Of a stretch of DNA of 64,000 nucleotides, positions 1 to 64,000 are shown in pieces; positions within the stretch are counted from its first letter, which is position 1, and each line of letters begins with the position of its first letter. This stretch comes from an uncultured Bacteroidota bacterium. GTDB lineage: Bacteria > Bacteroidota > Bacteroidia > Bacteroidales > F082. Below the pieces are notes generated by a model that saw only the letters and a program-made list of their open reading frames with translations, ran no database searches and was not told where the DNA came from. A program made the position numbers and the translations under genes. The stretch covers positions 1 to 64,000 of the forward strand of contig CALDOI010000049.1 of the NCBI GenBank assembly GCA_937912115.1, read 5' to 3'.

Positions 1-1307
1 AACCTTTTATTAAAGGATATGGTGCTAAGCCTGCCGGTGCACAGTTCTATCCTGAAAATATGACTGTTGAAGAATTTGAAAAATTTGAAGACCCCAATAA
101 AACCAGTCTTTACACTTTGATTAGAAGAAATAATAAGTCCGGTAAACTCGAAACTGTTTGGTATCACGAAGGATTTAAAGACAGAACACAGAAAGCTGCA
201 GCATTACTTGAAAAAGCTTCTCAATTAGCGGAAGACGAAGGATTTAAAAATTATCTTAATCTAAGGGCTCAGGCACTTCTAACAGATGATTATTTTGCCA
301 GCGATATGGCATGGCTCGACATGAAAGACAACTTAATTGATATGGTTGTTGGTCCTATTGAAAATTACACTGACGGACTATTTGGCTACAAAGCAGCTCA
401 TGAGGCTTTTATATTAATCAAAGATGTTGAATGGAGTGATAAGTTGGCAAAATATGCTCAATATCTTCCTGAACTTCAAAAAGAACTACCTGTTGATCAG
501 GCATACAAAAATGAAGTGCCCGGTTCGGATGCACAATTAAATGCCTATGATGTAATTTATTATGCAGGAGATTGCAATATGGCTACTAAAACTATTGCCA
601 TAAATCTTCCCAACGACGAGCGTGTACAGCTTGAAAAAGGTACACGCAAACTCCAGTTAAAGAATGCAATGCAAGCCAAATTCGATAAAATATTAGTTCC
701 CATAGCTGATGTATTAATTAGTGAAGATCAGCGTAAGCATATCACATTTGATGCTTTTTTCTCGAATACTATGTTCCATGAAGTTGCACATGGAATGGGA
801 ATTAAGAATACTATCAACGGAGTTGGTCCGGTTCGTAAAGCACTTAAAGAAAAGTATTCAGCAATCGAAGAAGGAAAAGCTGATATTCTCGGTTTGTTCC
901 TAGTTACAAAATTAAATGAAATGGGGGTTTTCACAGAAACCGACCTAATGGATAATTACGTAACATTTATGGCCGGTATTTTCCGGTCTGTACGATTTGG
1001 GGCATCAAGTGCTCACGGTATGGCCAATATGCTTCGATTCAAATTCTTCCTCGAGAAAGGTGCTTTCACTCGTAACGAAAATGGTACTTACTACGTAGAT
1101 TTTGATAAGATGAAGGAAGCTTCAAATGAACTAACTGAAAAAATACTTGTTCTTCAGGGCGATGGAAATTATGAATTGGCAAAATCGTGGATTGAGAAAG
1201 ATGGAAATATTAGCCCACAACTTCAGCAAGATCTTGACAGAGTAAATGCTCTGGGTATTCCTTCTGACATATATTTTGAGCAAGGGCCAAGCGTTGTTGG
1301 TTTGTAG
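1..1307 (+). CDS. M49-family dipeptidyl peptidase III-like metallopeptidase, 5' end outside window
   Basis: The frame is open from the first base (codons begin at position 3), so the start lies upstream and only the C-terminal part, about 435 residues, is seen. The zinc motif HEVAHG is at 777-794 and the second motif EEGKAD follows about 30 residues later, the arrangement of M49 peptidases (HExxxH or HExxH plus EExxAD/E). These enzymes release dipeptides from peptide N-termini. The short HExxH form differs from the HELLGH of classical DPP III but is known in some bacterial members. No signal peptide can be assessed. It lies next to an S46 dipeptidyl peptidase, which fits a peptide-feeding lifestyle. 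The family is well supported; the substrate is inferred. Confidence 0.85.
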   Translation, partial: PFIKGYGAKPAGAQFYPENMTVEEFEKFEDPNKTSLYTLIRRNNKSGKLETVWYHEGFKDRTQKAAALLEKASQLAEDEGFKNYLNLRAQALLTDDYFASDMAWLDMKDNLIDMVVGPIENYTDGLFGYKAAHEAFILIKDVEWSDKLAKYAQYLPELQKELPVDQAYKNEVPGSDAQLNAYDVIYYAGDCNMATKTIAINLPNDERVQLEKGTRKLQLKNAMQAKFDKILVPIADVLISEDQRKHITFDAFFSNTMFHEVAHGMGIKNTINGVGPVRKALKEKYSAIEEGKADILGLFLVTKLNEMGVFTETDLMDNYVTFMAGIFRSVRFGASSAHGMANMLRFKFFLEKGAFTRNENGTYYVDFDKMKEASNELTEKILVLQGDGNYELAKSWIEKDGNISPQLQQDLDRVNALGIPSDIYFEQGPSVVGL

Positions 1308-1324
1308 TTCTGGAGGGAAGGTTC

Positions 1325-1645
1325 GAAGGTTGGATGGATGGAAACAATGGAATTGTAAGAATCGAATTAGACAAAAATAAAAATATTAAAGGGGTTTCCG
1401 AGGACTGCAGGTTTGGCAGGAATCGGTTACTCTTTATGTTTTTGTATCCAAAGTTTTATTAGATTGTCCTTTCGAATTAAAAAAATCAGTATCAAATGCA
1501 TTATAGTGTTGAAAATAAACTTATTAATTTGATCAAATCACTACAAAAAAAGAAAAGAGATGATTGGTCAGATAACTTCAATGACGATAACAATAAATGA
1601 AAGATGATGCAATTTTACTACAATCCTACTATTCATCCAACCTTC
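1325..1645. repeat. 12-bp inverted repeat flanking the remnant gene
   Basis: GAAGGTTGGATG at 1325-1336 is repeated as its exact reverse complement at 1634-1645. The outer arms are related more loosely. The pair brackets the degenerate frame at 1405-1600, as expected for a small mobile cassette or a simple intergenic repeat. Confidence 0.6.
1405..1600 (+). pseudogene. Possible remnant of a four-helix-bundle (S23-type) protein gene
   Basis: Reading from 1405 gives LQVWQESVTLYVFVSKVLL followed by an FELKKSVSNAL stretch and a stop at 1504-1506. This resembles the N-terminal half of the small four-helix-bundle proteins common in Bacteroidota. A second frame, shifted by one, from 1511 gives NKLINLIKSLQKKK and stops at 1598-1600, like the end of such a protein. 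The central conserved segment is missing. The match is short and read by eye, so it is tentative. Confidence 0.35.
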
Positions 1646-1665
1646 CAGTCTTCCAGTCTTCCAAC
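1642..1665 (+). repeat. Short tandem repeat, 8-bp unit, about three copies
   Basis: CTTCCAGT occurs at 1642-1649 and 1650-1657, followed by CTTCCAAC at 1658-1665. It overlaps the right arm of the inverted repeat. It is too short to be a CRISPR. Confidence 0.7.
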
Positions 1666-1883
1666 CCCACATATGTCCGAAACAAACAAATACATGTTCG
1701 ATTATGAACACTCGAATGAAATGAACATTGACTCCCAAATTATATACAATTAATTACCATGATGTTATTATAACTGGTATAATTTATGATGATGTCCACT
1801 TTTAATATTTTACCAACATAAACTAAGTAGTTAACTCTGTCAGAGTCTTTAATTAGAATAAGGCAGAAAAAAAATCAAAACGA

Positions 1884-4142
1884 ATGAAAAAATTATCTTA
1901 TTTATTTGCTTTCATTATACTGTTTGGCGGTATAAAAGTAAAAGCCGATGAAGGCATGTGGCTTCCCATTTTTCTTGAGAGATTGAATTATGTGGATATG
2001 GAAAAAATGGGTCTAAAGTTAACCCCGGAAGAAATTTACAGTGTTAATAATGGCAGCTTAAAAGATGCTATTGTAGGTTTGTCCGATGGTCCAACTCCTC
2101 AGGGTTTCTTTTGTACTGGCGAAATAGTATCAAACGAAGGTTTGATGTTTACCAATCACCATTGTGGTTTTGGAAATATCCAAGAGCATAGTAGTGTTGA
2201 CCACGATTATCTTGCTGATGGATTTTGGGCAATGAGTCGTGATGAGGAATTACCCAATGAAGGTCTTTCAGCTTCAATACTATATCGTATGGAAGATATT
2301 ACTGATAGCATTATCCCAAATATAAGCGATACTCTAAAAGGACAAGATCGTAGTGCAGCAATTAAAGAAATTACAACTCGTATTAAAAAGAACGCATCAG
2401 AAGATGGGAAATACAATGTAGTCTTAAAGAGTTTCTTTAGTGGAAATGAGTATTATATGTTTGTTTATGAAGTATATACAGATGTTCGTTTAGTAGGTGC
2501 TCCTCCTTCATCAATTGGAAAATTTGGTGGCGATACCGATAACTGGATGTGGCCACGCCATACCGGTGACTTTAGTATTTTCAGAATCTACACAGCTCCT
2601 GATGGGAGTCCTGCTGAATATTCTGAAGAAAACATTCCTTTAGTACCGAAACATTTTCTTCCTGTAAATCTAGATCCTATTAAAGCAAATGATTTTTCGA
2701 TGATTTGGGGATTCCCGGGAGGAACAGAACGTAATTTAACATCTTCAGGTATTGAGTTTAAAATAAACAACTTTTACCCACCCATTATTGAAGGTTTTGG
2801 TAAAAAGCTTGAAGTATGGAAAGATCATATGAGTAATGATCAGGAAGTTAAAATTAAATATGCTTCAAAATATGCAGGAACTGCAAATGGTTGGAAACTG
2901 TTTATTGGTCAGATGAAAGGAATTAAAGACCTTGATTTATATAATGAAAAGAAGGCATTTGAAGATAGTTTCCAAACTTGGGTTGAAGAAGATCAGGCAA
3001 GAAAAGAAAAATATGGAGATGTACTTGAGGTTTTATACCAATCAAATAAAGATAAAGCTGATGGCTTCTCCACTATGATATTAGCCAGTCTTACCGGAAT
3101 TGGAGGTACGGAATTATTGGGTTATGCAAGTGATTTTTCTGCATTAAAATCATTCATGGAAGGATACAAAGAGGAGAAGGACAAAAAGAAGAAAGAGAAA
3201 AAACTTGAGCAAATTGATAAAGAGGTTGCAAAACTAAAAGAAGGAATAACAGGTCAATTTGAGAATTATGATATGGCAACAGATGAAGATGTATTTGCTG
3301 CTTTAACAGAATTATATTTTACTAAAGTTCCCAAAGAAATGCAACCTGAACTGCTTGTTGATCTGGTTAAAAAGTTCAAAGGAAATTATAATGAAATAGC
3401 AGCCTATGTTTTTGAAAAATCAAATTTCTCAACTGAAGCAAAAGTTCAAGCGTTTCTTGAGAAGCCATCATTAAAAACATTAGATAAAGATCCTGCCTTT
3501 GTTCTTGCTTCAGAGTTTAGGACTTCAATAATGGCAGCTTCGGGCAATATTAAAAGAGGTGGTGATGAAGTAGAAACTGCCAACAGACTTTTTGTTGAAG
3601 GTATTAGAGAAATGCAGCCAGACAAAAAGTTTTATCCTGATGCTAATTCAACACTAAGATTTTCTTATGGCAAAGTATTGGATTATTATCCTAAGGATGC
3701 TGTACATTTTGATTACGTTACTCACCTTAGCGGAGTAATTGCCAAAGAAGACCCTGAAAATGATGAGTTTATTGTTCCAGCAAAGCTTGTTGAATTGTAC
3801 AATGATAAAGATTATGGAAGATACGGGCAGGATGATAAAATGATAGTTTGCTATCTTTCTAATAACGATATCACCGGAGGTAATTCCGGATCACCCGTTA
3901 TGAATGGTAATGGTGAGCTCAAGGGAATTGCATTTGATGGTAACTGGGAAGCCATGAGCAGCGACATTGCTTTTTCCCCGAAACTCCAGCGAACAATTGT
4001 TGTAGACATTAATTATGTGCTTTTCATTATTGACAAATTTGCCGGAGCAAAACATCTTATTGATGAGCTATCAATTGTTGTAACACCACCTACTCCAGTA
4101 TCTGTGCCATTGGAAGAAGAGGTTGAGGTAATAATGAACTAA
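1884..4142 (+). CDS. S46-family dipeptidyl peptidase (DPP7-type)
   Basis: This 752-residue serine peptidase starts with a signal peptide (about residues 1-21, cut before DEGMW) and is expected in the periplasm. The S46 triad is visible: His in TNHHCG (near residue 91), Asp in GGDTDNW (near 219) and Ser in GGNSGSP (near 667). S46 enzymes release N-terminal dipeptides for growth on peptides. Eighteen residues after the catalytic Ser lies Gly (AFDGNWE). In characterised members Gly here goes with DPP7 (hydrophobic P1) and Arg with DPP11 (Asp/Glu P1), so DPP7-like specificity is inferred. The chain is about 30-40 residues longer than usual because of a Pro/Glu-rich tail. A terminator follows at 4161. 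Confidence 0.93.
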   Translation: MKKLSYLFAFIILFGGIKVKADEGMWLPIFLERLNYVDMEKMGLKLTPEEIYSVNNGSLKDAIVGLSDGPTPQGFFCTGEIVSNEGLMFTNHHCGFGNIQEHSSVDHDYLADGFWAMSRDEELPNEGLSASILYRMEDITDSIIPNISDTLKGQDRSAAIKEITTRIKKNASEDGKYNVVLKSFFSGNEYYMFVYEVYTDVRLVGAPPSSIGKFGGDTDNWMWPRHTGDFSIFRIYTAPDGSPAEYSEENIPLVPKHFLPVNLDPIKANDFSMIWGFPGGTERNLTSSGIEFKINNFYPPIIEGFGKKLEVWKDHMSNDQEVKIKYASKYAGTANGWKLFIGQMKGIKDLDLYNEKKAFEDSFQTWVEEDQARKEKYGDVLEVLYQSNKDKADGFSTMILASLTGIGGTELLGYASDFSALKSFMEGYKEEKDKKKKEKKLEQIDKEVAKLKEGITGQFENYDMATDEDVFAALTELYFTKVPKEMQPELLVDLVKKFKGNYNEIAAYVFEKSNFSTEAKVQAFLEKPSLKTLDKDPAFVLASEFRTSIMAASGNIKRGGDEVETANRLFVEGIREMQPDKKFYPDANSTLRFSYGKVLDYYPKDAVHFDYVTHLSGVIAKEDPENDEFIVPAKLVELYNDKDYGRYGQDDKMIVCYLSNNDITGGNSGSPVMNGNGELKGIAFDGNWEAMSSDIAFSPKLQRTIVVDINYVLFIIDKFAGAKHLIDELSIVVTPPTPVSVPLEEEVEVIMN

Positions 4143-4160
4143 CATTGATTTTTTAATAGA

Positions 4161-4196
4161 AAAAGCCGTTTTGAACATTATCAAGACGGCTTTTTT
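4161..4196 (+). terminator. Rho-independent terminator after the S46 peptidase
   Basis: A 12-bp stem (4161-4172 with 4183-4194, one G-T pair) encloses a 10-nt loop and runs into a T tract. Its arms are A-rich and T-rich, so it may also serve the convergent mobB gene. Confidence 0.85.
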
Positions 4197-4218
4197 ATTA
4201 CCCTTATTAATAAAGAAA

Positions 4219-4794
4219 CTATTTCATATTGAGAGTATTTTGCATAACTTTTTTAATTTGCCATTCACCGGAATTGTAATTCACCTGAGAATTAATGGCC
4301 TCTAGAGAAAAATCTTCTTGTAGTATTATTTCATTGGCCCTATCCAAATTCGAAATATATGACTCTTTTGTTTCATCAGCATTTTCACCTACAACCAGAA
4401 TGTGATACCCTGGATTATAAGAACTGGCAAAGGCCCCTGACTCACAAACAATCGGAGAGTTTTCTGGAATCAACTTTCTAAGTACGTTGTATATTAAAGG
4501 AAGGTCATTATCGGTACACCGAACAAAGTAAACTGAAGAAGCTCCGGCAACTAACATTCGCGAACTGTCCTTTCCTGATCTTGTATCAAGTTCACGATAA
4601 ATACTAAATCTGTGATCTTCATAAACAAGCACCTGTTTATTTTCGGTTATGTGAAAATGAGGTGAAATCTTCAATCCAGTTACCTGACCCATCTTTGCCA
4701 ACTGACTTATAATATGACAGGCTACAGTAGTTTTCCCGCAATTACGACCAGAACCGGATATCAAAATAATGTCGTTATAATTAATTTTCTCCAT
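4219..4794 (-). CDS. mobB: MobB-like P-loop NTPase (molybdopterin-guanine dinucleotide biosynthesis protein B family)
   Basis: This is a small P-loop protein of about 191 residues with Walker A GSGRNCGKTT at its N-terminus, as in MobB, which assists MobA in attaching GMP to molybdopterin. The ATG at 4794 is chosen: it lies 2 nt after the stop of tauE, whereas the frame extends upstream only to a TTG inside tauE. The gene is thus translationally linked to tauE and sits behind the same structured leader. The C-terminal half is diverged from textbook MobB, so another cofactor- or metal-related NTPase role is possible. A mobA homologue occurs at 20.3 kb. Confidence 0.65.
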   Translation of the reverse strand: MEKINYNDIILISGSGRNCGKTTVACHIISQLAKMGQVTGLKISPHFHITENKQVLVYEDHRFSIYRELDTRSGKDSSRMLVAGASSVYFVRCTDNDLPLIYNVLRKLIPENSPIVCESGAFASSYNPGYHILVVGENADETKESYISNLDRANEIILQEDFSLEAINSQVNYNSGEWQIKKVMQNTLNMK

Positions 4795-4796
4795 AT

Positions 4797-5543
4797 CTAC
4801 AAAATCCAAAACAATTTAATACTTGCTAATAATAATACAAAAGCGAGTACATACCTCAACCTAACCAATGAAAACTTGTAGCTGCCGCTATAGGCTCCTA
4901 ATATGCCGCCAACCAGGGCAACAATTACCCAGGTCAACAATTGAGGGCTGAAACTTATATCAGTTGTTAATAGTCCAAAAATTCCGGCAGCAGAGTTTAA
5001 GAAAATAAAAATAGCAGAAATTGCGGCTGTTTCTTTAACATTTGCCCATCCCATTAAAAGCAATATTGGACTCAAAATAATACCTCCGCCAATTCCTATC
5101 AATCCAGAGAGAAATCCCAATAACGCTCCAATTATTAGAGCTATAATGAAGTTGAATGGTATAATTTGCTGCTGATTTTTATTAGGTGGATAGACCATCC
5201 TGGCAACAGCAACAATTAAAAATACTCCTAGTATATACTTAAATAACTGAGGATCTATGAAAATACGAGCGCCAATAAACGCCATTGGTATTGATCCTAT
5301 AATAAAGGGAAGTAATAATTTTATCTTAAAATATCCACTTTTATAATATGCATAAAACGAAACTCCGGCTACAAAAAGGTTTAATGTTAGCGCTGAAGCT
5401 CTCATGAAAATTGTGGAAACACCAAACAAAGCCATCAAGGCCAGATACCCACTGGCTCCTCCGTGTCCAACAGAAGCATACATGAAAGCCACTATGAATA
5501 ATGCAAACAAAAACAATATGTTGAATTCCATAAATACAAGCAT
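4797..5543 (-). CDS. TauE/SafE-family membrane exporter (sulfite exporter family)
   Basis: The product has about 248 residues and roughly eight hydrophobic helices in two repeated halves. It carries the family signature SVGHGGASGYLAL near the N-terminus and GLIGIGGGIILSP in the second half. TauE/SafE proteins move sulfite, sulfoacetate or other small organic anions across the inner membrane. The ATG at 5543 is chosen because a GGAG sits 8 nt upstream and because the longer frame (to 5681) reads through the structured RNA leader. The gene is cotranscribed with mobB. The substrate is unknown. The cysteate synthase at 17.7 kb would use sulfite, but a link is speculative. Confidence 0.85.
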   Translation of the reverse strand: MLVFMEFNILFLFALFIVAFMYASVGHGGASGYLALMALFGVSTIFMRASALTLNLFVAGVSFYAYYKSGYFKIKLLLPFIIGSIPMAFIGARIFIDPQLFKYILGVFLIVAVARMVYPPNKNQQQIIPFNFIIALIIGALLGFLSGLIGIGGGIILSPILLLMGWANVKETAAISAIFIFLNSAAGIFGLLTTDISFSPQLLTWVIVALVGGILGAYSGSYKFSLVRLRYVLAFVLLLASIKLFWIL

Positions 5544-5546
5544 TAC

Positions 5547-5716
5547 AAAACTCCGCCTACAATGGAAATGGGTGAAACAATCCCATGGATTGTTAACATA
5601 CCTCCTTTCCAAGTCATTCTGCAATAGCAGAAATCGGGAGGATGATTGGTTTCCCTGACATCCCATCGGCACTATTTCCATGTGTAGCTACATTTAGGAA
5701 AAGCACTCGGAGTTTT
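5547..5716 (-). ncRNA. Structured leader RNA upstream of tauE-mobB, candidate riboswitch (possibly Moco-type)
   Basis: The 170-nt leader folds into nested helices. The outer stem is a perfect 9-bp pairing (5708-5716 with 5547-5555), followed by a perfect 8-bp helix (5674-5681 with 5562-5569). Inside are a branch closed by CCTCC/GGAGG (5601-5605 with 5637-5641) holding a TTCTGC/GCAGAA hairpin (5617-5632), a GGATG/CATCC hairpin (5640-5663) and an 8-bp hairpin (5576-5594). The 3' strand of the outer stem contains the GGAG ribosome-binding site of tauE, so folding would hide it. The downstream mobB and the elements CCTCCCG and GGAAAGG recall the molybdenum-cofactor riboswitch. The structure is clear; the ligand is a guess. 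Confidence 0.65.
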
Positions 5717-5854
5717 TAATATTATAAATAATGTGCTTAATAAAGCACTGACAAAAGTAGTTCTTTTTTAAGTTGTACCCAATTATCCCAAACTGCATTT
5801 TACCCATTCATATTCAATCAAAAACATTAAAATTTTAAAATAAATGCAAAAATG

Positions 5855-5886
5855 TTTTCATATATCTAAACGATTGTTTAGTTTTG
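5855..5886 (+). promoter_or_regulatory. Promoter of the tetR gene
   Basis: The -7 box TAGTTTTG (5879-5886) matches TAnnTTTG and a T-rich -33 element lies at 5855-5858, 20 nt upstream. The TetR operator at 5866-5881 fills the spacer, which predicts autorepression. Confidence 0.6.
5866..5881. promoter_or_regulatory. TetR operator, copy 1 (autoregulatory)
   Basis: CTAAACGATTGTTTAG is an imperfect palindrome lying over the tetR promoter. A one-base variant occurs at 6486-6501. Two copies flanking a TetR gene are the usual sign of its binding site. Confidence 0.75.
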
Positions 5887-5903
5887 TCGTTTATAAAAGC
5901 ATA

Positions 5904-6467
5904 ATGGCAAGAAAAAAGGAATATATAGAAGAAGAAGTAATTGAGAAAGCAATGAATTTATTCTGGCGAAATGGCTATGAATCAACATCTATGCAAATGC
6001 TTGAAAAAGAAATGGGCATAAACAAGTTTTCTATATACGCTAGTTTTGGAAATAAAAATGGCATATTTCTTAAAAGTTTAAATTGCTATAAGCTGAAGTT
6101 AAACGCACTTATAGATAAGTTGAAAGCTTCTGAAAATGGAATCGAAGGCATAAAGCAATACTTCTTCGACTTTATTGAGTTCTCAAAAGAAACAGAATTT
6201 GGTAAAGGCTGTTTAGTAACCAACACTGCGAATGAAATTGGAGAAGATGCAGACGACAAGATAAAAGAGGCATTGTCAGTATTCACAAACGAAGTAAAAC
6301 AAGTATTTACAAACAATTTAAAACAAAATAAAACCAAGGACACAATAACAATTGAGCAACAAGCAGATTTTTTAATTATTTCTATGTTTGGTTTGTCTTC
6401 CGCGACAAGATTATTTAGTAACACACAACTTAATAATTACATAGAGAATATATTTAAAAAATTATAA
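5904..6467 (+). CDS. TetR/AcrR-family transcriptional regulator
   Basis: The protein has 187 residues. The N-terminal helix-turn-helix is typical (EEEVIEKAMNLFWRNGYEST, then MGINKFSIYASFGNKNGIF), followed by a helical ligand domain. The ATG at 5904 is chosen: an upstream ATG at 5844 lies before the promoter, and family members begin a few residues ahead of the first helix. It probably represses itself and the peroxiredoxin gene downstream through the two matching operators at 5866 and 6486. The inducer cannot be told from sequence; the redox partner suggests an electrophile or oxidant. Confidence 0.9.
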   Translation: MARKKEYIEEEVIEKAMNLFWRNGYESTSMQMLEKEMGINKFSIYASFGNKNGIFLKSLNCYKLKLNALIDKLKASENGIEGIKQYFFDFIEFSKETEFGKGCLVTNTANEIGEDADDKIKEALSVFTNEVKQVFTNNLKQNKTKDTITIEQQADFLIISMFGLSSATRLFSNTQLNNYIENIFKKL

Positions 6468-6485
6468 TATTTTTTTAGCTTAAAA

Positions 6486-6501
6486 CTAAATGATTGTTTA
6501 G
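6486..6501. promoter_or_regulatory. TetR operator, copy 2 (upstream of the peroxiredoxin)
   Basis: CTAAATGATTGTTTAG differs from the first operator by one base and lies 119 bp upstream of the next start codon, so this gene is the likely regulon member. Confidence 0.7.
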
Positions 6502-6619
6502 TTAATTAATAATTCGTAACGCAATAGTAATTATGAACAAAGTATTATTTTTTCGATATTAAATCTAATTATTATAAAAAAACAAAGTGATAATTCAATA
6601 AATAATAAAAATCAACAAT

Positions 6620-7393
6620 ATGCAATCAATTAAATTTTTATCCTTAAGTTTTTTGCTTTTAATGGCTTATTCCTGCCACAATAAAGGCTCGCAAAAAAAC
6701 AATCAACAATCAACAAAAGAAGTAAATACAATGGAAATAACTGAAAAAGCAACACTTAAATCGATGCTTGACGAAAAGAAGAAAAATTTTGAATTAAACG
6801 CTGACGATTATAAAAAGAAAATATATAAGGAAGGAATTGAATCGGTTGAGAACAGCGGAATATTGGACAAAGCTTTGAAAGTAGGTGACCTTGCCCCTAA
6901 CTTTAAACTAAACAATGCACTTGGGAAACCAGTAGAATTGTATCAGTATTTGAAAAAGGGAAAAGTAGTTTTAACATGGTACAGAGGCGGTTGGTGTCCT
7001 TATTGTAATTTAACGCTTCATCAACTACAACTGGAATTACCGCAATTCGAAGCAAATGGTGCTAACCTTATTGCATTAACTCCGGAATTACCCGATAAAT
7101 CATTAAGTACATCAGAGAAACACGATTTAAAATTTGAAGTACTTAGTGATATAGGAAATGAAATCGCAAAAGAATATGGTATTGTGTTTAAGTTAACCAA
7201 TGATGTTGCTAGTGCCTACAATAAGTCTTTTGGTATGAATGAGTATAACGGTGATGAATCAAACGAATTACCCTTGGCAGCAACATATATTATTGATGAA
7301 GATGGAAAGATAGTTTATGCATTTTTGGATGCAGACTATCGTAATAGAGCAGAACCTGACGAACTAACTGGATTTTTAAAATTAAATAAATAA
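6620..7393 (+). CDS. Lipoprotein peroxiredoxin-like (AhpC/TSA, redoxin) protein
   Basis: The protein has 257 residues. A lipoprotein signal ends at Cys19 (LLMAYSC), placing it on a membrane facing the periplasm. A redoxin domain covers about residues 85-255, with the redox motif GGWCPYC near residue 125 and downstream segments typical of the peroxiredoxin-like family with a WCxxC site. Such proteins reduce peroxides or disulfides with thiols. A second ATG (MEITEK, 6731) could give a cytoplasmic form, but the lipobox favours the first. Control by the upstream TetR is inferred from the operators. Confidence 0.85.
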   Translation: MQSIKFLSLSFLLLMAYSCHNKGSQKNNQQSTKEVNTMEITEKATLKSMLDEKKKNFELNADDYKKKIYKEGIESVENSGILDKALKVGDLAPNFKLNNALGKPVELYQYLKKGKVVLTWYRGGWCPYCNLTLHQLQLELPQFEANGANLIALTPELPDKSLSTSEKHDLKFEVLSDIGNEIAKEYGIVFKLTNDVASAYNKSFGMNEYNGDESNELPLAATYIIDEDGKIVYAFLDADYRNRAEPDELTGFLKLNK

Positions 7394-7476
7394 CTGGGGA
7401 CCACATTTTGTATAAGTAATGACAGGTAAAGTGATAACTATCTACGTTTATATTCCGCTCAAACTGCGTATCGGTT

Positions 7477-7504
7477 TGGCAGGAAATTGCAACGCAATCT
7501 GCCA
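7477..7504. repeat. Imperfect hairpin between the peroxiredoxin and tfoX-like genes
   Basis: TGGCAG (7477-7482) pairs with CTGCCA (7499-7504), with an inner TTGC/GCAA pairing (7487-7490 with 7494-7497). It has no T tract, so it is not a standard terminator. The rest of the 208-bp convergent gap (7394-7601) shows no gene. Confidence 0.45.
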
Positions 7505-7601
7505 CTACTCTTAAAATTTAACATTGAAACTCAGAGTATCTTGAAGGACTATTTTATTGTCAATCCGAGAATAAAAATGGCAGGGGGAATATCTAAATCT
7601 C

Positions 7602-7946
7602 TTATTTCTTCTTCTTGCTTGATCTGGCAAAGGGATTATTATCAAGACACAATTGTATCCAATATTCAAGGTCTTCGTCCATATCAACACTTATAGGTTC
7701 AACAAAAACCCATCCTTTCATTGGTCTGCCTGTGAAATCCATTTCATTACAACCATCCAATTTTAGGGCATCTTCATAAACATCAGGTCCAATACGCGCC
7801 ATTAGGTTATTCTTTACAATTCCTATACACATCTTTCCATCAACCATATAAGTCAGACCGCCCATCATTTTTTTGGCCTCAAAGTTCACTCGTTTATCGT
7901 TTAGGATTTTGACAATACGTTCGGCAAGAAATTCATCGTAAGCCAT
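7602..7946 (-). CDS. TfoX/Sxy N-terminal-domain family protein
   Basis: The protein has 114 residues and matches the TfoX N-terminal domain: AERIVKIL, KKMMGGLTYMVDGKMCIG, LMARIGPD, MKGWVFVEP and the lysine-rich end. In gamma-proteobacteria Sxy/TfoX controls competence. Stand-alone single-domain homologues in Bacteroidota have no established role, so the name describes the fold only. It has its own ATG, no close partner on its strand, and converges on the peroxiredoxin gene. Confidence 0.85.
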   Translation of the reverse strand: MAYDEFLAERIVKILNDKRVNFEAKKMMGGLTYMVDGKMCIGIVKNNLMARIGPDVYEDALKLDGCNEMDFTGRPMKGWVFVEPISVDMDEDLEYWIQLCLDNNPFARSSKKKK

Positions 7947-8105
7947 CGTTTGTTATAAGTTAATTGTAATATGTTAACCTTTATGATGTATCGTGTGTTT
8001 CAATTAGACGATTATTGCAATAAATCAACTTATCCTATAAACCAAATATAATAGACAATTCGTTATTTAACAATTGTACTATTCGTTCAATTCCAGGAAA
8101 AGGCA

Positions 8106-9935
8106 CTATGAAGAAGCTACAACAACAGGAGTAAGTTTGTGGCGCTTTTCAATTTCCATATAGAGAATATGCAAGGCTTGTTTACTTGCTTCAAGATCAC
8201 TCATTATCTTTGATTTTGTATCCTCAAACTTATCCTTCATCTCATCAAACAAACCTGAATAATAGCTTACGCCTTCTTTTAAATTATTTGCAAAAGTTAG
8301 CAAATACTTCTCCTGTTTGTTAGTCCTTGATATTTTGGTTTCTTCAATCTTATTTTTAAGATATTCGATATATATACTAAGTTCTTTAATGAACATATTT
8401 GGGCGATCATTTCTCGTGATGATATTCGACCTGCCATAAATATGATCTACCATTTCTCTCAAACTTTTAATTTTTGAAAAATATGCCAAATTAGGACCTG
8501 GACAAACTGATACTCCTTCACCTTCTACTTTTGTATCAAGCTTATTAATTAGCAAAGTTGCTGTACTTAATCCAACACAGATACATGATTTATCAATTAT
8601 TTTATCATAACTCTTTTGATGTTCATTGGATGATAATCCTTTGCCAACCAATTCTTTTATCTTCAATCGTTGATAACGATGAGATGCAGTACAAATAGGT
8701 TTTTCGGTAAATTCTGTATTAGATGAGAGGAATTTTTTTGGACATAAACTTCCTGGTCTTCCTGACTCGGCTAATGCTAATTTTTCGATATCTTTAGAAT
8801 TACCCCTGAGGCTGTTAAAAGGTACTCCCAACGGCGAAATATTGCTTAAATAAAGATCATCTTCTGTTGCTTCAGCCAACTCATTTAGAGTATAATCATC
8901 AACATTTGTTACTTCAGGAACCAATAAGAAAGGACTTCCCCAACCTACCGAATCCATTCCATAATGATCCAACAGGAACTCATGTTCTTCGGCAGTACCA
9001 ACACCACCTTGGGCAGTAATTTTAAGTGGAAGAACCTCTGTGGGAACGGTACGGTTTTTACCAGTCAAAGCATTTACTAATATTTCATGTATGGAAGATG
9101 TGAGGTCACTCCTGTTCTGTTTAAACTCAGATAAAATTGGCCCCAGCAGGTAACCATCGGTGGCAAAAGCATGACCTCCACAATTAAGACCTGATTCAAT
9201 TCGATATTCACTAACCCACAATCCTTTTTTGGCAAAAAATTTACCCTGAATTAATGCTGAACGATAGTCGCTAACTTTCAGAATAATTTTCTTTTTAATG
9301 AAGCCTTCCACATCTGGAAAGAAATCATCAAAACTTTCCATGTAGCTGTATAATCTTGGGCTCATACCTGCCGATATTACAACAGACGAGTTTAGATCAC
9401 TTGTTGCAAAACCTCTGATAGCTGCATGTGCATCATTATATTCAATTGGTAATTTCTCACCATTAACGTAGTTATCCTTATCAATTTTGGTCATGATATT
9501 AACATCAATACTACCCATTGATAAGTTTTCTTTAAGCCAATTCTTTATTTCATTAACATTAAAGTACTTTTCAGTTAAACTATCAAACTCCTTTTTAATT
9601 TCTGAGGTATCGGGCAACATACTGAAATACTCTTTTATCTCATGACTTTTTTCAAGTGTAGCGTTTTTGAATTCTTCAAATTTCTTTTCAGCCTGCTCAT
9701 TAAGCAGGTTTAAATATGATGTAATACGTTTTGCGCGGAAATCTTCAAATTTTTCTGTAATCTCATGATATGGTACTTCGAATTTTTCGCTATACATTTT
9801 TCTTAATTTCTCAAGAAGAACATCATCTACTAAGGATATAACTGAATCTATACCAAATTGACTCACTTTCAATGGAGTATCTACGGTAAAACCAATTCCC
9901 ATTACAGGTATATGAAACGAATGCTTTTTATTCAT
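8106..9935 (-). CDS. Unrecognised 609-aa cysteine-containing protein, possibly flavin-oxidoreductase-like
   Basis: I do not recognise a named family. Residues about 1-35 (PVMGIGFTVDTPL) and about 305-330 (AQGGVGTAEEHEFLLDHYG) resemble parts of the FMN-binding TIM barrel of nitronate-monooxygenase-like enzymes. Charged, probably helical segments lie at about 50-135 and 500-600. Conserved-looking cysteines occur in NCGGHAF (near 251), SLCPKK (near 397), PICTAS, SCICVG (near 450) and VCPGPN (near 478), suggesting metal or cluster binding or redox chemistry. There is no signal peptide. It stands alone behind a promoter about 98 nt upstream, with an inverted repeat just before the ATG. The function is open. 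Confidence 0.75.
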   Translation of the reverse strand: MNKKHSFHIPVMGIGFTVDTPLKVSQFGIDSVISLVDDVLLEKLRKMYSEKFEVPYHEITEKFEDFRAKRITSYLNLLNEQAEKKFEEFKNATLEKSHEIKEYFSMLPDTSEIKKEFDSLTEKYFNVNEIKNWLKENLSMGSIDVNIMTKIDKDNYVNGEKLPIEYNDAHAAIRGFATSDLNSSVVISAGMSPRLYSYMESFDDFFPDVEGFIKKKIILKVSDYRSALIQGKFFAKKGLWVSEYRIESGLNCGGHAFATDGYLLGPILSEFKQNRSDLTSSIHEILVNALTGKNRTVPTEVLPLKITAQGGVGTAEEHEFLLDHYGMDSVGWGSPFLLVPEVTNVDDYTLNELAEATEDDLYLSNISPLGVPFNSLRGNSKDIEKLALAESGRPGSLCPKKFLSSNTEFTEKPICTASHRYQRLKIKELVGKGLSSNEHQKSYDKIIDKSCICVGLSTATLLINKLDTKVEGEGVSVCPGPNLAYFSKIKSLREMVDHIYGRSNIITRNDRPNMFIKELSIYIEYLKNKIEETKISRTNKQEKYLLTFANNLKEGVSYYSGLFDEMKDKFEDTKSKIMSDLEASKQALHILYMEIEKRHKLTPVVVASS

Positions 9936-9936
9936 C

Positions 9937-9958
9937 TTTCATTAAATTTTTAATGAAA
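9937..9958. promoter_or_regulatory. Inverted repeat immediately before the start codon of the 609-aa gene
   Basis: TTTCATTAAA (9937-9946) and TTTAATGAAA (9949-9958) are perfect reverse complements separated by 2 bp, ending 1 nt from the ATG. It could be a protein-binding palindrome or a hairpin that limits translation. Confidence 0.5.
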
Positions 9959-10032
9959 CTCCTCATCATAGGCTAATAAACAAGCCATTGAATAATTCAA
10001 GAAACTTCACTTTTTCGTAATTACTGATCTGC

Positions 10033-10040
10033 AAAGATAC
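10033..10040 (-). promoter_or_regulatory. -7 promoter box of the 609-aa gene
   Basis: On the minus strand this reads TATCTTTG, matching TAnnTTTG. No clear -33 TTTG is seen. It predicts a leader of about 95 nt containing the inverted repeat. Confidence 0.45.
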
Positions 10041-10126
10041 AATAAAACCGAGCCATTGGTTGTTATAAAAACATAAATAATTATGTATTACGATTCTTCA
10101 AAATGTAATTATCCCTAGATATTTGT

Positions 10127-10912
10127 TTATTTAATGCTCGTAAGAAACTCATTAACAGCAATCCAATACTCTTCCCCACCTGGTTGTGATTTCCAAAGCG
10201 CTCGGGAACCATGATGACCCTCACCTGTGGGTTCGAACAATATTTGATTTTCGTTCATGTCAACTTTCTGAAGAAGTGACTTAACACCTTCAGCCTCCCT
10301 TTTGGAGGATGTAACAAACATTGGTTTATTAAATCCGTACAATACATCTAATAGTGAACCTTTGTATTCGGATAAGTAATTACCCGGACTAAATGCAACA
10401 ACTGCCGCTACATTGTCATTTTCTGCTGCTATATACAATGCCAGAGTTGAAGAATATGAACTGCCCCAAAGGATAATTGGGTTTCCGTATCTGGCAACAG
10501 CGTAGTTAATTGCAGCTATAATATCAGGTTCAGCATCAATATAATCGGTAGCTTTCCCCTCTTCAAAAGCTCGAATTGAAGTTTCGTTAATTTTATTACC
10601 AATAGGTCCTCCCGACCTCTGATCAATTGCTATACAATTAAATCCCAGCTCATTTAATTTCTGGGCAATCCCATCGTATTCAAATTTATTAAACCGTGCT
10701 TGATGACACAATACAATTACTGGTGAATCCTTACTAATTTCATAAATAATGGCACTTATCATTAAACTATCCAGAGAAGGAAACTCGACGGGTATTGGGT
10801 TATTAACTTCCTGCAAACCAATTTTATTATCTTGCACCGAAGAACTTTTATGGTTATTACAACCCATTAGTACGGTGCTTAAAAATGCTGTGATTAAAAA
10901 TAAATTTTTCAT
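10127..10912 (-). CDS. Lipoprotein alpha/beta hydrolase
   Basis: The protein has 261 residues with a lipoprotein signal ending at Cys18 (VLMGC). The alpha/beta-hydrolase fold is indicated by VIVLCHQA, the nucleophile elbow GSSYSS (near residue 150), the strand PMFVTSSKRE before the acidic residue, and a late His in GEGHHG. It resembles dienelactone-hydrolase or acyl-peptidase-type esterases; the substrate is unknown. It is a single gene with gaps of about 165-190 bp on both sides. The lipid anchor implies action in the cell envelope. Confidence 0.8.
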   Translation of the reverse strand: MKNLFLITAFLSTVLMGCNNHKSSSVQDNKIGLQEVNNPIPVEFPSLDSLMISAIIYEISKDSPVIVLCHQARFNKFEYDGIAQKLNELGFNCIAIDQRSGGPIGNKINETSIRAFEEGKATDYIDAEPDIIAAINYAVARYGNPIILWGSSYSSTLALYIAAENDNVAAVVAFSPGNYLSEYKGSLLDVLYGFNKPMFVTSSKREAEGVKSLLQKVDMNENQILFEPTGEGHHGSRALWKSQPGGEEYWIAVNEFLTSIK

Positions 10913-11077
10913 AGATTAGGTTTTGGAATAATCTGATATATTAATTTTTGTTTTATACAAAAATAACAAAATACTTACCCCCGACAAATTTCAAATGCAG
11001 CTCATTGATTTATCCTTTTGAAATTACATCAAACCACAACTGGGGTTGATAAATCCCGTACTTAAATATATAGATGA

Positions 11078-11356
11078 TTAGTTTACTGTTTTATTTTCCG
11101 ACTTTCCTCTTCCAATTGGAATATTTACCTTTATAAAAAGGGAACTATTATTCGTCCCTTTAATGTTTTTTACAACATCAATAAAACCGTAGTAATATTT
11201 AATACCAATTGTCATTCCTGTACCTTTTCTAATAATATAACCTATCCCACTCATTGCTCCTACATCTATTTTATTTATTTCATTGCGGTTAAACTCACGG
11301 ATACGTACCTCTTTATTATCCAGACTGGAATTATACTCAATTAAGGACTGGCACAT
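11078..11356 (-). pseudogene. Truncated outer-membrane beta-barrel (PorT-like) C-terminal fragment
   Basis: The 92-residue frame looks like the last strands of a PorT-type outer-membrane barrel: VGAMSGIGYIIRKGTGMTIGIKYYYGF, then a final amphipathic strand. It lacks a signal peptide and the first two thirds of the barrel, and the frame is closed by a stop about 13 codons upstream of the ATG. It is most likely a decayed remnant. A small real protein cannot be excluded. Confidence 0.5.
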
Positions 11357-11369
11357 TTTAATTTCAAGT

Positions 11370-11401
11370 TTTGCTCTCTTAAAAAAAGAGACCTACATTT
11401 G
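11370..11401 (+). promoter_or_regulatory. Promoter of the PNGase-F-like gene
   Basis: The -33 TTTG (11370-11373) and -7 TACATTTG (11394-11401) are separated by exactly 20 nt. A CAACCT/AGGTTG hairpin follows in the leader. Confidence 0.75.
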
Positions 11402-11455
11402 CAACAACCTAACAGAGGTTGATCTTGTCATAAGATTATCAACAAAAAATGTATT

Positions 11456-14400
11456 ATGAAAATAATTTTTACGATTTGTTTAGCAGTTATTACTGCAACA
11501 TTAAGTGCACAGGTAATTGGTGATACAATAGTTATCTCAACTTTTAACTATTCACAAACCTCAGGAAGTGGTAATCGAGATACATTAATTGCCTTTCCTG
11601 ATGATCCTACTCAATCTTATGAGAAGATTATTATGCTGTATAATATGCGATGTAAAGATGGATTAATATCCATACCCGGAAATACTAACAGAGGTTGTGG
11701 TGAGTGGGACTATTCATGCAATACATATATAATCGACTCGTCAAGGGTTGATTCAGTACTTAGCTATACCAGCTCGCATACAATATCCGCATTTTCAGGT
11801 TCATCATTTGATTATCTTGAAACACCCTTGGTCGACTATTATCAATATCGTCAAAAGGAAGTCCAAATAAATAATACCATAAGTGAAACATTATCCACAG
11901 TTGGATCTGGCAATTTACCCCTATCCCATACATTGGCAACCGATAATAACTCAGGAAAATCACAATATTTATACTTGCAATCTGAATTATCATCAAGTGG
12001 AATTATTGCAGGAGGCATAGAAGGTATCCTGTTAAATGTAATTGGCACTAATGCCAACGCCAACTACTTACGTGTTAAAATTAAACACACCGACAAAACA
12101 AATTTAGACGGTAACAACCCTGATAATGATGATTTTACTGAAGTTTATTTTCATGACTACCCATTGGTTAACGGGTTGAATAGAATTCAATTTTATTCTC
12201 CATTTATGTGGAACGGAATCTCAAATATCCTGATAGAATTTTCATTTACAAACAACATAATGAATAATGCACTTAATATTGAAGGTGAAAATACAGGCAT
12301 AGTTTCGGGTATTTATGCTGTAAATGGTTATTGCCTAAATTCTGTGAATGGTAAAATTGACATACCAACTGCCCCTTTCTCAAGCATATCTGATGAAATA
12401 ACAATTTCATTCTGGTGTTATGGAAACGAGGCGGTTCAACCAATTCATAACAGTATACTTCATGGTGTTGACAATAACAATAACCGACAAATAAACCTCC
12501 ATTTACCATGGGGAAACTCAAGCATTTATTATGATTGTGGAAATGATGGAACAGGTTATGACAGAATCGATAAGGCCGCCACTCCTGATGAGATTAAAGG
12601 AAGTTGGAGTCATTGGGCAATCACAAAGAATGCAACAACCGGCGACATGAAAATTTATCATGATGGCGAATTATGGCATTCAGGTACAGGCAAAACCAGA
12701 CTTATTGACATTCAGGAATTTATTATCGCAACAAGTGGAACTGCCGATCGCTCATACTATGGAAAATTTGATGAGTTTAGAATTTGGGATGTTGAACTTA
12801 ATCAGGAGACCATTCAAAACTGGATGTATAAACCTGTTGTTTCGTCTCACCCAAATTACAGTAACATGGTGGCATACTACAATATGGATGAAGGTAGCGG
12901 AAATACTGTGGCTGATGTAACTCCCAATGCTGAGATTGGGACAATATCTGATTTTCTATATTGGTTGTACGAGCGTGGTAATAGCCTGAAACGTGGATTT
13001 ATGGAAACAAATGAAAGGCCTAACATTACTTTTGCACAAGGTGAATACACCCTTACAATTACTGATCAGATTGTTACCGATTCTATTTTATTAACACCGA
13101 ATATTGTAAGAGAATATGAGATTATTCCCAGATATGGAACCATGTTGCACGATAGCATTAATCAAGTTTCAGTAGTTGAACTCTGGGAAGCTCAATATCA
13201 ACACATCTATAACCCGGAAGGAGTTGCCATCGATTCAACATTTGCTACAGCAACCGGAACCATTGAAATAACCGAACTAACTTATTATACCAGATATCCA
13301 TCTCAAAATGAAATAATGTCGTTTGTAACACCTTATGGAATTTATCTTGATCTGGGAATGGAAGGAGAAACATGGGGATTCGATGTAACCGATTATGCAC
13401 CAATCCTCAAAGGATCGAAACGCATGGTAATTGGCAGGGGTGGACAGCGTCAGGAAGATATGGATATCAAATTTCTATTTATACTTGGAACACCACCACA
13501 TGATGTATTGGATATTAATCAAATATGGAGACCTGACTATATGGGTTACCAAAGTATAATCGACAATAGATCTTTCGAGCCCCGTAATTTCTTTTTCAAT
13601 CCTGATGGTGATATGTTCAAGCTTCGCTCGGTTATAACGGGTCATGGTCAACAGGGAGAATTCCAGGGACGATACCATAATTTCAATATTAACGAAGGTG
13701 ATATTGAATACGAATGGAAAGTTTGGACCGAGTGCGCCGAGAATGCTATTTACCCCCAGGGAGGAACCTGGATTTATGATAGAGCAGGATGGTGTCCGGG
13801 TGCCCCAAGTACTTTATATGAATGGGATATTACCGAGCATGTTACAGCCGGACAAAGTCACATTATCGACTACGGACTCGATTATGCAAGCGGAACATCA
13901 AACTACATTGTAAATAATCAACTAGTTACTTACGGTGAGCCTAATTTTAATTTGGATGCTGCAATTGTAAAAATATTAAAACCAAATAGTGATGAGGCAA
14001 GTGTAAAGCGGTTTAACCCTGCTTGCTCATATCCTGAAATAGTAATTCAAAATACCGGTTCAACAACGATTACTAAGTTGGAAATTGAATACTTTGTAGA
14101 TGGTGGTGAAACAGATACTCACACATGGAATGGGTCATTGGATTTCCTTCAGAAAGATACCATTATACTTCCCATTGATGACCTTACTTTTTGGATTAGT
14201 GGATCGAACATATTTACTGCCAGCATAATGAAAGCCAATGAGCTGGAAGACGATTATGAATATAATAACACATATTCCACATCCTTCGAAGACATTCATG
14301 TTTATCAGGAAGGAAACACCTATACGGTACAATTAAAGACCAATAATTTTGGATATCAAACTTCGTACACACTTAAAAATGGTGCTGGAACACAGTTATA

Positions 14401-14908
14401 TGAACGTCATAACTGTGATGACAATACAATATATGAAGATGAATTTTACCTATTGCCCGGTTGCTATGAATTGCAAATTGATGACACTGGAGATAACGGT
14501 TTAGAATTTTGGGCACAACCAAATCAGGGTGTGGGATATTTTAAGATACTCAATGCCGATGGAATTCCTCTTTATACATTTGAGCCTGACTTTGGTGGCT
14601 TCGCTAGTTTTGAGTTTGGAATAGGTAATATTACTGAAATTGATGAAGTTAACAATCCATTTAATTACAGTGTTTATCCTAACCCCGTAATGGATGAATT
14701 AAATATTAACATCCATGGCAGTGGAGATGAAGTAGTAGTTGCTAAACTTACAAATTTGGCAAGTGCTGTTATTACTACAATAAAATGGAATGCTGTTACT
14801 AAAGAAACTGCTACTACAATTGATATGAAAAGTTTGCCTGCAGGAGTATATTTCTTAGCGATTAAATATGGAAATCATACCAGGACAGAAAAAGTGATTA
14901 AGTATTAG
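11456..14908 (+). CDS. Secreted PNGase-F-like protein with LamG insert and T9SS sorting domain
   Basis: The protein has 1150 residues. In order: a signal peptide (1-19); a PNGase F N-terminal-like region with GCGEWDY at 80-86; a LamG/concanavalin-like domain at about 285-470 (SISDEITISFWCYG ... KFDEFRIWDVEL); a PNGase F C-terminal-like region at about 520-800 containing PQGGTWIYDRAGWCPG (near 770); beta-rich domains; and a type IX secretion sorting domain at about 1066-1150 (YSVYPNPV ... LPAGVYFLAI). PNGase F releases N-linked glycans from asparagine. The motifs support that family, but catalytic residues were not verified. T9SS cargo are exported and anchored or released outside the cell. 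It has its own promoter and no operon partner. Confidence 0.85.
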   Translation: MKIIFTICLAVITATLSAQVIGDTIVISTFNYSQTSGSGNRDTLIAFPDDPTQSYEKIIMLYNMRCKDGLISIPGNTNRGCGEWDYSCNTYIIDSSRVDSVLSYTSSHTISAFSGSSFDYLETPLVDYYQYRQKEVQINNTISETLSTVGSGNLPLSHTLATDNNSGKSQYLYLQSELSSSGIIAGGIEGILLNVIGTNANANYLRVKIKHTDKTNLDGNNPDNDDFTEVYFHDYPLVNGLNRIQFYSPFMWNGISNILIEFSFTNNIMNNALNIEGENTGIVSGIYAVNGYCLNSVNGKIDIPTAPFSSISDEITISFWCYGNEAVQPIHNSILHGVDNNNNRQINLHLPWGNSSIYYDCGNDGTGYDRIDKAATPDEIKGSWSHWAITKNATTGDMKIYHDGELWHSGTGKTRLIDIQEFIIATSGTADRSYYGKFDEFRIWDVELNQETIQNWMYKPVVSSHPNYSNMVAYYNMDEGSGNTVADVTPNAEIGTISDFLYWLYERGNSLKRGFMETNERPNITFAQGEYTLTITDQIVTDSILLTPNIVREYEIIPRYGTMLHDSINQVSVVELWEAQYQHIYNPEGVAIDSTFATATGTIEITELTYYTRYPSQNEIMSFVTPYGIYLDLGMEGETWGFDVTDYAPILKGSKRMVIGRGGQRQEDMDIKFLFILGTPPHDVLDINQIWRPDYMGYQSIIDNRSFEPRNFFFNPDGDMFKLRSVITGHGQQGEFQGRYHNFNINEGDIEYEWKVWTECAENAIYPQGGTWIYDRAGWCPGAPSTLYEWDITEHVTAGQSHIIDYGLDYASGTSNYIVNNQLVTYGEPNFNLDAAIVKILKPNSDEASVKRFNPACSYPEIVIQNTGSTTITKLEIEYFVDGGETDTHTWNGSLDFLQKDTIILPIDDLTFWISGSNIFTASIMKANELEDDYEYNNTYSTSFEDIHVYQEGNTYTVQLKTNNFGYQTSYTLKNGAGTQLYERHNCDDNTIYEDEFYLLPGCYELQIDDTGDNGLEFWAQPNQGVGYFKILNADGIPLYTFEPDFGGFASFEFGIGNITEIDEVNNPFNYSVYPNPVMDELNINIHGSGDEVVVAKLTNLASAVITTIKWNAVTKETATTIDMKSLPAGVYFLAIKYGNHTRTEKVIKY

Positions 14909-14922
14909 TTTCTATTATATCC

Positions 14923-14930
14923 TATATTTG
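14923..14930 (+). promoter_or_regulatory. -7 box upstream of the radical SAM / cysteate synthase cluster
   Basis: TATATTTG matches TAnnTTTG. Transcription would begin near 14936, ruling out the in-frame ATG at 14932 and supporting the start at 14953. Confidence 0.55.
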
Positions 14931-14952
14931 CATGCACGAATTTGCAAATAAC

Positions 14953-16365
14953 ATGGCAATACCAAAAAAAAAATTACTACTAATAAATCCTCTAAACTCT
15001 AGTACCAAAGGACTAATAATACACAAACAAGTAATTTACCCGCCTTTGGGTCTTGGCATAATTGCAACTCTAACTCCCGATAATTGGGAAGTGGAATTGC
15101 TTGATGAGAATTTTGATGAATTTGAATATCGCAAAGCTGATCTGGTAGCATTAACCGCTCTTACATCCAGTGTAACAAGAGCATACGAAATAGCAGCGAC
15201 ATATCGTGAAAAGGGAATACCCACAGTACTTGGTGGAATTCATGCTTCGATGATGCCTGAAGAGGCAAAGAACCTTGTTGACACTGTTGTTATTGGTGAA
15301 GTAGAAAGTGTGTGGAAATCACTAATTGAAGACTTTGAAAAAGGGGAGTTAAAAAAACAGTATATGGGCAAATTATTGTCGATGGAAAATGCTGTCCGTC
15401 CCACAAGAAGTCTGTTCCATAAAGATTACAATTTTGCCAGTGTACAAACAACCCGTGGTTGCCCAATGAGTTGTGATTTTTGTTCAGTACACACTTTTAA
15501 TGGCAATTGCTATCGACTTCGACCTATTGATGAAGTTCTGGATGAGCTTGAAACAATAGAACACAACATGGTTTATTTTGTTGATGATAACCTAATTGGC
15601 TATGGTAAAAAATCACAGCAAAGAGCCATTGAATTATTTAAAGGAATTATTGATCGTGGAATAAAAATTGAATGGTTCTGTTCAGCATCCATGAACTTTG
15701 CTGACAATGAAGAAGTATTGGAATATGCATCCAAAAGTGGCTGCAGAATGGTGCTTCTTGGCATTGAATCGGAGCGTATTGACCAGCTGCAAGACATGAA
15801 TAAAAAGCTAAATGCGAAAATGGGCATCGATAGCTACGACAAGGTATTTAGTACAATACACAAATATGGTATTGCAGTACTAGGTGCTTTTATTTATGGT
15901 TTACCTACTGACACTCCTGAAACGATGGCAGCACGTACCGAGTATATAAATAATGCTTCGATAGATGCTGTACAGGCAACCATATTAACGCCACTTCCGG
16001 GAACGGGTTTATTTAATCGTATGATTGAAGACAACAAAATTACACTCAATAATTACCCCGAAGATTGGCAACATTATCATTTTGGCAAAGTAGTTTTTAA
16101 ACATGAACTGATGGATCATGATACCATTAGTAATGAAATTGCATTAAACTGGGATAAGCTTTATAACGAAAATACACTAAAAAAGAAATTCATCCGAACT
16201 CTAAAACAAACAAAAAGCCCAATTGCAGGTATCTGGTCCTATGGATCAAATCTTCAATATTATAATCTGGTTTTTGAACATGATGATAGTAGGCCACATC
16301 TTGATTTAGTCGATATTTTTGGATTAAAGGAAATTGGCGAGAACCCCTTTATCAAGCAACAATAG
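14953..16365 (+). CDS. Cobalamin-binding-type radical SAM protein (copy 1)
   Basis: The protein has 470 residues. An N-terminal B12-binding-like Rossmann domain (about 1-140, LLLINPL, ELLDENFD, VLGGIHASMMP, GEVESVW) precedes a radical SAM barrel with RGCPMSCDFCSVHTF (CxxxCxxC near 169-176) and FVDDNLIG. No DxHxxG cobalamin-ligating motif is visible, as in several class members that bind base-off cobalamin differently or have lost it. The C-terminal extension runs to residue 470. The chemistry (methylation, ring or C-C bond formation) is unknown. It is followed 4 nt later by a paralogue and then a cysteate synthase. Confidence 0.9.
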   Translation: MAIPKKKLLLINPLNSSTKGLIIHKQVIYPPLGLGIIATLTPDNWEVELLDENFDEFEYRKADLVALTALTSSVTRAYEIAATYREKGIPTVLGGIHASMMPEEAKNLVDTVVIGEVESVWKSLIEDFEKGELKKQYMGKLLSMENAVRPTRSLFHKDYNFASVQTTRGCPMSCDFCSVHTFNGNCYRLRPIDEVLDELETIEHNMVYFVDDNLIGYGKKSQQRAIELFKGIIDRGIKIEWFCSASMNFADNEEVLEYASKSGCRMVLLGIESERIDQLQDMNKKLNAKMGIDSYDKVFSTIHKYGIAVLGAFIYGLPTDTPETMAARTEYINNASIDAVQATILTPLPGTGLFNRMIEDNKITLNNYPEDWQHYHFGKVVFKHELMDHDTISNEIALNWDKLYNENTLKKKFIRTLKQTKSPIAGIWSYGSNLQYYNLVFEHDDSRPHLDLVDIFGLKEIGENPFIKQQ

Positions 16366-16369
16366 CAAC

Positions 16370-17731
16370 ATGTCGGCAAAGAAACATAAGCTACTGCTCA
16401 TCAACCCTCTTAGCACAAAACGATCTGGTTTAATTTTGGATCAAAAATCCATTTATCCACCAATGAGCCTGGCTATTATAGCTGCATTAACACCTGATAA
16501 CTGGGATATAGAACTACTCGATGAAAACTTTGACAGATTTCAGTATAAAGTAGCTGACCTTGTTGGCCTAACGGCATTAACCTCGCAGGTTACACGTGCT
16601 TATGAAATTGCCCAAATCTACAAAAAGAAAAATATCCCGACGGTTATCGGAGGAATTCATGCTTCTGTAATGCCCCAGGAAGCAAAGAAGTTTGCTAATA
16701 CAGTAGTTATTGGTGAAGCTGAAAGCGTTTGGAAAGATGTTATAACTGACTTTGAAAATAACAGGCTAAAGGAAATCTATAATGGAAACCTGCAACCTAT
16801 GGTAAACTCTCCCCAACCACGCATCGACCTTTATAATCCGGGTTATGCATTTGGGAGCGTTCAAACCACGAGAGGATGCCCGATGAGTTGTGATTTTTGT
16901 TCTGTCCATACTTTTAACGGAAAGCAATACCGTCCGCGCGAAGTAGTAGATGTTGTTGACGAATTTGAAAAGATCCCTCAGGATAAAGTCTATTTTGTGG
17001 ACGATAATTTTATCGGTTATTCAAAAAAATCAACCGAAAGAGTAAAAGATATATGTAAAGAAATTATCCGGAGGGGCATTAAAAAAGACTGGTTTTGTGC
17101 TGCTTCAATGAATATTGCCGACCATGATGAAGTATTACAACTGGCAGCCGAAGCGGGGTGCAGGATGATATTTCTGGGTATCGAATCGGAACTAATCGAT
17201 CAGCTTGAATCGGCAAATAAAAAAATGAACATTAAAATCGGTATTGATAACTTCTCAAAGGTTTACGATAAAATCCATAAGTATGGTATTGCAGTACTTG
17301 GTGCATTTATCTACGGACTCGATACAGATACCCCGGAAACAATAGAAAACAGGACGAAATATATTATTGATTCTGATATAGATGCGATGCAGGCAACAAT
17401 ACTCACACCTTTGCCGGGAACCCCTCTGTTCGACCGTATGTTAGCGGAAGGGAGGTTGATTTATAATGATTTCCCAAAGGATTGGTCACGTTACGATTTT
17501 GTTGAAGTTGTTTTTAATCCAAAGCTAATGTCAGCTGAGGTATTAACAAGCTCAATTGATAAGGCATGGAAAATGCTTTATGATAATAAAAGGTTAAAAA
17601 GGAAATTCATAAACGCATTAAAATCAACCAGAAATCCTGTTTCAGCATCGTGGTCTTACAACTCAAACCTTCATTACCATAATATAGTATTTGAAAAGCA
17701 AAGCAACAAGATTAATTTTGAAGATACCTAA
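16370..17731 (+). CDS. Cobalamin-binding-type radical SAM protein (copy 2, paralogue)
   Basis: The protein has 453 residues and aligns along its whole length with the preceding gene: the same LLLINPL start, ELLDENFD, IGGIHASVMPQEA, RGCPMSCDFCSVHTFNGK (CxxxCxxC near 169-176), GAFIYGL and LTPLPGTPLFDRM. The ATG at 16370 is chosen; the frame reaches back only to a TTG inside copy 1. The 4-nt spacing implies one mRNA with copy 1 and the cysteate synthase, 15 nt downstream. Tandem duplication followed by divergence suggests two related steps of one pathway. The reaction is unknown. Confidence 0.9.
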   Translation: MSAKKHKLLLINPLSTKRSGLILDQKSIYPPMSLAIIAALTPDNWDIELLDENFDRFQYKVADLVGLTALTSQVTRAYEIAQIYKKKNIPTVIGGIHASVMPQEAKKFANTVVIGEAESVWKDVITDFENNRLKEIYNGNLQPMVNSPQPRIDLYNPGYAFGSVQTTRGCPMSCDFCSVHTFNGKQYRPREVVDVVDEFEKIPQDKVYFVDDNFIGYSKKSTERVKDICKEIIRRGIKKDWFCAASMNIADHDEVLQLAAEAGCRMIFLGIESELIDQLESANKKMNIKIGIDNFSKVYDKIHKYGIAVLGAFIYGLDTDTPETIENRTKYIIDSDIDAMQATILTPLPGTPLFDRMLAEGRLIYNDFPKDWSRYDFVEVVFNPKLMSAEVLTSSIDKAWKMLYDNKRLKRKFINALKSTRNPVSASWSYNSNLHYHNIVFEKQSNKINFEDT

Positions 17732-17746
17732 AAAGATTTAAATATT

Positions 17747-19042
17747 ATGAGCAGTTCATTTTCCAGAACAGAATACAAATTAATGTCGGTTGAAACTGGG
17801 GCAACTTTTAACGACAAAGGCTGGACTCTCGATGCACCGGGTAAATCCAAACCATCATTGATTAGAGCAATATATAATGATAAGCAACTAATTCAAAAAG
17901 ATGATTCGTTAGGAATTTACAAGTTTGCCGACTGGTTGCCAATCCACAAAATGCTTAATGGATCATATGCACCCCTTACCTACAAAAGTGCAGGATTAGC
18001 TGGGAAATTGGGGCTTTCAAATCTATACATAACCTTTAGTGGATATTGGCCCGAACGTGGTATTGAAATGAAAACCTGCTCGTTTAAAGAAACTGAAGCA
18101 TATAGTGTTTGTGCACGAATGGATAGCGAAGAGAAGAAGATCCTTGTTGTAGCCAGTGCAGGAAATACGGCACGTGCTTTCGCCCAGGTATGCTCCGACA
18201 ATAATATAAATCTGCTATTAAGTGTTCCTGAGGATAATTTGAATGCCCTTTGGTTTGATGCCCCACTTAACGATTGTGTTAAACTAATTGCCAGTAAAAG
18301 TGGAGGCGACTATTTCGATGCGATTCATCTATCAAATATAGTATGCGAGCTTGATAATTATTTTGCAGAAGGTGGGGCTAAAAATGTTGCACGCCGTGAT
18401 GGCATGGGAACAACAATGCTATCCGCAACTACATCAATTGGAGAGATTCCTGAATACTATTTTCAGGCTATCGGCAGTGGTACCGGTGCAATAGCGGCAT
18501 GGGAAGCAAATATGAGATTAATTGAGGACGGCAGATTTGGAAATCGTAAAATGAAACTCATGGTTAGCCAAAATTACCCGTTCCACCCAATTTATGATGC
18601 ATGGAAAGCTGACTCAAGATCATTACTTCCATTTGATGATTTAGAGGCCCGAAAACAGGTTGAAATAATTGATGCAAAAGTATTATCAAACAGAAAGCCT
18701 CCTTATTCAATTACCGGTGGTTTATTTGATGCAATGAAAGATGCCGGTGGTGATGTATTACTAGCAAACAATAAAGAAGCAAGAGAAGCTGCACAGCTAT
18801 TCCTCCAAACAGAAGGTATTGATATCCATCCTGCGGCAGCAGTGGCAACAGCAACACTAATTGATGCTGTAAAGAATAGCACTATTGCATCAAACAGTTT
18901 GATAATGCTAAATATTACCGGTGGAGGTGAAAAGAGATTTGAAAAAGAACACAAGCTACACTATTTGAAACCACTACTTGTATTTGATGTTAATCCTGAT
19001 GAGGATGAAGTAAAAGAGCATGTAGGAAAACTGAAATGGTAG
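17747..19042 (+). CDS. Cysteate synthase (PLP-dependent, threonine-synthase fold)
   Basis: The protein has 431 residues and closely resembles archaeal cysteate synthase: TYKSAGLAGKLGLSNLYI, FSGYWPERG, the PLP lysine in KTCSFKE, ASAGNTARAFAQV, GGAKNVARRDGMGT, QAIGSGTGAIAAWEA and the late NITGGGEKRF. It replaces the phosphate of O-phosphoserine with sulfite to give L-cysteate. In methanogens this feeds coenzyme M; in Bacteroidota cysteate is the headgroup precursor of sulfonolipids (capnines), the likely role here. It is the third gene of the radical SAM operon. It lacks the N-terminal zinc ribbon of the archaeal enzyme, as far as I can see. Confidence 0.88.
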   Translation: MSSSFSRTEYKLMSVETGATFNDKGWTLDAPGKSKPSLIRAIYNDKQLIQKDDSLGIYKFADWLPIHKMLNGSYAPLTYKSAGLAGKLGLSNLYITFSGYWPERGIEMKTCSFKETEAYSVCARMDSEEKKILVVASAGNTARAFAQVCSDNNINLLLSVPEDNLNALWFDAPLNDCVKLIASKSGGDYFDAIHLSNIVCELDNYFAEGGAKNVARRDGMGTTMLSATTSIGEIPEYYFQAIGSGTGAIAAWEANMRLIEDGRFGNRKMKLMVSQNYPFHPIYDAWKADSRSLLPFDDLEARKQVEIIDAKVLSNRKPPYSITGGLFDAMKDAGGDVLLANNKEAREAAQLFLQTEGIDIHPAAAVATATLIDAVKNSTIASNSLIMLNITGGGEKRFEKEHKLHYLKPLLVFDVNPDEDEVKEHVGKLKW

Positions 19043-19063
19043 TTGTTTGTTGAAAGACTATCA

Positions 19064-20275
19064 TTATGAAGAACTCTGCTTTTCCTTAAAAAATTGTAGC
19101 CATCTATCGGCCATAGCCAGTGGTAACAGTAACGACCTTACCGGATGTTTGATAATTTCTTTTGATTTGGGTAATAAGGAAATCATTTCAGGCAACGCAC
19201 TAAATGCCAGTCCTATTGACTGATAAAACTTTCCCATACCTACTTTCATCAAAAATAATTTTACTTTGCTATTTCTTAATTCAACACTAATGGCAGAAAA
19301 ACCAACAACCACAAACAAAGCTCTTACCATCATTTCAATGCCGGCATACATACCTTCCAACTGAAATAGCACAACCTCATCTTTATCATTTTTCCAAAAT
19401 AATGCTGACAGGGCAACAATCAATAACAACTGAACCCAAAAAACAGGCTTTCGAAGTCTGCGTAAGGCTAAACGATAAATGTATCCAATTACAAAAATAT
19501 AGGTTGACACAAATAAATAACCATAGTTCCCATCACTTACATTTAGCAAAAACAGGCCTATGGGAATTGCAATAATGTGCACAAAAAGCATTGGAATTGA
19601 TGTATGTTGGTTGTCTCCTATTTTAAAAAAATCGTTTTTTGGAATGTGGTTTTCCTTGATGCCAACACCACTGTATTCTTGACTGATTACAACTGCTTTT
19701 CGTCCGGCATAATAACCCAAAGTAGCAGCTATTGTGCCCATTAATGTATAAAACACAAGTAAAACCGCAAGAACCTGAACAGGTTCAGCCTCAGCAATTC
19801 TTAATTGTTTTAAACCAAAATTTATGACGTTAATATAAACCTGTATCAAATCGTAACCGTAAAAAACAATCATGCTGAATATCTTATAAAATAAAGCACT
19901 CGACACACTAAAAATGCCGGCAATCAGATATCCAATAAAATTACGCCCCAAGATCAAGATAACAAGTTCAATTAGTATTGCTTCTAGCATTATTCCCATC
20001 ATAGGACCCAAAATTATTGCTGACGGGGATACCGATTTCATAATTGCAGTAATTAATCCAGCCCTGATAATTAGCCCCCTTTGAGGCCATAGTTGATAAT
20101 AACCAATAAGCAATATAGTGCCAAAAAATGCAAGGGTGGATCCTGCCATTGGCAATCGGGCATTATGTAAAAAGCTACCTATTATTATTTCTAAAGATGC
20201 CCATAATCCGCCAACAACAGCAGCTTTAAGCCACAGGTCGCTTTCCTTATTATTTTGTGATTTGGCCGATTCCAT
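19064..20275 (-). CDS. ECF-transporter-like polytopic membrane protein
   Basis: The protein has 403 residues and about ten hydrophobic helices. The N-terminal half (LWASLEIIIGSFLHNARLPMAG ... AIILGPMMGIMLEAILIEL) resembles ECF substrate-binding S-components. The C-terminal half (RNSKVKLFLMKVGMGKFYQSIGLAFSALPEMI) is reminiscent of EcfT coupling proteins. A fused S-T protein is inferred. No ATPase partner lies in the window. The start codon overlaps the stop of mobA by 1 nt, so translation is probably coupled, which suggests a molybdenum- or cofactor-related substrate. This is weaker than a family call. Confidence 0.6.
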   Translation of the reverse strand: MESAKSQNNKESDLWLKAAVVGGLWASLEIIIGSFLHNARLPMAGSTLAFFGTILLIGYYQLWPQRGLIIRAGLITAIMKSVSPSAIILGPMMGIMLEAILIELVILILGRNFIGYLIAGIFSVSSALFYKIFSMIVFYGYDLIQVYINVINFGLKQLRIAEAEPVQVLAVLLVFYTLMGTIAATLGYYAGRKAVVISQEYSGVGIKENHIPKNDFFKIGDNQHTSIPMLFVHIIAIPIGLFLLNVSDGNYGYLFVSTYIFVIGYIYRLALRRLRKPVFWVQLLLIVALSALFWKNDKDEVVLFQLEGMYAGIEMMVRALFVVVGFSAISVELRNSKVKLFLMKVGMGKFYQSIGLAFSALPEMISLLPKSKEIIKHPVRSLLLPLAMADRWLQFFKEKQSSS

Positions 20276-20841
20276 TAAGTAAGATCTTCCGGTGAATTCA
20301 GATTCTTAAACTGTGAAGATGAGCCGGGTAATTCATCAACACTTATGGCTTTAAAATTAACCTTTGAAAAGAGATTAATAAGCTTGTAATCGTTAGCTTT
20401 AATTGACTCCTTTAATGCAGGAAGTATATTAGAAGAATAATAGGACGCAAGTGGTTCGTAATAAGAATTTGCATGTTGTGGGACTACAATATCCCAATCC
20501 TGCCCAACCATCAAAACATGTTTTAATAATGATGAATTAAGAAATGGAGTGTCGCATGATACAATAAGATTGTGGATAGACTTTGATTGTTTAAGACAAC
20601 TAAATATTCCGCCTATGGGACCAATACCGCGAAATTCATCTTCGATAATTTTGTAGCCAAATTTTTTATATCCTTCAGGATTATTAGTACTTATCAGAAT
20701 TGTATCGCAAATAGGTAGTAGTATATCTATTGAATACCTAACCAACTCCTTACTGTTGTAAATACACAATCCCTTATCTTTCCCCATCCGCCGGCTAGCT
20801 CCTCCCGCAAGAATAATTCCGGTAACTGTTTGCTTTTTCAT
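20275..20841 (-). CDS. mobA: MobA-like molybdenum cofactor guanylyltransferase
   Basis: The protein has 188 residues. The nucleotidyltransferase signature ILAGGASRRMGKDKG sits at residues 10-25, followed by IIEDEFRGIGPIGGI and the metal-binding VSCDTPF, as in MobA. MobA transfers GMP to molybdopterin to form MGD, the cofactor of DMSO-reductase-family enzymes. Related members transfer CMP, and specificity cannot be decided here. It is third in the gpmA operon, 19 nt after the phosphatase, and overlaps the ECF-like gene. Confidence 0.85.
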   Translation of the reverse strand: MKKQTVTGIILAGGASRRMGKDKGLCIYNSKELVRYSIDILLPICDTILISTNNPEGYKKFGYKIIEDEFRGIGPIGGIFSCLKQSKSIHNLIVSCDTPFLNSSLLKHVLMVGQDWDIVVPQHANSYYEPLASYYSSNILPALKESIKANDYKLINLFSKVNFKAISVDELPGSSSQFKNLNSPEDLT

Positions 20842-20860
20842 AGGAGAAAAACGATAATAA

Positions 20861-21598
20861 TTATCGTGGTGAACTATAGCTTACATCATCCATTAACGAC
20901 TGAATAACATATTTCATACTTCCCAATTCAAGAGCAACAAGATTACCATATCCTACTCTATCATTAAAATATACTCCATTATCCAAATCGATGAATTTGT
21001 ATGAAGAACTATTAACTGCCAGTTCAATAAATTCCAAATTTACGGGAACATGTCCGTGAATAATTTTTTTATTTGGAATTTTATCCTGATCTACCTTAAA
21101 GTCTCTAATCCAAATCATTGCTCGCTTGTCAGAAAATGGATCTTCCACTTTAAAATTCAAACCAGCATGAACTATAATAAAATCATCAACTTCAATAAAA
21201 TATGGAAGTTTACGCATCCAATTAATATACCTTTCATCTATATCTTTTGGTGATTCTGCATTAAAGCTTTCCATAGTTTGTAAGCCCCCATGCATCTCCC
21301 ATTCTTTTTGAACCTTTGTTTTAGATCTAAATCCTAGAAATCCCTTATGTTTACTATCCTCTTCGTAGGCCTTAATACAATAATCCTCATGGTTACCCAA
21401 CAATGCGGTTACATTGTATTCATTATTTTCAAGATCCATAATATAATCAATAACTCCCTTACTATCAGGGCCACGATCGATATAGTCACCTAAAAATATT
21501 AAGTGATCATTCTTATTTGGTACTATCTGATTCTCAATAAGAGTTGACAATGTGCGAACACATCCATGTATATCAGGGATTACCCACTTTTTTACCAT
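20861..21598 (-). CDS. PPP-family serine/threonine phosphatase-like metallophosphoesterase
   Basis: The protein has 245 residues with the full PPP metal motifs: PDIHGC, GDYIDRGPDS, GNHED, and later HAGLNF and HGHVP. Bacterial relatives dephosphorylate proteins or hydrolyse diadenosine polyphosphates; which applies is unclear. It begins 5 nt after the stop of gpmA and precedes mobA, so it belongs to the same operon. It is cytoplasmic with no added domains. Confidence 0.88.
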   Translation of the reverse strand: MVKKWVIPDIHGCVRTLSTLIENQIVPNKNDHLIFLGDYIDRGPDSKGVIDYIMDLENNEYNVTALLGNHEDYCIKAYEEDSKHKGFLGFRSKTKVQKEWEMHGGLQTMESFNAESPKDIDERYINWMRKLPYFIEVDDFIIVHAGLNFKVEDPFSDKRAMIWIRDFKVDQDKIPNKKIIHGHVPVNLEFIELAVNSSSYKFIDLDNGVYFNDRVGYGNLVALELGSMKYVIQSLMDDVSYSSPR

Positions 21599-21603
21599 AT
21601 TAA

Positions 21604-22350
21604 CTATTTAGCTTTTGCCTGATTTGCAACTTTGTCCATTAATGCTTTTATCTCGTCCGGATCACCTAGAAAATAATCTTTTACAAAATTAAGATCATCA
21701 TCAAATTCAAATACATAGGGTACACCGGTTGGGATATTAAACCCAAGAATTTCTTCACGACTCATATTTTTCAGATGCATTACTAATGCTCTTAAACTAT
21801 TGCCATGTGCTGTTACAAGCAGGTCATCATTTTCATGAAGAGCGGGCATAATTTCAGTTTCCCAATATGGCATTAGTCGCTCGATAACTTCTTTAAGCGA
21901 TTCTGTCATTGGAAGCTCAGCGGCAGTCAAATCTGCATATCTGGCTTCAAATCTTGGATTTCTTTCATCGTCGGCGGTTAATGGTTCCGGAGGTGTATCA
22001 AAACTTCTTCTCCAAAGCTGAACCATTTCAGCGCCATATTTATCCGCAGTTTCTATTTTATTAAGTCCCTGTAGAGTTCCGTAATGCTTTTCATTCAAAC
22101 GCCAGCTTTTTCTAACTTCAATCCACATGGAGTCCATTTCTTCCAACATTAGCCAAAGTGTTTTTATTGCTCTGGTTAAATATGAAGTATATGCTAATTT
22201 AAAGTTGAAACCTTCATCCTTTAAAATTTTCCCAGCCTTAATGGCTTCACTAATTCCCTGATCAGAAAGAGTTACATCTTTCCATCCTGTAAACCGATTT
22301 TCCTTATTCCAAACACTCTGTCCGTGACGTACAAGCACTAATCTTTTCAT
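21604..22350 (-). CDS. gpmA: 2,3-bisphosphoglycerate-dependent phosphoglycerate mutase
   Basis: The protein has 248 residues and is a clear Gpm[17 protein letters not shown] with the phosphorylated His10, [24 protein letters not shown] and [14 protein letters not shown] with the second catalytic His. It interconverts 3- and 2-phosphoglycerate in glycolysis. It is the first gene of a four-gene minus-strand operon (gpmA, phosphatase, mobA, ECF-like). The 180-bp gap upstream is shared with a divergent deacetylase gene. Confidence 0.97.
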
Positions 22351-22491
22351 TCGCTATTATTTTTTATAGGTTACATGGAATACACCCTGTTTAACAACAC
22401 TATCACCTCCTGTTGGTGATTATTCATTCATGGCTATTTCATATATCTTCATATATCGGGATTATAAATTTTTAACAAAACTAACAAATAG

Positions 22492-22523
22492 TTGCCTATA
22501 ATTCAGTCACTATAGTATTTTTG
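22492..22523 (+). promoter_or_regulatory. Promoter of the polysaccharide deacetylase gene, very short leader
   Basis: The -7 TATTTTTG (22516-22523) is preceded by TTGC (22492-22495) at 20 nt. The start codon is only 7 nt beyond the box, so the mRNA should be almost leaderless. Confidence 0.6.
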
Positions 22524-22530
22524 TTTAATA

Positions 22531-23142
22531 ATGAATGTAAAATCTCCCTACATATTGAAGAAATTGTTTCCCGGATTGATTTGGGAGATTGTAACACCAA
22601 AAAAAGAGGTATTCCTAACATTTGATGATGGTCCCCACCCTGAGGTAACACCCTGGATATTAAAATGCCTGGACGATTATGATGCAAAAGCAACTTTTTT
22701 TTGTGTGGGCGAAAACGTTTGCAAATATCCTGACATATATAATACAATAATTAACAAGGGGCATATGGTTGGTAACCACAGCTACAACCACTTAAGTGGA
22801 TGGAAAACTACTAATTATGAATATTTTGAAAATATTGAAAAGGCGGGAGAATTAATTGAATCCAGACTGTTTCGCCCCCCCTATGGCCGTATTACACCAT
22901 CACAAATAAAAATACTTAAGCATGATTTTAGGATAATAATGTGGTCGATTCTAACCTATGATTATGATGTGATGGTAAGTAAGGAACAGTGTTTAAAAAA
23001 CTCAATTAAATCAACAAAATCAGGGTCAATTGTGGTATTTCATGATAGTGCCAAGTCATATAAAAACTTATATTACACGCTACCATTGTTTCTTGAGCAC
23101 TTTACAAAACTAGGGTTTAGGTTTAATCCAATGCAATATTGA
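22531..23142 (+). CDS. Polysaccharide deacetylase (NodB / CE4 family)
   Basis: The protein has 203 residues. The NodB motifs are complete: TFDDGPHP (catalytic base and metal Asp), GNHSYNH (HxxxH metal ligands), RPPYGR, and a C-terminal VVFHDS with the last catalytic His. The family removes N-acetyl groups from chitooligosaccharides or peptidoglycan, and the substrate here is undetermined. No signal peptide is obvious; the short N-terminus could give membrane association, but that is not clear. It is divergent from gpmA. Confidence 0.9.
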   Translation: MNVKSPYILKKLFPGLIWEIVTPKKEVFLTFDDGPHPEVTPWILKCLDDYDAKATFFCVGENVCKYPDIYNTIINKGHMVGNHSYNHLSGWKTTNYEYFENIEKAGELIESRLFRPPYGRITPSQIKILKHDFRIIMWSILTYDYDVMVSKEQCLKNSIKSTKSGSIVVFHDSAKSYKNLYYTLPLFLEHFTKLGFRFNPMQY

Positions 23143-23206
23143 TCACCAAATCACCTACAACTATTCACAATATTTCGCATCTTTGTATCCAATAAAAACA
23201 AATTGT

Positions 23207-24982
23207 GTGAGAAGGTTTTACTGGTATATTCTTATAGTTGTAATTGCGTTTACTACTTCCCAATGTGCAAATTCAATTAGTTCCCCGCAAGGAGGCCCGA
23301 AAGATGTTCGACCACCGGAAGTTATTGAAACCATCCCAAAAAATGGAAGTCCTAATTTTAAAGGTAATAAATTCACGGTGAGGTTTGATGAATTTGTGAA
23401 ACTTGATAATGTTGAACAATCAGCATTGATTTCACCACCCATGAAAAAAGCACCTGACTATAGGGTTAAGGGCAAAGCGGTTCAGGTTAAGTTTAATGAA
23501 GAACTTAAACCCAATACAACTTATTCAGTATACTTTGGAGATGCAATAGTAGATATTACGGAGAATAATCCAATAAGTAATTATACATACATTTTCTCAA
23601 CCGGCGAATATGTTGACTCATTAAGTCTTTATGGAAATGTGAAAAATGCTTTTAACCTAACTCCTGTTGAAGGGGCATTTGTGATGTTATACAAGGATAA
23701 TAATGATACAATTGCATTTGATTCGTTGCCATATAAGGTGGTTCCATACTATTTAAGCAAGACAAATGTTGAAGGAAAGTTTCAGTTTACAGGTTTATCA
23801 AATGATGACTTTCTATTATTTTCATTATTGGATCAAAACAGCAATTTTATTTTTGATCAGCCAGGTGAACAAATTGCATTCCTGGATTCACTTATCCACC
23901 CATCATTTATTTCGATGCCCGTTAAGGATTCGATTACCGCTGATAGTATTGTAAATATAGAAATAGAATCTGACTCAATTTTAATAATCAAGGATTCAAT
24001 AGCAAAAAGTATAGAAGATAAAATTATAGAAAAAAACAGTGTTGATTTATTTATGTTTTTAAGTCCTGATACCATCCAGAGAATATTAAAAGCTGAAGTT
24101 CTCGCAAAAAATAACATTAGGTTTTCCTTTTCACAATCTGCAAAAAATGTGAATTTTGAAATTCTTAGCTATCCTTTAAACGATTCATTGTTTATTGAAG
24201 AATATTCAATTGATGAAGACACCCTGATATGGCATTTAAACAACCCTCCAATTGACTCCCTTGAGCTTCTGCTCACACAATATAATGATACTTTGGGAAC
24301 AATATATTTAAAACTCGACCCTGAAAAGAAAAGTGCCAGATTAAGGAAAAAAGACAAGGAAGATGAAAAGAAAGAATTTCTATCATGGACATCAAATGTT
24401 ACGGCAAATAAGCTTGATATAAATAAACATCTGGAAATAATTTTTAGCCAACCACGGGTAAATTTTAATGATATCGATTCGTCATTTCTAATAGCCGGAA
24501 CTGATACAATTTGGAATCCTGAATTTTACTTTTCCGATAGCTTAAATATGAAAATTGATTTTCCATTTGATTTACTTGAAGAAACTAAATATCAGGTATA
24601 TTTCCCTGACTCAGCATTTACAAGTTGGAATAATATACATACGGAAGCTATTGATATTAAATTTAGCACCTTACCTCTTAAGGATTATGGAATTTTGACC
24701 TTTAATCTACAACCCAACAAAAAGCAAAATTATATTTTCCAATTAATGAATGATAAGGAGAAAGAAATTAAGAAAGTATTATTTTATAATGACACAACTA
24801 TTACTTTTGAGTATTTGAAACCAGCAAATTATCTATTCAAAATTATTTATGACAATAATAATAACGGTGTTTGGAATCCGGGAAATTATGGATTAAAAAT
24901 TCAGCCAGAAGAGGTGATATACTATCCTAAAGAGGTTAAAGTAAGGGCAAATTGGGAAATTGAAGAAGATTGGAAATACTAA
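23207..24982 (+). CDS. Ig-like (Big_5) domain lipoprotein
   Basis: This start gives 591 residues. A GTG at 23207 (upstream TTG at 23183) yields a lipoprotein signal RRFYWYILIVVIAFTTSQC, and a -7-like CATCTTTG at 23178-23185 would place the transcript start just before it. An Ig-like domain at about 30-140 (PPEVIETIPKNGS ... VRFDEFVKLDNV ... YSVYFGDAIVDITENN) is the domain of a widespread Bacteroidota lipoprotein family. Further beta-rich repeats follow, ending with a DNNNNGVWNPGNYG motif. The role is unknown, probably structural on the outer membrane. It converges with the ArsR gene. Confidence 0.75.
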   Translation: MRRFYWYILIVVIAFTTSQCANSISSPQGGPKDVRPPEVIETIPKNGSPNFKGNKFTVRFDEFVKLDNVEQSALISPPMKKAPDYRVKGKAVQVKFNEELKPNTTYSVYFGDAIVDITENNPISNYTYIFSTGEYVDSLSLYGNVKNAFNLTPVEGAFVMLYKDNNDTIAFDSLPYKVVPYYLSKTNVEGKFQFTGLSNDDFLLFSLLDQNSNFIFDQPGEQIAFLDSLIHPSFISMPVKDSITADSIVNIEIESDSILIIKDSIAKSIEDKIIEKNSVDLFMFLSPDTIQRILKAEVLAKNNIRFSFSQSAKNVNFEILSYPLNDSLFIEEYSIDEDTLIWHLNNPPIDSLELLLTQYNDTLGTIYLKLDPEKKSARLRKKDKEDEKKEFLSWTSNVTANKLDINKHLEIIFSQPRVNFNDIDSSFLIAGTDTIWNPEFYFSDSLNMKIDFPFDLLEETKYQVYFPDSAFTSWNNIHTEAIDIKFSTLPLKDYGILTFNLQPNKKQNYIFQLMNDKEKEIKKVLFYNDTTITFEYLKPANYLFKIIYDNNNNGVWNPGNYGLKIQPEEVIYYPKEVKVRANWEIEEDWKY

Positions 24983-24994
24983 AATACTGATAAG

Positions 24995-25294
24995 CTAAAA
25001 TTCATTACATCTATTCACACAATCAATTATTTCGGTTAGTATTAAACTACGTAGAGCATAATATATCTTTTTGCCGTCGCGTTTCGAAACAAGTACACCT
25101 TTGTTTTTCAATATACTGAGGTGATGAGATGCTGTAGCTTGCTCAATATCAAGGGTTTTATAGATATCTGTTACACTTAACTTTTCGCCTTTTGATAGCA
25201 AGTCAATAATAGCGATGCGCATAGGATGTGAAATGGCACGCAATTTACTTGCTGCAGTTTCGAGCTTATTTATGTCAATATCAATTCTATTCAT
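24995..25294 (-). CDS. ArsR-family winged-helix regulator
   Basis: The protein has 99 residues in one winged helix: LRAISHPMRIAIIDLLSKGEK, then LDIEQATASHHLSILKNKGVLVSKRDGKKIYY. The start at 25294 is chosen because the promoter (-7 at 25309-25316) rules out the longer frame to 25354, and an AAGG precedes it. The N-terminal CxC-type arsenic site is absent; the only cysteines lie near the C-terminus (DCVNRCNEF), so metal sensing is uncertain. A palindrome at 25345-25356 just upstream may be its operator. Confidence 0.88.
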   Translation of the reverse strand: MNRIDIDINKLETAASKLRAISHPMRIAIIDLLSKGEKLSVTDIYKTLDIEQATASHHLSILKNKGVLVSKRDGKKIYYALRSLILTEIIDCVNRCNEF

Positions 25295-25308
25295 CCTTGT
25301 TTTTTTTG

Positions 25309-25345
25309 CAAAATTAGAAAATATGATGCATGCAGAACAAACAAA
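25309..25345 (-). promoter_or_regulatory. Promoter of the arsR gene
   Basis: On the minus strand, -33 TTTG elements at about 25338-25345 and a -7 TAATTTTG at 25309-25316 are about 21 nt apart. Confidence 0.65.
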
Positions 25346-25356
25346 TATGTACATAT
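25345..25356. promoter_or_regulatory. Perfect 12-bp palindrome upstream of arsR
   Basis: ATATGTACATAT abuts the -33 element and is a candidate ArsR-family binding site. Ten of its bases also occur in the palindrome upstream of susC (50178-50197); this may be chance in AT-rich DNA. Confidence 0.45.
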
Positions 25357-25395
25357 ATTGCTATATCTAAGATTTATATTAAATCTAAATAAGGA

Positions 25396-27036
25396 CTATA
25401 CTACAAATAAATCCGTAAAACTAAATTTTATGCCATCAAAAAGCCCCTTATCACTTAACTTCAATTCTGGTATAACGAGTAGTGCCATAAAAGATAATGT
25501 CATATAAGGAGCGCGTAATTTTGAACCCATTTTGTGAACCTCATCATCTATAATTTGGTAACTGGTTGCTACTCTATATCCGTCACAGGTCGACATAAGT
25601 CCGGCAACCGGTAGTGGGATTACTTTTTTATCGGCATTATTAATCATCGAAATTCCACCTTCTTCTTTAATTACCAGATTAATTGCTTGAGTTATAGCCT
25701 CATCACTTGTGCCAACAGCAACAATATTATGGCTATCGTGGGCAACACTTGATGCGATGGCTCCACTTTTAAGATTAAAATTCTTAATAAATGCTATAGC
25801 CGGCTCAGCTTTTTCATATCTATTAAGAACTACTAATTTTAATATGTCGTTATCCACATCGCTAACTACATTATTATTTTCAACTTTAAAATCTTCCAAC
25901 AAGAAACCTGTAATTAGCTGTCCATCTAAGGCTTCAATTACCTTTAACTTATTACCAATTGGTTCAATCTTTAACTGATCGGTAGTGATAGGTGCAGCAT
26001 GAAAATTATTTGGTTGGTCCTCAGGAACCGAGTCAATATAAGTTGTTCCATTTTCAGCAACCAAAACTCCATCAACATAAGTTTGCAATATCTTAAATTC
26101 ATCAAGATTATTTACAACTATCATGTCAGCTGGATCGTTAACCTGCAGTGTCCCTACCTCAAGACCATAATGTTCGATGGGATTTAATATCACACTTCGG
26201 AGTACTTTCATTGGTTCATAACCTTTTTTTATTGCTCTAATTATCATTTCATTAATATGCCCCTTTACTAAATCGTTTGGGTGTTTATCGTCTGAACAAA
26301 ACAAAATTTTATCCGAATGATCTTGCATCAAATCAATTAGTTCCTCAAAGTTTTTAGCTGCGCTGCCTTCACGAATCTGTATTTTCATCCCAAAGGAAAT
26401 TTTGTCTAGAGCTTCCTTCATTGTAAAACACTCGTGATCGGTAGTAACACCGGCTTCTGCGTATTTTTGGGCATCTTCACCGGTAACGCCAGGAGCATGA
26501 CCATCAACAGGTTTATTGAGTTTTTTGGCAATCTCGATTTTTCTCATTTCCCATGCATCACGGTTTATTACCCCTGGGAAATTCATCATTTCACTTAGGT
26601 ATTTTATCTCTTTCATACCAAGTAATTCCTCCATCTCCTTTTCATGAAATTGAAATCCAGATGTTTCAAAGGGTGTAGCCGGCACACATGCTGATGCCCC
26701 GAAATAAAACTTAAAAGGCACTTTATTACCATTGGCAATCATATATTTAATACCGTCAATTCCCAATACGTTGGCAATTTCGTGAGGGTCGGATACAGTT
26801 GCTACTGTACCATGAACAACTGCGAGTTTAGCAAATTCGGATGGGATAAGCATGGAGCTTTCGATGTGAATATGCGAATCAATTAACCCCGGAAGTATAT
26901 ATTGTTCTTCCGCAACTTTTTCTTCAACAATTTTGGAAATGATGCCATCGACAACATGAACTGTTCCTTTAAATATTTTCTCTGCTCTAAGATCAATTAT
27001 ATTGCCTGAGAGTTTATATGTGTTTTTTGATTTCAT
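25396..27036 (-). CDS. ade: Adenine deaminase
   Basis: The protein has 546 residues and is a full-length bacterial adenine deaminase (AdeC family) of the amidohydrolase superfamily. Metal motif HIHIESSML, ATVSDPHEIANVLG, DGHAPG, and the C-terminal domain (VAHDSHNIVAVGTSDEA) are all present. It converts adenine to hypoxanthine and ammonia in purine salvage and is cytoplasmic. It has its own promoter at 27057-27087 and a short gap to the arsR gene downstream on the same strand; ArsR control of this gene is not shown. Confidence 0.97.
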   Translation of the reverse strand: MKSKNTYKLSGNIIDLRAEKIFKGTVHVVDGIISKIVEEKVAEEQYILPGLIDSHIHIESSMLIPSEFAKLAVVHGTVATVSDPHEIANVLGIDGIKYMIANGNKVPFKFYFGASACVPATPFETSGFQFHEKEMEELLGMKEIKYLSEMMNFPGVINRDAWEMRKIEIAKKLNKPVDGHAPGVTGEDAQKYAEAGVTTDHECFTMKEALDKISFGMKIQIREGSAAKNFEELIDLMQDHSDKILFCSDDKHPNDLVKGHINEMIIRAIKKGYEPMKVLRSVILNPIEHYGLEVGTLQVNDPADMIVVNNLDEFKILQTYVDGVLVAENGTTYIDSVPEDQPNNFHAAPITTDQLKIEPIGNKLKVIEALDGQLITGFLLEDFKVENNNVVSDVDNDILKLVVLNRYEKAEPAIAFIKNFNLKSGAIASSVAHDSHNIVAVGTSDEAITQAINLVIKEEGGISMINNADKKVIPLPVAGLMSTCDGYRVATSYQIIDDEVHKMGSKLRAPYMTLSFMALLVIPELKLSDKGLFDGIKFSFTDLFVV

Positions 27037-27362
27037 TGTTTGAGATTTAGATTTTGCAAAGTTAGTAATTTACATTCTACACTCAAATTTATATACTTCC
27101 ATCAAATTGGTTTCCGGTTTATACTAAATTAGGACTACAATTAATTTCTATGAAACAAGTAATATTCTATTATTAATATTGGAGAGTATTTGTCCTCTTG
27201 AGCAAAGCGAAAGTTCTCAATTCTGAGCTTAAAGATGCTTCATTACATTACCAACAACTTAGGCGAACATATTGCCACACCCACCGGGTTTTTTTAACCA
27301 GCCTGGTCTGATCGCTAAATTACTCTTGGTATTCAAGATCTGATTACTATTACGTAATATGG
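27037..27362. other. 326-bp intergenic region
   Basis: No gene is supported. It holds the ade promoter at its left end, a weak TTGAG/CTCAA hairpin (27198-27220), and a perfect 12-bp palindrome TATTACGTAATA (27348-27359) just 3' of the GHMP kinase stop. Confidence 0.6.
27057..27087 (-). promoter_or_regulatory. Promoter of adenine deaminase
   Basis: On the minus strand, -33 TTTG (27084-27087), a 19-nt spacer and -7 TAACTTTG (27057-27064) match the Bacteroidota consensus. Confidence 0.7.
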
Positions 27363-28286
27363 TTATAGCACCAACTCATCAAACCTAAAAACAGTACCAA
27401 ATCCCTTATCCTTCATGGTTTTCCTAAAATCACTATCTGGTTCAGGGTTAGTGATTAAAACAAAATCACCACCCCATGCCCCGAGGGATTTAATTGCACC
27501 GGGAAAATCACTAAAATACAATGATTTAACGGTCGTCTGATTAAGAATATACGACATGATTAATTCATGTTCCATCAGTAACGCCTCAAACTCATTCAGG
27601 TTGTTGGATAAAATAATTTCCTTTGTGATCTCAGAAATAGAATCAATATCTTGCGATGAATATTTGCAGTTCTTTCTAAAATTAGAAATACTTTCAGAAG
27701 AGCTTTGCTTTTTGCCAAGATATACAAAGTATAGATTTTCTTTAAAGTCTGGATCAAACTTTGCATCGCTCACATAAATATCATGGGTTAACCGCTGAAA
27801 AAGAATCGGTTCAGAACTCCTTGCACAGGCAATATCATATCCTGATCCCCCAAAGGTAAGATCTAGAAGCTTGTATGGATCAACATCGGCCCAATTTGCT
27901 ATATTTGAAATAAGTGTTGAACTTGTTCCAAAACCATAATCAGGATTAAAATCAAGGTTCGTAACAATATCCAACCCAAAATTATCTTGCAAAAAATCTG
28001 GGGATAAACGTCTTACGGCTAATAGTATTTTTGCTAAACTTGAAGCTAAATCTATATTATCAGTTACTATTACTTCAAGAGATGGTAAACTAAATTCTGT
28101 TGTAAACCATAATCCCTCAGGTTTATTTGCTTTCCAGCGAAGTAACTTATTAACAGTTTGGGTTACTGTTAACGACTGACCTTTATTAATTGGCAAAGCT
28201 AGCGATAGAGCTCCTTCCATCACAAGGTATTCCCCTGTTAGCAGAAGCTTTCCATTGGAACGCCATGTGTTAGGATTGCGGCTCAA
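27363..28286 (-). CDS. GHMP kinase, mevalonate-kinase-like
   Basis: The protein has 307 residues. GKLLLTGEYLVMEGALSLALPI is the N-terminal GHMP motif, and FGTSSTLISNIA (near residue 115) corresponds to the phosphate-binding loop, with Ser/Thr in place of part of the usual GLGSSAA. GSGYDIACA and a late GAWGGDFVL complete the fold. It overlaps HMG-CoA reductase by 4 bp, so it most likely phosphorylates mevalonate or a later mevalonate-pathway intermediate. The exact step is inferred from context. Confidence 0.8.
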   Translation of the reverse strand: MSRNPNTWRSNGKLLLTGEYLVMEGALSLALPINKGQSLTVTQTVNKLLRWKANKPEGLWFTTEFSLPSLEVIVTDNIDLASSLAKILLAVRRLSPDFLQDNFGLDIVTNLDFNPDYGFGTSSTLISNIANWADVDPYKLLDLTFGGSGYDIACARSSEPILFQRLTHDIYVSDAKFDPDFKENLYFVYLGKKQSSSESISNFRKNCKYSSQDIDSISEITKEIILSNNLNEFEALLMEHELIMSYILNQTTVKSLYFSDFPGAIKSLGAWGGDFVLITNPEPDSDFRKTMKDKGFGTVFRFDELVL

Positions 28287-29620
28287 TTTTCTCGAAGGTT
28301 TTCAATAAACTTCTGAACTGCACCATAAGAAACTTTATGAATTACAAAATGCTCAACAGCCATATCTTTTTCATCTTTAGTAGCTTCTATATGATTTAGT
28401 ATATTATACAGGTGCATTTTCATATGACCAATTTGAATGCCTTTTGTTACCAGAGATCGGATGGCTGCGAAATTATTTGCTAATCCCACAGACGCAACAA
28501 TCATCATAAGTTCCTTTGCAGAAGGATTTCCCAGCATTTCCAACGATTGTTTAGCTAATGGGTGAAGAGAAGTTAGTCCTCCAACTGTTCCCAAAGCAAT
28601 GGGTATATTTAATTCATATAAAAATTTTGTGCCAGATAAGGTTACCTTGGTAAGGCTTCTATATTTACCATCGCGTGCCGCATATGCATGCCCTGCGGCT
28701 TCAATGGCACGAAAGTCGTTCCCGGTGGCAATCGCCACGGCATCCACACCATTAAAAATGCCCTTATTATGAGTGGTAGCACGGTACACATCTATCTCGG
28801 CGATTTTTACAGCGGTTTCAAACTTATGCGCGAATTGCTCTCCTGTCATTTCATTATAAATGCCATCAAAATCTTTAAAATCGCACTCAACCCAGGCCTT
28901 TACCAAACAATTAGGTGTATAATTCGATAATATTGACATTATTATCTCAACCTCTTTTTCATCTTCTGAGAAAATTTTATGGGTTTTGAAAAAATCCTGA
29001 AGGGCACTGGCAAACTCTTCAAGGCATGAATTAATAAAATTAGCCCCCATTGAGTCGACAGTATCAAAAGTAACTTTGATTTGATAACTGTTTTCAATTT
29101 CTTCTGTAGTATCAATTAATTCGAAATCAATAATTCCACCACCCCTTTTATCCATATTTTTGGTAGTGTCTTTTGTGGCTCCTCTCAAGTAATATTTAAG
29201 TTCATCAAATACCTTAACAAGTTTTGCTTTCTCTCCACTCCATAAAAAATGTACCTGCCCAATTTTTTCAATATCAACAATTTCGGCTTTAAAACCTCCT
29301 CGTTCCGACCAGAATTTAGAACTGGAAGAGGCAGCAGCTACAACAGAACTTTCTTCGACTACAACAGGGACATGATAGGTGCGACCGTTTACAACTACAT
29401 TAGGTGCAACGCCATATGGGATATAATAATTTGATATTGTGTTTTCGCTAAACTCATCAAAAATCTTCTGCTGCGAATTATCGGTGTGCCAGAAGCTTTT
29501 TAATAGCTCCATCGCCTCCACTTGATTATCCATCAATTCGGAAACAATCTGCACTTTATCTTCTTTCAGAAGTTTTGAAAAACCTCTGATTAGATAATCA
29601 CGTTTTCTTCTTCTTGGCAT
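28283..29620 (-). CDS. mvaA: Hydroxymethylglutaryl-CoA reductase, class II
   Basis: The protein has 445 residues. EESSVVAAASSSSKFW, DSMGANFINSCLE, TTHNKGIFNGVDAVAIATGNDFRAIEA and GTVGGLTSLHPLAK are signature regions of class II enzymes, which reduce HMG-CoA to mevalonate. It heads a two-gene unit with the GHMP kinase (ATGA overlap). A mevalonate route to isoprenoids is known in part of the Bacteroidota. It is cytoplasmic and starts near a basic MPRRRKR. Confidence 0.93.
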   Translation of the reverse strand: MPRRRKRDYLIRGFSKLLKEDKVQIVSELMDNQVEAMELLKSFWHTDNSQQKIFDEFSENTISNYYIPYGVAPNVVVNGRTYHVPVVVEESSVVAAASSSSKFWSERGGFKAEIVDIEKIGQVHFLWSGEKAKLVKVFDELKYYLRGATKDTTKNMDKRGGGIIDFELIDTTEEIENSYQIKVTFDTVDSMGANFINSCLEEFASALQDFFKTHKIFSEDEKEVEIIMSILSNYTPNCLVKAWVECDFKDFDGIYNEMTGEQFAHKFETAVKIAEIDVYRATTHNKGIFNGVDAVAIATGNDFRAIEAAGHAYAARDGKYRSLTKVTLSGTKFLYELNIPIALGTVGGLTSLHPLAKQSLEMLGNPSAKELMMIVASVGLANNFAAIRSLVTKGIQIGHMKMHLYNILNHIEATKDEKDMAVEHFVIHKVSYGAVQKFIENLREN

Positions 29621-29649
29621 TTAACTCTTATTACCTACAATAATTCTAA

Positions 29650-30192
29650 CTACCATTCTTCAACAACCTTTTCAGGTTCTGGTTTCATCTTTTCCTCAAG
29701 ATTACTACTCCAGTTATTAACAAAATCCCTTATTTGTACCAGATACTGATCCCATCTGGGGTCGTACGCCGGATCATTCTTATCAAGCCATTTTTCGACA
29801 GGAATGTTGGTTTTCGATTTAAGTACTATTTCATCAATAATGTAACGATATCTATCGTCTTTCATTTCCACAGTAAAGGTATAGTTAATCATCCCACCTA
29901 TATGCTTTACACTATCCCTATCCCAGTAATAAATTCTAAACCTGTGTCTTCCAACAACTTTCGCGGTCTCACGGTCTCTCACAGAAGTTACCCTCACTGG
30001 GTCTTTATAAGTTGCATTTAACCAATAAATACTTCTCTTAAAAAGCTCATACTTACTGCCTTCCTCCTCAACAACACCTTGAAATTTAACTTTATTGGTT
30101 TCTGTATCAACGGGAATAAATAACTCTTCTTTTACTTGTGCTGATAATTGAATCCCAACAATGAGCAGCACAACTAACAATACATTTTTCAT
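29650..30192 (-). CDS. Secreted DUF4468-like protein (TBP-like fold)
   Basis: The protein has 180 residues. The signal peptide (KNVLLVVLLIVGIQLSAQ) is followed by FIPVDTETNKVKFQGVVE and KYELFKRSIYWLNATYKDP, features of the DUF4468 family found in Bacteroidota envelope proteins. The ATG at 30192 is chosen because the -7 box at 30220-30227 excludes the longer frame to 30222. The function is unknown. A proline/glutamate-rich tail ends the chain. It is 29 nt upstream of mvaA on the same strand, so readthrough into it is possible. Confidence 0.7.
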   Translation of the reverse strand: MKNVLLVVLLIVGIQLSAQVKEELFIPVDTETNKVKFQGVVEEEGSKYELFKRSIYWLNATYKDPVRVTSVRDRETAKVVGRHRFRIYYWDRDSVKHIGGMINYTFTVEMKDDRYRYIIDEIVLKSKTNIPVEKWLDKNDPAYDPRWDQYLVQIRDFVNNWSSNLEEKMKPEPEKVVEEW

Positions 30193-30219
30193 TACTAATA
30201 CTTTTATGTAAAGATGAAG

Positions 30220-30227
30220 CAAAGTTA
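30220..30227 (-). promoter_or_regulatory. -7 box of the DUF4468 gene
   Basis: On the minus strand it reads TAACTTTG. It predicts a leader of about 20 nt before the ATG at 30192. Confidence 0.5.
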
Positions 30228-30316
30228 ATGGAAAATATTAAGTGAAGATATTTCCAATTAAAGATTAAAGAAAAGGGTTTGATCGGTGTTAATACTGTCG
30301 GGCTGTTGTGGTCAGT

Positions 30317-30336
30317 TTTTCGGGTTCACCCGAAAA
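30317..30336. repeat. Hairpin with 8-bp stem and TTCA loop
   Basis: TTTTCGGG and CCCGAAAA flank a four-base loop, directly before a tandem repeat. It has no downstream T run on either strand, so it is not an obvious terminator. Confidence 0.6.
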
Positions 30337-30385
30337 CCATGACAACCCGACAACCATGACAACTCAACAACCAAGATAACCCTAC
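30335..30385 (+). repeat. Tandem repeat, three 17-bp units
   Basis: Units start at 30335, 30352 and 30369. The first two share AACCATGACAAC and the third is degenerate (AACCAAGATAAC). The 289-bp gap 30223-30511 has no gene. Confidence 0.7.
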
Positions 30386-30451
30386 CTACCCACTCCCAAC
30401 TTAGTATTATTCTAAATTGGAAATAACCAAAACACACATTCATTTCTTTGC

Positions 30452-30459
30452 TATATTTG
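30452..30459 (+). promoter_or_regulatory. -7 box of the sdhCAB operon
   Basis: TATATTTG matches TAnnTTTG and lies 52 nt before the sdhC ATG. No clear -33 box is seen. Confidence 0.45.
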
Positions 30460-30511
30460 TGGTCAATTTGAAATAACGAGTTTAAATTTTAACGTTTAAA
30501 TCATTAATATT

Positions 30512-31186
30512 ATGAGTGTTATGTATTCTTCAATCACCAAAAAGATATGGATGTCGTTGATGGGATTATTCCTAATGACATTTTTGGTGGTTCACTTGGG
30601 CATTAATTTATTGCTCTTGTTCGATCCCACTCGGGAATTGTTCAATGTAGTTGCCCATTTTATGGGAACAAATCCCATTATTCAAATTTTTCAATGGGTT
30701 CTTTTTGCTGGATTTGCCATTCATATTGTACTTGGCATAACCCTCCAAATTCAAAACTGGATTGCCCGTCCAAAGGGATATAAGGTGAAGGCATCATCTG
30801 AGGATTCATTCTTCTCGAAGTACATGATACACACCGGGGTAATAATTATGGTATTCCTGGGTATTCATTTTGCAAATTTCTTTTTTAAGGCAAAAATTTT
30901 TCACAGCATACCTGAGTTTATCTTAAACGGTGTTAATACCGGAATGGAAGACATGGGTATTCTTGTAATGGAATTATTTCAACTCCCCGAATATGTAGTT
31001 GGATATATAATTGCTTTACTCATCCTTGGTTTCCATCTTGATCATGCCTTTCAATCGGCATTTCAATCACTAGGGTTAAATCATAAGAAATACACACCTT
31101 TCATAAAAGGTTTAGGACATATTTATTCAATTGTAATCACACTTGGATATATCATTATTCCTCTGTTTATTTACTTTACAAAATAG
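30512..31186 (+). CDS. sdhC: Succinate dehydrogenase cytochrome b subunit
   Basis: The protein has 224 residues with five hydrophobic helices carrying several His residues that could bind haem ([40 protein letters not shown]). This is the single-anchor, B-type form (SdhC without SdhD) typical of Bacteroidota. It anchors SdhA and SdhB and passes electrons to or from the quinone pool. It is first in sdhCAB, 5 nt before sdhA. Confidence 0.93.
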
Positions 31187-31191
31187 AAGAT

Positions 31192-33138
31192 ATGACAAAG
31201 CTAGATTCAAAAATTCCAGCCGGCCCATTGGCCGATAAATGGACAAATTATAAAGCACACCAAAACCTGGTTAACCCTGCCAATAAACGTAAAATCGACG
31301 TTATTGTAGTTGGTACAGGCTTAGCAGGTGGTGCAGCAGCTGCAAGTCTTTCAGAACTTGGATTCAATGTAAAGGTATTCTGTATTCAGGATAGCCCGCG
31401 TCGAGCGCATAGTATTGCTGCTCAGGGCGGAATAAATGCTGCCAAAAATTATCCCAACGATGGCGATAGCATCTACCGATTATTTTACGATACCGTAAAA
31501 GGTGGCGACTACCGTGCCCGTGAAGCTAATGTTTACCGACTTGCCGAAGTAAGTAACAATATTATCGACCAATGCGTTGCGCAGGGTGTTCCTTTTGCTC
31601 GTGAATATGGTGGATTACTCGATAACCGCTCCTTTGGAGGGGCACTTGTTTCACGGACTTTTTACGCACGTGGACAAACCGGTCAGCAACTATTACTCGG
31701 TGCATATAGTGCTTTAAGTAAAGAAATAAACAAAGGTTCTGTTAAGATGTACACCCGTCGTGAGATGATGGATGTTGTTAAAATAGATGGCATAGCCAGG
31801 GGAATTATTGTTAGAGATCTGGTAACCGGTAAACTTGAACGTCATGGTGCTCATGCAGTTCTATTGGCAACCGGAGGATATGGCAATGTATTTTTCCTAT
31901 CAACAAATGCAATGACTTCAAACGGAAGTGCTGCATGGAAAGCATATAAACGTGGTGCATTTTTTGGTGATCCTAGTTTTGTGCAAATTCATCCAACTTG
32001 TATCCCTGTTCATGGCGACTACCAAAGTAAACTAACTCTGATGAGCGAAAGTTTACGTAATGATGGTAGAATATGGGTTCCAAAGAAAAAGGAAGATGCC
32101 GAAGCCATCCAAAAGGGAAATCTATCACCTGTAAAAATACCTGAAGAAGATAGGGATTATTATCTTGAAAGAAGATACCCCGCCTTTGGAAACCTAGTTC
32201 CACGTGATGTTGCATCACGAGCTGCAAAAGAACGTTGCGATGAAGGCTATGGCGTTGGTAATACTGGTCTTGCTGTTTATCTTGATTTTAAAGATGCAAT
32301 AAATCGTTTGGGCAAACATGTTATTGAAGCACGTTATGGAAATCTTTTCCAGATGTACGAAAAAATAGTAGATGAAAATCCATACGAAACTCCAATGATG
32401 ATATACCCTGCGATCCACTACACTATGGGTGGAATTTGGGTTGATTACGAACTACAAAGTACAGTGCCCGGGTTGTTTGTGGGTGGTGAGGCTAACTTCT
32501 CCGATCACGGAGCCAACCGTCTTGGGGCATCTGCATTAATGCAAGGATTATCCGATGGATATTTTGTTCTTCCTTACACAATGCAAAATTATCTTGCTGA
32601 CCAGATTGGTGTTCCTCATTTTTCAACAGATACTCCTGAGTTTAACGAAACTGAAAAAGATGTTCAGGATACAATCGATAAGCTTTTTGCCGTTAAGGGA
32701 AATAAAAGTGTTGACACATTCCATAAAAAACTTGGTTTAATTATGTGGGATTTCGTTGGAATGGCTCGAAACAAAGAAGGTCTTGAAAAAGCAATAATTG
32801 AAATAAAAATGTTACGTAAGGAGTTTTGGCAAAACGTAAGTGTTCCTGGTGAAAAAATTGGAATGAATGTGGAACTTGAGAAAGCTCTAAGAGTTGCTGA
32901 TTTTCTGGAACTTGGTGAACTAATGGCTCGCGATGCTTTACATCGTAATGAGTCGTGCGGTGGCCACTTCCGTGATGAATATAAAACCGAAGAAGGTGAA
33001 GCTTTGCGTGATGATAAAAATTTCATGTTTGTTTCAGCCTGGGAATATACAGGAACTGATAAGGAGCCAATTCTACACAAAGAACCGCTTGTTTACGAAA
33101 ACATTGAGGTAAAACAACGTAACTACAAAACAGCTTAA
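31192..33138 (+). CDS. sdhA: Succinate dehydrogenase / fumarate reductase flavoprotein subunit
   Basis: The protein has 648 residues. The FAD-binding [17 protein letters not shown], the flavin-attachment motif [22 protein letters not shown], the substrate-site [22 protein letters not shown] and the C-terminal [13 protein letters not shown] are all present. It oxidises succinate to fumarate, or the reverse; the direction cannot be read from sequence. It sits between sdhC and sdhB on one mRNA. Confidence 0.97.
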
Positions 33139-33163
33139 TTTAAACAAAGTAAAAAACGGAACA

Positions 33164-33904
33164 ATGGATCTAAAATTGAAAATATGGAGGCAAACCGGTC
33201 CGGATGCCGAAGGTAAATTTATACATTACCCCGTTCATAATATATCAAAAGATGCATCATTTTTAGAAATGATGGATATCCTAAACGAAGAATTAGTTGC
33301 AAATGGCGAAGAGCCTGTTGCATTCGATCACGATTGCCGTGAAGGTATTTGTGGAATGTGTAGCTTATATATAAACGGTCATCCACATGGCCCTGATGAT
33401 TCAATAACCACCTGCCAGCTTCATATGCGTAAATTTAAAGATGGTGAAACTATAGTTATTGAGCCATGGCGAGCTAAACCATTCCCAATTATCAAGGATC
33501 TTATGGTTGATCGCTCAGCGTTCGATCTGATTATTCAGGCTGGTGGTTATGTTTCGATAAATACCGGAGGTGTGCCCGATGCAAATGCTATTCCAATAAA
33601 AAAGGAGAATGCAGATCTAGCAATGGATGCCGCAGCATGTATTGGCTGTGGAGCATGTGTTGCAGCATGTAAAAATGCATCTGCAATGCTATTTGTTTCG
33701 GCCAAGGTTAGTCAATTTGCTCTTCTTCCTCAGGGTAAAGTGGAAGCAAAAAGGCGTGTTGAAAAAATGGTTGCTATTATGGATGATCTAGGATTTGGTA
33801 ATTGCACTAATACTTATGCTTGCGAAGCTGAATGCCCGAAAGACATTAGTGTGGCTAATATTGCAAGGATGAATCGAGAATTTTTTGTCGCAAAAATATC
33901 GTAG
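33164..33904 (+). CDS. sdhB: Succinate dehydrogenase / fumarate reductase iron-sulfur subunit
   Basis: The protein has 246 residues. Three cluster sites are visible: the [2Fe-2S] [10 protein letters not shown] with TTCQLH downstream, [15 protein letters not shown], and [16 protein letters not shown] for the [3Fe-4S]/[4Fe-4S] clusters. It carries electrons from the flavin in SdhA to the quinone site in SdhC. It is the last gene of sdhCAB and is followed by a terminator. Confidence 0.97.
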
Positions 33905-33922
33905 GTAACAATTAATTTGATC

Positions 33923-33986
33923 AAAATATTATCTAAGAAATTAGATATTTTAGAGGTGGTATCTTAACAAGTTATCACCTCTTTTA
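33923..33986 (+). terminator. Terminator region after sdhB (two hairpins)
   Basis: An AT-rich hairpin at about 33923-33952 is followed by a stronger one (AGAGGTG 33952-33958 with CACCTCT 33976-33982) running into a short T tract. Confidence 0.65.
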
Positions 33987-34059
33987 TGTTATTAACTATT
34001 AAAAATGGAGTCTGCAAAATTAATAATTTCATTACTTTTGAAATCAATAATCAAAACCA

Positions 34060-35214
34060 ATGCAATTCAATTCTATCATTGGTCAGAAAGTTCTGATCAA
34101 TAAACTGATATCCGGTTATAACGACAACCGTGTAGCTCATACTCAATTGTTTTTGGGTAATGAAGGCTCAGGAGCTTTACCTATTGCGATAGCATATGCA
34201 CAGTTTTTGGTTTGCCAACAAAAAACTGAATATGATAGTTGTGGGCAATGTGCATCATGTAAAAAGTTTGAAAAATACGCACACCCTGATCTGCATTTTT
34301 ATTTTCCAACAGCTACCAACCAGTCTGTAAAAAAGGATCCCAAATCGAGCATGTTTTTAACTGATTGGCGTTCACATTTAACCGATAGTAATGCATACAT
34401 CACACTTAATAGTTGGTACGAACATATAGGCATAGGAAATAAGCAGGGATATATCCGTAAAGATGATGCCAATGAAATTATTACAAAAGTTTCGCTAAAA
34501 GCCTACGAAGGTAGTTATAAAGTAGTGATAATATGGATGGTTGATAAGATGAATGAGTCAGCATCCAATAAGCTGTTAAAAACCCTTGAAGAGCCTCCAA
34601 ATAATACTATTCTAATATTAATTGGAGAAAAATATGAACAATTAATTCCAACTGTACGATCACGGGCGCAACTTGTAAAAATTCCCAGATTATCCAATGA
34701 AGATATAAGAAGCCAGTTAATTAACAAAGAAGTTAGTGAGTCAGAATCAGACGACATAGCAATGCTCTCTAACGGAAATTGGAATCTTGCCTTAGAGATA
34801 AAAGAAAATGCAATTGAAACCCAAGCAAATTTTTTAAATTTCAGGAAATGGTTACGTTTATGTTTTCAGCCTAAGGATTATACTGAATTGTTGAAATTCA
34901 ATCAGGAAATGGCAAAGGTTGGTCGTGAAAATCAAAAGAGTTTTTTAAATTACGGATTGGAAGTAATTCATAATTCAATATTACAAAATAATAATCACGG
35001 GAAAAAAGTGAAAAAGGCTGGTGATGAATTAGATTTTACTCAAAAATTTGCCCAATTTATTAATGAAGCCAACCAAAAACAATTATATACCACTTTTAAT
35101 CAGGCAATTTATCACATAGAACGAAATGCGAATGCCGGCATATTATTTTCCGATTTAAGCTTTAAAATTGTAGACCTAATTGCAAAAGGGAGAAGTTATG
35201 CAACTAGTGGTTAG
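34060..35214 (+). CDS. holB: DNA polymerase III delta' subunit
   Basis: The protein has 384 residues in the clamp-loader AAA+ fold. The start FNSIIGQKVLINKL and a zinc-binding CGQCASCKKF are typical. The P-loop is degenerate (LGNEGSGALPIA, no GKT), as in delta' which does not hydrolyse ATP. LLKTLEEPPNNTILILI and TVRSRAQLVKIPRL (the SRC-like region) complete the match. It helps load the sliding clamp. tilS follows 41 nt downstream. Confidence 0.92.
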   Translation: MQFNSIIGQKVLINKLISGYNDNRVAHTQLFLGNEGSGALPIAIAYAQFLVCQQKTEYDSCGQCASCKKFEKYAHPDLHFYFPTATNQSVKKDPKSSMFLTDWRSHLTDSNAYITLNSWYEHIGIGNKQGYIRKDDANEIITKVSLKAYEGSYKVVIIWMVDKMNESASNKLLKTLEEPPNNTILILIGEKYEQLIPTVRSRAQLVKIPRLSNEDIRSQLINKEVSESESDDIAMLSNGNWNLALEIKENAIETQANFLNFRKWLRLCFQPKDYTELLKFNQEMAKVGRENQKSFLNYGLEVIHNSILQNNNHGKKVKKAGDELDFTQKFAQFINEANQKQLYTTFNQAIYHIERNANAGILFSDLSFKIVDLIAKGRSYATSG

Positions 35215-35255
35215 TATCTCATAATAATTAATAATAGAAAAATCAAAACAGAAAC

Positions 35256-36626
35256 GTGATTAAAAGATTTCAAGAATACATTCGACAAAATGGCCTAATT
35301 AATAAAGGTGATGAAGTTTTACTAGCAATTAGTGGGGGAATCGACTCAGTTGTTATGCTAGATTTGTTTGACAAGGCTCGAATGAAATTTGCCATTTCGC
35401 ACTGCAATTTTAAATTGAGAATGTTTGAATCGGATGATGATGAAATGTTTGTCAGGCAATTGGCACATAAATACAATGTTGATGTATTTGTAAATTGGTG
35501 CAATACTAAAGATTACGCAAAAACCAATAAACTATCTATACAAGAAGCTGCACGTGATCTTAGGTACGCATGGTTTAATCAGGTATGCGCACATAATAGT
35601 TACTCAAAAATTGCTATTGCTCATCATCTGGATGATAAAATTGAAACTTTTTTTATAAACCTTTTTCGTGGAGCAGGATTAAAGGGACTTAAGAGTATTC
35701 CGGTTAGTCGTCAAAATATCATACGGCCTTTATTGTTTGCAACCCGTAAAGATATCGAAGAATACGCAAAAGAACACATGCTCGTATATCGCGAAGATGC
35801 CTCCAACAAAACTGATAAATATCTACGGAATAAAATTCGCCATCATCTTGTACCAATGATGGAAGAAATGTCATCAGGAGCAAGCAACTCTATCATAAAG
35901 AGTATTGAAAACTTAGTTGATACAGATTTATTACTTGATTCCATAAAAAGTGAAAAGCTTCAACAACTCTTTACTACCGACGATATTGGAACAAAAAAAG
36001 TTTCAATAATTGAACTAAAAAAACTGTCCCCTTATAAAATTTGGATGTACCACCTACTTAGTGAGTTTGGATTTGCACGACCAGTAACCGATTCCATTTG
36101 TCAATCACTAGAAGAAGGAAATTGTACCGGGTTGAGATTTAATTCATCCGATTTTGAACTGCTAATTGATCGTGACCAATTATTATTGAGGGAAGTAATT
36201 AAAGAAACATCATCAAAAACCTATGAAATCCCAAAGGATATACCCTATATCACCAAACCTCTTAAAATAAATTTTGAGATCAAAAAGAACTCCGCTGAAT
36301 TTATCTTTAGTGACAAAAAAACAATGGCATTTTTTGATAACGATAGTTTAACATTTCCCTTATCAATGCGTAAATGGCAAACTGGTGATAGAATGATCCC
36401 CTTTGGAATGAGTGGTAGCAAATTAGTTAGCGACATACTGATTGACAGTAAAGTTGACTCTTTTGAAAAAGAGAATGTTTATGTTATTCTTTCCGGCGGT
36501 AAAATAATATGGCTGGTTGGTTATCGTTCTTCTAATGAGTTTCGGGTATCAAAATCAACCACAAAAATTTTTAGCATGGAACTCATTAGCAGTAAGTCAG
36601 GATTTGATCTTGAACTATTTCAGTAA
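35256..36626 (+). CDS. tilS: tRNA(Ile)-lysidine synthase
   Basis: The protein has 456 residues and starts at GTG. The PP-loop SGGIDS (residues 25-30) binds ATP, and HHLDDKIETFFINLFRGAGLKGLKSIP and RPLLFATRKDIEEY are TilS hallmarks, with a C-terminal TilS domain (RKWQTGDRMIPFGM). It converts C34 of the AUA-reading tRNA to lysidine and is essential in most bacteria. No better start is seen upstream. Confidence 0.95.
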   Translation: MIKRFQEYIRQNGLINKGDEVLLAISGGIDSVVMLDLFDKARMKFAISHCNFKLRMFESDDDEMFVRQLAHKYNVDVFVNWCNTKDYAKTNKLSIQEAARDLRYAWFNQVCAHNSYSKIAIAHHLDDKIETFFINLFRGAGLKGLKSIPVSRQNIIRPLLFATRKDIEEYAKEHMLVYREDASNKTDKYLRNKIRHHLVPMMEEMSSGASNSIIKSIENLVDTDLLLDSIKSEKLQQLFTTDDIGTKKVSIIELKKLSPYKIWMYHLLSEFGFARPVTDSICQSLEEGNCTGLRFNSSDFELLIDRDQLLLREVIKETSSKTYEIPKDIPYITKPLKINFEIKKNSAEFIFSDKKTMAFFDNDSLTFPLSMRKWQTGDRMIPFGMSGSKLVSDILIDSKVDSFEKENVYVILSGGKIIWLVGYRSSNEFRVSKSTTKIFSMELISSKSGFDLELFQ

Positions 36627-36750
36627 TTCTGAATGTAAAACACCAATTCTTTCCGGAAAACTAAAAGCAACATTTCATCTTTATAGGATGTCAGAAAGGC
36701 ATGCAACAATAATTAACTAATTTTGCAAATTATTTTTAAGACAGATAAAT

Positions 36751-39168
36751 ATGTACCGTAGTTTAACCATAGTTTCATTTATACTTTTATTTACATCAAA
36801 TATCTTTGCTCAAATTCTTGAACCGGTGAGCTGGAAGTTTTCATCAAACAAAATAGGTGAACAGGAATATGAACTGGTTTTTAAAGCTGATATTGATCTT
36901 CATTGGCACTTATATTCACAGGATATACCAATGTCGCCTCCTGCAACTCGATTTACATTCACCGAAAATTCTGATTATAAACTTATTGGGGATGTTATTG
37001 AGGAAAGTATGGTTATTGAAGAATATGATCCTAATTTTGAGATGGAGCTAAAATATTTTGCCCATGAAGCCATCTTTAAGCAAAAGGTACAACTTACAGG
37101 TAAAGGAGCTAAAGTATCCGGTGCAGTTGAGTTTATGTCGTGCGACGACACAAAATGCTTGCCTCCTACTGAAGTTGATTTTAACTTTACACTTGGTACA
37201 CATACTGCATCCGAAGGAAAAGTTTCGCAAATTCTGGAACCAGTAGTATGGGATATTAACGCAACTAAGATTGATGCAAATACAATTGAATTATTTTTTA
37301 ATGCAACTATTGATGAAGGTTACCATCTATATTCACTTGTAATTCCGGAAGATGGTCCGCTTCCAACAGTATTTACTTTTGAGGAGTCAGAAAAATATAA
37401 TACATCAGGAGATGTAATTGAGGTTATATTACCCATTGAAGAATACGACGATGTATTTAAAATGGACATCAAATTTTTTGAAGGCAAGGCATCTTTCAAA
37501 CAAGTTTTTAAGATTAACTCTGATAGCGATGTGATTCCAATAGTTGGTGAAATTGCATACATGGTTTGCAACGATGTTGGTTGTGTTGCTTTATACGAAG
37601 ATTTTGAAATAGCATATAATGTAATTACAGGTAGTTTGATTAAGGAAACAAAAGCTATAGCTGAAGTCACATCCTATGATAACGGAGAAATGACGGGTAA
37701 AAAAGCTTCCTTCTGGGGGTTCTTTCTGCTTTCTTTTCTTGGAGGATTAGCAGCAATTCTAACCCCATGTGTTTTTCCTATGATACCTATGACAGTTTCT
37801 TTCTTTATGAAAGATGGTGAAGATAAAGCAAAAGGAAAAATGCAGGCAATTATTTACGGATTAAGTATAATTGCTATTTACGTTTTCATTGGTTCTGTAC
37901 TTGCAGTTGTTGCCGGGCCTGACATTGCTAACTGGCTTAGTACGCATTGGCTACCTAACATACTATTTTTCGTAATATTTGTTGTATTTGCAGCTTCCTT
38001 TTTTGGGATGTTTGAAATAACACTACCATCGTGGATGATAAACAAGTCTGATCAAAGTGCCGATAAAGGTGGTTTTTTGGGACCAGTATTTATGGCTCTT
38101 ACCTTAGTTCTTGTTTCATTTAGCTGCACTGGGCCTATTGTAGGAACAATACTAGTTGAATCGGCTGGTGGACAAGTATTAAAGCCCATTATTGGCATGT
38201 TAGGATTTTCACTTGCATTTGCTCTGCCATTTACTCTATTTGCATTTTTTCCAACTTTATTACAGGGGCTACCAAAGTCAGGTGGTTGGTTAAACTCAGT
38301 AAAAGTAGTATTGGGATTTCTCGAACTTGCACTAGGTTTAAAATTCCTTAGTATTGCTGATCAAACCTATCATTGGGGAATTCTTGACAGAGAAGTATAT
38401 CTTGCATCATGGATAGTAATTTTCTTTTTATTGGGAATGTACTTACTGGGTAAAATAAAATTTGCCCATGATTCAGATGTTCCATTCGTGTCTGTTCCGC
38501 GACTTATGCTTGCGGTAATCGTATTTACCTTTGTTGCATATCTGATTCCGGGAATGGTTGGCGCACCGCTTAAAGCTCTTTCAGGATATTTACCACCTCA
38601 AACAACGCATGACTTTGATCTTAATACTGTGATAAGAGAAAATGTTAAAGCATATGCCATTACTTCAAGTTCAGGCGAAAAGAAAGAGCTTTGCGAAACT
38701 CCTAAATATGGTGAGTTTTTGCATCTACCTCACGGACTTGAAGGATACTTTGATTATGATCAGGCATTGGCTTGTGCAAAAGCACAAAACAAACCATTAT
38801 TTATTGACTTCACAGGCCATGGTTGCGTAAACTGTCGTGAGATGGAGTCAAATGTATGGGCCGATCCTAAGGTGCTAAGCTTGTTGAGTAACGACTATAT
38901 TGTTACTGCTCTTTATGTTGATGATAAAACAACCATGCCCGAAGCCGACTGGTATATTAGCGACTATGATGGAAAGCAAAAGAAAACAATTGGGAAAAAA
39001 TATGCCGATCGTCAAAAGGCAATGTTTGGTGTAAATGCACAACCATTTTACGTATTATTAAGTCCTGATGGGGAGCTACTTACTCAGCCACGCGCTTACG
39101 ATCTTGATATTAACGCTTTTGTTACGTTTTTAAAGGCAGGGTTGGAGAATTTCAAAAAGAAGAAATAG
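36751..39168 (+). CDS. dsbD: DsbD-type thiol:disulfide interchange protein with duplicated N-terminal domain
   Basis: The protein has 805 residues. After a signal peptide (1-21) come two tandem DsbD-alpha-like domains, at about 22-140 and 160-285, with matching phrases (ILEPVSWKFSSNKI and ILEPVVWDINATKI; HLYS; a CDDTKC or CNDVGC pair). The membrane domain (about 320-620) contains the redox cysteines in TPCVFPMIPM and SCTGPIVG. The C-terminal thioredoxin-like domain has GHGCVNCREME. It passes electrons from the cytoplasm to periplasmic thiol proteins. Usual DsbD has one alpha domain, so the doubling is notable. Confidence 0.93.
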   Translation: MYRSLTIVSFILLFTSNIFAQILEPVSWKFSSNKIGEQEYELVFKADIDLHWHLYSQDIPMSPPATRFTFTENSDYKLIGDVIEESMVIEEYDPNFEMELKYFAHEAIFKQKVQLTGKGAKVSGAVEFMSCDDTKCLPPTEVDFNFTLGTHTASEGKVSQILEPVVWDINATKIDANTIELFFNATIDEGYHLYSLVIPEDGPLPTVFTFEESEKYNTSGDVIEVILPIEEYDDVFKMDIKFFEGKASFKQVFKINSDSDVIPIVGEIAYMVCNDVGCVALYEDFEIAYNVITGSLIKETKAIAEVTSYDNGEMTGKKASFWGFFLLSFLGGLAAILTPCVFPMIPMTVSFFMKDGEDKAKGKMQAIIYGLSIIAIYVFIGSVLAVVAGPDIANWLSTHWLPNILFFVIFVVFAASFFGMFEITLPSWMINKSDQSADKGGFLGPVFMALTLVLVSFSCTGPIVGTILVESAGGQVLKPIIGMLGFSLAFALPFTLFAFFPTLLQGLPKSGGWLNSVKVVLGFLELALGLKFLSIADQTYHWGILDREVYLASWIVIFFLLGMYLLGKIKFAHDSDVPFVSVPRLMLAVIVFTFVAYLIPGMVGAPLKALSGYLPPQTTHDFDLNTVIRENVKAYAITSSSGEKKELCETPKYGEFLHLPHGLEGYFDYDQALACAKAQNKPLFIDFTGHGCVNCREMESNVWADPKVLSLLSNDYIVTALYVDDKTTMPEADWYISDYDGKQKKTIGKKYADRQKAMFGVNAQPFYVLLSPDGELLTQPRAYDLDINAFVTFLKAGLENFKKKK

Positions 39169-39184
39169 ATATACACATTTTGTT

Positions 39185-40492
39185 TCACTCTATTCTTTCA
39201 ATATCTGCGCCAAGCATACGTAGTCGTTTATCAATGTTTTGATAACCCCTGTCGATTTGCTCAATATTCTCAATAATACTTGTTCCTTGAGCCGACAATG
39301 CGGCTATCAATAAAGCAACTCCTGCTCTAATATCAGGCGAACTCATTTTTATACCCCTCAGTGGATACTTATGATTTAATCCAATAACTGTTGCACGATG
39401 CGGATCACATAATATTATCTGTGCTCCCATGTCTATTAGCTTATCCACAAAGAACAATCGACTCTCAAACATTTTTTGATGTACAAGCACACTACCTTCT
39501 GCGTGGATGGCTGTAACAAGAACTATACTAATTAAGTCAGGCGTAAAACCAGGCCATGGAGCATCAGCAATATTCATTATCGATCCATCGATGAAGGTTT
39601 CTATTGCATAATTTTCATATTTTGGTACGAGAATATCATTACCTTTTTGGAACACATCAATTCCAAGCCTGGAAAAAACATCCGGAATTAACCCAAGGTC
39701 TGCCAGTTTAACATTTTTGATTAATATTTCAGATTGAGTCATGGCAGCTAATCCAATAAAACTACCCACTTCAATCATATCAGCTAACATTGTATGTTCG
39801 GTTCCGTTTAAACTATCAACTCCTTCAATTGTTAGAAGATTTGATCCTATTCCCGAAATCCTTGCTCCCATCCTAACCAGCATTTTGCTAAGCTGGACAA
39901 CATAGGGCTCACATGCTGCATTAAATATTGTTGTTGTACCCGTGGCCATCACAGCAGCCATTAGTATATTAGCGGTACCGGTTACAGAGGCTTCTTCAAG
40001 TAGCATATAATTACCCACAAGATTTTTAGCAGAAACGATATAGCTTTTTTTATCGGGGTTATATGTAAAATCAACACCAAGTTTTTGCAAACCAATAAAA
40101 TGGGTATCAAGCCTTCGCCTGCCTATTTTATCTCCTCCAGGCTGCGGGAGGAATCCTTTTCCAAATCGTGCCAGTAAGGGTCCCAAAATCATAACACTAC
40201 CTCTAATGCTGGTTGCTTTTCGATAAAAATCATCCGTTTCAAGATAGTCAAGATTAATATTGGATGCCTTAAACCTATATTTGTTTTCACTAAGTTTATC
40301 AACCTCAACCCCAAGTCCTACCAACAGGTCTATTAGTTTATTAACATCTCGAATGTTTGGAACATTGTTGATTATCACATTGTCTTCGGTAAGAAGTATG
40401 GCACAAATAATTTGTAGAGCTTCATTTTTTGCTCCTTGAGGTATTATTTCACCATTAAGAGATTTACCTCCGATTATTCTAAAAGCTCCCAT
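39185..40492 (-). CDS. murA: UDP-N-acetylglucosamine 1-carboxyvinyltransferase
   Basis: The protein has 435 residues. The start MGAFRIIGGKSLNGE at 40492 is chosen; the longer frame to 40582 crosses a terminator-like hairpin. GAKNEALQIICAILL carries the conserved KN, and PGGDKIGRRRLDTH and SSPDIRAGVALLIAAL are signature regions. At the loop position that usually carries the catalytic Cys (fosfomycin target) I read EASVTGTANILMAA without a clear Cys, but CEPYVVQLSKML is nearby, so an alignment is needed. It performs the first committed step of peptidoglycan synthesis. Confidence 0.93.
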   Translation of the reverse strand: MGAFRIIGGKSLNGEIIPQGAKNEALQIICAILLTEDNVIINNVPNIRDVNKLIDLLVGLGVEVDKLSENKYRFKASNINLDYLETDDFYRKATSIRGSVMILGPLLARFGKGFLPQPGGDKIGRRRLDTHFIGLQKLGVDFTYNPDKKSYIVSAKNLVGNYMLLEEASVTGTANILMAAVMATGTTTIFNAACEPYVVQLSKMLVRMGARISGIGSNLLTIEGVDSLNGTEHTMLADMIEVGSFIGLAAMTQSEILIKNVKLADLGLIPDVFSRLGIDVFQKGNDILVPKYENYAIETFIDGSIMNIADAPWPGFTPDLISIVLVTAIHAEGSVLVHQKMFESRLFFVDKLIDMGAQIILCDPHRATVIGLNHKYPLRGIKMSSPDIRAGVALLIAALSAQGTSIIENIEQIDRGYQNIDKRLRMLGADIERIE

Positions 40493-40522
40493 TTTTACTA
40501 ATTTAGATATAGTAAATAAACG

Positions 40523-40552
40523 AAAAAACAACCACTTTATGGTTGTTTTTTT
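40523..40552 (-). terminator. Bidirectional terminator between the DUF4290 gene and murA
   Basis: A long perfect stem (AAAAACAACC with GGTTGTTTTT) encloses ACTTTAT, with A and T tracts on either side. Confidence 0.8.
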
Positions 40553-40635
40553 CAATTTTTTTCTGGAATATATAATCAGCAAAATTGCTGGTTAGTTTAC
40601 AGAAGAGCAAAATATATATCTGATTCAAGGAATGA

Positions 40636-41295
40636 CTATCTTGTCTTTGGAGGGTAGTTGGTCTTTCTCTTTTTCCCATAATTATCCTTACCGTATTTTT
40701 GACCTCCTTTTGCAGATCCCTTTTTTTTGACATTCTTAGGTCGTTGAATTACCTCGCTAATGGCAATTAACTGAACGCCTTCGGGTAAAATAAGTTGCCC
40801 TCCTGATAATTCACTTAGATGTTTTGCAATTGTTAAATCATTTACCGATTCTCTATTCCATTTCAAATATGATTTCTTCAGTTGATTGGCAATTGCCAAT
40901 ATCAATGCCTGCTTTTCTTCACCTTCTTCATATTCTTTAGCTTTTTCAATAATATTTATAATATGCTTACCATAATGTCTAAGCACAATATTTTTATCAC
41001 TATAAGCCAATTGTTCGGGTTTCTTATTTAATTCATCTGGAGAAGGAGGTGGATATGGGCTATCTACTTCAAGCTTAAATTTAGAAATTATATATAAATG
41101 ATCCCAAAGAACATGATGAAAATCAAGCGTGTCTTTTATTGTTGGATTCATTTGTCCCATTGAAATAATGATTGCATGCGCAGTTTTTGTTCTTTTTTCT
41201 CTATCTTCGATAGTTATCGCATAATCAACCATTTTTTGAATATTCCTACCATATTCAGGAATAATTAGATGATCACGAACAGTATTATATTCCAT
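40636..41295 (-). CDS. DUF4290 family protein
   Basis: The protein has 219 residues. MEYNTVRDHLIIPEYGRNIQKMVDYAI and AHAIIISMGQMNP are the recognisable N-terminus of DUF4290, a conserved Bacteroidota family of unknown function. The body is helical and the last 35 residues are very basic (KKKGSAKGGQKYGK), suggesting nucleic-acid contact. It often lies beside murA, as here. A -7 box TACTTTTG at 41348-41355 (minus) is its likely promoter. Confidence 0.9.
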   Translation of the reverse strand: MEYNTVRDHLIIPEYGRNIQKMVDYAITIEDREKRTKTAHAIIISMGQMNPTIKDTLDFHHVLWDHLYIISKFKLEVDSPYPPPSPDELNKKPEQLAYSDKNIVLRHYGKHIINIIEKAKEYEEGEEKQALILAIANQLKKSYLKWNRESVNDLTIAKHLSELSGGQLILPEGVQLIAISEVIQRPKNVKKKGSAKGGQKYGKDNYGKKRKTNYPPKTR

Positions 41296-41925
41296 CAGTT
41301 AAAGTTTGTGTTTAAGACCTCTACGGTCGGGATAGTAAATTATTTTGCAAAAGTAGTTAAATATTCAAATAAATAAAAGGTTGAATTTAATTCTTACAAA
41401 ACATATACAAAAATGAAAATTTAAAATTTCTTATTCATAAAATAAATACCTTGTTACAAAGACACCATTACAATTAGTTTCGTTTCCTGAATAAACCCAG
41501 GAGTCACAGCATATAATTCACATTCTTCGACACTTCGTTCCAATATTTCAGGAGTTATACTTAAATCATTTTCTCTATTATTATTTAAGCAATCCACCAA
41601 CACTATTGTTATTATTATATCTATAGTTATTCGATTGAGCATGTTGAGCCACTATAATAATTTGAAATATAATATCCGCTTCAAAAAAAAATCAATAGGC
41701 ATATTCGTATTAAAACTTACAAAAATACTTATCATTGTTTTTTTGTTTAAAATATACTTTCAACTAATTTGGCTGATAACACTCAATACCACATATATTA
41801 TAACATTAACTGAAACTTTATTCACAATTATTTGTTTACAAATTTGGTTGTTCGGGAAATAGTTTCTATTTTTGCAGCCCGATTTTAAGGCGTATAAGTA
41901 AACTGCTTAAGAAACAATAAGATAG
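41296..41925. other. 630-bp intergenic region
   Basis: No gene is supported. Short frames on both strands (41454-41642 minus, 41635-41862 plus) have biased AT-rich composition and no recognisable motifs. The stretch holds the promoters of the DUF4290 gene (left) and rplM (41843-41874, right). Confidence 0.6.
41843..41874 (+). promoter_or_regulatory. Promoter of the rplM-rpsI operon
   Basis: The -33 TTTG (41843-41846) and -7 TATTTTTG (41867-41874) are separated by exactly 20 nt. This is the best consensus match in the window. Confidence 0.8.
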
Positions 41926-42381
41926 ATGAATACATTGAGTTATAAAACAATTAGTGCAAACCCTAGCACCGTATCTAAGGAATGGGTGTTGATTGATGCT
42001 GAGAATGAAATACTTGGAAGAATGGCATCGAATGTTGCTGTACTTCTTCGTGGAAAACACAAGCCAAACTACACACCACATGTTGATTGTGGCGATAACG
42101 TTATAATTATTAACGCTGAAAAGATTAGGCTTACAGGAAAAAAATGGGATGCTAAAGAGTATATTCGCCATAGTGGATATCCAGGTGGTCAAAGATCTCT
42201 TACAGCAAAAGAATTAATGGCGAAAAAACCAACCGACATGGTTGAAAAAGCTATTAAGGGAATGCTTCCAAAAAATAAACTTGGTGCAGACCTTTTCCGT
42301 AACTTATTTGTTTATGCAGGTCCTGATCATAATCAGGAAGCGCAAAAACCGAAGAAAATAAATTTAAATACAATCAGATAA
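41926..42381 (+). CDS. rplM: Ribosomal protein L13
   Basis: The protein has 151 residues and is a complete L13 ([40 protein letters not shown] by position, then RHSGYPGGQ and MLPKNKLG). It is a large-subunit protein and a usual partner of S9, 6 nt downstream. Confidence 0.98.
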
Positions 42382-42387
42382 TATACC

Positions 42388-42774
42388 ATGGAAGTAGTTA
42401 ATGCATTAGGCAGAAGAAAAACTGCAGTAGCCAGGGTTTATCTTCAGGATGGCAGTGGAAAAATCACTATTAATAATCGTGATTTTAAAGAGTTTTTCCC
42501 AACAGCTATCCTACACTATGTTGTAGAACAGCCTTTACAACTTACAGATAATTTAGGCAAATACGACATAAAAGTCAACCTTAAAGGTGGTGGCATAACA
42601 GGTCAGGCAGAAGCATTGCGTTTAGGCATTTCACGCGCTCTTGTTAAAATTGACCCAGAGTACCGTCCAATTCTTAAAGAAAAAGGTTTGATGAAGAGAG
42701 ACCCACGTATGGTTGAACGCAAAAAACCTGGGCAACCTAAGGCTCGTAAGAAATTCCAGTTCAGTAAACGATAG
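42388..42774 (+). CDS. rpsI: Ribosomal protein S9
   Basis: The protein has 128 residues. NALGRRKTAVARVYL at the N-terminus and the C-terminal KKPGQPKARKKFQFSKR, whose tail reaches the ribosomal P site, identify S9. It is cotranscribed with rplM. Confidence 0.98.
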   Translation: MEVVNALGRRKTAVARVYLQDGSGKITINNRDFKEFFPTAILHYVVEQPLQLTDNLGKYDIKVNLKGGGITGQAEALRLGISRALVKIDPEYRPILKEKGLMKRDPRMVERKKPGQPKARKKFQFSKR

Positions 42775-42819
42775 TTTTCACACACATTGGAATGAGTTTA
42801 GTATCCAAATTGCTGTAAC

Positions 42820-42855
42820 CTCTTTAATACGAGCTATTCAGTGATTGAAAAAGAG
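42820..42855 (+). other. Weak hairpin in the rpsB leader
   Basis: CTCTTT (42820-42825) can pair with AAAGAG (42850-42855) across 24 nt, ending 27 nt before the rpsB ATG. It might be part of a ribosomal-protein leader, but the support is slight. Confidence 0.25.
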
Positions 42856-42882
42856 AATGTAAACAAATTAAAAAATTAAAGA

Positions 42883-43758
42883 ATGGCACAAGTTAGTTTT
42901 GACGAATTACTTGACGCAGGTGTACATTTTGGACATTTGCGCAGGAAGTGGAATCCTAACATGGCTCCTTATATATTTATGGAGCGTAATGGAATTCACA
43001 TAATTGATCTGTATAAAACACAGGCGAAGCTTGAAGAAGCACAAAACGCTATTAAACAAATAGCAAAATCAGGACGAAGAATTCTTTTCGTTGCAACAAA
43101 AAAGCAAGCGAAATCGTTGGTTTCGGAACTGGTACAAAAGGTTAATATGCCTTATGTTACTGAACGTTGGCCCGGTGGTATGCTTACAAACTTTGCTACT
43201 ATCCGTAAAGCAATTCGCAAGATGACCAACATTGATAAGATGGCTTCAACAAATTCATGGACCAACTTATCAAAAAGAGAAAAACTTCAAATTACTCGTG
43301 AAAGAGCAAAACTGGAAAAAAACCTTGGTAGTATTGCTGATATGAGCAGACTTCCAGCGGCACTTTTTATTGTTGATATCAATAATGAAAAAATAGCTGT
43401 TGCTGAAGCAAGAAAGTTGAATATCCCAATTTTCGCGATGGTTGATACAAATACTGATCCAACATTGGTTGATTTTGCAATCCCGGCAAATGACGATGCA
43501 TCAAAATCAATTTTCCTAATTGTTAACTCAATTGTTCAAGCCATTGGCGAAGGATTAAACGAGCGTAAATTAGCCAAAGAAAAACAAGATATTATTGACG
43601 AGGCTGAAGAAAACGATGAAGATGTAGATATCAAATCAAAATCAGAAGCTATTGTTAATGCTGAAGAAGACGCTGACAAATCAGCTGAAAAAGGAGCTGA
43701 TAAATCAGTTGACAGCAAACCAAAGCGTAAAAGGAAGCCCATTTCCAAAAATAATTAA
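42883..43758 (+). CDS. rpsB: Ribosomal protein S2
   Basis: The protein has 291 residues. LLDAGVHFGHLRRKWNPNMAPYIF and TERWPGGMLTNFATI are standard S2. The C-terminal 45 residues are an added acidic then basic tail (EEDADKSAEKGADKSVDSKPKRKRK), longer than in E. coli S2 (about 240 aa). It is followed 28 nt later by tsf, the usual pairing. Confidence 0.98.
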   Translation: MAQVSFDELLDAGVHFGHLRRKWNPNMAPYIFMERNGIHIIDLYKTQAKLEEAQNAIKQIAKSGRRILFVATKKQAKSLVSELVQKVNMPYVTERWPGGMLTNFATIRKAIRKMTNIDKMASTNSWTNLSKREKLQITRERAKLEKNLGSIADMSRLPAALFIVDINNEKIAVAEARKLNIPIFAMVDTNTDPTLVDFAIPANDDASKSIFLIVNSIVQAIGEGLNERKLAKEKQDIIDEAEENDEDVDIKSKSEAIVNAEEDADKSAEKGADKSVDSKPKRKRKPISKNN

Positions 43759-43786
43759 CAGGTAATAACTTATAACTGTATAAGAT

Positions 43787-44614
43787 ATGAAGATAACTGC
43801 CCAACAAGTAAATGAACTTAGAAAACGTACCGGAGCAGGTATGATGGATTGTAAGAATGCTTTGGTTGAAACTGAAGGCGACATGGAGAAAGCCATTGAC
43901 GTTCTAAGGAAAAAAGGCCAAAAAGTTGCTGCAAAACGTGCTGATCGCTCCGCAACAGAAGGTGTTGTTCTTGCAAAAGTTAGTGGTGATTTAAAGTTTG
44001 CAGCTGCCGTTATGGTAAATTGCGAAACTGACTTTGTTGCTAAAAATACCGACTTTATTACATTCACTCAAAGTATTCTTGATTTTGCTGTTGAAAATAA
44101 AGCAAAGGATATTAATGCTTTAAAAGCACTTGTTCTTGATGGTCGTACTGTGGACGAATTAATCACTGACCAAACTGGAGTAATTGGTGAAAAAATTGAA
44201 TTAGGTCGTTTCGAAATCGTTGAATCAGAAAGCACATATGCTTATATTCATCCCGGAAACAGAATTGCTACTATAGCAGGTTTCAACAATTGTGGTGATG
44301 CACTTGCTGAAGCTGGAAAAAATATTGTTATGCAAATAGCTGCAATGGATCCAGTTGCTTTAAATAAAGAAGGCGTTTCAGAAGATATGATTAAACGTGA
44401 AATTGAAATTGGCATGGATCAAGCTCGTCAAGAAGGAAAACCTGAAGAAATGCTTGAAAAAATAGCCATGGGTAAATTGAATAAATTCTACAAAGAAAGC
44501 ACTTTACTTAACCAATCTTTTATTAAAGATAGTAAAAAATCTGTTAGCCAATATTTACAAGATGTTGAAAAAGGGTTAACTGTTACTGATTTTAAAAGAT
44601 TGGCACTGGCATAA
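43787..44614 (+). CDS. tsf: Elongation factor Ts
   Basis: The protein has 275 residues. VNELRKRTGAGMMDCKNALVE is the EF-Ts signature and VNCETDFVAKN lies in the core domain. It exchanges GDP for GTP on EF-Tu. It is the last gene of the ribosomal-protein group and is closed by a strong terminator. Confidence 0.98.
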   Translation: MKITAQQVNELRKRTGAGMMDCKNALVETEGDMEKAIDVLRKKGQKVAAKRADRSATEGVVLAKVSGDLKFAAAVMVNCETDFVAKNTDFITFTQSILDFAVENKAKDINALKALVLDGRTVDELITDQTGVIGEKIELGRFEIVESESTYAYIHPGNRIATIAGFNNCGDALAEAGKNIVMQIAAMDPVALNKEGVSEDMIKREIEIGMDQARQEGKPEEMLEKIAMGKLNKFYKESTLLNQSFIKDSKKSVSQYLQDVEKGLTVTDFKRLALA

Positions 44615-44636
44615 TCAAAACAAATTATATTAAAGA

Positions 44637-44665
44637 AGCCGATTCGTTTGAATCGGCTTTTTTTT
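44637..44665 (+). terminator. Strong Rho-independent terminator after tsf
   Basis: A 9-bp perfect stem (44637-44645 with 44650-44658) encloses GTTT and is followed by a T run. Confidence 0.95.
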
Positions 44666-44754
44666 GTGTGTGTTTTTTACATAATTTAGCAAAAACAAGA
44701 TACCTGATTTGGATGATAAAATTCCTACATCGCTTCGAACCCAATGTTAGTTCA

Positions 44755-45456
44755 ATGAAAAAAGTGAATAAACCAATTGTTATCTTTTTAGCCCTATTGT
44801 TTTCCACATCGATTTTTGCCCAAAACTTTAATTCTCAGTCCAAATCAAGGGTAAATGACATAAAAAATAGATTTTATCTAAGAGTTGGATTTTCAACTCC
44901 ATCATGGAAGTATTATGGGTACAACAATGCCAATGAACTTAAATCAGCATTAGGGGTTGAATCTAAAATTGGTGCTAATTTTGAAATTGGATCAATTTTT
45001 ATGTTGAATAAGATTAACCTTGGCCCAGGATTACGTTTTGGAATTAATGCCGATTATGTATCTTTCAAAGCTCAGGTTTTTAATTTACCTGGAAGCGATA
45101 ACCTATATAACCTTTTTATAGGCTCTAAGGTTGGTCCATCATTAACTTATATGCCCGAAAAGGGATTATCGTTTGATATTTACGCAAAACTAAACCCAAT
45201 ATGGGTTGCTTCAATTTATTATAATAAACAGAATTATGATGCCGGACTGGAAACATATCTTGGTTATGTTCAACTCATGTATTCTTTCGGAATTAATGTT
45301 AAGCTCGCATTTTTAATGGTAGGTTTTGAATATGAAATAGGAAGCATGAAATTAAAAAATAACTCCAAAGGAGAGTATTGGGGAAATGCATCCGATCCTA
45401 ACAGCAATCTTACTCCAATGCCTGGTTTTAATCTTACTTTAGGCTTAAGTTTTTAA
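44755..45456 (+). CDS. Outer-membrane beta-barrel protein, paralogue 1
   Basis: The protein has 233 residues. The start at 44755 is chosen because it begins a signal peptide (KKVNKPIVIFLALLFSTSIFA); the frame to 44668 runs back into the terminator region. The mature part has alternating beta strands with FYLRVGFSTPSWKYYGY, GINADYVSFKAQVFNLPGS and a final aromatic residue, the pattern of small outer-membrane barrels. It is about half identical by eye to the next gene. The function is unknown. Both are preceded by a TAATTTAGCAAAA promoter-like segment. Confidence 0.75.
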   Translation: MKKVNKPIVIFLALLFSTSIFAQNFNSQSKSRVNDIKNRFYLRVGFSTPSWKYYGYNNANELKSALGVESKIGANFEIGSIFMLNKINLGPGLRFGINADYVSFKAQVFNLPGSDNLYNLFIGSKVGPSLTYMPEKGLSFDIYAKLNPIWVASIYYNKQNYDAGLETYLGYVQLMYSFGINVKLAFLMVGFEYEIGSMKLKNNSKGEYWGNASDPNSNLTPMPGFNLTLGLSF

Positions 45457-45586
45457 TTGAAGCACTTTTCTTGGTGTTTTTCACTCCTTATTTTTTAAAG
45501 TTATTTTTCTAATTTAGCAAAATTATAAGTATTCGAATAACTAGTATTCAAGGTTTATCCCACTATAAAAACAAAACCTCAATAAA

Positions 45587-46294
45587 ATGAACAAACTTCT
45601 ACTACTTTTTTTTATAGGTATCTCATTAACTTGTTTTTCGCAAGATTTTGAATCGGGCGATATAAATAAAAAATCATACGTTCGTGTTGGCATATCTATA
45701 CCATCATGGCAATACTATGGATTTAATGGAAAGACCAATATGTCGGATAATATCTCTGCGTTTTTATATGAAAAGAATCCAGATTTATTAAACTCCGAGC
45801 TGACGGGTAGGATAGGTGGTATTTTTGAAATAGGTGTGATTTTTCCACTAAATAGCATTAATGTTGGCGACCACCTGAGATTTGGCATAAACGTTGATTG
45901 GCTAACACTTAAGGCTCAAGTTTTCAATCTTCAGGGAAGTAAAAATATCTATAATGGTTTTGCCGCTTCTAAAATCGGGCCTTCATTCACATATGCTCCT
46001 GCAAAAGCTGTTGCATTCGATATTTATGCAAAGATTTGTCCGGTATGGGCTGCTGCCATATACAATAATCATCAGGATGCTGATGGCAACATTGATGTTT
46101 ATCGTGGATTTGTACAACTTATGTATTCAACAGGGATAAATGTAAAACTTGCCATAATTATGATTGGGTTTGAATATGAATTTGGTGGATTAAAACTGAA
46201 AAACAGCGGTGACGTTTACTATGGTAATGCAAAAGATGATAGTAATAAAACTCCAATGTCAGGATTTAATGCAACTATTGGATTTTGTTTTTGA
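45587..46294 (+). CDS. Outer-membrane beta-barrel protein, paralogue 2
   Basis: The protein has 235 residues. A signal peptide (1-19, ending FSQ) is followed by barrel strands matching paralogue 1: SYVRVGISIPSWQYYGF, KAQVFNLQGSKNIYNGF, KIGPSFTYAP, VQLMYSTGINVKLA and a last strand ending CF. The 130-bp gap between the copies contains its own promoter-like CTAATTTAGC. This suggests separate regulation after a tandem duplication. Confidence 0.75.
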   Translation: MNKLLLLFFIGISLTCFSQDFESGDINKKSYVRVGISIPSWQYYGFNGKTNMSDNISAFLYEKNPDLLNSELTGRIGGIFEIGVIFPLNSINVGDHLRFGINVDWLTLKAQVFNLQGSKNIYNGFAASKIGPSFTYAPAKAVAFDIYAKICPVWAAAIYNNHQDADGNIDVYRGFVQLMYSTGINVKLAIIMIGFEYEFGGLKLKNSGDVYYGNAKDDSNKTPMSGFNATIGFCF

Positions 46295-46376
46295 TTCAAT
46301 AAATCATTATTGCGTTTTTTGGGCAAAACTCTTTTAAATAACTCTTCATTTTATCACTTCAAATAACTGATATTTG

Positions 46377-46384
46377 TATTTTTG
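46377..46384 (+). promoter_or_regulatory. -7 box of the ferredoxin-NADP reductase gene
   Basis: TATTTTTG matches TAnnTTTG. It overlaps the longest open frame (46374), so translation must start downstream, at 46410. Confidence 0.6.
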
Positions 46385-46409
46385 CGCATCAATAATAATA
46401 GTGCAAAAA

Positions 46410-47219
46410 ATGGATTTCTCAGATCAATTAAACTGTGTAATTACTCAATCGGTTCAAGTATCACCGATTATGAAAATAATTAAGGTTAAACCTGATGGTT
46501 GGAAACTGCCAGCATTCGATGCAGGTCAATTTGTAGCCCTTGGTTTACCTCCCAATTCATCTCGATGTGCAGCAGCTACCGACGAATTTGAGCCTCCAAA
46601 ACCAGATAAATTAATACGTCGCGCATATTCAATTGCTTCATCATCAACAGAAGATACCATTGAGTTTTATGTTACACTTGTGCATTCAGGTCAATTAACA
46701 CCCAGATTGTTCGACCTTGTTATTGGAGATAGAATATGGATGGGTAAAAAAGCCGTAGGCATGTTTACACTTGATCAAATTGCTCCAAACAGGAACGTGA
46801 TATTAATAGCCACAGGAACCGGAGTTGCTCCTTATATGAGCATGTTACGATCAAATGCTTTGTTACGTTCAGGAAAGATAGTAGTTGTTCATGGGGCAGC
46901 AAATAGTTGGGATTTGGGGTATTCTTCAGAGCTAAAATTATTGGACAGCATGTTTTCAAACTTTAAGTATCACCCCACAATTACTGAGCCCGACAAAGAA
47001 CCTTCGGGGTGGAATGGAGATACCAGATTTATTGGCAACATATGGGAATCAGGCTTAGTTGACGAATTGGTTGGCACAAAACCATTACCTGCTAATACTG
47101 ATGTTTTTCTTTGTGGAAATCCCAGAATGGTTGATGGTATGAAAGAGTTATTGTACAAAGATGGATTTAAGGACCACAAGAAAAAAAGTCCGGGAGAAAT
47201 TCATGCGGAAGAATTCTAG
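46410..47219 (+). CDS. Ferredoxin--NADP(+) reductase
   Basis: The protein has 269 residues, with a possible GTG start 9 nt upstream. The FAD-binding RRAYSIASSS and the NADP-binding IATGTGVAPYMSMLR define the FNR fold, and the end CGNPRMVDGMKELLYKDGF fits bacterial Fpr-type enzymes. It moves electrons between NADPH and ferredoxin or flavodoxin. A 58-aa [2Fe-2S] protein starts 17 nt downstream and is a plausible partner. Confidence 0.9.
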   Translation: MDFSDQLNCVITQSVQVSPIMKIIKVKPDGWKLPAFDAGQFVALGLPPNSSRCAAATDEFEPPKPDKLIRRAYSIASSSTEDTIEFYVTLVHSGQLTPRLFDLVIGDRIWMGKKAVGMFTLDQIAPNRNVILIATGTGVAPYMSMLRSNALLRSGKIVVVHGAANSWDLGYSSELKLLDSMFSNFKYHPTITEPDKEPSGWNGDTRFIGNIWESGLVDELVGTKPLPANTDVFLCGNPRMVDGMKELLYKDGFKDHKKKSPGEIHAEEF

Positions 47220-47236
47220 AATAAATAAACAAGAAT

Positions 47237-47413
47237 ATGGATAATGATGAAATAATCTGCAACTGTATGCAGATAACTAGAGGCGAAATTATTGAGGCGA
47301 TAAAAGCCGGTAATCTAACCATTGAAAAAATAGGCGACGAAACAGAAGCTGGTACAGTTTGTGGAAGTTGCCACGATGAACTGGAAGATATAATTAAAGA
47401 ATTTGTTGGATAA
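47237..47413 (+). CDS. Small [2Fe-2S]-binding protein, BFD-like
   Basis: The protein has 58 residues. IICNCMQITRGEI supplies CxC and TVCGSCHDEL supplies CxxC, spaced as in the BFD (bacterioferritin-associated ferredoxin) [2Fe-2S] domain. It lies 17 nt after ferredoxin-NADP reductase with no terminator between, so they share an mRNA. BFD proteins pass electrons, for example to reduce ferric iron in bacterioferritin, or occur as domains of nitrite or nopaline oxidases. An electron-carrier role with the reductase is inferred. Confidence 0.85.
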   Translation: MDNDEIICNCMQITRGEIIEAIKAGNLTIEKIGDETEAGTVCGSCHDELEDIIKEFVG

Positions 47414-47438
47414 TACAATTACTTAATACTTATAATAT

Positions 47439-47474
47439 AGGCCTCATTTGCTAATCGTAGATGGGGCTTTTTTA
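47439..47474 (+). terminator. Rho-independent terminator after the BFD-like gene
   Basis: GCCTCAT (47441-47447) pairs with ATGGGGC (47461-47467, one G-T pair) and is followed by a T run. Confidence 0.75.
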
Positions 47475-47557
47475 TAGTCACCTTACTGAAAAGTAGGCGC
47501 AAAACTGAAATAATAAATTCTATTTCACATATTCACTCTACTAATTACTGGTTTCCC

Positions 47558-47565
47558 TACCTTTG
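47558..47565 (+). promoter_or_regulatory. -7 box of mutS2, nearly leaderless
   Basis: TACCTTTG ends only 5 nt before the ATG at 47571, so transcription should begin at or next to the start codon. Confidence 0.55.
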
Positions 47566-47570
47566 CAACC

Positions 47571-50000
47571 ATGAACTATCCTGCTAACTTTGAGCAAAAA
47601 ATAGGCTTTGATCAGATAAAGCAAAACCTCAGCCAATTGTGTATAAGCACAATGGGGGAGCAATTTGTTGACAAACTGAGGTTTTCATCAAATTTAAGTT
47701 TAATTAAAAAACTTCTGGAACAGTCCAGCGAATTCGTTAAACTATTGACTACTGGAAAAGCTTTTCCGGCAAATGATTTTTTTGATCTTCGTAACGAACT
47801 TTCACAATTAAAAACGCCGGGAAGTTATATCGAACAGGAAGTTCTGTTCAACCTTAAAGCATCTTTGTTTACAATTAATGAGATATTATTTTATTTTAAA
47901 GAAACAGAAGAAGACGCCTATCCTGAGCTGAAAAACTTGGTATTTCAAGTTAACTTTCCTTCAGAATTATTACCAGAGGCCGAAAGAATTATTGATGAAA
48001 AAGGTGACATAAGAGATAATGCATCTGAAAACCTTAAGCGCATCCGACAAAGTATCACAGGGAAACATCGACAAGTATTCCGTGAAACTAAAAAAGCATT
48101 TGAGCATGCCAAAAAATCTGGTTTTGTTCCTGATAATTCTGAAGTTACAATAAGAAATGGCCGTTCGGTTATTCCATTAAAAGTTGCTGATAAACGTTCG
48201 ATAGGTGGAATTATTCACGATGAATCTTCAACCGGACAAACCGTATTCGTTGAGGCTCCTATTTCCTTTGAGATAAATAATGAGATCAAAGAATTGGAAA
48301 GTGAAGAAAGACGGGAAATTATTAAAATCCTTGTCATATTTACTGATAAATTGCGCCCTTCAATACCAGATTTATTTGATGCCTATCGATTTCTGGGACT
48401 GATAGATTTTATTCGAGCAAAAGCTCTTTTCTCGGTTAAAACAAAAGCAGCCCAACCAACTATTTCGAAAACACTGCCAATCGACATCAGAAATGCAAAG
48501 CATCCACTACTATATATAACATTAAGAGAACAAAAAAAGAAAGTTGTTCCTTTGGAACTTGAACTTTCATCTGAGAACAGAATACTAATTATATCCGGCC
48601 CAAACGCCGGAGGCAAATCCGTTTGCTTAAAAACAGTTGGTTTGCTTCAATATATGTTACAATGTGGGCTACTAGTTTGCGCTTCACCCGATAGTGTTTT
48701 CAAGATATTTGACAATCTATTTATTGATATTGGTGATGAACAATCGATTGAAAATGATCTAAGTACCTACAGCTCCCACTTGCTTAACATGAAGCACTTT
48801 TTGCGTCATTCAAACAGCAATACTCTTGTTCTAATAGATGAATTTGGCACTGGTACAGAACCACAACTTGGAGGAGCAATTGCGGAAGCTACACTTGAAC
48901 AGCTAAATGAAAAAGAAACCTATGGCGTTATAACAACGCACTATACAAATATAAAATTGGCTGCCGAAAGAATGCAGGGAATAGTAAATGGAGCCATGCT
49001 CTTCGACTCGAAAGAAATGCAACCACTTTATAAACTCCAGATCGGAAAACCTGGTAGCTCATTTGCTTTTGAAATTGCCAGAAAAATTGGATTTCCTGAA
49101 CATGTACTTAACGAAGCAAAAAAGAAAAGTGGTGGTAAACATGTGCGTTTCGATCAGCAATTGCAACAACTGGAAATTGATAAAATAAAGCTCGAAAAAC
49201 AACAACAAAAAATTGATTCATCAGATGCAAATCTTAATAGGATGATTGATGAATACAGCGAACTGATTTCAAAACTTGAAAAATCAAAAAAGCAAATAAT
49301 AAAGGATGCTCAGGATAAAGCATTAACAATAATTGAGTCTTCAAACAAAGCTGTAGAAAAAACAATTCGTGATATTAAAGAAGCTGATGCTGACAAAACC
49401 AAAACCCGGGAAATAAGGCAAGAGCTTATTAGGAAAAAGGAAGAACTAAAAGTTAACCCGGGCAATTTAATAGAAAAGAAAAAGGACACACAAAGCAAGA
49501 AACAAGATAAAAAGCACCAAACAAAGTCAGAAATTGATAATAAACCTCTCAAGCCGGGCGACTTTGTAAAAGTAATGGATTCAAGTATCGTAGGTGAAAT
49601 TATATCTTTAGTAGGTGATGATGCTGAGATTAATGTAAATGATGTTAAGCTTAAAACTTCCATTTCAAAACTTGTTAAGACAAATGCTCCCAAGCAAAAC
49701 ATCAAAAGACGATCAGGATATAATGATATCGTAAGCGATCTCAATCAAAAGGCAGCAAATTTTCAATTAAGTATCGATTTGCGAGGAAAGCGTGCCGATG
49801 AAGCCATGTCACTGTTGCAAAAATACATTGATGAAGCTATTCTTCTAAATATGAAAGAAATTAGCATCCTACATGGTAAAGGCTATGGTATACTAAGGGA
49901 GATTATCCGCGAATATCTTCAAAGTGTTGATGAAATTAATCATTATGGCGATGCACCCCTTGAGATGGGAGGTTCAGGTATAACTAGGGTAAGTTTCTAG
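47571..50000 (+). CDS. mutS2: Endonuclease MutS2
   Basis: The protein has 809 residues. Order: MutS core and clamp helices; ATPase with SGPNAGGKSVCLKT (Walker A, near 343), LVLIDEFGTGTEP (Walker B) and THYTNIK; a long charged coiled coil (about 520-650); a KOW-like stretch; and a C-terminal Smr nuclease domain (SIDLRGKRADEAM, LHGKGYGILREII). MutS2 acts on recombination intermediates or on collided ribosomes, depending on species, rather than on mismatches. A single gene with an almost leaderless transcript is predicted. Confidence 0.96.
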   Translation: MNYPANFEQKIGFDQIKQNLSQLCISTMGEQFVDKLRFSSNLSLIKKLLEQSSEFVKLLTTGKAFPANDFFDLRNELSQLKTPGSYIEQEVLFNLKASLFTINEILFYFKETEEDAYPELKNLVFQVNFPSELLPEAERIIDEKGDIRDNASENLKRIRQSITGKHRQVFRETKKAFEHAKKSGFVPDNSEVTIRNGRSVIPLKVADKRSIGGIIHDESSTGQTVFVEAPISFEINNEIKELESEERREIIKILVIFTDKLRPSIPDLFDAYRFLGLIDFIRAKALFSVKTKAAQPTISKTLPIDIRNAKHPLLYITLREQKKKVVPLELELSSENRILIISGPNAGGKSVCLKTVGLLQYMLQCGLLVCASPDSVFKIFDNLFIDIGDEQSIENDLSTYSSHLLNMKHFLRHSNSNTLVLIDEFGTGTEPQLGGAIAEATLEQLNEKETYGVITTHYTNIKLAAERMQGIVNGAMLFDSKEMQPLYKLQIGKPGSSFAFEIARKIGFPEHVLNEAKKKSGGKHVRFDQQLQQLEIDKIKLEKQQQKIDSSDANLNRMIDEYSELISKLEKSKKQIIKDAQDKALTIIESSNKAVEKTIRDIKEADADKTKTREIRQELIRKKEELKVNPGNLIEKKKDTQSKKQDKKHQTKSEIDNKPLKPGDFVKVMDSSIVGEIISLVGDDAEINVNDVKLKTSISKLVKTNAPKQNIKRRSGYNDIVSDLNQKAANFQLSIDLRGKRADEAMSLLQKYIDEAILLNMKEISILHGKGYGILREIIREYLQSVDEINHYGDAPLEMGGSGITRVSF

Positions 50001-50157
50001 TGCTTGTAATAGTTGGGTAGCGAAATATAACTATTGAAGTATTTCTAGTATTCTTTCTCAATACTTCATGAATCCCAATTTAAACTACTGATAATCTGGC
50101 ATTTTCCTAAATAACAATTTCCTCTGCAATTAAACAACACCATTTAAAAAAAATAAT

Positions 50158-50165
50158 TAAATTTG
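50158..50165 (+). promoter_or_regulatory. -7 box of the susC-led locus
   Basis: TAAATTTG matches TAnnTTTG. The -33 element is not clear. Transcription would begin near 50172, just before the palindrome. Confidence 0.4.
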
Positions 50166-50177
50166 CTAAACAATTAT

Positions 50178-50197
50178 ATGTTCATACATATGTACAT
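50178..50197. promoter_or_regulatory. 20-bp imperfect palindrome, candidate operator of the glycan locus
   Basis: ATGTTCATAC and ATATGTACAT are reverse complements at 8 of 10 positions. The site lies 55 nt before susC and right after the predicted transcript start. A GntR/UTRA regulator gene is at the far end of the locus, so it is a reasonable but untested binding partner. Confidence 0.5.
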
Positions 50198-50251
50198 TTA
50201 CACAGGTTGGCTTTTTCAACTCAATAATGTTGATATCAAATTATAAATAAC

Positions 50252-53200
50252 ATGGAAAAGAAAAGAACTATCATTTTTCTGACTTTATTCATTGCTGGAT
50301 TCCAGTTACTAAGTCAGCAGCGAACCATTACCGGGACTGTAACAGATAATTCTGACGGAAGTACTATTCCCGGGGTAACGGTTATGGCCTTAGGAACCGA
50401 TAATGGATCCGTTACAGATATTGATGGGAACTACACCCTAAAAATCGATGAAACCATTAAGATACTTCAATTCAGCTATATTGGGATGCGTACCGAAAAG
50501 ATTGAAATTGGGTCATCATCTATCATTAATGTGCAGATGGAATCTGATAATATCGGTCTTGACGAGGTAGTAGTTATCGGGTATGGATCGGTTAAAAAAA
50601 GTGACCTTACCGGCTCAGTAGCCCAAGTGAATATGGATGATCTTTCGGAAGTTCCAGCAAGTTCATTCGATAGAAAATTACAGGGTCGTGTAGCTGGGGT
50701 TCAAGTAACCACCTTATCGGGGCAACCCGGAGGAGCTACATCTATGAAAATTAGAGGGGCTAGCTCAATAATGGCTGGAACTCAGCCTCTATACGTAATA
50801 GATGGGGTAATTATGGAAGGTCAACAAAATTTTTCATGGATTGGAAGCCCGGCCGAAAACGGACTAAGTTCAATAAACCCAAATGACATAGAATCTATTA
50901 ATATATTAAAAGATGCCTCTGCAACTGCCATTTATGGAGCACGTGGAGCAAATGGCGTTGTAATAGTAAAAACAAAAAAGGGTAAGATTGGCAAAGATAA
51001 GATATCATTTAGTGCATATGTTGGGATGCAACAAAAAGCATCACAAATCGATGTTATGAACGCATTTCAATTTGCTACCTTATTTGATGAAGCAGGATAT
51101 AATGCAGATCCTACTAATTATAAACCGTCATACCCAAATCCGGATTCTCTGGGCGCAGGTACAGATTGGCAAAAGGAAATTTACAGAGATGCCCCAATCC
51201 AAAACTACCAGATAAATTTTTCGGGAGGAAATGAAAAAACACAGTATTCAGTTAGTGGTGATTATTTTCTGCAAGATGGAATAATAGTTGGTTCCGACTT
51301 TACCAGATACAGCTTTCGCATAACCCTGGACAGACAGGTTAGCAAGAAGCTAAAACTTGGAACATCAATTGGATACAACAAAACAATAAATAATACAGTA
51401 CCAACAGATACTCCCGGAGGGTTTTTTCCCGGAGTGGTTAACACAGCATTAACTTTTAATCCTGCCCTTCCTGTTTATGACGATGAAGGAAACTACACTC
51501 TCACAGATCCAAACGCCGACGCATGGCTCGACAATCCTGTCGCAGTAACCAGAACTGTGGATGCAGTGAGTAATATTAATAGATTAATCGGCAATATTTA
51601 TCTTGAATATGATATTATAAACGACTTAAAATTTAGAACAAGTTTAGCAACTGATATATATCATCAAACACAGGATATGTACACTCCAAGAACTGTGTAT
51701 TCCGGATCATTCAATGACGGGCAGGCTAGATTTGCAATAACCGATCTTCAAACTCTACTTACAGAGAATACCCTAAGCTATAAAAAGCATTTTGGAGGAA
51801 TACACCAAATAAATGCAGTTGTTGGAATGACCTTTCAAAAAAATAAAGGAAGAAGTTACATAGATATTTCAACAGGATTCCCAAATGACATTCTCGGTTA
51901 TTATGGCATCGAAAATGCTGAAAATATGCCAACCATATATTCTGCTTTTGATGAACTTGCAATCTTATCATATCTAGGACGAATAAATTATAATCTTAAC
52001 GAAAAATACTTATTTACAGTAACAGGTAGAATTGATGGATCATCTAAATTTGGAAGCAATTATAGATATGGATTTTTCCCATCAGCAGCTTTTGCCTGGC
52101 GAATGATTGAAGAAGAATTTATTAAAAACATGGGTGTTTTTACCCACCTTAAATTTCGAGTTAGTTATGGAAGAAGTGGAAACGACCGATTTAAAAACTA
52201 CGCATACATAAGTACTATCTCTGGTACAAATTACTTTTTCAACGGCGGATATCCCGCAACGGGCTTTGCTCCTGACACACCCGGAAATGCAAATTTAAAG
52301 TGGGAAAAAACTGACCAGTTTAATGTTGGAATTGACATGGGCTTTATTGATAGCCGTATAGCATTAACTGCTGACTATTATATTAAGAATACAACCGATA
52401 TGCTATATAACTCTGAGCTTCCTTATACTACAGGATACACAAGCTATTTCAAGAATATTGGTAATTTAAAGAATTCAGGAATTGAATTAAACCTAAGAAC
52501 TGCGAACCTTGTTAATAAGTTAAAATGGAATACTGATTTCAATATTTCATTTAACAGAAATAAAATAATCGACTTAGGTGGGCAAACTCTTTACATCAAT
52601 AACGACACATATAAATTAAAAATTGGCTCATGGTCAATTATTCACGAGGGTGAGCAACTAGGCAGTTTCTACGGTCTGGAAGCTGATGGAATATGGCAAC
52701 TTGACGAAACTGATCAAGCAGCAGTTTATGGTATGGAACCCGGCGATTTTAAATATATTGATCAAAACAACGATGGGAAAATTGATGCAGCCGATAGAAA
52801 AATAATTGGCCATGCACTGCCTAAGTTGTTCTGGGGTATGAACAATTCATTTTCCTATGAAAACTTAACACTTGATATATTTGTTCAGGGGCAACATGGA
52901 AATCAAATTTTAAATAGCAATCGATTCGAACTGGAATCAGGTAATGGCCTATCAAATGCCTCAACAGATATGCTTAACAGATGGACACCTGAAAATCCCA
53001 GTAATGAATATCCGCGAGCAAATCGAAATGCAGACTATTTGCATATGTCGGATCGATATCTTGAGGATGGATCCTACATTAGAGTAAAAACCATTTCGTT
53101 ATCATATAACCTACCCTCAAAATGGATGCAATCGTTAAAGATCGAAAAAGCCCGATTTTATGTTACCGGTGAAAATCTATTAACCTTTACCAAATATACT

Positions 53201-53314
53201 GGTTTCGATCCGGAAGTTAGCCGTTTTGGTTTCGACAATACTCGTATGGGATATGACTATGGAGGTTACCCTTCAGCCAAATCATACATATTAGGTGTAA
53301 TTCTTAACTTTTAA
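50252..53314 (+). CDS. susC: SusC-family TonB-dependent outer-membrane receptor
   Basis: The protein has 1020 residues. Signal peptide (about 1-21), carboxypeptidase-like beta domain (RTITGTVTDNSDGSTIPGVTV), the TonB-box-containing segment before LDEVVVIGYGSVKKSDLTGSV, the plug, and a barrel ending in the aromatic GVILNF. With SusD it imports oligosaccharides across the outer membrane. The following genes suggest a mannose-containing glycan. SusD starts 12 nt downstream. Confidence 0.97.
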   Translation: MEKKRTIIFLTLFIAGFQLLSQQRTITGTVTDNSDGSTIPGVTVMALGTDNGSVTDIDGNYTLKIDETIKILQFSYIGMRTEKIEIGSSSIINVQMESDNIGLDEVVVIGYGSVKKSDLTGSVAQVNMDDLSEVPASSFDRKLQGRVAGVQVTTLSGQPGGATSMKIRGASSIMAGTQPLYVIDGVIMEGQQNFSWIGSPAENGLSSINPNDIESINILKDASATAIYGARGANGVVIVKTKKGKIGKDKISFSAYVGMQQKASQIDVMNAFQFATLFDEAGYNADPTNYKPSYPNPDSLGAGTDWQKEIYRDAPIQNYQINFSGGNEKTQYSVSGDYFLQDGIIVGSDFTRYSFRITLDRQVSKKLKLGTSIGYNKTINNTVPTDTPGGFFPGVVNTALTFNPALPVYDDEGNYTLTDPNADAWLDNPVAVTRTVDAVSNINRLIGNIYLEYDIINDLKFRTSLATDIYHQTQDMYTPRTVYSGSFNDGQARFAITDLQTLLTENTLSYKKHFGGIHQINAVVGMTFQKNKGRSYIDISTGFPNDILGYYGIENAENMPTIYSAFDELAILSYLGRINYNLNEKYLFTVTGRIDGSSKFGSNYRYGFFPSAAFAWRMIEEEFIKNMGVFTHLKFRVSYGRSGNDRFKNYAYISTISGTNYFFNGGYPATGFAPDTPGNANLKWEKTDQFNVGIDMGFIDSRIALTADYYIKNTTDMLYNSELPYTTGYTSYFKNIGNLKNSGIELNLRTANLVNKLKWNTDFNISFNRNKIIDLGGQTLYINNDTYKLKIGSWSIIHEGEQLGSFYGLEADGIWQLDETDQAAVYGMEPGDFKYIDQNNDGKIDAADRKIIGHALPKLFWGMNNSFSYENLTLDIFVQGQHGNQILNSNRFELESGNGLSNASTDMLNRWTPENPSNEYPRANRNADYLHMSDRYLEDGSYIRVKTISLSYNLPSKWMQSLKIEKARFYVTGENLLTFTKYTGFDPEVSRFGFDNTRMGYDYGGYPSAKSYILGVILNF

Positions 53315-53326
53315 AAAAAAGAAATC

Positions 53327-54772
53327 ATGAAAAAGATATACGCAATTCCATTAATATTTACGTTGATAATGGTTATTTCATGTGAGAAACAGCTGGAATT
53401 AAAACCACACAAAATATACTACGACAATTATTATCAAACACAGGAAGATGCAATTGGGGCAATAAATGCAGTATACAATCTGCTCACTTACGTAAACCAA
53501 TATAATAGTTATTTGTGGCTTATACAGGATGTTGCTTCCGATGATTGTAATTCACGCCCAACTTTAAACGACCCCAATATTCATCAGTTTAACAACTATA
53601 CTCTCGAATCAACCAATAACTATTTAAAAGGAATCTGGCAGGGATCCTATTTAGGTATTTCACGAGCAAATATTGTTCTACAAAAAGTTCCACTAATAGA
53701 TATGGATTCAACTATTCAAACACAAATATTAGGTGAGGCAAGATTTCTTCGTGGTCTATTTTATTTTAATCTTGTCAGATTATTTGGTGATGTTCCGTTG
53801 GTGACAATACCAGTATCTGCAGACTTAACTGATGAGGAAATCTATGTTTTCAGATCACCAAAAGATGTGGTTTACAATCAAATTATTGAAGACCTGAAAA
53901 TAGCATCGGAAATGTGCCCTAAGATTTACTATCAGGGAGGCGATAAAGGAAGAGCAACAATGGGAGCTGCTCTATCTCTATTATCAAAAGTTTACCTAAC
54001 AATTGGTGATTGGACAAATGCATCATTATCTGCAAAACAAGCAATCGATCTTGGCATTTATAGTCTTTGGAATGATTATTCAAGCAATTTTAAAGATATC
54101 AATAGAAACGGCAAAGAATCAATCTTTGCCGCTCAGTTTTACGGTGGCGAAACTAGTCAGCAAAATCAAATAGTAATAAGTGGTCTTCCATCTATTCCCG
54201 GAACATTTCCTGCTGGAGTTGAAATTATGCTTCCAACAGAAGATTTATTAGCTAGCTTTGAAGAAGGCGATTACCGAAAAGAAGTTACGTTTTTTGATCA
54301 CTTTTGGTACGATACATTCGAACCACACATATGGAAACACTGGGATCAGGACACATATGAACCTGATCAAACTGCACAATGTGGATCAAATTTTGCAATT
54401 ATGCGATACTCCGAAGTTCTGCTAATTTATGCCGAAGCAATTAACGAAGTATCGGGTCCCACAACAGAGGCTTATGATGCAATAAATAAAGTTAGAGCCA
54501 GGGCAAGAAATGGAAATGAAAGTGTTTTACCCGATTTAGCAGGTTTATCCAAAGATGATTTCCGAAAAGCCATTCTAGCTGAACGACGTGTAGAATTTGT
54601 TAACGAAGGCATTAGATGGTATGATCTGGTACGCACCAAAAACCTTATAGAGTATGTTAAACGTGCAAAAGGTGATATTGCCAACCCACAGGAATTTAAC
54701 TACGTTTTCCCAATTCCACAACGTGAATTAGATGTAAACAAAAATCTTACACAGAATCCTAATTATCAATAA
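53327..54772 (+). CDS. susD: SusD/RagB-family glycan-binding lipoprotein
   Basis: The protein has 481 residues. A lipoprotein signal ends near Cys20 (LIMVISCEKQ). The SusD fold is shown by EARFLRGLFYFNLVRLFGDVPLV, RWYDLVRTKNL and a C-terminal NYVFPIPQRELDVNKNLTQNPNY. It caps the SusC transporter at the cell surface and binds the glycan. It is cotranscribed with susC. Confidence 0.97.
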   Translation: MKKIYAIPLIFTLIMVISCEKQLELKPHKIYYDNYYQTQEDAIGAINAVYNLLTYVNQYNSYLWLIQDVASDDCNSRPTLNDPNIHQFNNYTLESTNNYLKGIWQGSYLGISRANIVLQKVPLIDMDSTIQTQILGEARFLRGLFYFNLVRLFGDVPLVTIPVSADLTDEEIYVFRSPKDVVYNQIIEDLKIASEMCPKIYYQGGDKGRATMGAALSLLSKVYLTIGDWTNASLSAKQAIDLGIYSLWNDYSSNFKDINRNGKESIFAAQFYGGETSQQNQIVISGLPSIPGTFPAGVEIMLPTEDLLASFEEGDYRKEVTFFDHFWYDTFEPHIWKHWDQDTYEPDQTAQCGSNFAIMRYSEVLLIYAEAINEVSGPTTEAYDAINKVRARARNGNESVLPDLAGLSKDDFRKAILAERRVEFVNEGIRWYDLVRTKNLIEYVKRAKGDIANPQEFNYVFPIPQRELDVNKNLTQNPNYQ

Positions 54773-54808
54773 TTCAGGATATAATGCTATTTAACTAAAT
54801 CAACTCTT

Positions 54809-56563
54809 TTGAAATCAAACTTTAATAAATACCCCTCAGTTCAATTACGTAAAACCGATGATGATTGCCTTGTTGGATGGGAAACTATATCAAAGCAATT
54901 GGCAAAAACAATCTCGAGTCGTAAAGCATCGAAAAATATATTAATCATCGATTGCTATCAGGGAACCCATGAAAAAGAAATACTGGAGGTAATATCAAAT
55001 TACATAGATCCTGATTATATATTTATGTCAGCTGGTGCTATGTTAAATGAGACCAAAATCCGTGAACTTACTCAACAAGATGTAACTAACGATCGGGTTT
55101 TTGGCTATCTCACAAGGCTTAATTTGGATCAATTTTTTGATGAAAATAAAATAGGTGAGGTAAAAAAACAAATTGCTGATATTGAGCAAGGCATCATTCT
55201 GATTTTTGGTATTGGAGCCACATTGCTTACAGATGAATCCCATACTCTTGTGTATGCCGACATGGCACGATGGGAAATACAATTACGCATGAGGCGGAAT
55301 GAAGTAAATAATCTTGGGATCAATAATCGCACCGATAAATTCGAAGAACAATATAAAAGAGGGTATTTTGTTGATTGGCGGGTTCTCGATCGACATAAAA
55401 AGAAACTCATTAATAGGTGGGATTATGTACTCGACACAAACAATCCTGATCAACCAAAAATGGTGAGTGGCAATTTAATAAGAGAAGGTTTATCTCAAGC
55501 CGCTCACCAACCAATTAGTGTTGTCCCATATTTTGATGCCGGGCCATGGGGCGGACAATGGATGAAAGAAATTTGTGGATTGGATAAAGATGCAGAAAAT
55601 TATGCATGGTGTTTTAACTGTGTTCCGGAAGAAAACAGTCTCCTGCTTGCTTTTGGTGATGTAAGGTTCGAACTTCCATCAATAAATGTTGTTTTCTATG
55701 AGCCAGTTAACCTGTTGGGTGAAGCTGTTTATGGCCGATTTGGTGATGAATTCCCCATACGTTTCGATTTTCTTGATACAATGGATGGTGGTAACCTAAG
55801 TCTACAGGTTCACCCAACAACTGAATATATACAAGAAAAATTTGGACTTCATTACACGCAGGACGAAAGCTACTATATGCTCGATGCCAAAGAGGATGCT
55901 GTTGTATATCTTGGTTTAAAAGAAAATATTTTTGGAGATAATATGATATCTGATCTTAAAAAATCTCAAGCCAACAATAATAGATTTCCGGATGAAAAAT
56001 ATGTGGAAAAATGGCCAGCTAAAAAACATGATCATTTTTTAATTCCGGCGGGTACAGTTCATTGTTCAGGAAGTAATGGTATGGTGCTCGAAATAAGCTC
56101 TACCCCATATATCTTCACATTTAAACTATGGGATTGGGGGCGACTTGGATTAGATGGCAAACCCCGACCTATAAATATTGGACATGGAGAAAATGTTATT
56201 CAGTGGGAGAGAACAAAAAATTGGACCAAGGAAAATCTAATTAACCAAGTGGAACCATATGAGGCTGGCAATGGTTGGGAAAGCGAGAGAACAGGATTAC
56301 ACGAACGAGAATTTATCGAAACACAACGGCATTGGTTCACAAAATCGGTTTACCATGCCAAGGAAAAAAGTGTGCAGGTTTTTAATGTAATAGAAGGTCG
56401 TGAAATAATAGTCGAAAGTCCCACAAATTATTTCGCACCAATGATATTTCATTACGCAGAAACCTTCATCATACCTGTTGCCGCTGGTGATATTATTATT
56501 TCACCACATGGGGAATCAGTAGGACAAAAATGTGGTACAATAAAAGCATATGTCAGGACATAA
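54809..56563 (+). CDS. Mannose-6-phosphate isomerase with an extra N-terminal domain
   Basis: The protein has 584 residues. It has a TTG start, since no ATG is in frame before residue 55. The C-terminal half (about 240-584) is a class I isomerase cupin: SLQVHPT (zinc ligands), HFLIPAGTVHCSGSNGMVLEIS and FKLWDWGRLGLDGKPRP. The first 235 residues (ILIIDCYQGTHEKEILEVI ... MARWEIQLRMRRNEV) resemble a P-loop-type fold without a Walker A motif. The isomerase converts mannose-6-P to fructose-6-P, matching the mannosidase in this locus. The extra domain's role is unknown. Confidence 0.85.
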   Translation: MKSNFNKYPSVQLRKTDDDCLVGWETISKQLAKTISSRKASKNILIIDCYQGTHEKEILEVISNYIDPDYIFMSAGAMLNETKIRELTQQDVTNDRVFGYLTRLNLDQFFDENKIGEVKKQIADIEQGIILIFGIGATLLTDESHTLVYADMARWEIQLRMRRNEVNNLGINNRTDKFEEQYKRGYFVDWRVLDRHKKKLINRWDYVLDTNNPDQPKMVSGNLIREGLSQAAHQPISVVPYFDAGPWGGQWMKEICGLDKDAENYAWCFNCVPEENSLLLAFGDVRFELPSINVVFYEPVNLLGEAVYGRFGDEFPIRFDFLDTMDGGNLSLQVHPTTEYIQEKFGLHYTQDESYYMLDAKEDAVVYLGLKENIFGDNMISDLKKSQANNNRFPDEKYVEKWPAKKHDHFLIPAGTVHCSGSNGMVLEISSTPYIFTFKLWDWGRLGLDGKPRPINIGHGENVIQWERTKNWTKENLINQVEPYEAGNGWESERTGLHEREFIETQRHWFTKSVYHAKEKSVQVFNVIEGREIIVESPTNYFAPMIFHYAETFIIPVAAGDIIISPHGESVGQKCGTIKAYVRT

Positions 56564-56594
56564 TTATTGATAATTAAAATTGAAATTAAAAAGT

Positions 56595-57746
56595 ATGAAA
56601 CAAAAAACATCGTCAAAAATTTTTCTCCCGGTTATATTTTCCTTTTTTGTAATGGGATTTGTTGATCTGGTTGGTGTTGCAACCGGGTATGTAAAACAAG
56701 ATTTTAATCTGTCGGATAAAATGGCACAACTAATTCCATTTATGGTGTTTATCTGGTTTGCACTAATGTCGATCCCAACAGGGATTTTTCAGGATAGAAT
56801 GGGGAAAAAATTAACAGTAAATATTGGGATGATATTAACCGGCATCGGGTTACTCATTCCTTTTGTTTATTATACTCTTCCAACAGCACTTATTGGTTTT
56901 GCTTTACTTGGAATTGGAAACACAATACTTCAGGTAAGTGCAAACCCATTACTAATCGATATTTCCGCCAAAGATTCAAAGGCAGCTAACCTAAGTCTAT
57001 CACAACTTATTAAAGCAATTGCTAGTATGCTCGGCCCAATAATTACTGCCGGTTTAGCACTTTATTTGGGTAATTGGAAAATAGTTTTCCCCCTATTTGC
57101 CGCCATCTCATTTATTTCTGCACTATGGCTTAGCATGGTAAAAATTGATGAATCGAAACCAAAAAAAGCCCCCGCTACTTTTAAGAGTTCATTTGCATTG
57201 TTAAAACACCCATACATATTAATTACGATTATCGCAATCTTTTTTATGGTAGGATTTGATGTGGCCATGAACACAAATATTGCTACATTTTTAACTTCGA
57301 CATTTTCAATAAGTCTTGAAGCTGCCAGCATGGGTATTGTAATCTATTTTGCTTCATTAATGACCGGACGAACTATTGGTGCAATTCTTCTTCGAAAGAT
57401 TAACATAAAAATATTTATGGTTGTAAGCACATTACTTGCTATTGTTGGATTAATTGGCATTATACTATCAAATAATCTATTGCTAACACAAATTATGATT
57501 TTCGTGACAGGCATCGGTTTTTCCAACGTATTCCCTATTATGTTTGCACTAATTGTGGAAAAGAAACCTGATTATGCAAATGAGTTATCGGGGTTGATAA
57601 TACTAGCAGTAAGTGGTGGAGCAATAATTCCACCGGTTGTAGGCTTTTTCAGTGATATTTTTGGAGTAATTGCAACCATATATGTATTGATTTTATGTAT
57701 GCTCTATATTGCATATGCATCTTATTACGTAATAAAAACAGATTAA
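56595..57746 (+). CDS. Major facilitator superfamily sugar transporter
   Basis: The protein has 383 residues and about twelve hydrophobic helices. FMVFIWFALMSIPTGIFQDRMGKK is the MFS loop 2-3 signature (D-R-x-GKK), and the halves repeat. It resembles the FucP-type proton:sugar symporters used in Bacteroidota sugar loci. The ATG at 56595 is preferred over a TTG at 56580. It probably brings released mannose into the cytoplasm. It directly abuts the ROK gene (TAAATG). Confidence 0.88.
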   Translation: MKQKTSSKIFLPVIFSFFVMGFVDLVGVATGYVKQDFNLSDKMAQLIPFMVFIWFALMSIPTGIFQDRMGKKLTVNIGMILTGIGLLIPFVYYTLPTALIGFALLGIGNTILQVSANPLLIDISAKDSKAANLSLSQLIKAIASMLGPIITAGLALYLGNWKIVFPLFAAISFISALWLSMVKIDESKPKKAPATFKSSFALLKHPYILITIIAIFFMVGFDVAMNTNIATFLTSTFSISLEAASMGIVIYFASLMTGRTIGAILLRKINIKIFMVVSTLLAIVGLIGIILSNNLLLTQIMIFVTGIGFSNVFPIMFALIVEKKPDYANELSGLIILAVSGGAIIPPVVGFFSDIFGVIATIYVLILCMLYIAYASYYVIKTD

Positions 57747-58853
57747 ATGAACCCTAATACTGATAATAGAATTATACTGACATTAGATGCCGGAGGGACT
57801 AATTTTGTATTCTCAGCCATACAATCTAATATTGCTATTGTTGAACCAATCAGGCTTCCAGCTGAAGCACATAACCTCGACTTATGCCTTGGAAATATAA
57901 TTTCGGGTTTTAAACAGGTTAATGAAGCTGTTAGAGGGAAAGCCTGTGCAATTAGTTTTGCTTTTCCGGGTCCTGCCGATTACGAGAAGGGAATCATAGG
58001 CAACCTTCCTAATTTTGAGGCCTTCAATGGAAATATACCCTTGGGTCCAATACTTGAACATAAATTTGGATTGCCCGTTTTCATAAACAACGATGGTAAC
58101 CTTTTCGCCTATGGTGAAGCCCTAAGTGGCTTTTTGCCAGATGTAAATAGGAGAATCATTGATGCCGGTGGTATCAAACAATACAAAAACCTTATTGGAT
58201 TAACTCTGGGAACAGGTTTTGGTGGAGGAATTGTACTAAACAAAACTCTTGTAATTGGCGACAGTGGCTGTGGTGCAGAAGTACACAACAGCCTAAACAA
58301 ATTCAATAGTGATTGGAATGCGGAAGAGAGCATAAGCACTCGTTCAATACAGCGTGTATACTGTGAGATTGCCAAAATTCCATTCAACAACTCAATAATG
58401 CCTAAAGATATTTCGGATATTGCAGGCAGTATTATTGAAGGAAACAAAGAGGCAGCGATAGAAGCATTCCGTCAATTTGGTGAAGCATTGGGAAGTTCTA
58501 TCGCAAACATAATTACACTTATCGATGGTATTGTAGTTCTTGGTGGTGGAATAACTTCTGCATGGGATTATTTTTCTCCAGCACTCTTTAAGGAAATAAA
58601 TCGCAATTACTTTCATTTCACCGGGTCTGCTAACGACCGACTATCCTTTAAAGTTTTTGATCTTGAAGAATCATCCCAATTTAAAACTTTTGCCATGGGA
58701 GAAGTTCAAAAAATCTCCATTCCCGGAATTGATAAAGAAATTGAATTTGACAGCATGCCACGCACCGGAATTGGAGTTTCAAAACTTGGCGCAAGTCATG
58801 CTATAGCTCTTGGAGCATATACTTTTGCGTTGCAACAACTCGACAATAAATAA
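57747..58853 (+). CDS. ROK-family sugar kinase
   Basis: The protein has 368 residues. The ATP-binding LTLDAGGTNFVFSAI, SFAFPGPADYEKGI, INNDGN (catalytic Asp) and LGTGFGGGIV are ROK motifs, and VLGGGITSAWDYF follows. The canonical zinc-binding CxCGxxGC is not visible (GCGAEVHN instead). It likely phosphorylates mannose or glucose arriving through the adjacent MFS transporter, feeding the isomerase. The exact sugar is inferred. Confidence 0.85.
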   Translation: MNPNTDNRIILTLDAGGTNFVFSAIQSNIAIVEPIRLPAEAHNLDLCLGNIISGFKQVNEAVRGKACAISFAFPGPADYEKGIIGNLPNFEAFNGNIPLGPILEHKFGLPVFINNDGNLFAYGEALSGFLPDVNRRIIDAGGIKQYKNLIGLTLGTGFGGGIVLNKTLVIGDSGCGAEVHNSLNKFNSDWNAEESISTRSIQRVYCEIAKIPFNNSIMPKDISDIAGSIIEGNKEAAIEAFRQFGEALGSSIANIITLIDGIVVLGGGITSAWDYFSPALFKEINRNYFHFTGSANDRLSFKVFDLEESSQFKTFAMGEVQKISIPGIDKEIEFDSMPRTGIGVSKLGASHAIALGAYTFALQQLDNK

Positions 58854-58857
58854 TATC

Positions 58858-61857
58858 ATGAAAAGATTTCTAAGCATATCAGTACTCATAATACTTACCC
58901 TAAGCATTTCCGCACAAAACGCTAAAAGCAGAAAGTCGCCTGTTAACTATGTTGATCCACTAATGGGAACAACATTTGCACGATGGATGCTATTTCCGGG
59001 AGTGACAATGCCTTTTGGGATGGTAAAGCTTAGTCCTGACAATCAGCGAAAAGGCTGGAAAGCCGGATATGAATACAAAATTCATAATATCGCTGGATTT
59101 TCTCATGTTCATTCATGGACAATGGGAGGATTATTAACCATGCCAACAACCGGGCCCTTAAAAATTACACCCGGTACCGAAACAAATCCTGACCTTGGTT
59201 ACAGATCAAGAATTTCTCATGACAATGAAACAGCACAAGCGGGTTATTATCAGGTTTTTCTGGAAGATTATGGGATCAACGCAGAACTTACTTCAACCAC
59301 ACGGGCAGGATTTCAACGGTACACTTTTCCCAAATCAAATTCTGCCAGAATACTAATCGACTTAAAAATACCAACGGAATATAGCTACGAAATATTTGAA
59401 GCTAAAATCACAAAAGTAAGCGATACCGAAATCGAAGGATATACAGTTCAACAAAGTTTAAGGGGCGCAAACTATAATGAATTCAAGCTAAACTTTGTTA
59501 TCAGATTTAATAAGCCTTTCAAAACTTTCAATGGTTGGATAAGAGAAGATATTATAGAAGACACGGATGAAATTCATCTAATATTTGGTGATGACGACGT
59601 AGGCGCTTTCGTAACCTTTGAAACTGAAGAAGGTGAACAGATACACATGCAATCAGGAATTTCACTTGTTAGTATTGCTCAGGCCAGATTGAACGTGGGG
59701 GTCGAAATGGGTCCTTTTAAATGGGATTTCGACGAGGCTAAAAAACACAATCAGGATACATGGAATCAACTTCTTGGAACCATTCAAGTTGAAGGGAAAA
59801 ATGAGACTGATATTAAAAAATTCTACACTAACATGTATCGCGCATACGCAAGTCGTACAATATGGAGTGATGTAAATGGGAAATACGTCGACATGTACGA
59901 AAAGGTTCAACAACTTGAAAAACCCAATGATGTTGTTTATGGTGGTGATGCTTTTTGGAATACATTCTGGAATCTTAATCAGTTATGGACACTACAACAT
60001 CCCGAAATTGCAAATAGTTGGGTACGATCATTGCTCGAAATCTACGACAAAGGTGGCTGGCTTCCCAAAGGTCCAACAGGAATAGAGTATTCAAGCATAA
60101 TGGTAGCTTCACATGAGATTCCACTTATTGTTAGTGCCTATCAAAAAGGAATTAGAAATTACGATGTTGATAAAGCTTACACAGCTATTCGGCATAATCA
60201 AATGGAGCAGGGAAAACCTCATCCCGGTGGCGGTTTAGTTGGAAACAGGCATCTTGATTCATATATGAAATATGGTTTCGTGCCAAACGAAGAAGGGCCT
60301 GTGAGTAACACCCTTGAATATGCTTACGACGATTGGACAGTTGGCCAGATGGCTAAAGCGCTTGGTAACCAATCCGACTACAAAACATTTACTAAACGTG
60401 CATTTAATTACAAAAATGTATTTAATAAAGATGAAGGATATGTGTGGATGAAAAACTCTGATGGCACATGGGTAGAGAATTTTTCTCCCTATGGACACTC
60501 TGTTTTTCTTGGTCCCGGATTTGTTGAAGGTAATGCATGGCAGTACACTTGGTTTGTGCCTCACGACCAAAAGGGATTACTCAACCTGCTGGGAAAAGAT
60601 GAGTACATTAATCGACTTGAGGAAGGTTTTCAAAAATCCCTGCCCCACCGATTTAATTCAGAACATTTAAATGAAAACGGATTAATAGGAGTTGGAATAC
60701 TTCCAATAAATCACGGTAATCAACCAAATATGGAAGCTGCTTACCTGTTTAATTATGCCGGTGCACCATGGTTAACACAAAAGTGGGTACGCGAAATAAT
60801 GTATGGTTTCTACGGCGATGGTATTGATGCATGGCCCGGCGATGAGGATCAGGGACAAATGGGTGCCTGGTATGTTATGAGTGCGATGGGGCTGTTCGAA
60901 ATGGATGGTGGAGCATCCATAGATCCCATCTATGAAATTGGAAGTCCTATCTTTGAAAAAACAACCATTCAGTTAGACTCAAATTATTATTCGGGAGGCA
61001 CTTTCGTGATAGAAGCTAAAAATACCAGCTTCGATAATAAGTACATCCAATCAGCAAAACTAAACGGCAAAAAGTTGGAAAAGCCATGGTTTTATCATTC
61101 AGAATTAGTTGCCGGCGGAAAGCTTGAGTTAAAAATGGGAAGCAAACCAAACAAGAATTGGGGAAGTAAACCCGATGATGCTCCACCATCAATGAGTAGC
61201 CTACTTTCACAAAGTGAAATTGATGAAATTATGGCCTATGATAAATTCGCCGAAGACATGGAAGCATGGAACAAAGCCATGAGAGCATATTACTATCATA
61301 AAAAGGAAAACTTCGAATCGCTACCAAATACTCCGAATGAAATAATTTTTCTTGGCAACAGCATTACCGACGGATGTGAGTGGGGAGAACTATTCCAAAA
61401 TCAAAATATCAAAAACAGAGGAATTGGTGGAGATGATACCGATGGTATACTGGAAAGACTATCAGAAATAACAGATTCGCAGCCAGAGAAAGTTTTCATT
61501 ATGATTGGCACCAATGATTTGGCCTATGGAAAAAGTATTGATTATGTTATATCAAACTATTATAAAATAATCGACAGCATTCAATTATGGTCGCCCCTTA
61601 CACAAATATACATCCAAAGTGTACTCCCAACCGAAGATGCAATTCACACAACACGCAAAAACACAGATATCATCAAAATTAATGATCAACTAAAAAAACT
61701 AGCATCTGAAAAGGGAACAACCTACATTGATCTTTTCTCAATCTTTGCAACAAATGAAAATAAACTAAACCTTGATTATAGTATTGATGGATTGCACATA
61801 AATGGAGAAGGGTATTTAATTTGGAAAGATGCAATTCAGAATTATGTTGATGAATAA
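58858..61857 (+). CDS. GH92 alpha-mannosidase fused to an SGNH/GDSL hydrolase
   Basis: The protein has 999 residues. The ATG at 58858 is chosen because it begins a signal peptide (about 1-19); the frame extends to 58810 inside the previous gene. GH92 occupies about 25-770: NYVDPLMGTTF, FSHVHSWTMGG, the general-acid region FVEGNAWQYTWFVPHD (near 556) and the acidic pair in GDEDQGQMGAWYV (near 661). GH92 enzymes are calcium-dependent exo-alpha-mannosidases. About 825-999 is an SGNH esterase with FLGNSITDG, GTNDLA and DGLHING. The fusion suggests deacylation of decorated mannosides. It is periplasmic or surface-located. Confidence 0.92.
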   Translation: MKRFLSISVLIILTLSISAQNAKSRKSPVNYVDPLMGTTFARWMLFPGVTMPFGMVKLSPDNQRKGWKAGYEYKIHNIAGFSHVHSWTMGGLLTMPTTGPLKITPGTETNPDLGYRSRISHDNETAQAGYYQVFLEDYGINAELTSTTRAGFQRYTFPKSNSARILIDLKIPTEYSYEIFEAKITKVSDTEIEGYTVQQSLRGANYNEFKLNFVIRFNKPFKTFNGWIREDIIEDTDEIHLIFGDDDVGAFVTFETEEGEQIHMQSGISLVSIAQARLNVGVEMGPFKWDFDEAKKHNQDTWNQLLGTIQVEGKNETDIKKFYTNMYRAYASRTIWSDVNGKYVDMYEKVQQLEKPNDVVYGGDAFWNTFWNLNQLWTLQHPEIANSWVRSLLEIYDKGGWLPKGPTGIEYSSIMVASHEIPLIVSAYQKGIRNYDVDKAYTAIRHNQMEQGKPHPGGGLVGNRHLDSYMKYGFVPNEEGPVSNTLEYAYDDWTVGQMAKALGNQSDYKTFTKRAFNYKNVFNKDEGYVWMKNSDGTWVENFSPYGHSVFLGPGFVEGNAWQYTWFVPHDQKGLLNLLGKDEYINRLEEGFQKSLPHRFNSEHLNENGLIGVGILPINHGNQPNMEAAYLFNYAGAPWLTQKWVREIMYGFYGDGIDAWPGDEDQGQMGAWYVMSAMGLFEMDGGASIDPIYEIGSPIFEKTTIQLDSNYYSGGTFVIEAKNTSFDNKYIQSAKLNGKKLEKPWFYHSELVAGGKLELKMGSKPNKNWGSKPDDAPPSMSSLLSQSEIDEIMAYDKFAEDMEAWNKAMRAYYYHKKENFESLPNTPNEIIFLGNSITDGCEWGELFQNQNIKNRGIGGDDTDGILERLSEITDSQPEKVFIMIGTNDLAYGKSIDYVISNYYKIIDSIQLWSPLTQIYIQSVLPTEDAIHTTRKNTDIIKINDQLKKLASEKGTTYIDLFSIFATNENKLNLDYSIDGLHINGEGYLIWKDAIQNYVDE

Positions 61858-61882
61858 AGAGTTTAAGTAAAACTAAAGAGCC

Positions 61883-62998
61883 ATGAAAAATATTTCGAAA
61901 TTAATTCTCGTAGCAATTATTGGAATTCTACTATCATCATGTTGCAATACAACAGAACCGCAACAAACTGCTACTTCCGACTCAACCCATGTAGATAGCT
62001 ATTTCACTAACTTTTTCGCTCGTGATTGTTGTGGAGTTACGGGAGCCGACGGCTACTACTCAGTTCCCCTACCCGATGGCCGCGTGGTTTGGATTTTTGG
62101 TGATTCATTTTTAGGAACGGTTAACCCTGATGGTAGTCGTGAAAAACGCTCTCCGGTATTTATCAGAAATGCAATGGCCGTTCAAGATGGTGATTCACTT
62201 CGTAGCATTTATAATGTTATTGATGGCTGGGAATCTTCATTGGTAATACCACCTGATGCAGTTAAAGGTACTGAGTTTTCAGAAGATTCTCTGTGGTATT
62301 GGCCCGGAGATGGTTTTGTTGAAAATGGAAAACTTAAAGTATTTATGACTGCATTTTATCAGGCAGACACAGGAAATTGGGGATTTCGCTGGACAGGGGC
62401 AAACCTGGCTACATTTAGTTTACCGGAAATAAAACTTGAAAAAATTGACCACTTAGATTACCCTGGTGAAGTGGAAATTCATTGGGGTCATGCAATTTGC
62501 GATGATGCTGATGATTATACTTACATTTATGGTGCTGGTGATAAATACCCTTACGTTGCTCGCGCTCCCAAAGGAAATGTAACTGAGCCATGGGAGTTTT
62601 ACACAGGAAGCAGTTGGGTGAATGATTCACGTTTAGCTAAACCCATGGCAAATTTCAAAGGATCGGAACAGTTTAGTGTTATTAAATTAAATAACAAATA
62701 TGTGTTATTAACCCAATCGGGTGATTTTTTGGAAAGTAGTTTGTATTCTGCAACCAGCGATTTGCCCTATACCGGATGGAGTAATAAAAAAGAACTTTAC
62801 AAACTTGAACCCTTAGTAAAGGTTAAAGATCTTTTCGCATATAATCCAGTGGCTCATCCTTATTTTACCAAAAATAATGAACTATTGATTTCCTATTGTG
62901 TGAATAGCTTAAATTTGGATGATCTTTTTCAGGACGCAAGTAAGTACCGCCCTGTATTCATCAGAGTTCCGATTGATCTTATTCTGGAAAATAAATAA
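61883..62998 (+). CDS. Beta-propeller-like lipoprotein (DUF5005-like)
   Basis: The protein has 371 residues. A lipoprotein signal ends at Cys20 or Cys21 (LSSCC). VVWIFGDSFLGTVNPDGSR, WYWPGDGFVENGKLKVFM and IHWGHAICDDADDYTYIYG recur with blade-like spacing, as in five-bladed glycan-active propellers (DUF5005/DUF4185-like). It may be a glycosidase or binding protein acting with the GH92 enzyme. The catalytic role is not established. It is 25 nt after GH92 in the same operon. Confidence 0.65.
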   Translation: MKNISKLILVAIIGILLSSCCNTTEPQQTATSDSTHVDSYFTNFFARDCCGVTGADGYYSVPLPDGRVVWIFGDSFLGTVNPDGSREKRSPVFIRNAMAVQDGDSLRSIYNVIDGWESSLVIPPDAVKGTEFSEDSLWYWPGDGFVENGKLKVFMTAFYQADTGNWGFRWTGANLATFSLPEIKLEKIDHLDYPGEVEIHWGHAICDDADDYTYIYGAGDKYPYVARAPKGNVTEPWEFYTGSSWVNDSRLAKPMANFKGSEQFSVIKLNNKYVLLTQSGDFLESSLYSATSDLPYTGWSNKKELYKLEPLVKVKDLFAYNPVAHPYFTKNNELLISYCVNSLNLDDLFQDASKYRPVFIRVPIDLILENK

Positions 62999-63004
62999 CA
63001 TAAG

Positions 63005-63811
63005 ATGAAATCAATTCCAGGCTCACTATTCTGCCTGGTACTATCTTTTCAAATTTCAGCACAAACACAATTAGTATTACAATCGGATTAATTGGATAAT
63101 CCTGATACAGTATGGGTATTTGCACCGGCTAATGCGTCAGATCATATTCCTTTCCCTCTGGTTTATTTACTTCATGGTTGGAGCGGAAATCACAAACAAT
63201 GGAATAGTATAATCGACTGTCAAGAATATGCAGATAATTATGGATTTATTATAGTTTGCCCCGATGGCCTTTATGACTCCTGGTACATTGATAGCCCCGT
63301 TGAATCTGAGAATCAATTTAGTAGTTTTTTTACATTGAAGTTAATCCCAACTATCACTGAAAAGTTTAAGGTTCAGAAAGATAATGTGTTCATAACCGGC
63401 TTAAGCATGGGTGGCCACGGTGCCCTATATCTGTTTGAAATGAATCCGTCATATTTTAGAAGTGCCGGAAGCCTGAGTGGAGTGCTTGATTTAACCGATT
63501 GGACAAAGTACTATGGAATCAGTATGATACTTGATCTTGAAAATTCGGAAAATGCTGATGAATTATCATATAATTATTCAGTGATTGGAAATATGGAAAA
63601 GCTTAGCTCAACCAACAAAGAGTTTATTGTAAGTTGTGGTACTGAGGATCCATTTTACAATCTTAATGAAGAGTTTATTCAGTCGTGTAATGAAAATAAT
63701 ATCAGTGTAAAGTTTATTCAAAACCAGGGAGGCCATAACGCAATCTATTGGCGATCTTCAATTGATGCACATTTTGATTTTTTCTCAAAGTTAGTTGAGA
63801 ATGAAGATTAA
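63005..63811 (+). pseudogene. Secreted esterase gene interrupted by an in-frame stop after the signal peptide
   Basis: From the ATG at 63005 a signal peptide (KSIPGSLFCLVLSFQISA) and QTQLVLQSD are read, then a TAA at 63089-63091. The same frame continues at once with LDNPDTVWVFAPANAS, a complete esterase (PLVYLLHGWSGNHKQW; nucleophile GLSMGGHGALYL; late His in GGHNAIYW). The 239-residue catalytic part would start only at a TTG and lack export. A single-base change (for example from CAA or GAA) explains it; sequencing error or readthrough are alternatives. It lies 6 nt after the lipoprotein gene. Confidence 0.8.
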
Positions 63812-63814
63812 GCA

Positions 63815-64000
63815 CTATAATTCTCGTTCGCTTTCAATGGTGTATGTAAAACTATCTGCACGATAATAACCCAGATTATATTCAACCGGTCTGCCACCGG
63901 GATCGAAAACAAATCTCTTTCGTTTGAGTATTGGTCTTGAAGGATCAATATCAAGTATTTTCCCGATTTCATTTCCGGCAAGTCTTGAACTTATTTCTTC
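63815..64000 (-). CDS. GntR/HutC-family regulator, C-terminal end (UTRA domain), partial
   Basis: The minus-strand frame is open to the window edge and ends at 63815. The 61 visible residues (RPILKRKRFVFDPGGRPVEYNLGYYRADSFTYTI) are the final strands of a UTRA effector-binding domain, typical of GntR regulators that sense sugar phosphates. It converges on the esterase gene with 3 bp between. It is the likely regulator of the susC-led locus. Confidence 0.8.
   Translation of the reverse strand, partial: EEISSRLAGNEIGKILDIDPSRPILKRKRFVFDPGGRPVEYNLGYYRADSFTYTIESEREL

Follow-up and report, generated by a model that had tools for sequence, protein, structure and literature searches.

The window, by which we mean the whole 64,000-nucleotide stretch of DNA analyzed here, comes from contig C49 of a 3.9-Mb draft genome and carries three genes on the + strand (14932/14953–16365, 16370–17731, and 17747–19042) that are separated by gaps of 4 and 15 nt, a spacing and common strand already reported in the initial annotation and read again in the sequence. 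The first two genes encode members of one radical SAM family (RS; here RS-A and RS-B), and the third encodes a predicted cysteate synthase (CS). The nearest named relatives of the genome are uncultured Bacteroidota, two of which are labeled Lentimicrobiaceae. The features of the locus are as follows:

14923..14930, + strand: TATATTTG, Bacteroidota-type promoter-like box (TAnnTTTG) of RS-A, upstream of ATG 14953
14953..16365, + strand: RS-A, B12-domain radical SAM protein, 470 aa from ATG 14953 (477 aa from ATG 14932)
15460..15483, + strand: CxxxCxxC radical SAM cluster motif of RS-A (C177, C181, C184), read in the DNA
16370..17731, + strand: RS-B, second B12-domain radical SAM protein, 453 aa, with Pfam domains
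17713..17720, + strand: TAATTTTG, possible own promoter box of CS, inside RS-B, at position −34
17747..19042, + strand: cysteate synthase (CS), archaeal type, TIGR03844, 431 aa

The start of RS-A is better placed at ATG 14953, since orthologues start at the equivalent codon. Both radical SAM proteins contain the Pfam Radical_SAM and B12-binding domains above the gathering scores: RS-A reaches 56.8 bits for Radical_SAM (PF04055), and the N-terminal B12-binding Rossmann domain (PF02310, cut-off 32.1) scores 51.9 bits in RS-A and 49.4 bits in RS-B. With 59% identity between them, they are the paralogous B12-type radical SAM pair that had been annotated, and the CxxxCxxC motif is invariant in 28 of 28 aligned family members (alignment A1, in which one row, the copy on contig C222, is short at the N terminus). 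The third product scores 480.5 bits against the NCBIfam model cysteate_syn (TIGR03844, cut-off 324.9), with PDB entry 9k3c (“Cysteate synthase,” 591 bits) as its best PDB match; judged by its sequence, it is an archaeal-type cysteate synthase, in agreement with the initial annotation, and is predicted to form cysteate from phosphoserine and sulfite.

Among the matches listed for the AlphaFold model of RS-A (pLDDT 92.5), the closest fold is that of AprD4 (PDB 6fd2; Z 32.4, rmsd 2.6, 386 residues), followed by MgmA (Z 26.9), CysS (26.1), OxsB (25.5), and TsrM (25.4). The RS proteins share with TsrM, OxsB, TokK, CysS, and MgmA the N-terminal Rossmann B12-type domain, the barrel, and the CxxxCxxC motif, and RS-A matches the fold of these enzymes over most of its length (Z 18 to 27), but the identity is 13 to 21% and the RS proteins are shorter (453 to 477 aa). 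By domain and fold, RS-A and RS-B thus appear to be of the class-1 B12 radical SAM type and may use cobalamin. AprD4, which to our knowledge binds no cobalamin, has the closest fold to RS-A and yet is only 19% identical to it, and the neighbors of RS genes described below include acyl-carrier and ketosynthase genes. The AprD4 entry holds the sugar-like paromamine; in those of CysS and TokK, also among the folds listed, the substrate is bound to pantetheine, as would suit RS enzymes that act on an ACP-bound substrate. The B12 domain alone gave nothing significant against PDB sequences (best related entry 4q37, E 0.41), and no Tes/GrsA-like lipid radical SAM protein was present among the PDB sequence matches or the 50 fold matches listed. 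No known NCBIfam equivalog was passed: the best was HpnJ (102 to 109 of 577.6 bits), RS-A fell below the cut-offs of BchE (88.6 of 481.35 bits), TIGR04072 (89.7 of 360), and AprD4 (NF033070; 53.7 of 500), and the RS proteins lay far below the curated cut-offs of PhpK and HpnR.

The initial annotation had placed all three genes in one transcription unit. The strand and spacing are as annotated, but the promoter of RS-A may not be the only one: of 10 CS loci that are linked to RS, 8 have a separate promoter-like box for CS, at −29 to −34. The box, TAnnTTTG, which we take to be the Bacteroidota promoter motif, has 123 matches in the window versus 94.5 expected by chance. It lies 26 to 30 nt 5′ of the ATG in all 10 RS-A loci examined, and its presence there despite differing flanks makes it very likely that RS-A has its own promoter. 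As for CS, no exact box was found in the nearest relative (L053), the called CS start lies inside the box in L061, and 12 of the 15 CS loci without an adjoining RS gene carry a box between −19 and −43. Read-through into CS and a separate CS start are both possible with the layout of the window. An E. coli-type promoter and terminator scan, which performed at chance level, found no terminator-like site between the genes on the + strand.

Elsewhere in the genome, contig C67 encodes a SulA-type cysteate acyltransferase, which scores 622 bits to 7u7h and 603 to 28eh versus 253 bits to the serine palmitoyltransferase 3a2b. Since CS and SulA are both present, sulfonolipid synthesis is likely, as had been supposed at the outset. 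The combination is like that of the SulA (capnine) pathway with archaeal-type CS: the available portions of PMC10191378 describe a relative of archaeal cysteate synthase in use in Alistipes and Odoribacter, and SulA as the acyltransferase of A. finegoldii. The difference is that the available portions of PMC10191378 and PMC9304779 mention no radical SAM step (the latter paper has 0 occurrences of the word “radical”), whereas here CS adjoins RS in two genera. In the available portion of PMC11129491, the Lentimicrobiales strains S6 and L6 appear without a lipid profile. A co-occurrence of RS with the cysteate acyltransferase, to which the initial annotation had looked, did not emerge. Close SulA proteins (at least 58% identity) were found in 15 of 18 genomes with RS but not CS, in 11 of 12 with KASIII (a FabH-like ketosynthase, see below) but neither RS nor CS, and in 9 of 9 controls; within these 39 chosen genomes, which cover 12 of the 16 in the second category, SulA is no commoner with RS than without it, so that sulfonolipid capacity does not follow RS.

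We then turned to the distribution of RS and CS across genomes. A phylum-wide sample proved too sparse (RS in 1 and CS in 9 of 395 genomes), and an order sample was used instead; it comprises 257 genomes, with RS in 24, KASIII (E ≤ 1e-90) in 36, and CS (E ≤ 1e-60) in 70, one of these CS matches (G619) being a fragment below the cut-off. A sample of the window's own family comprises 119 genomes, with RS (E ≤ 1e-90) in 30 and CS (over the cut-off) in 91. The genomes are drafts with parts missing, and absences should be read with caution. Genera g1, to which the window's genome belongs, and g15 have 11 sampled genomes that hold both genes; RS is followed by CS in all 11, and the gene order is accordingly not unique to the window's genome. 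The order is found in all eight g1 genomes and in three of the five RS-containing g15 genomes (in G007 across a contig break); the two other RS-containing g15 genomes gave no CS match. A further 24 genomes (9 in the family sample and 15 in the order sample, besides the window's own) have both genes; the two were adjacent in none of them, with contig ends that could hide a few cases: RS and CS lie on different contigs in 23 and about 60 kb apart in one (G022). The initial annotation had suggested that the pair may carry out steps in the metabolism of cysteate, sulfonolipids, or another sulfonate. This proposal was not supported: RS is often found without CS (10 of the 30 RS-containing genomes of the family sample and 8 of the 24 of the order sample), which largely amounts to the outcome that the initial annotation had named as counting against it. 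Conversely, CS occurs without RS in 71 of 89 RS-free family genomes and in 54 of 233 RS-free order genomes.

Outside g1, RS genes, either alone or arrayed in groups of up to four, have a set of neighbors that recurs from genome to genome and comprises KASIII, an SDR, a GT2, a GNAT, a sulfotransferase, a Wzx-like flippase, an FAAL or other acyl-AMP ligase, a WecE-type aminotransferase, and a PMT/TPR protein. Neighborhoods were read in 45 of 53 RS-containing genomes, with neighbors labeled by BLAST clusters named after representatives scanned in Pfam; the KASIII label spans two types, and the labels of the ligase subtypes and of f35 are coarse. At least two module genes lie within 6 kb of RS in 30 of the 45 genomes, from 12 families. 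The commonest neighbors were GT2 and GNAT (23 genomes each), KASIII (22), SDR (20), and sulfotransferase (16), followed by the flippase (11), ligases other than FAAL (10), FAAL (9), and WecE (7), with an acyl-AMP ligase of either type in 17. CS lies within 3 kb of RS in 10 of the 45, all of them g1 or g15. The 15 genomes without two module genes include eight of g1, the window's among them, in which no module gene was found within 6 kb of RS, and the only module genes noted near RS in G016, G092, and G099 were GT2 and GNAT. An ACP-like ORF lies directly 5′ of KASIII in 42 of 67 KASIII-labeled rows (38 of 62 distinct proteins); these ORFs came from reading the ORF 5′ of KASIII, an over-strict motif search for small ACPs having matched none, and the two checked by Pfam were both over the cut-off. 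This recurrence suggests that the RS family is mainly part of an undescribed pathway for a sulfated lipid or sugar. The ladderane/PUFA-type clusters of Kuenenia and Desulfotalea, as far as the available portion of PMC2649909 describes them, likewise combine several radical SAM genes with CoA ligase, glycosyltransferase, and fatty acid genes in anaerobes. They differ in their FASII set and phytoene-desaturase-like genes, where RS loci have KASIII, GNAT, sulfotransferase, and flippase, and the RS score for TIGR04072 is weak (80 to 90 of 360 bits).

The association with KASIII extends to whole genomes. In the order sample, KASIII (E ≤ 1e-90) is present in 19 of 24 genomes with RS versus 17 of 233 without (p = 1e-14), or in 12 of 15 versus 12 of 103 when collapsed by family (p = 1e-7); this and the other co-occurrence tests ignore phylogeny except for the family collapse, for which the number of families (118) was inferred from their numbering. 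Within the window's family, KASIII of at least 50% identity, a cut picked after inspection, occurs in 16 of 30 RS-containing and 0 of 89 RS-free genomes, and at E ≤ 1e-60 the counts are 18 of 30 and 15 of 89. The 14 RS-containing family genomes without such a 50% match belong to g3, g9, g10, and g11 or are the window's own. KASIII with an adjoining SDR and GT2 is found elsewhere in the genome in seven of the eight g1 genomes. The window's genome carries an AMP ligase that groups with the FAAL cluster and is truncated at a contig end, and a second-type KASIII on contig C191; the first type was not found in its assembly. RS would be accessory to the module, since KASIII is present without RS in the 17 order genomes mentioned above, and the GT2/GNAT core also occurs without RS.

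The same genome holds a third RS family member on contig C222 (55% identity) and a distant one on contig C5 (34%). In a tree of 88 members, RS-A and RS-B fall into separate clades, the C222 copy into another. Copies from other Bacteroidales contigs also fall into the RS-A clade (support 100/100); on two of these contigs (L064 and L066) a second copy adjoins the first and belongs to the clade that holds RS-B (100/93), with its exact position there weak. Because these loci carry both copies side by side, the tandem looks older than the genus. RS relatives at 52 to 55% identity occur in Chloroflexota, Stahlbacteria, WOR-3, and a Methanophagales archaeon.

The reading we prefer, at roughly even odds (about 0.5), is that RS-A and RS-B modify the acyl chain of a sulfated, glycolipid-like product that has not been described so far, while CS belongs to a separate pathway. 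An acyl-AMP ligase, fused to a carrier domain in some genomes, would activate a fatty acid; a stand-alone ACP, KASIII, and the SDR reductase would extend and reduce the chain; and RS-A and RS-B would methylate the ACP- or membrane-bound acyl chain, or form a C–C bond or ring on it. A polyprenyl-phosphate-type GT2, the GNAT, and in places the aminotransferase would add a sugar, sulfotransferases would sulfate the product, and the Wzx-like flippase would export it. CS would be the first enzyme of the SulA (capnine) sulfonolipid pathway and, in a lineage with g1 and g15 among its members, would have come to sit directly 3′ of the RS array, in the place that an acyl-AMP ligase occupies in the relative G022. 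In G022, the order is FAAL, RS-D, RS-B, RS-A, flippase, KASIII, SDR, and GT2, and in G021 CS stands in place of the FAAL, after RS-D, RS-B, and RS-A.

The main competitor for the substrate is the sugar part of the same product, on which RS proteins could act as AprD4-like diol dehydratases, epimerases, or C-methylases of a nucleotide sugar or glycan. The fold of AprD4, with its bound paromamine, stands ahead of the next one listed, GT2 and GNAT lead the list of RS neighbors, a WecE-type aminotransferase is near RS in some genomes, and in g3 and in G016 (g10) GT2 and GNAT lie near RS where a close KASIII was not found. We nonetheless consider this unlikely, given that RS falls far below the AprD4 family cut-off, that acyl-AMP ligases, KASIII, and SDR are also frequent near RS, and that the GT2/GNAT core exists without RS too. 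It is quite improbable that RS-A and RS-B modify cysteate, capnine, or the sulfonolipid chain, with CS as the supply enzyme, even though this would agree with the invariant RS–CS order in g1 and g15 and with two genomes (G001, 77% complete, and G006) in which an RS-A beside CS is the sole RS match. Co-occurrence of RS and CS, by which the initial annotation had proposed to judge the matter, gave a divided answer. In the order sample, CS is present in 16 of 24 genomes with RS versus 54 of 233 without (p = 2.5e-5), in 9 of 15 versus 25 of 103 after collapsing by family (p = 0.011), and, among KASIII-containing genomes, in 14 of 19 with RS versus 1 of 17 without. This order-level association speaks against the preferred acyl reading. 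Within the window's own family, by contrast, there is no excess (20 of 30 versus 71 of 89, p = 0.21), the two genes are together in none of the 24 other genomes that hold both, SulA does not follow RS, and CS mostly has a promoter-like box of its own.

How CS came to lie beside RS is a separate question, which overlaps the acyl and sugar readings alike. We see a chance somewhat short of even that one ancestral rearrangement placed it there and that the adjacency was kept by descent, with no common pathway or regulation. Consistent with this, 15 CS loci from other genera (L144 to L158) have varied neighborhoods without RS, a 403-aa membrane protein and/or mobA lies beyond CS in the g1 and g15 loci, as a single event would leave it, and there is again the separate CS box. 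Against it stand the gap of just 15 nt between RS-B and CS in the window and the strand and order that stayed constant across two genera while other neighbors changed. CS is a lineage-specific neighbor and tells little about the RS substrate.

Radical SAM enzymes make several of the most unusual anaerobe lipids, such as tetraethers, the methyl groups of hopanoids, and perhaps ladderanes. Among the papers listed in a literature search that was short on subscription journals, none was seen to connect the RS genes with CS, with sulfonolipids, or with the cluster. The enzymes belong to a known kind; no name for the RS family, for its arrays, or for the module was met in the literature searched. 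That so deeply paralogous a family goes together with an ACP/KASIII/sulfotransferase module in 12 of the sampled Bacteroidales families points to an unseen lipid or glycolipid, for which candidate genes can now be named. It is tempting to speculate, more tentatively, that anaerobic Bacteroidales share a widespread and undescribed pathway for a sulfated acyl-glycoconjugate, in which KASIII and SDR build a chain on an ACP of its own and arrays of one to four divergent, cobalamin-type RS proteins remodel it at several positions; in g1 and g15, the same conjugate might perhaps also be sulfonated. If true, branched, cyclic, or cross-linked lipids would be made in this way without oxygen.

A single gene that replaces RS in the RS-free KASIII clusters was looked for, and none was found. 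Two such clusters (G611 and G687) contain an MBOAT acyltransferase and a second shared gene, the copies in G687 being recognized by clustering only, and the one in G734 contains a different B12-domain radical SAM protein.

Within the phylum sample, the archaeal-type cysteate synthase (TIGR03844) is rare, being found in 9 of 395 genomes, namely the genome from which the window derives and eight from one family outside the class. One genome of the order sample, G586, displays two cysteate synthase matches, on its contigs C72 and C79, the second of which begins at profile position 49.

In the window, the radical SAM and cysteate synthase genes are flanked by two further genes:

11456-14908, large protein sorted via T9SS, containing a laminin-G-like domain and a PNGase F C-terminal domain
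19064-20275, 403-aa protein

The former ends 23 nt ahead of the open reading frame of the first radical SAM gene, RS-A, and adjoins this gene in only some genomes of the genus g1. The 403-aa protein matched nothing in Pfam or NCBIfam at E<=0.001; it lies near cysteate synthase in genus g15 and at several g1 loci, and not in genomes G001 and G006.

In a Methanophagales archaeon, a single open frame (L069:8079-10172) fuses the radical SAM protein to a biotin protein ligase, flanked by biotin carboxylase and carboxyltransferase genes and with a BioY gene upstream. The third radical SAM copy in three g1 genomes (L033:8501-9871, on contig C222 of the window's own genome, and loci L046 and L047) lacks ATG, GTG or TTG at its expected start, where all three carry CTG at the identical position.

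Contig C191 of the window's own genome (L129:8297-13673) encodes a KASIII of the second type and a PMT/TPR protein, as well as an acyl-AMP ligase that falls in the FAAL cluster and is truncated at the contig end. Two versions of the KASIII cluster without radical SAM genes include an MBOAT acyltransferase and a second common gene (L229:12166-14581; L237:15186-17640, where both genes were assigned by clustering only).
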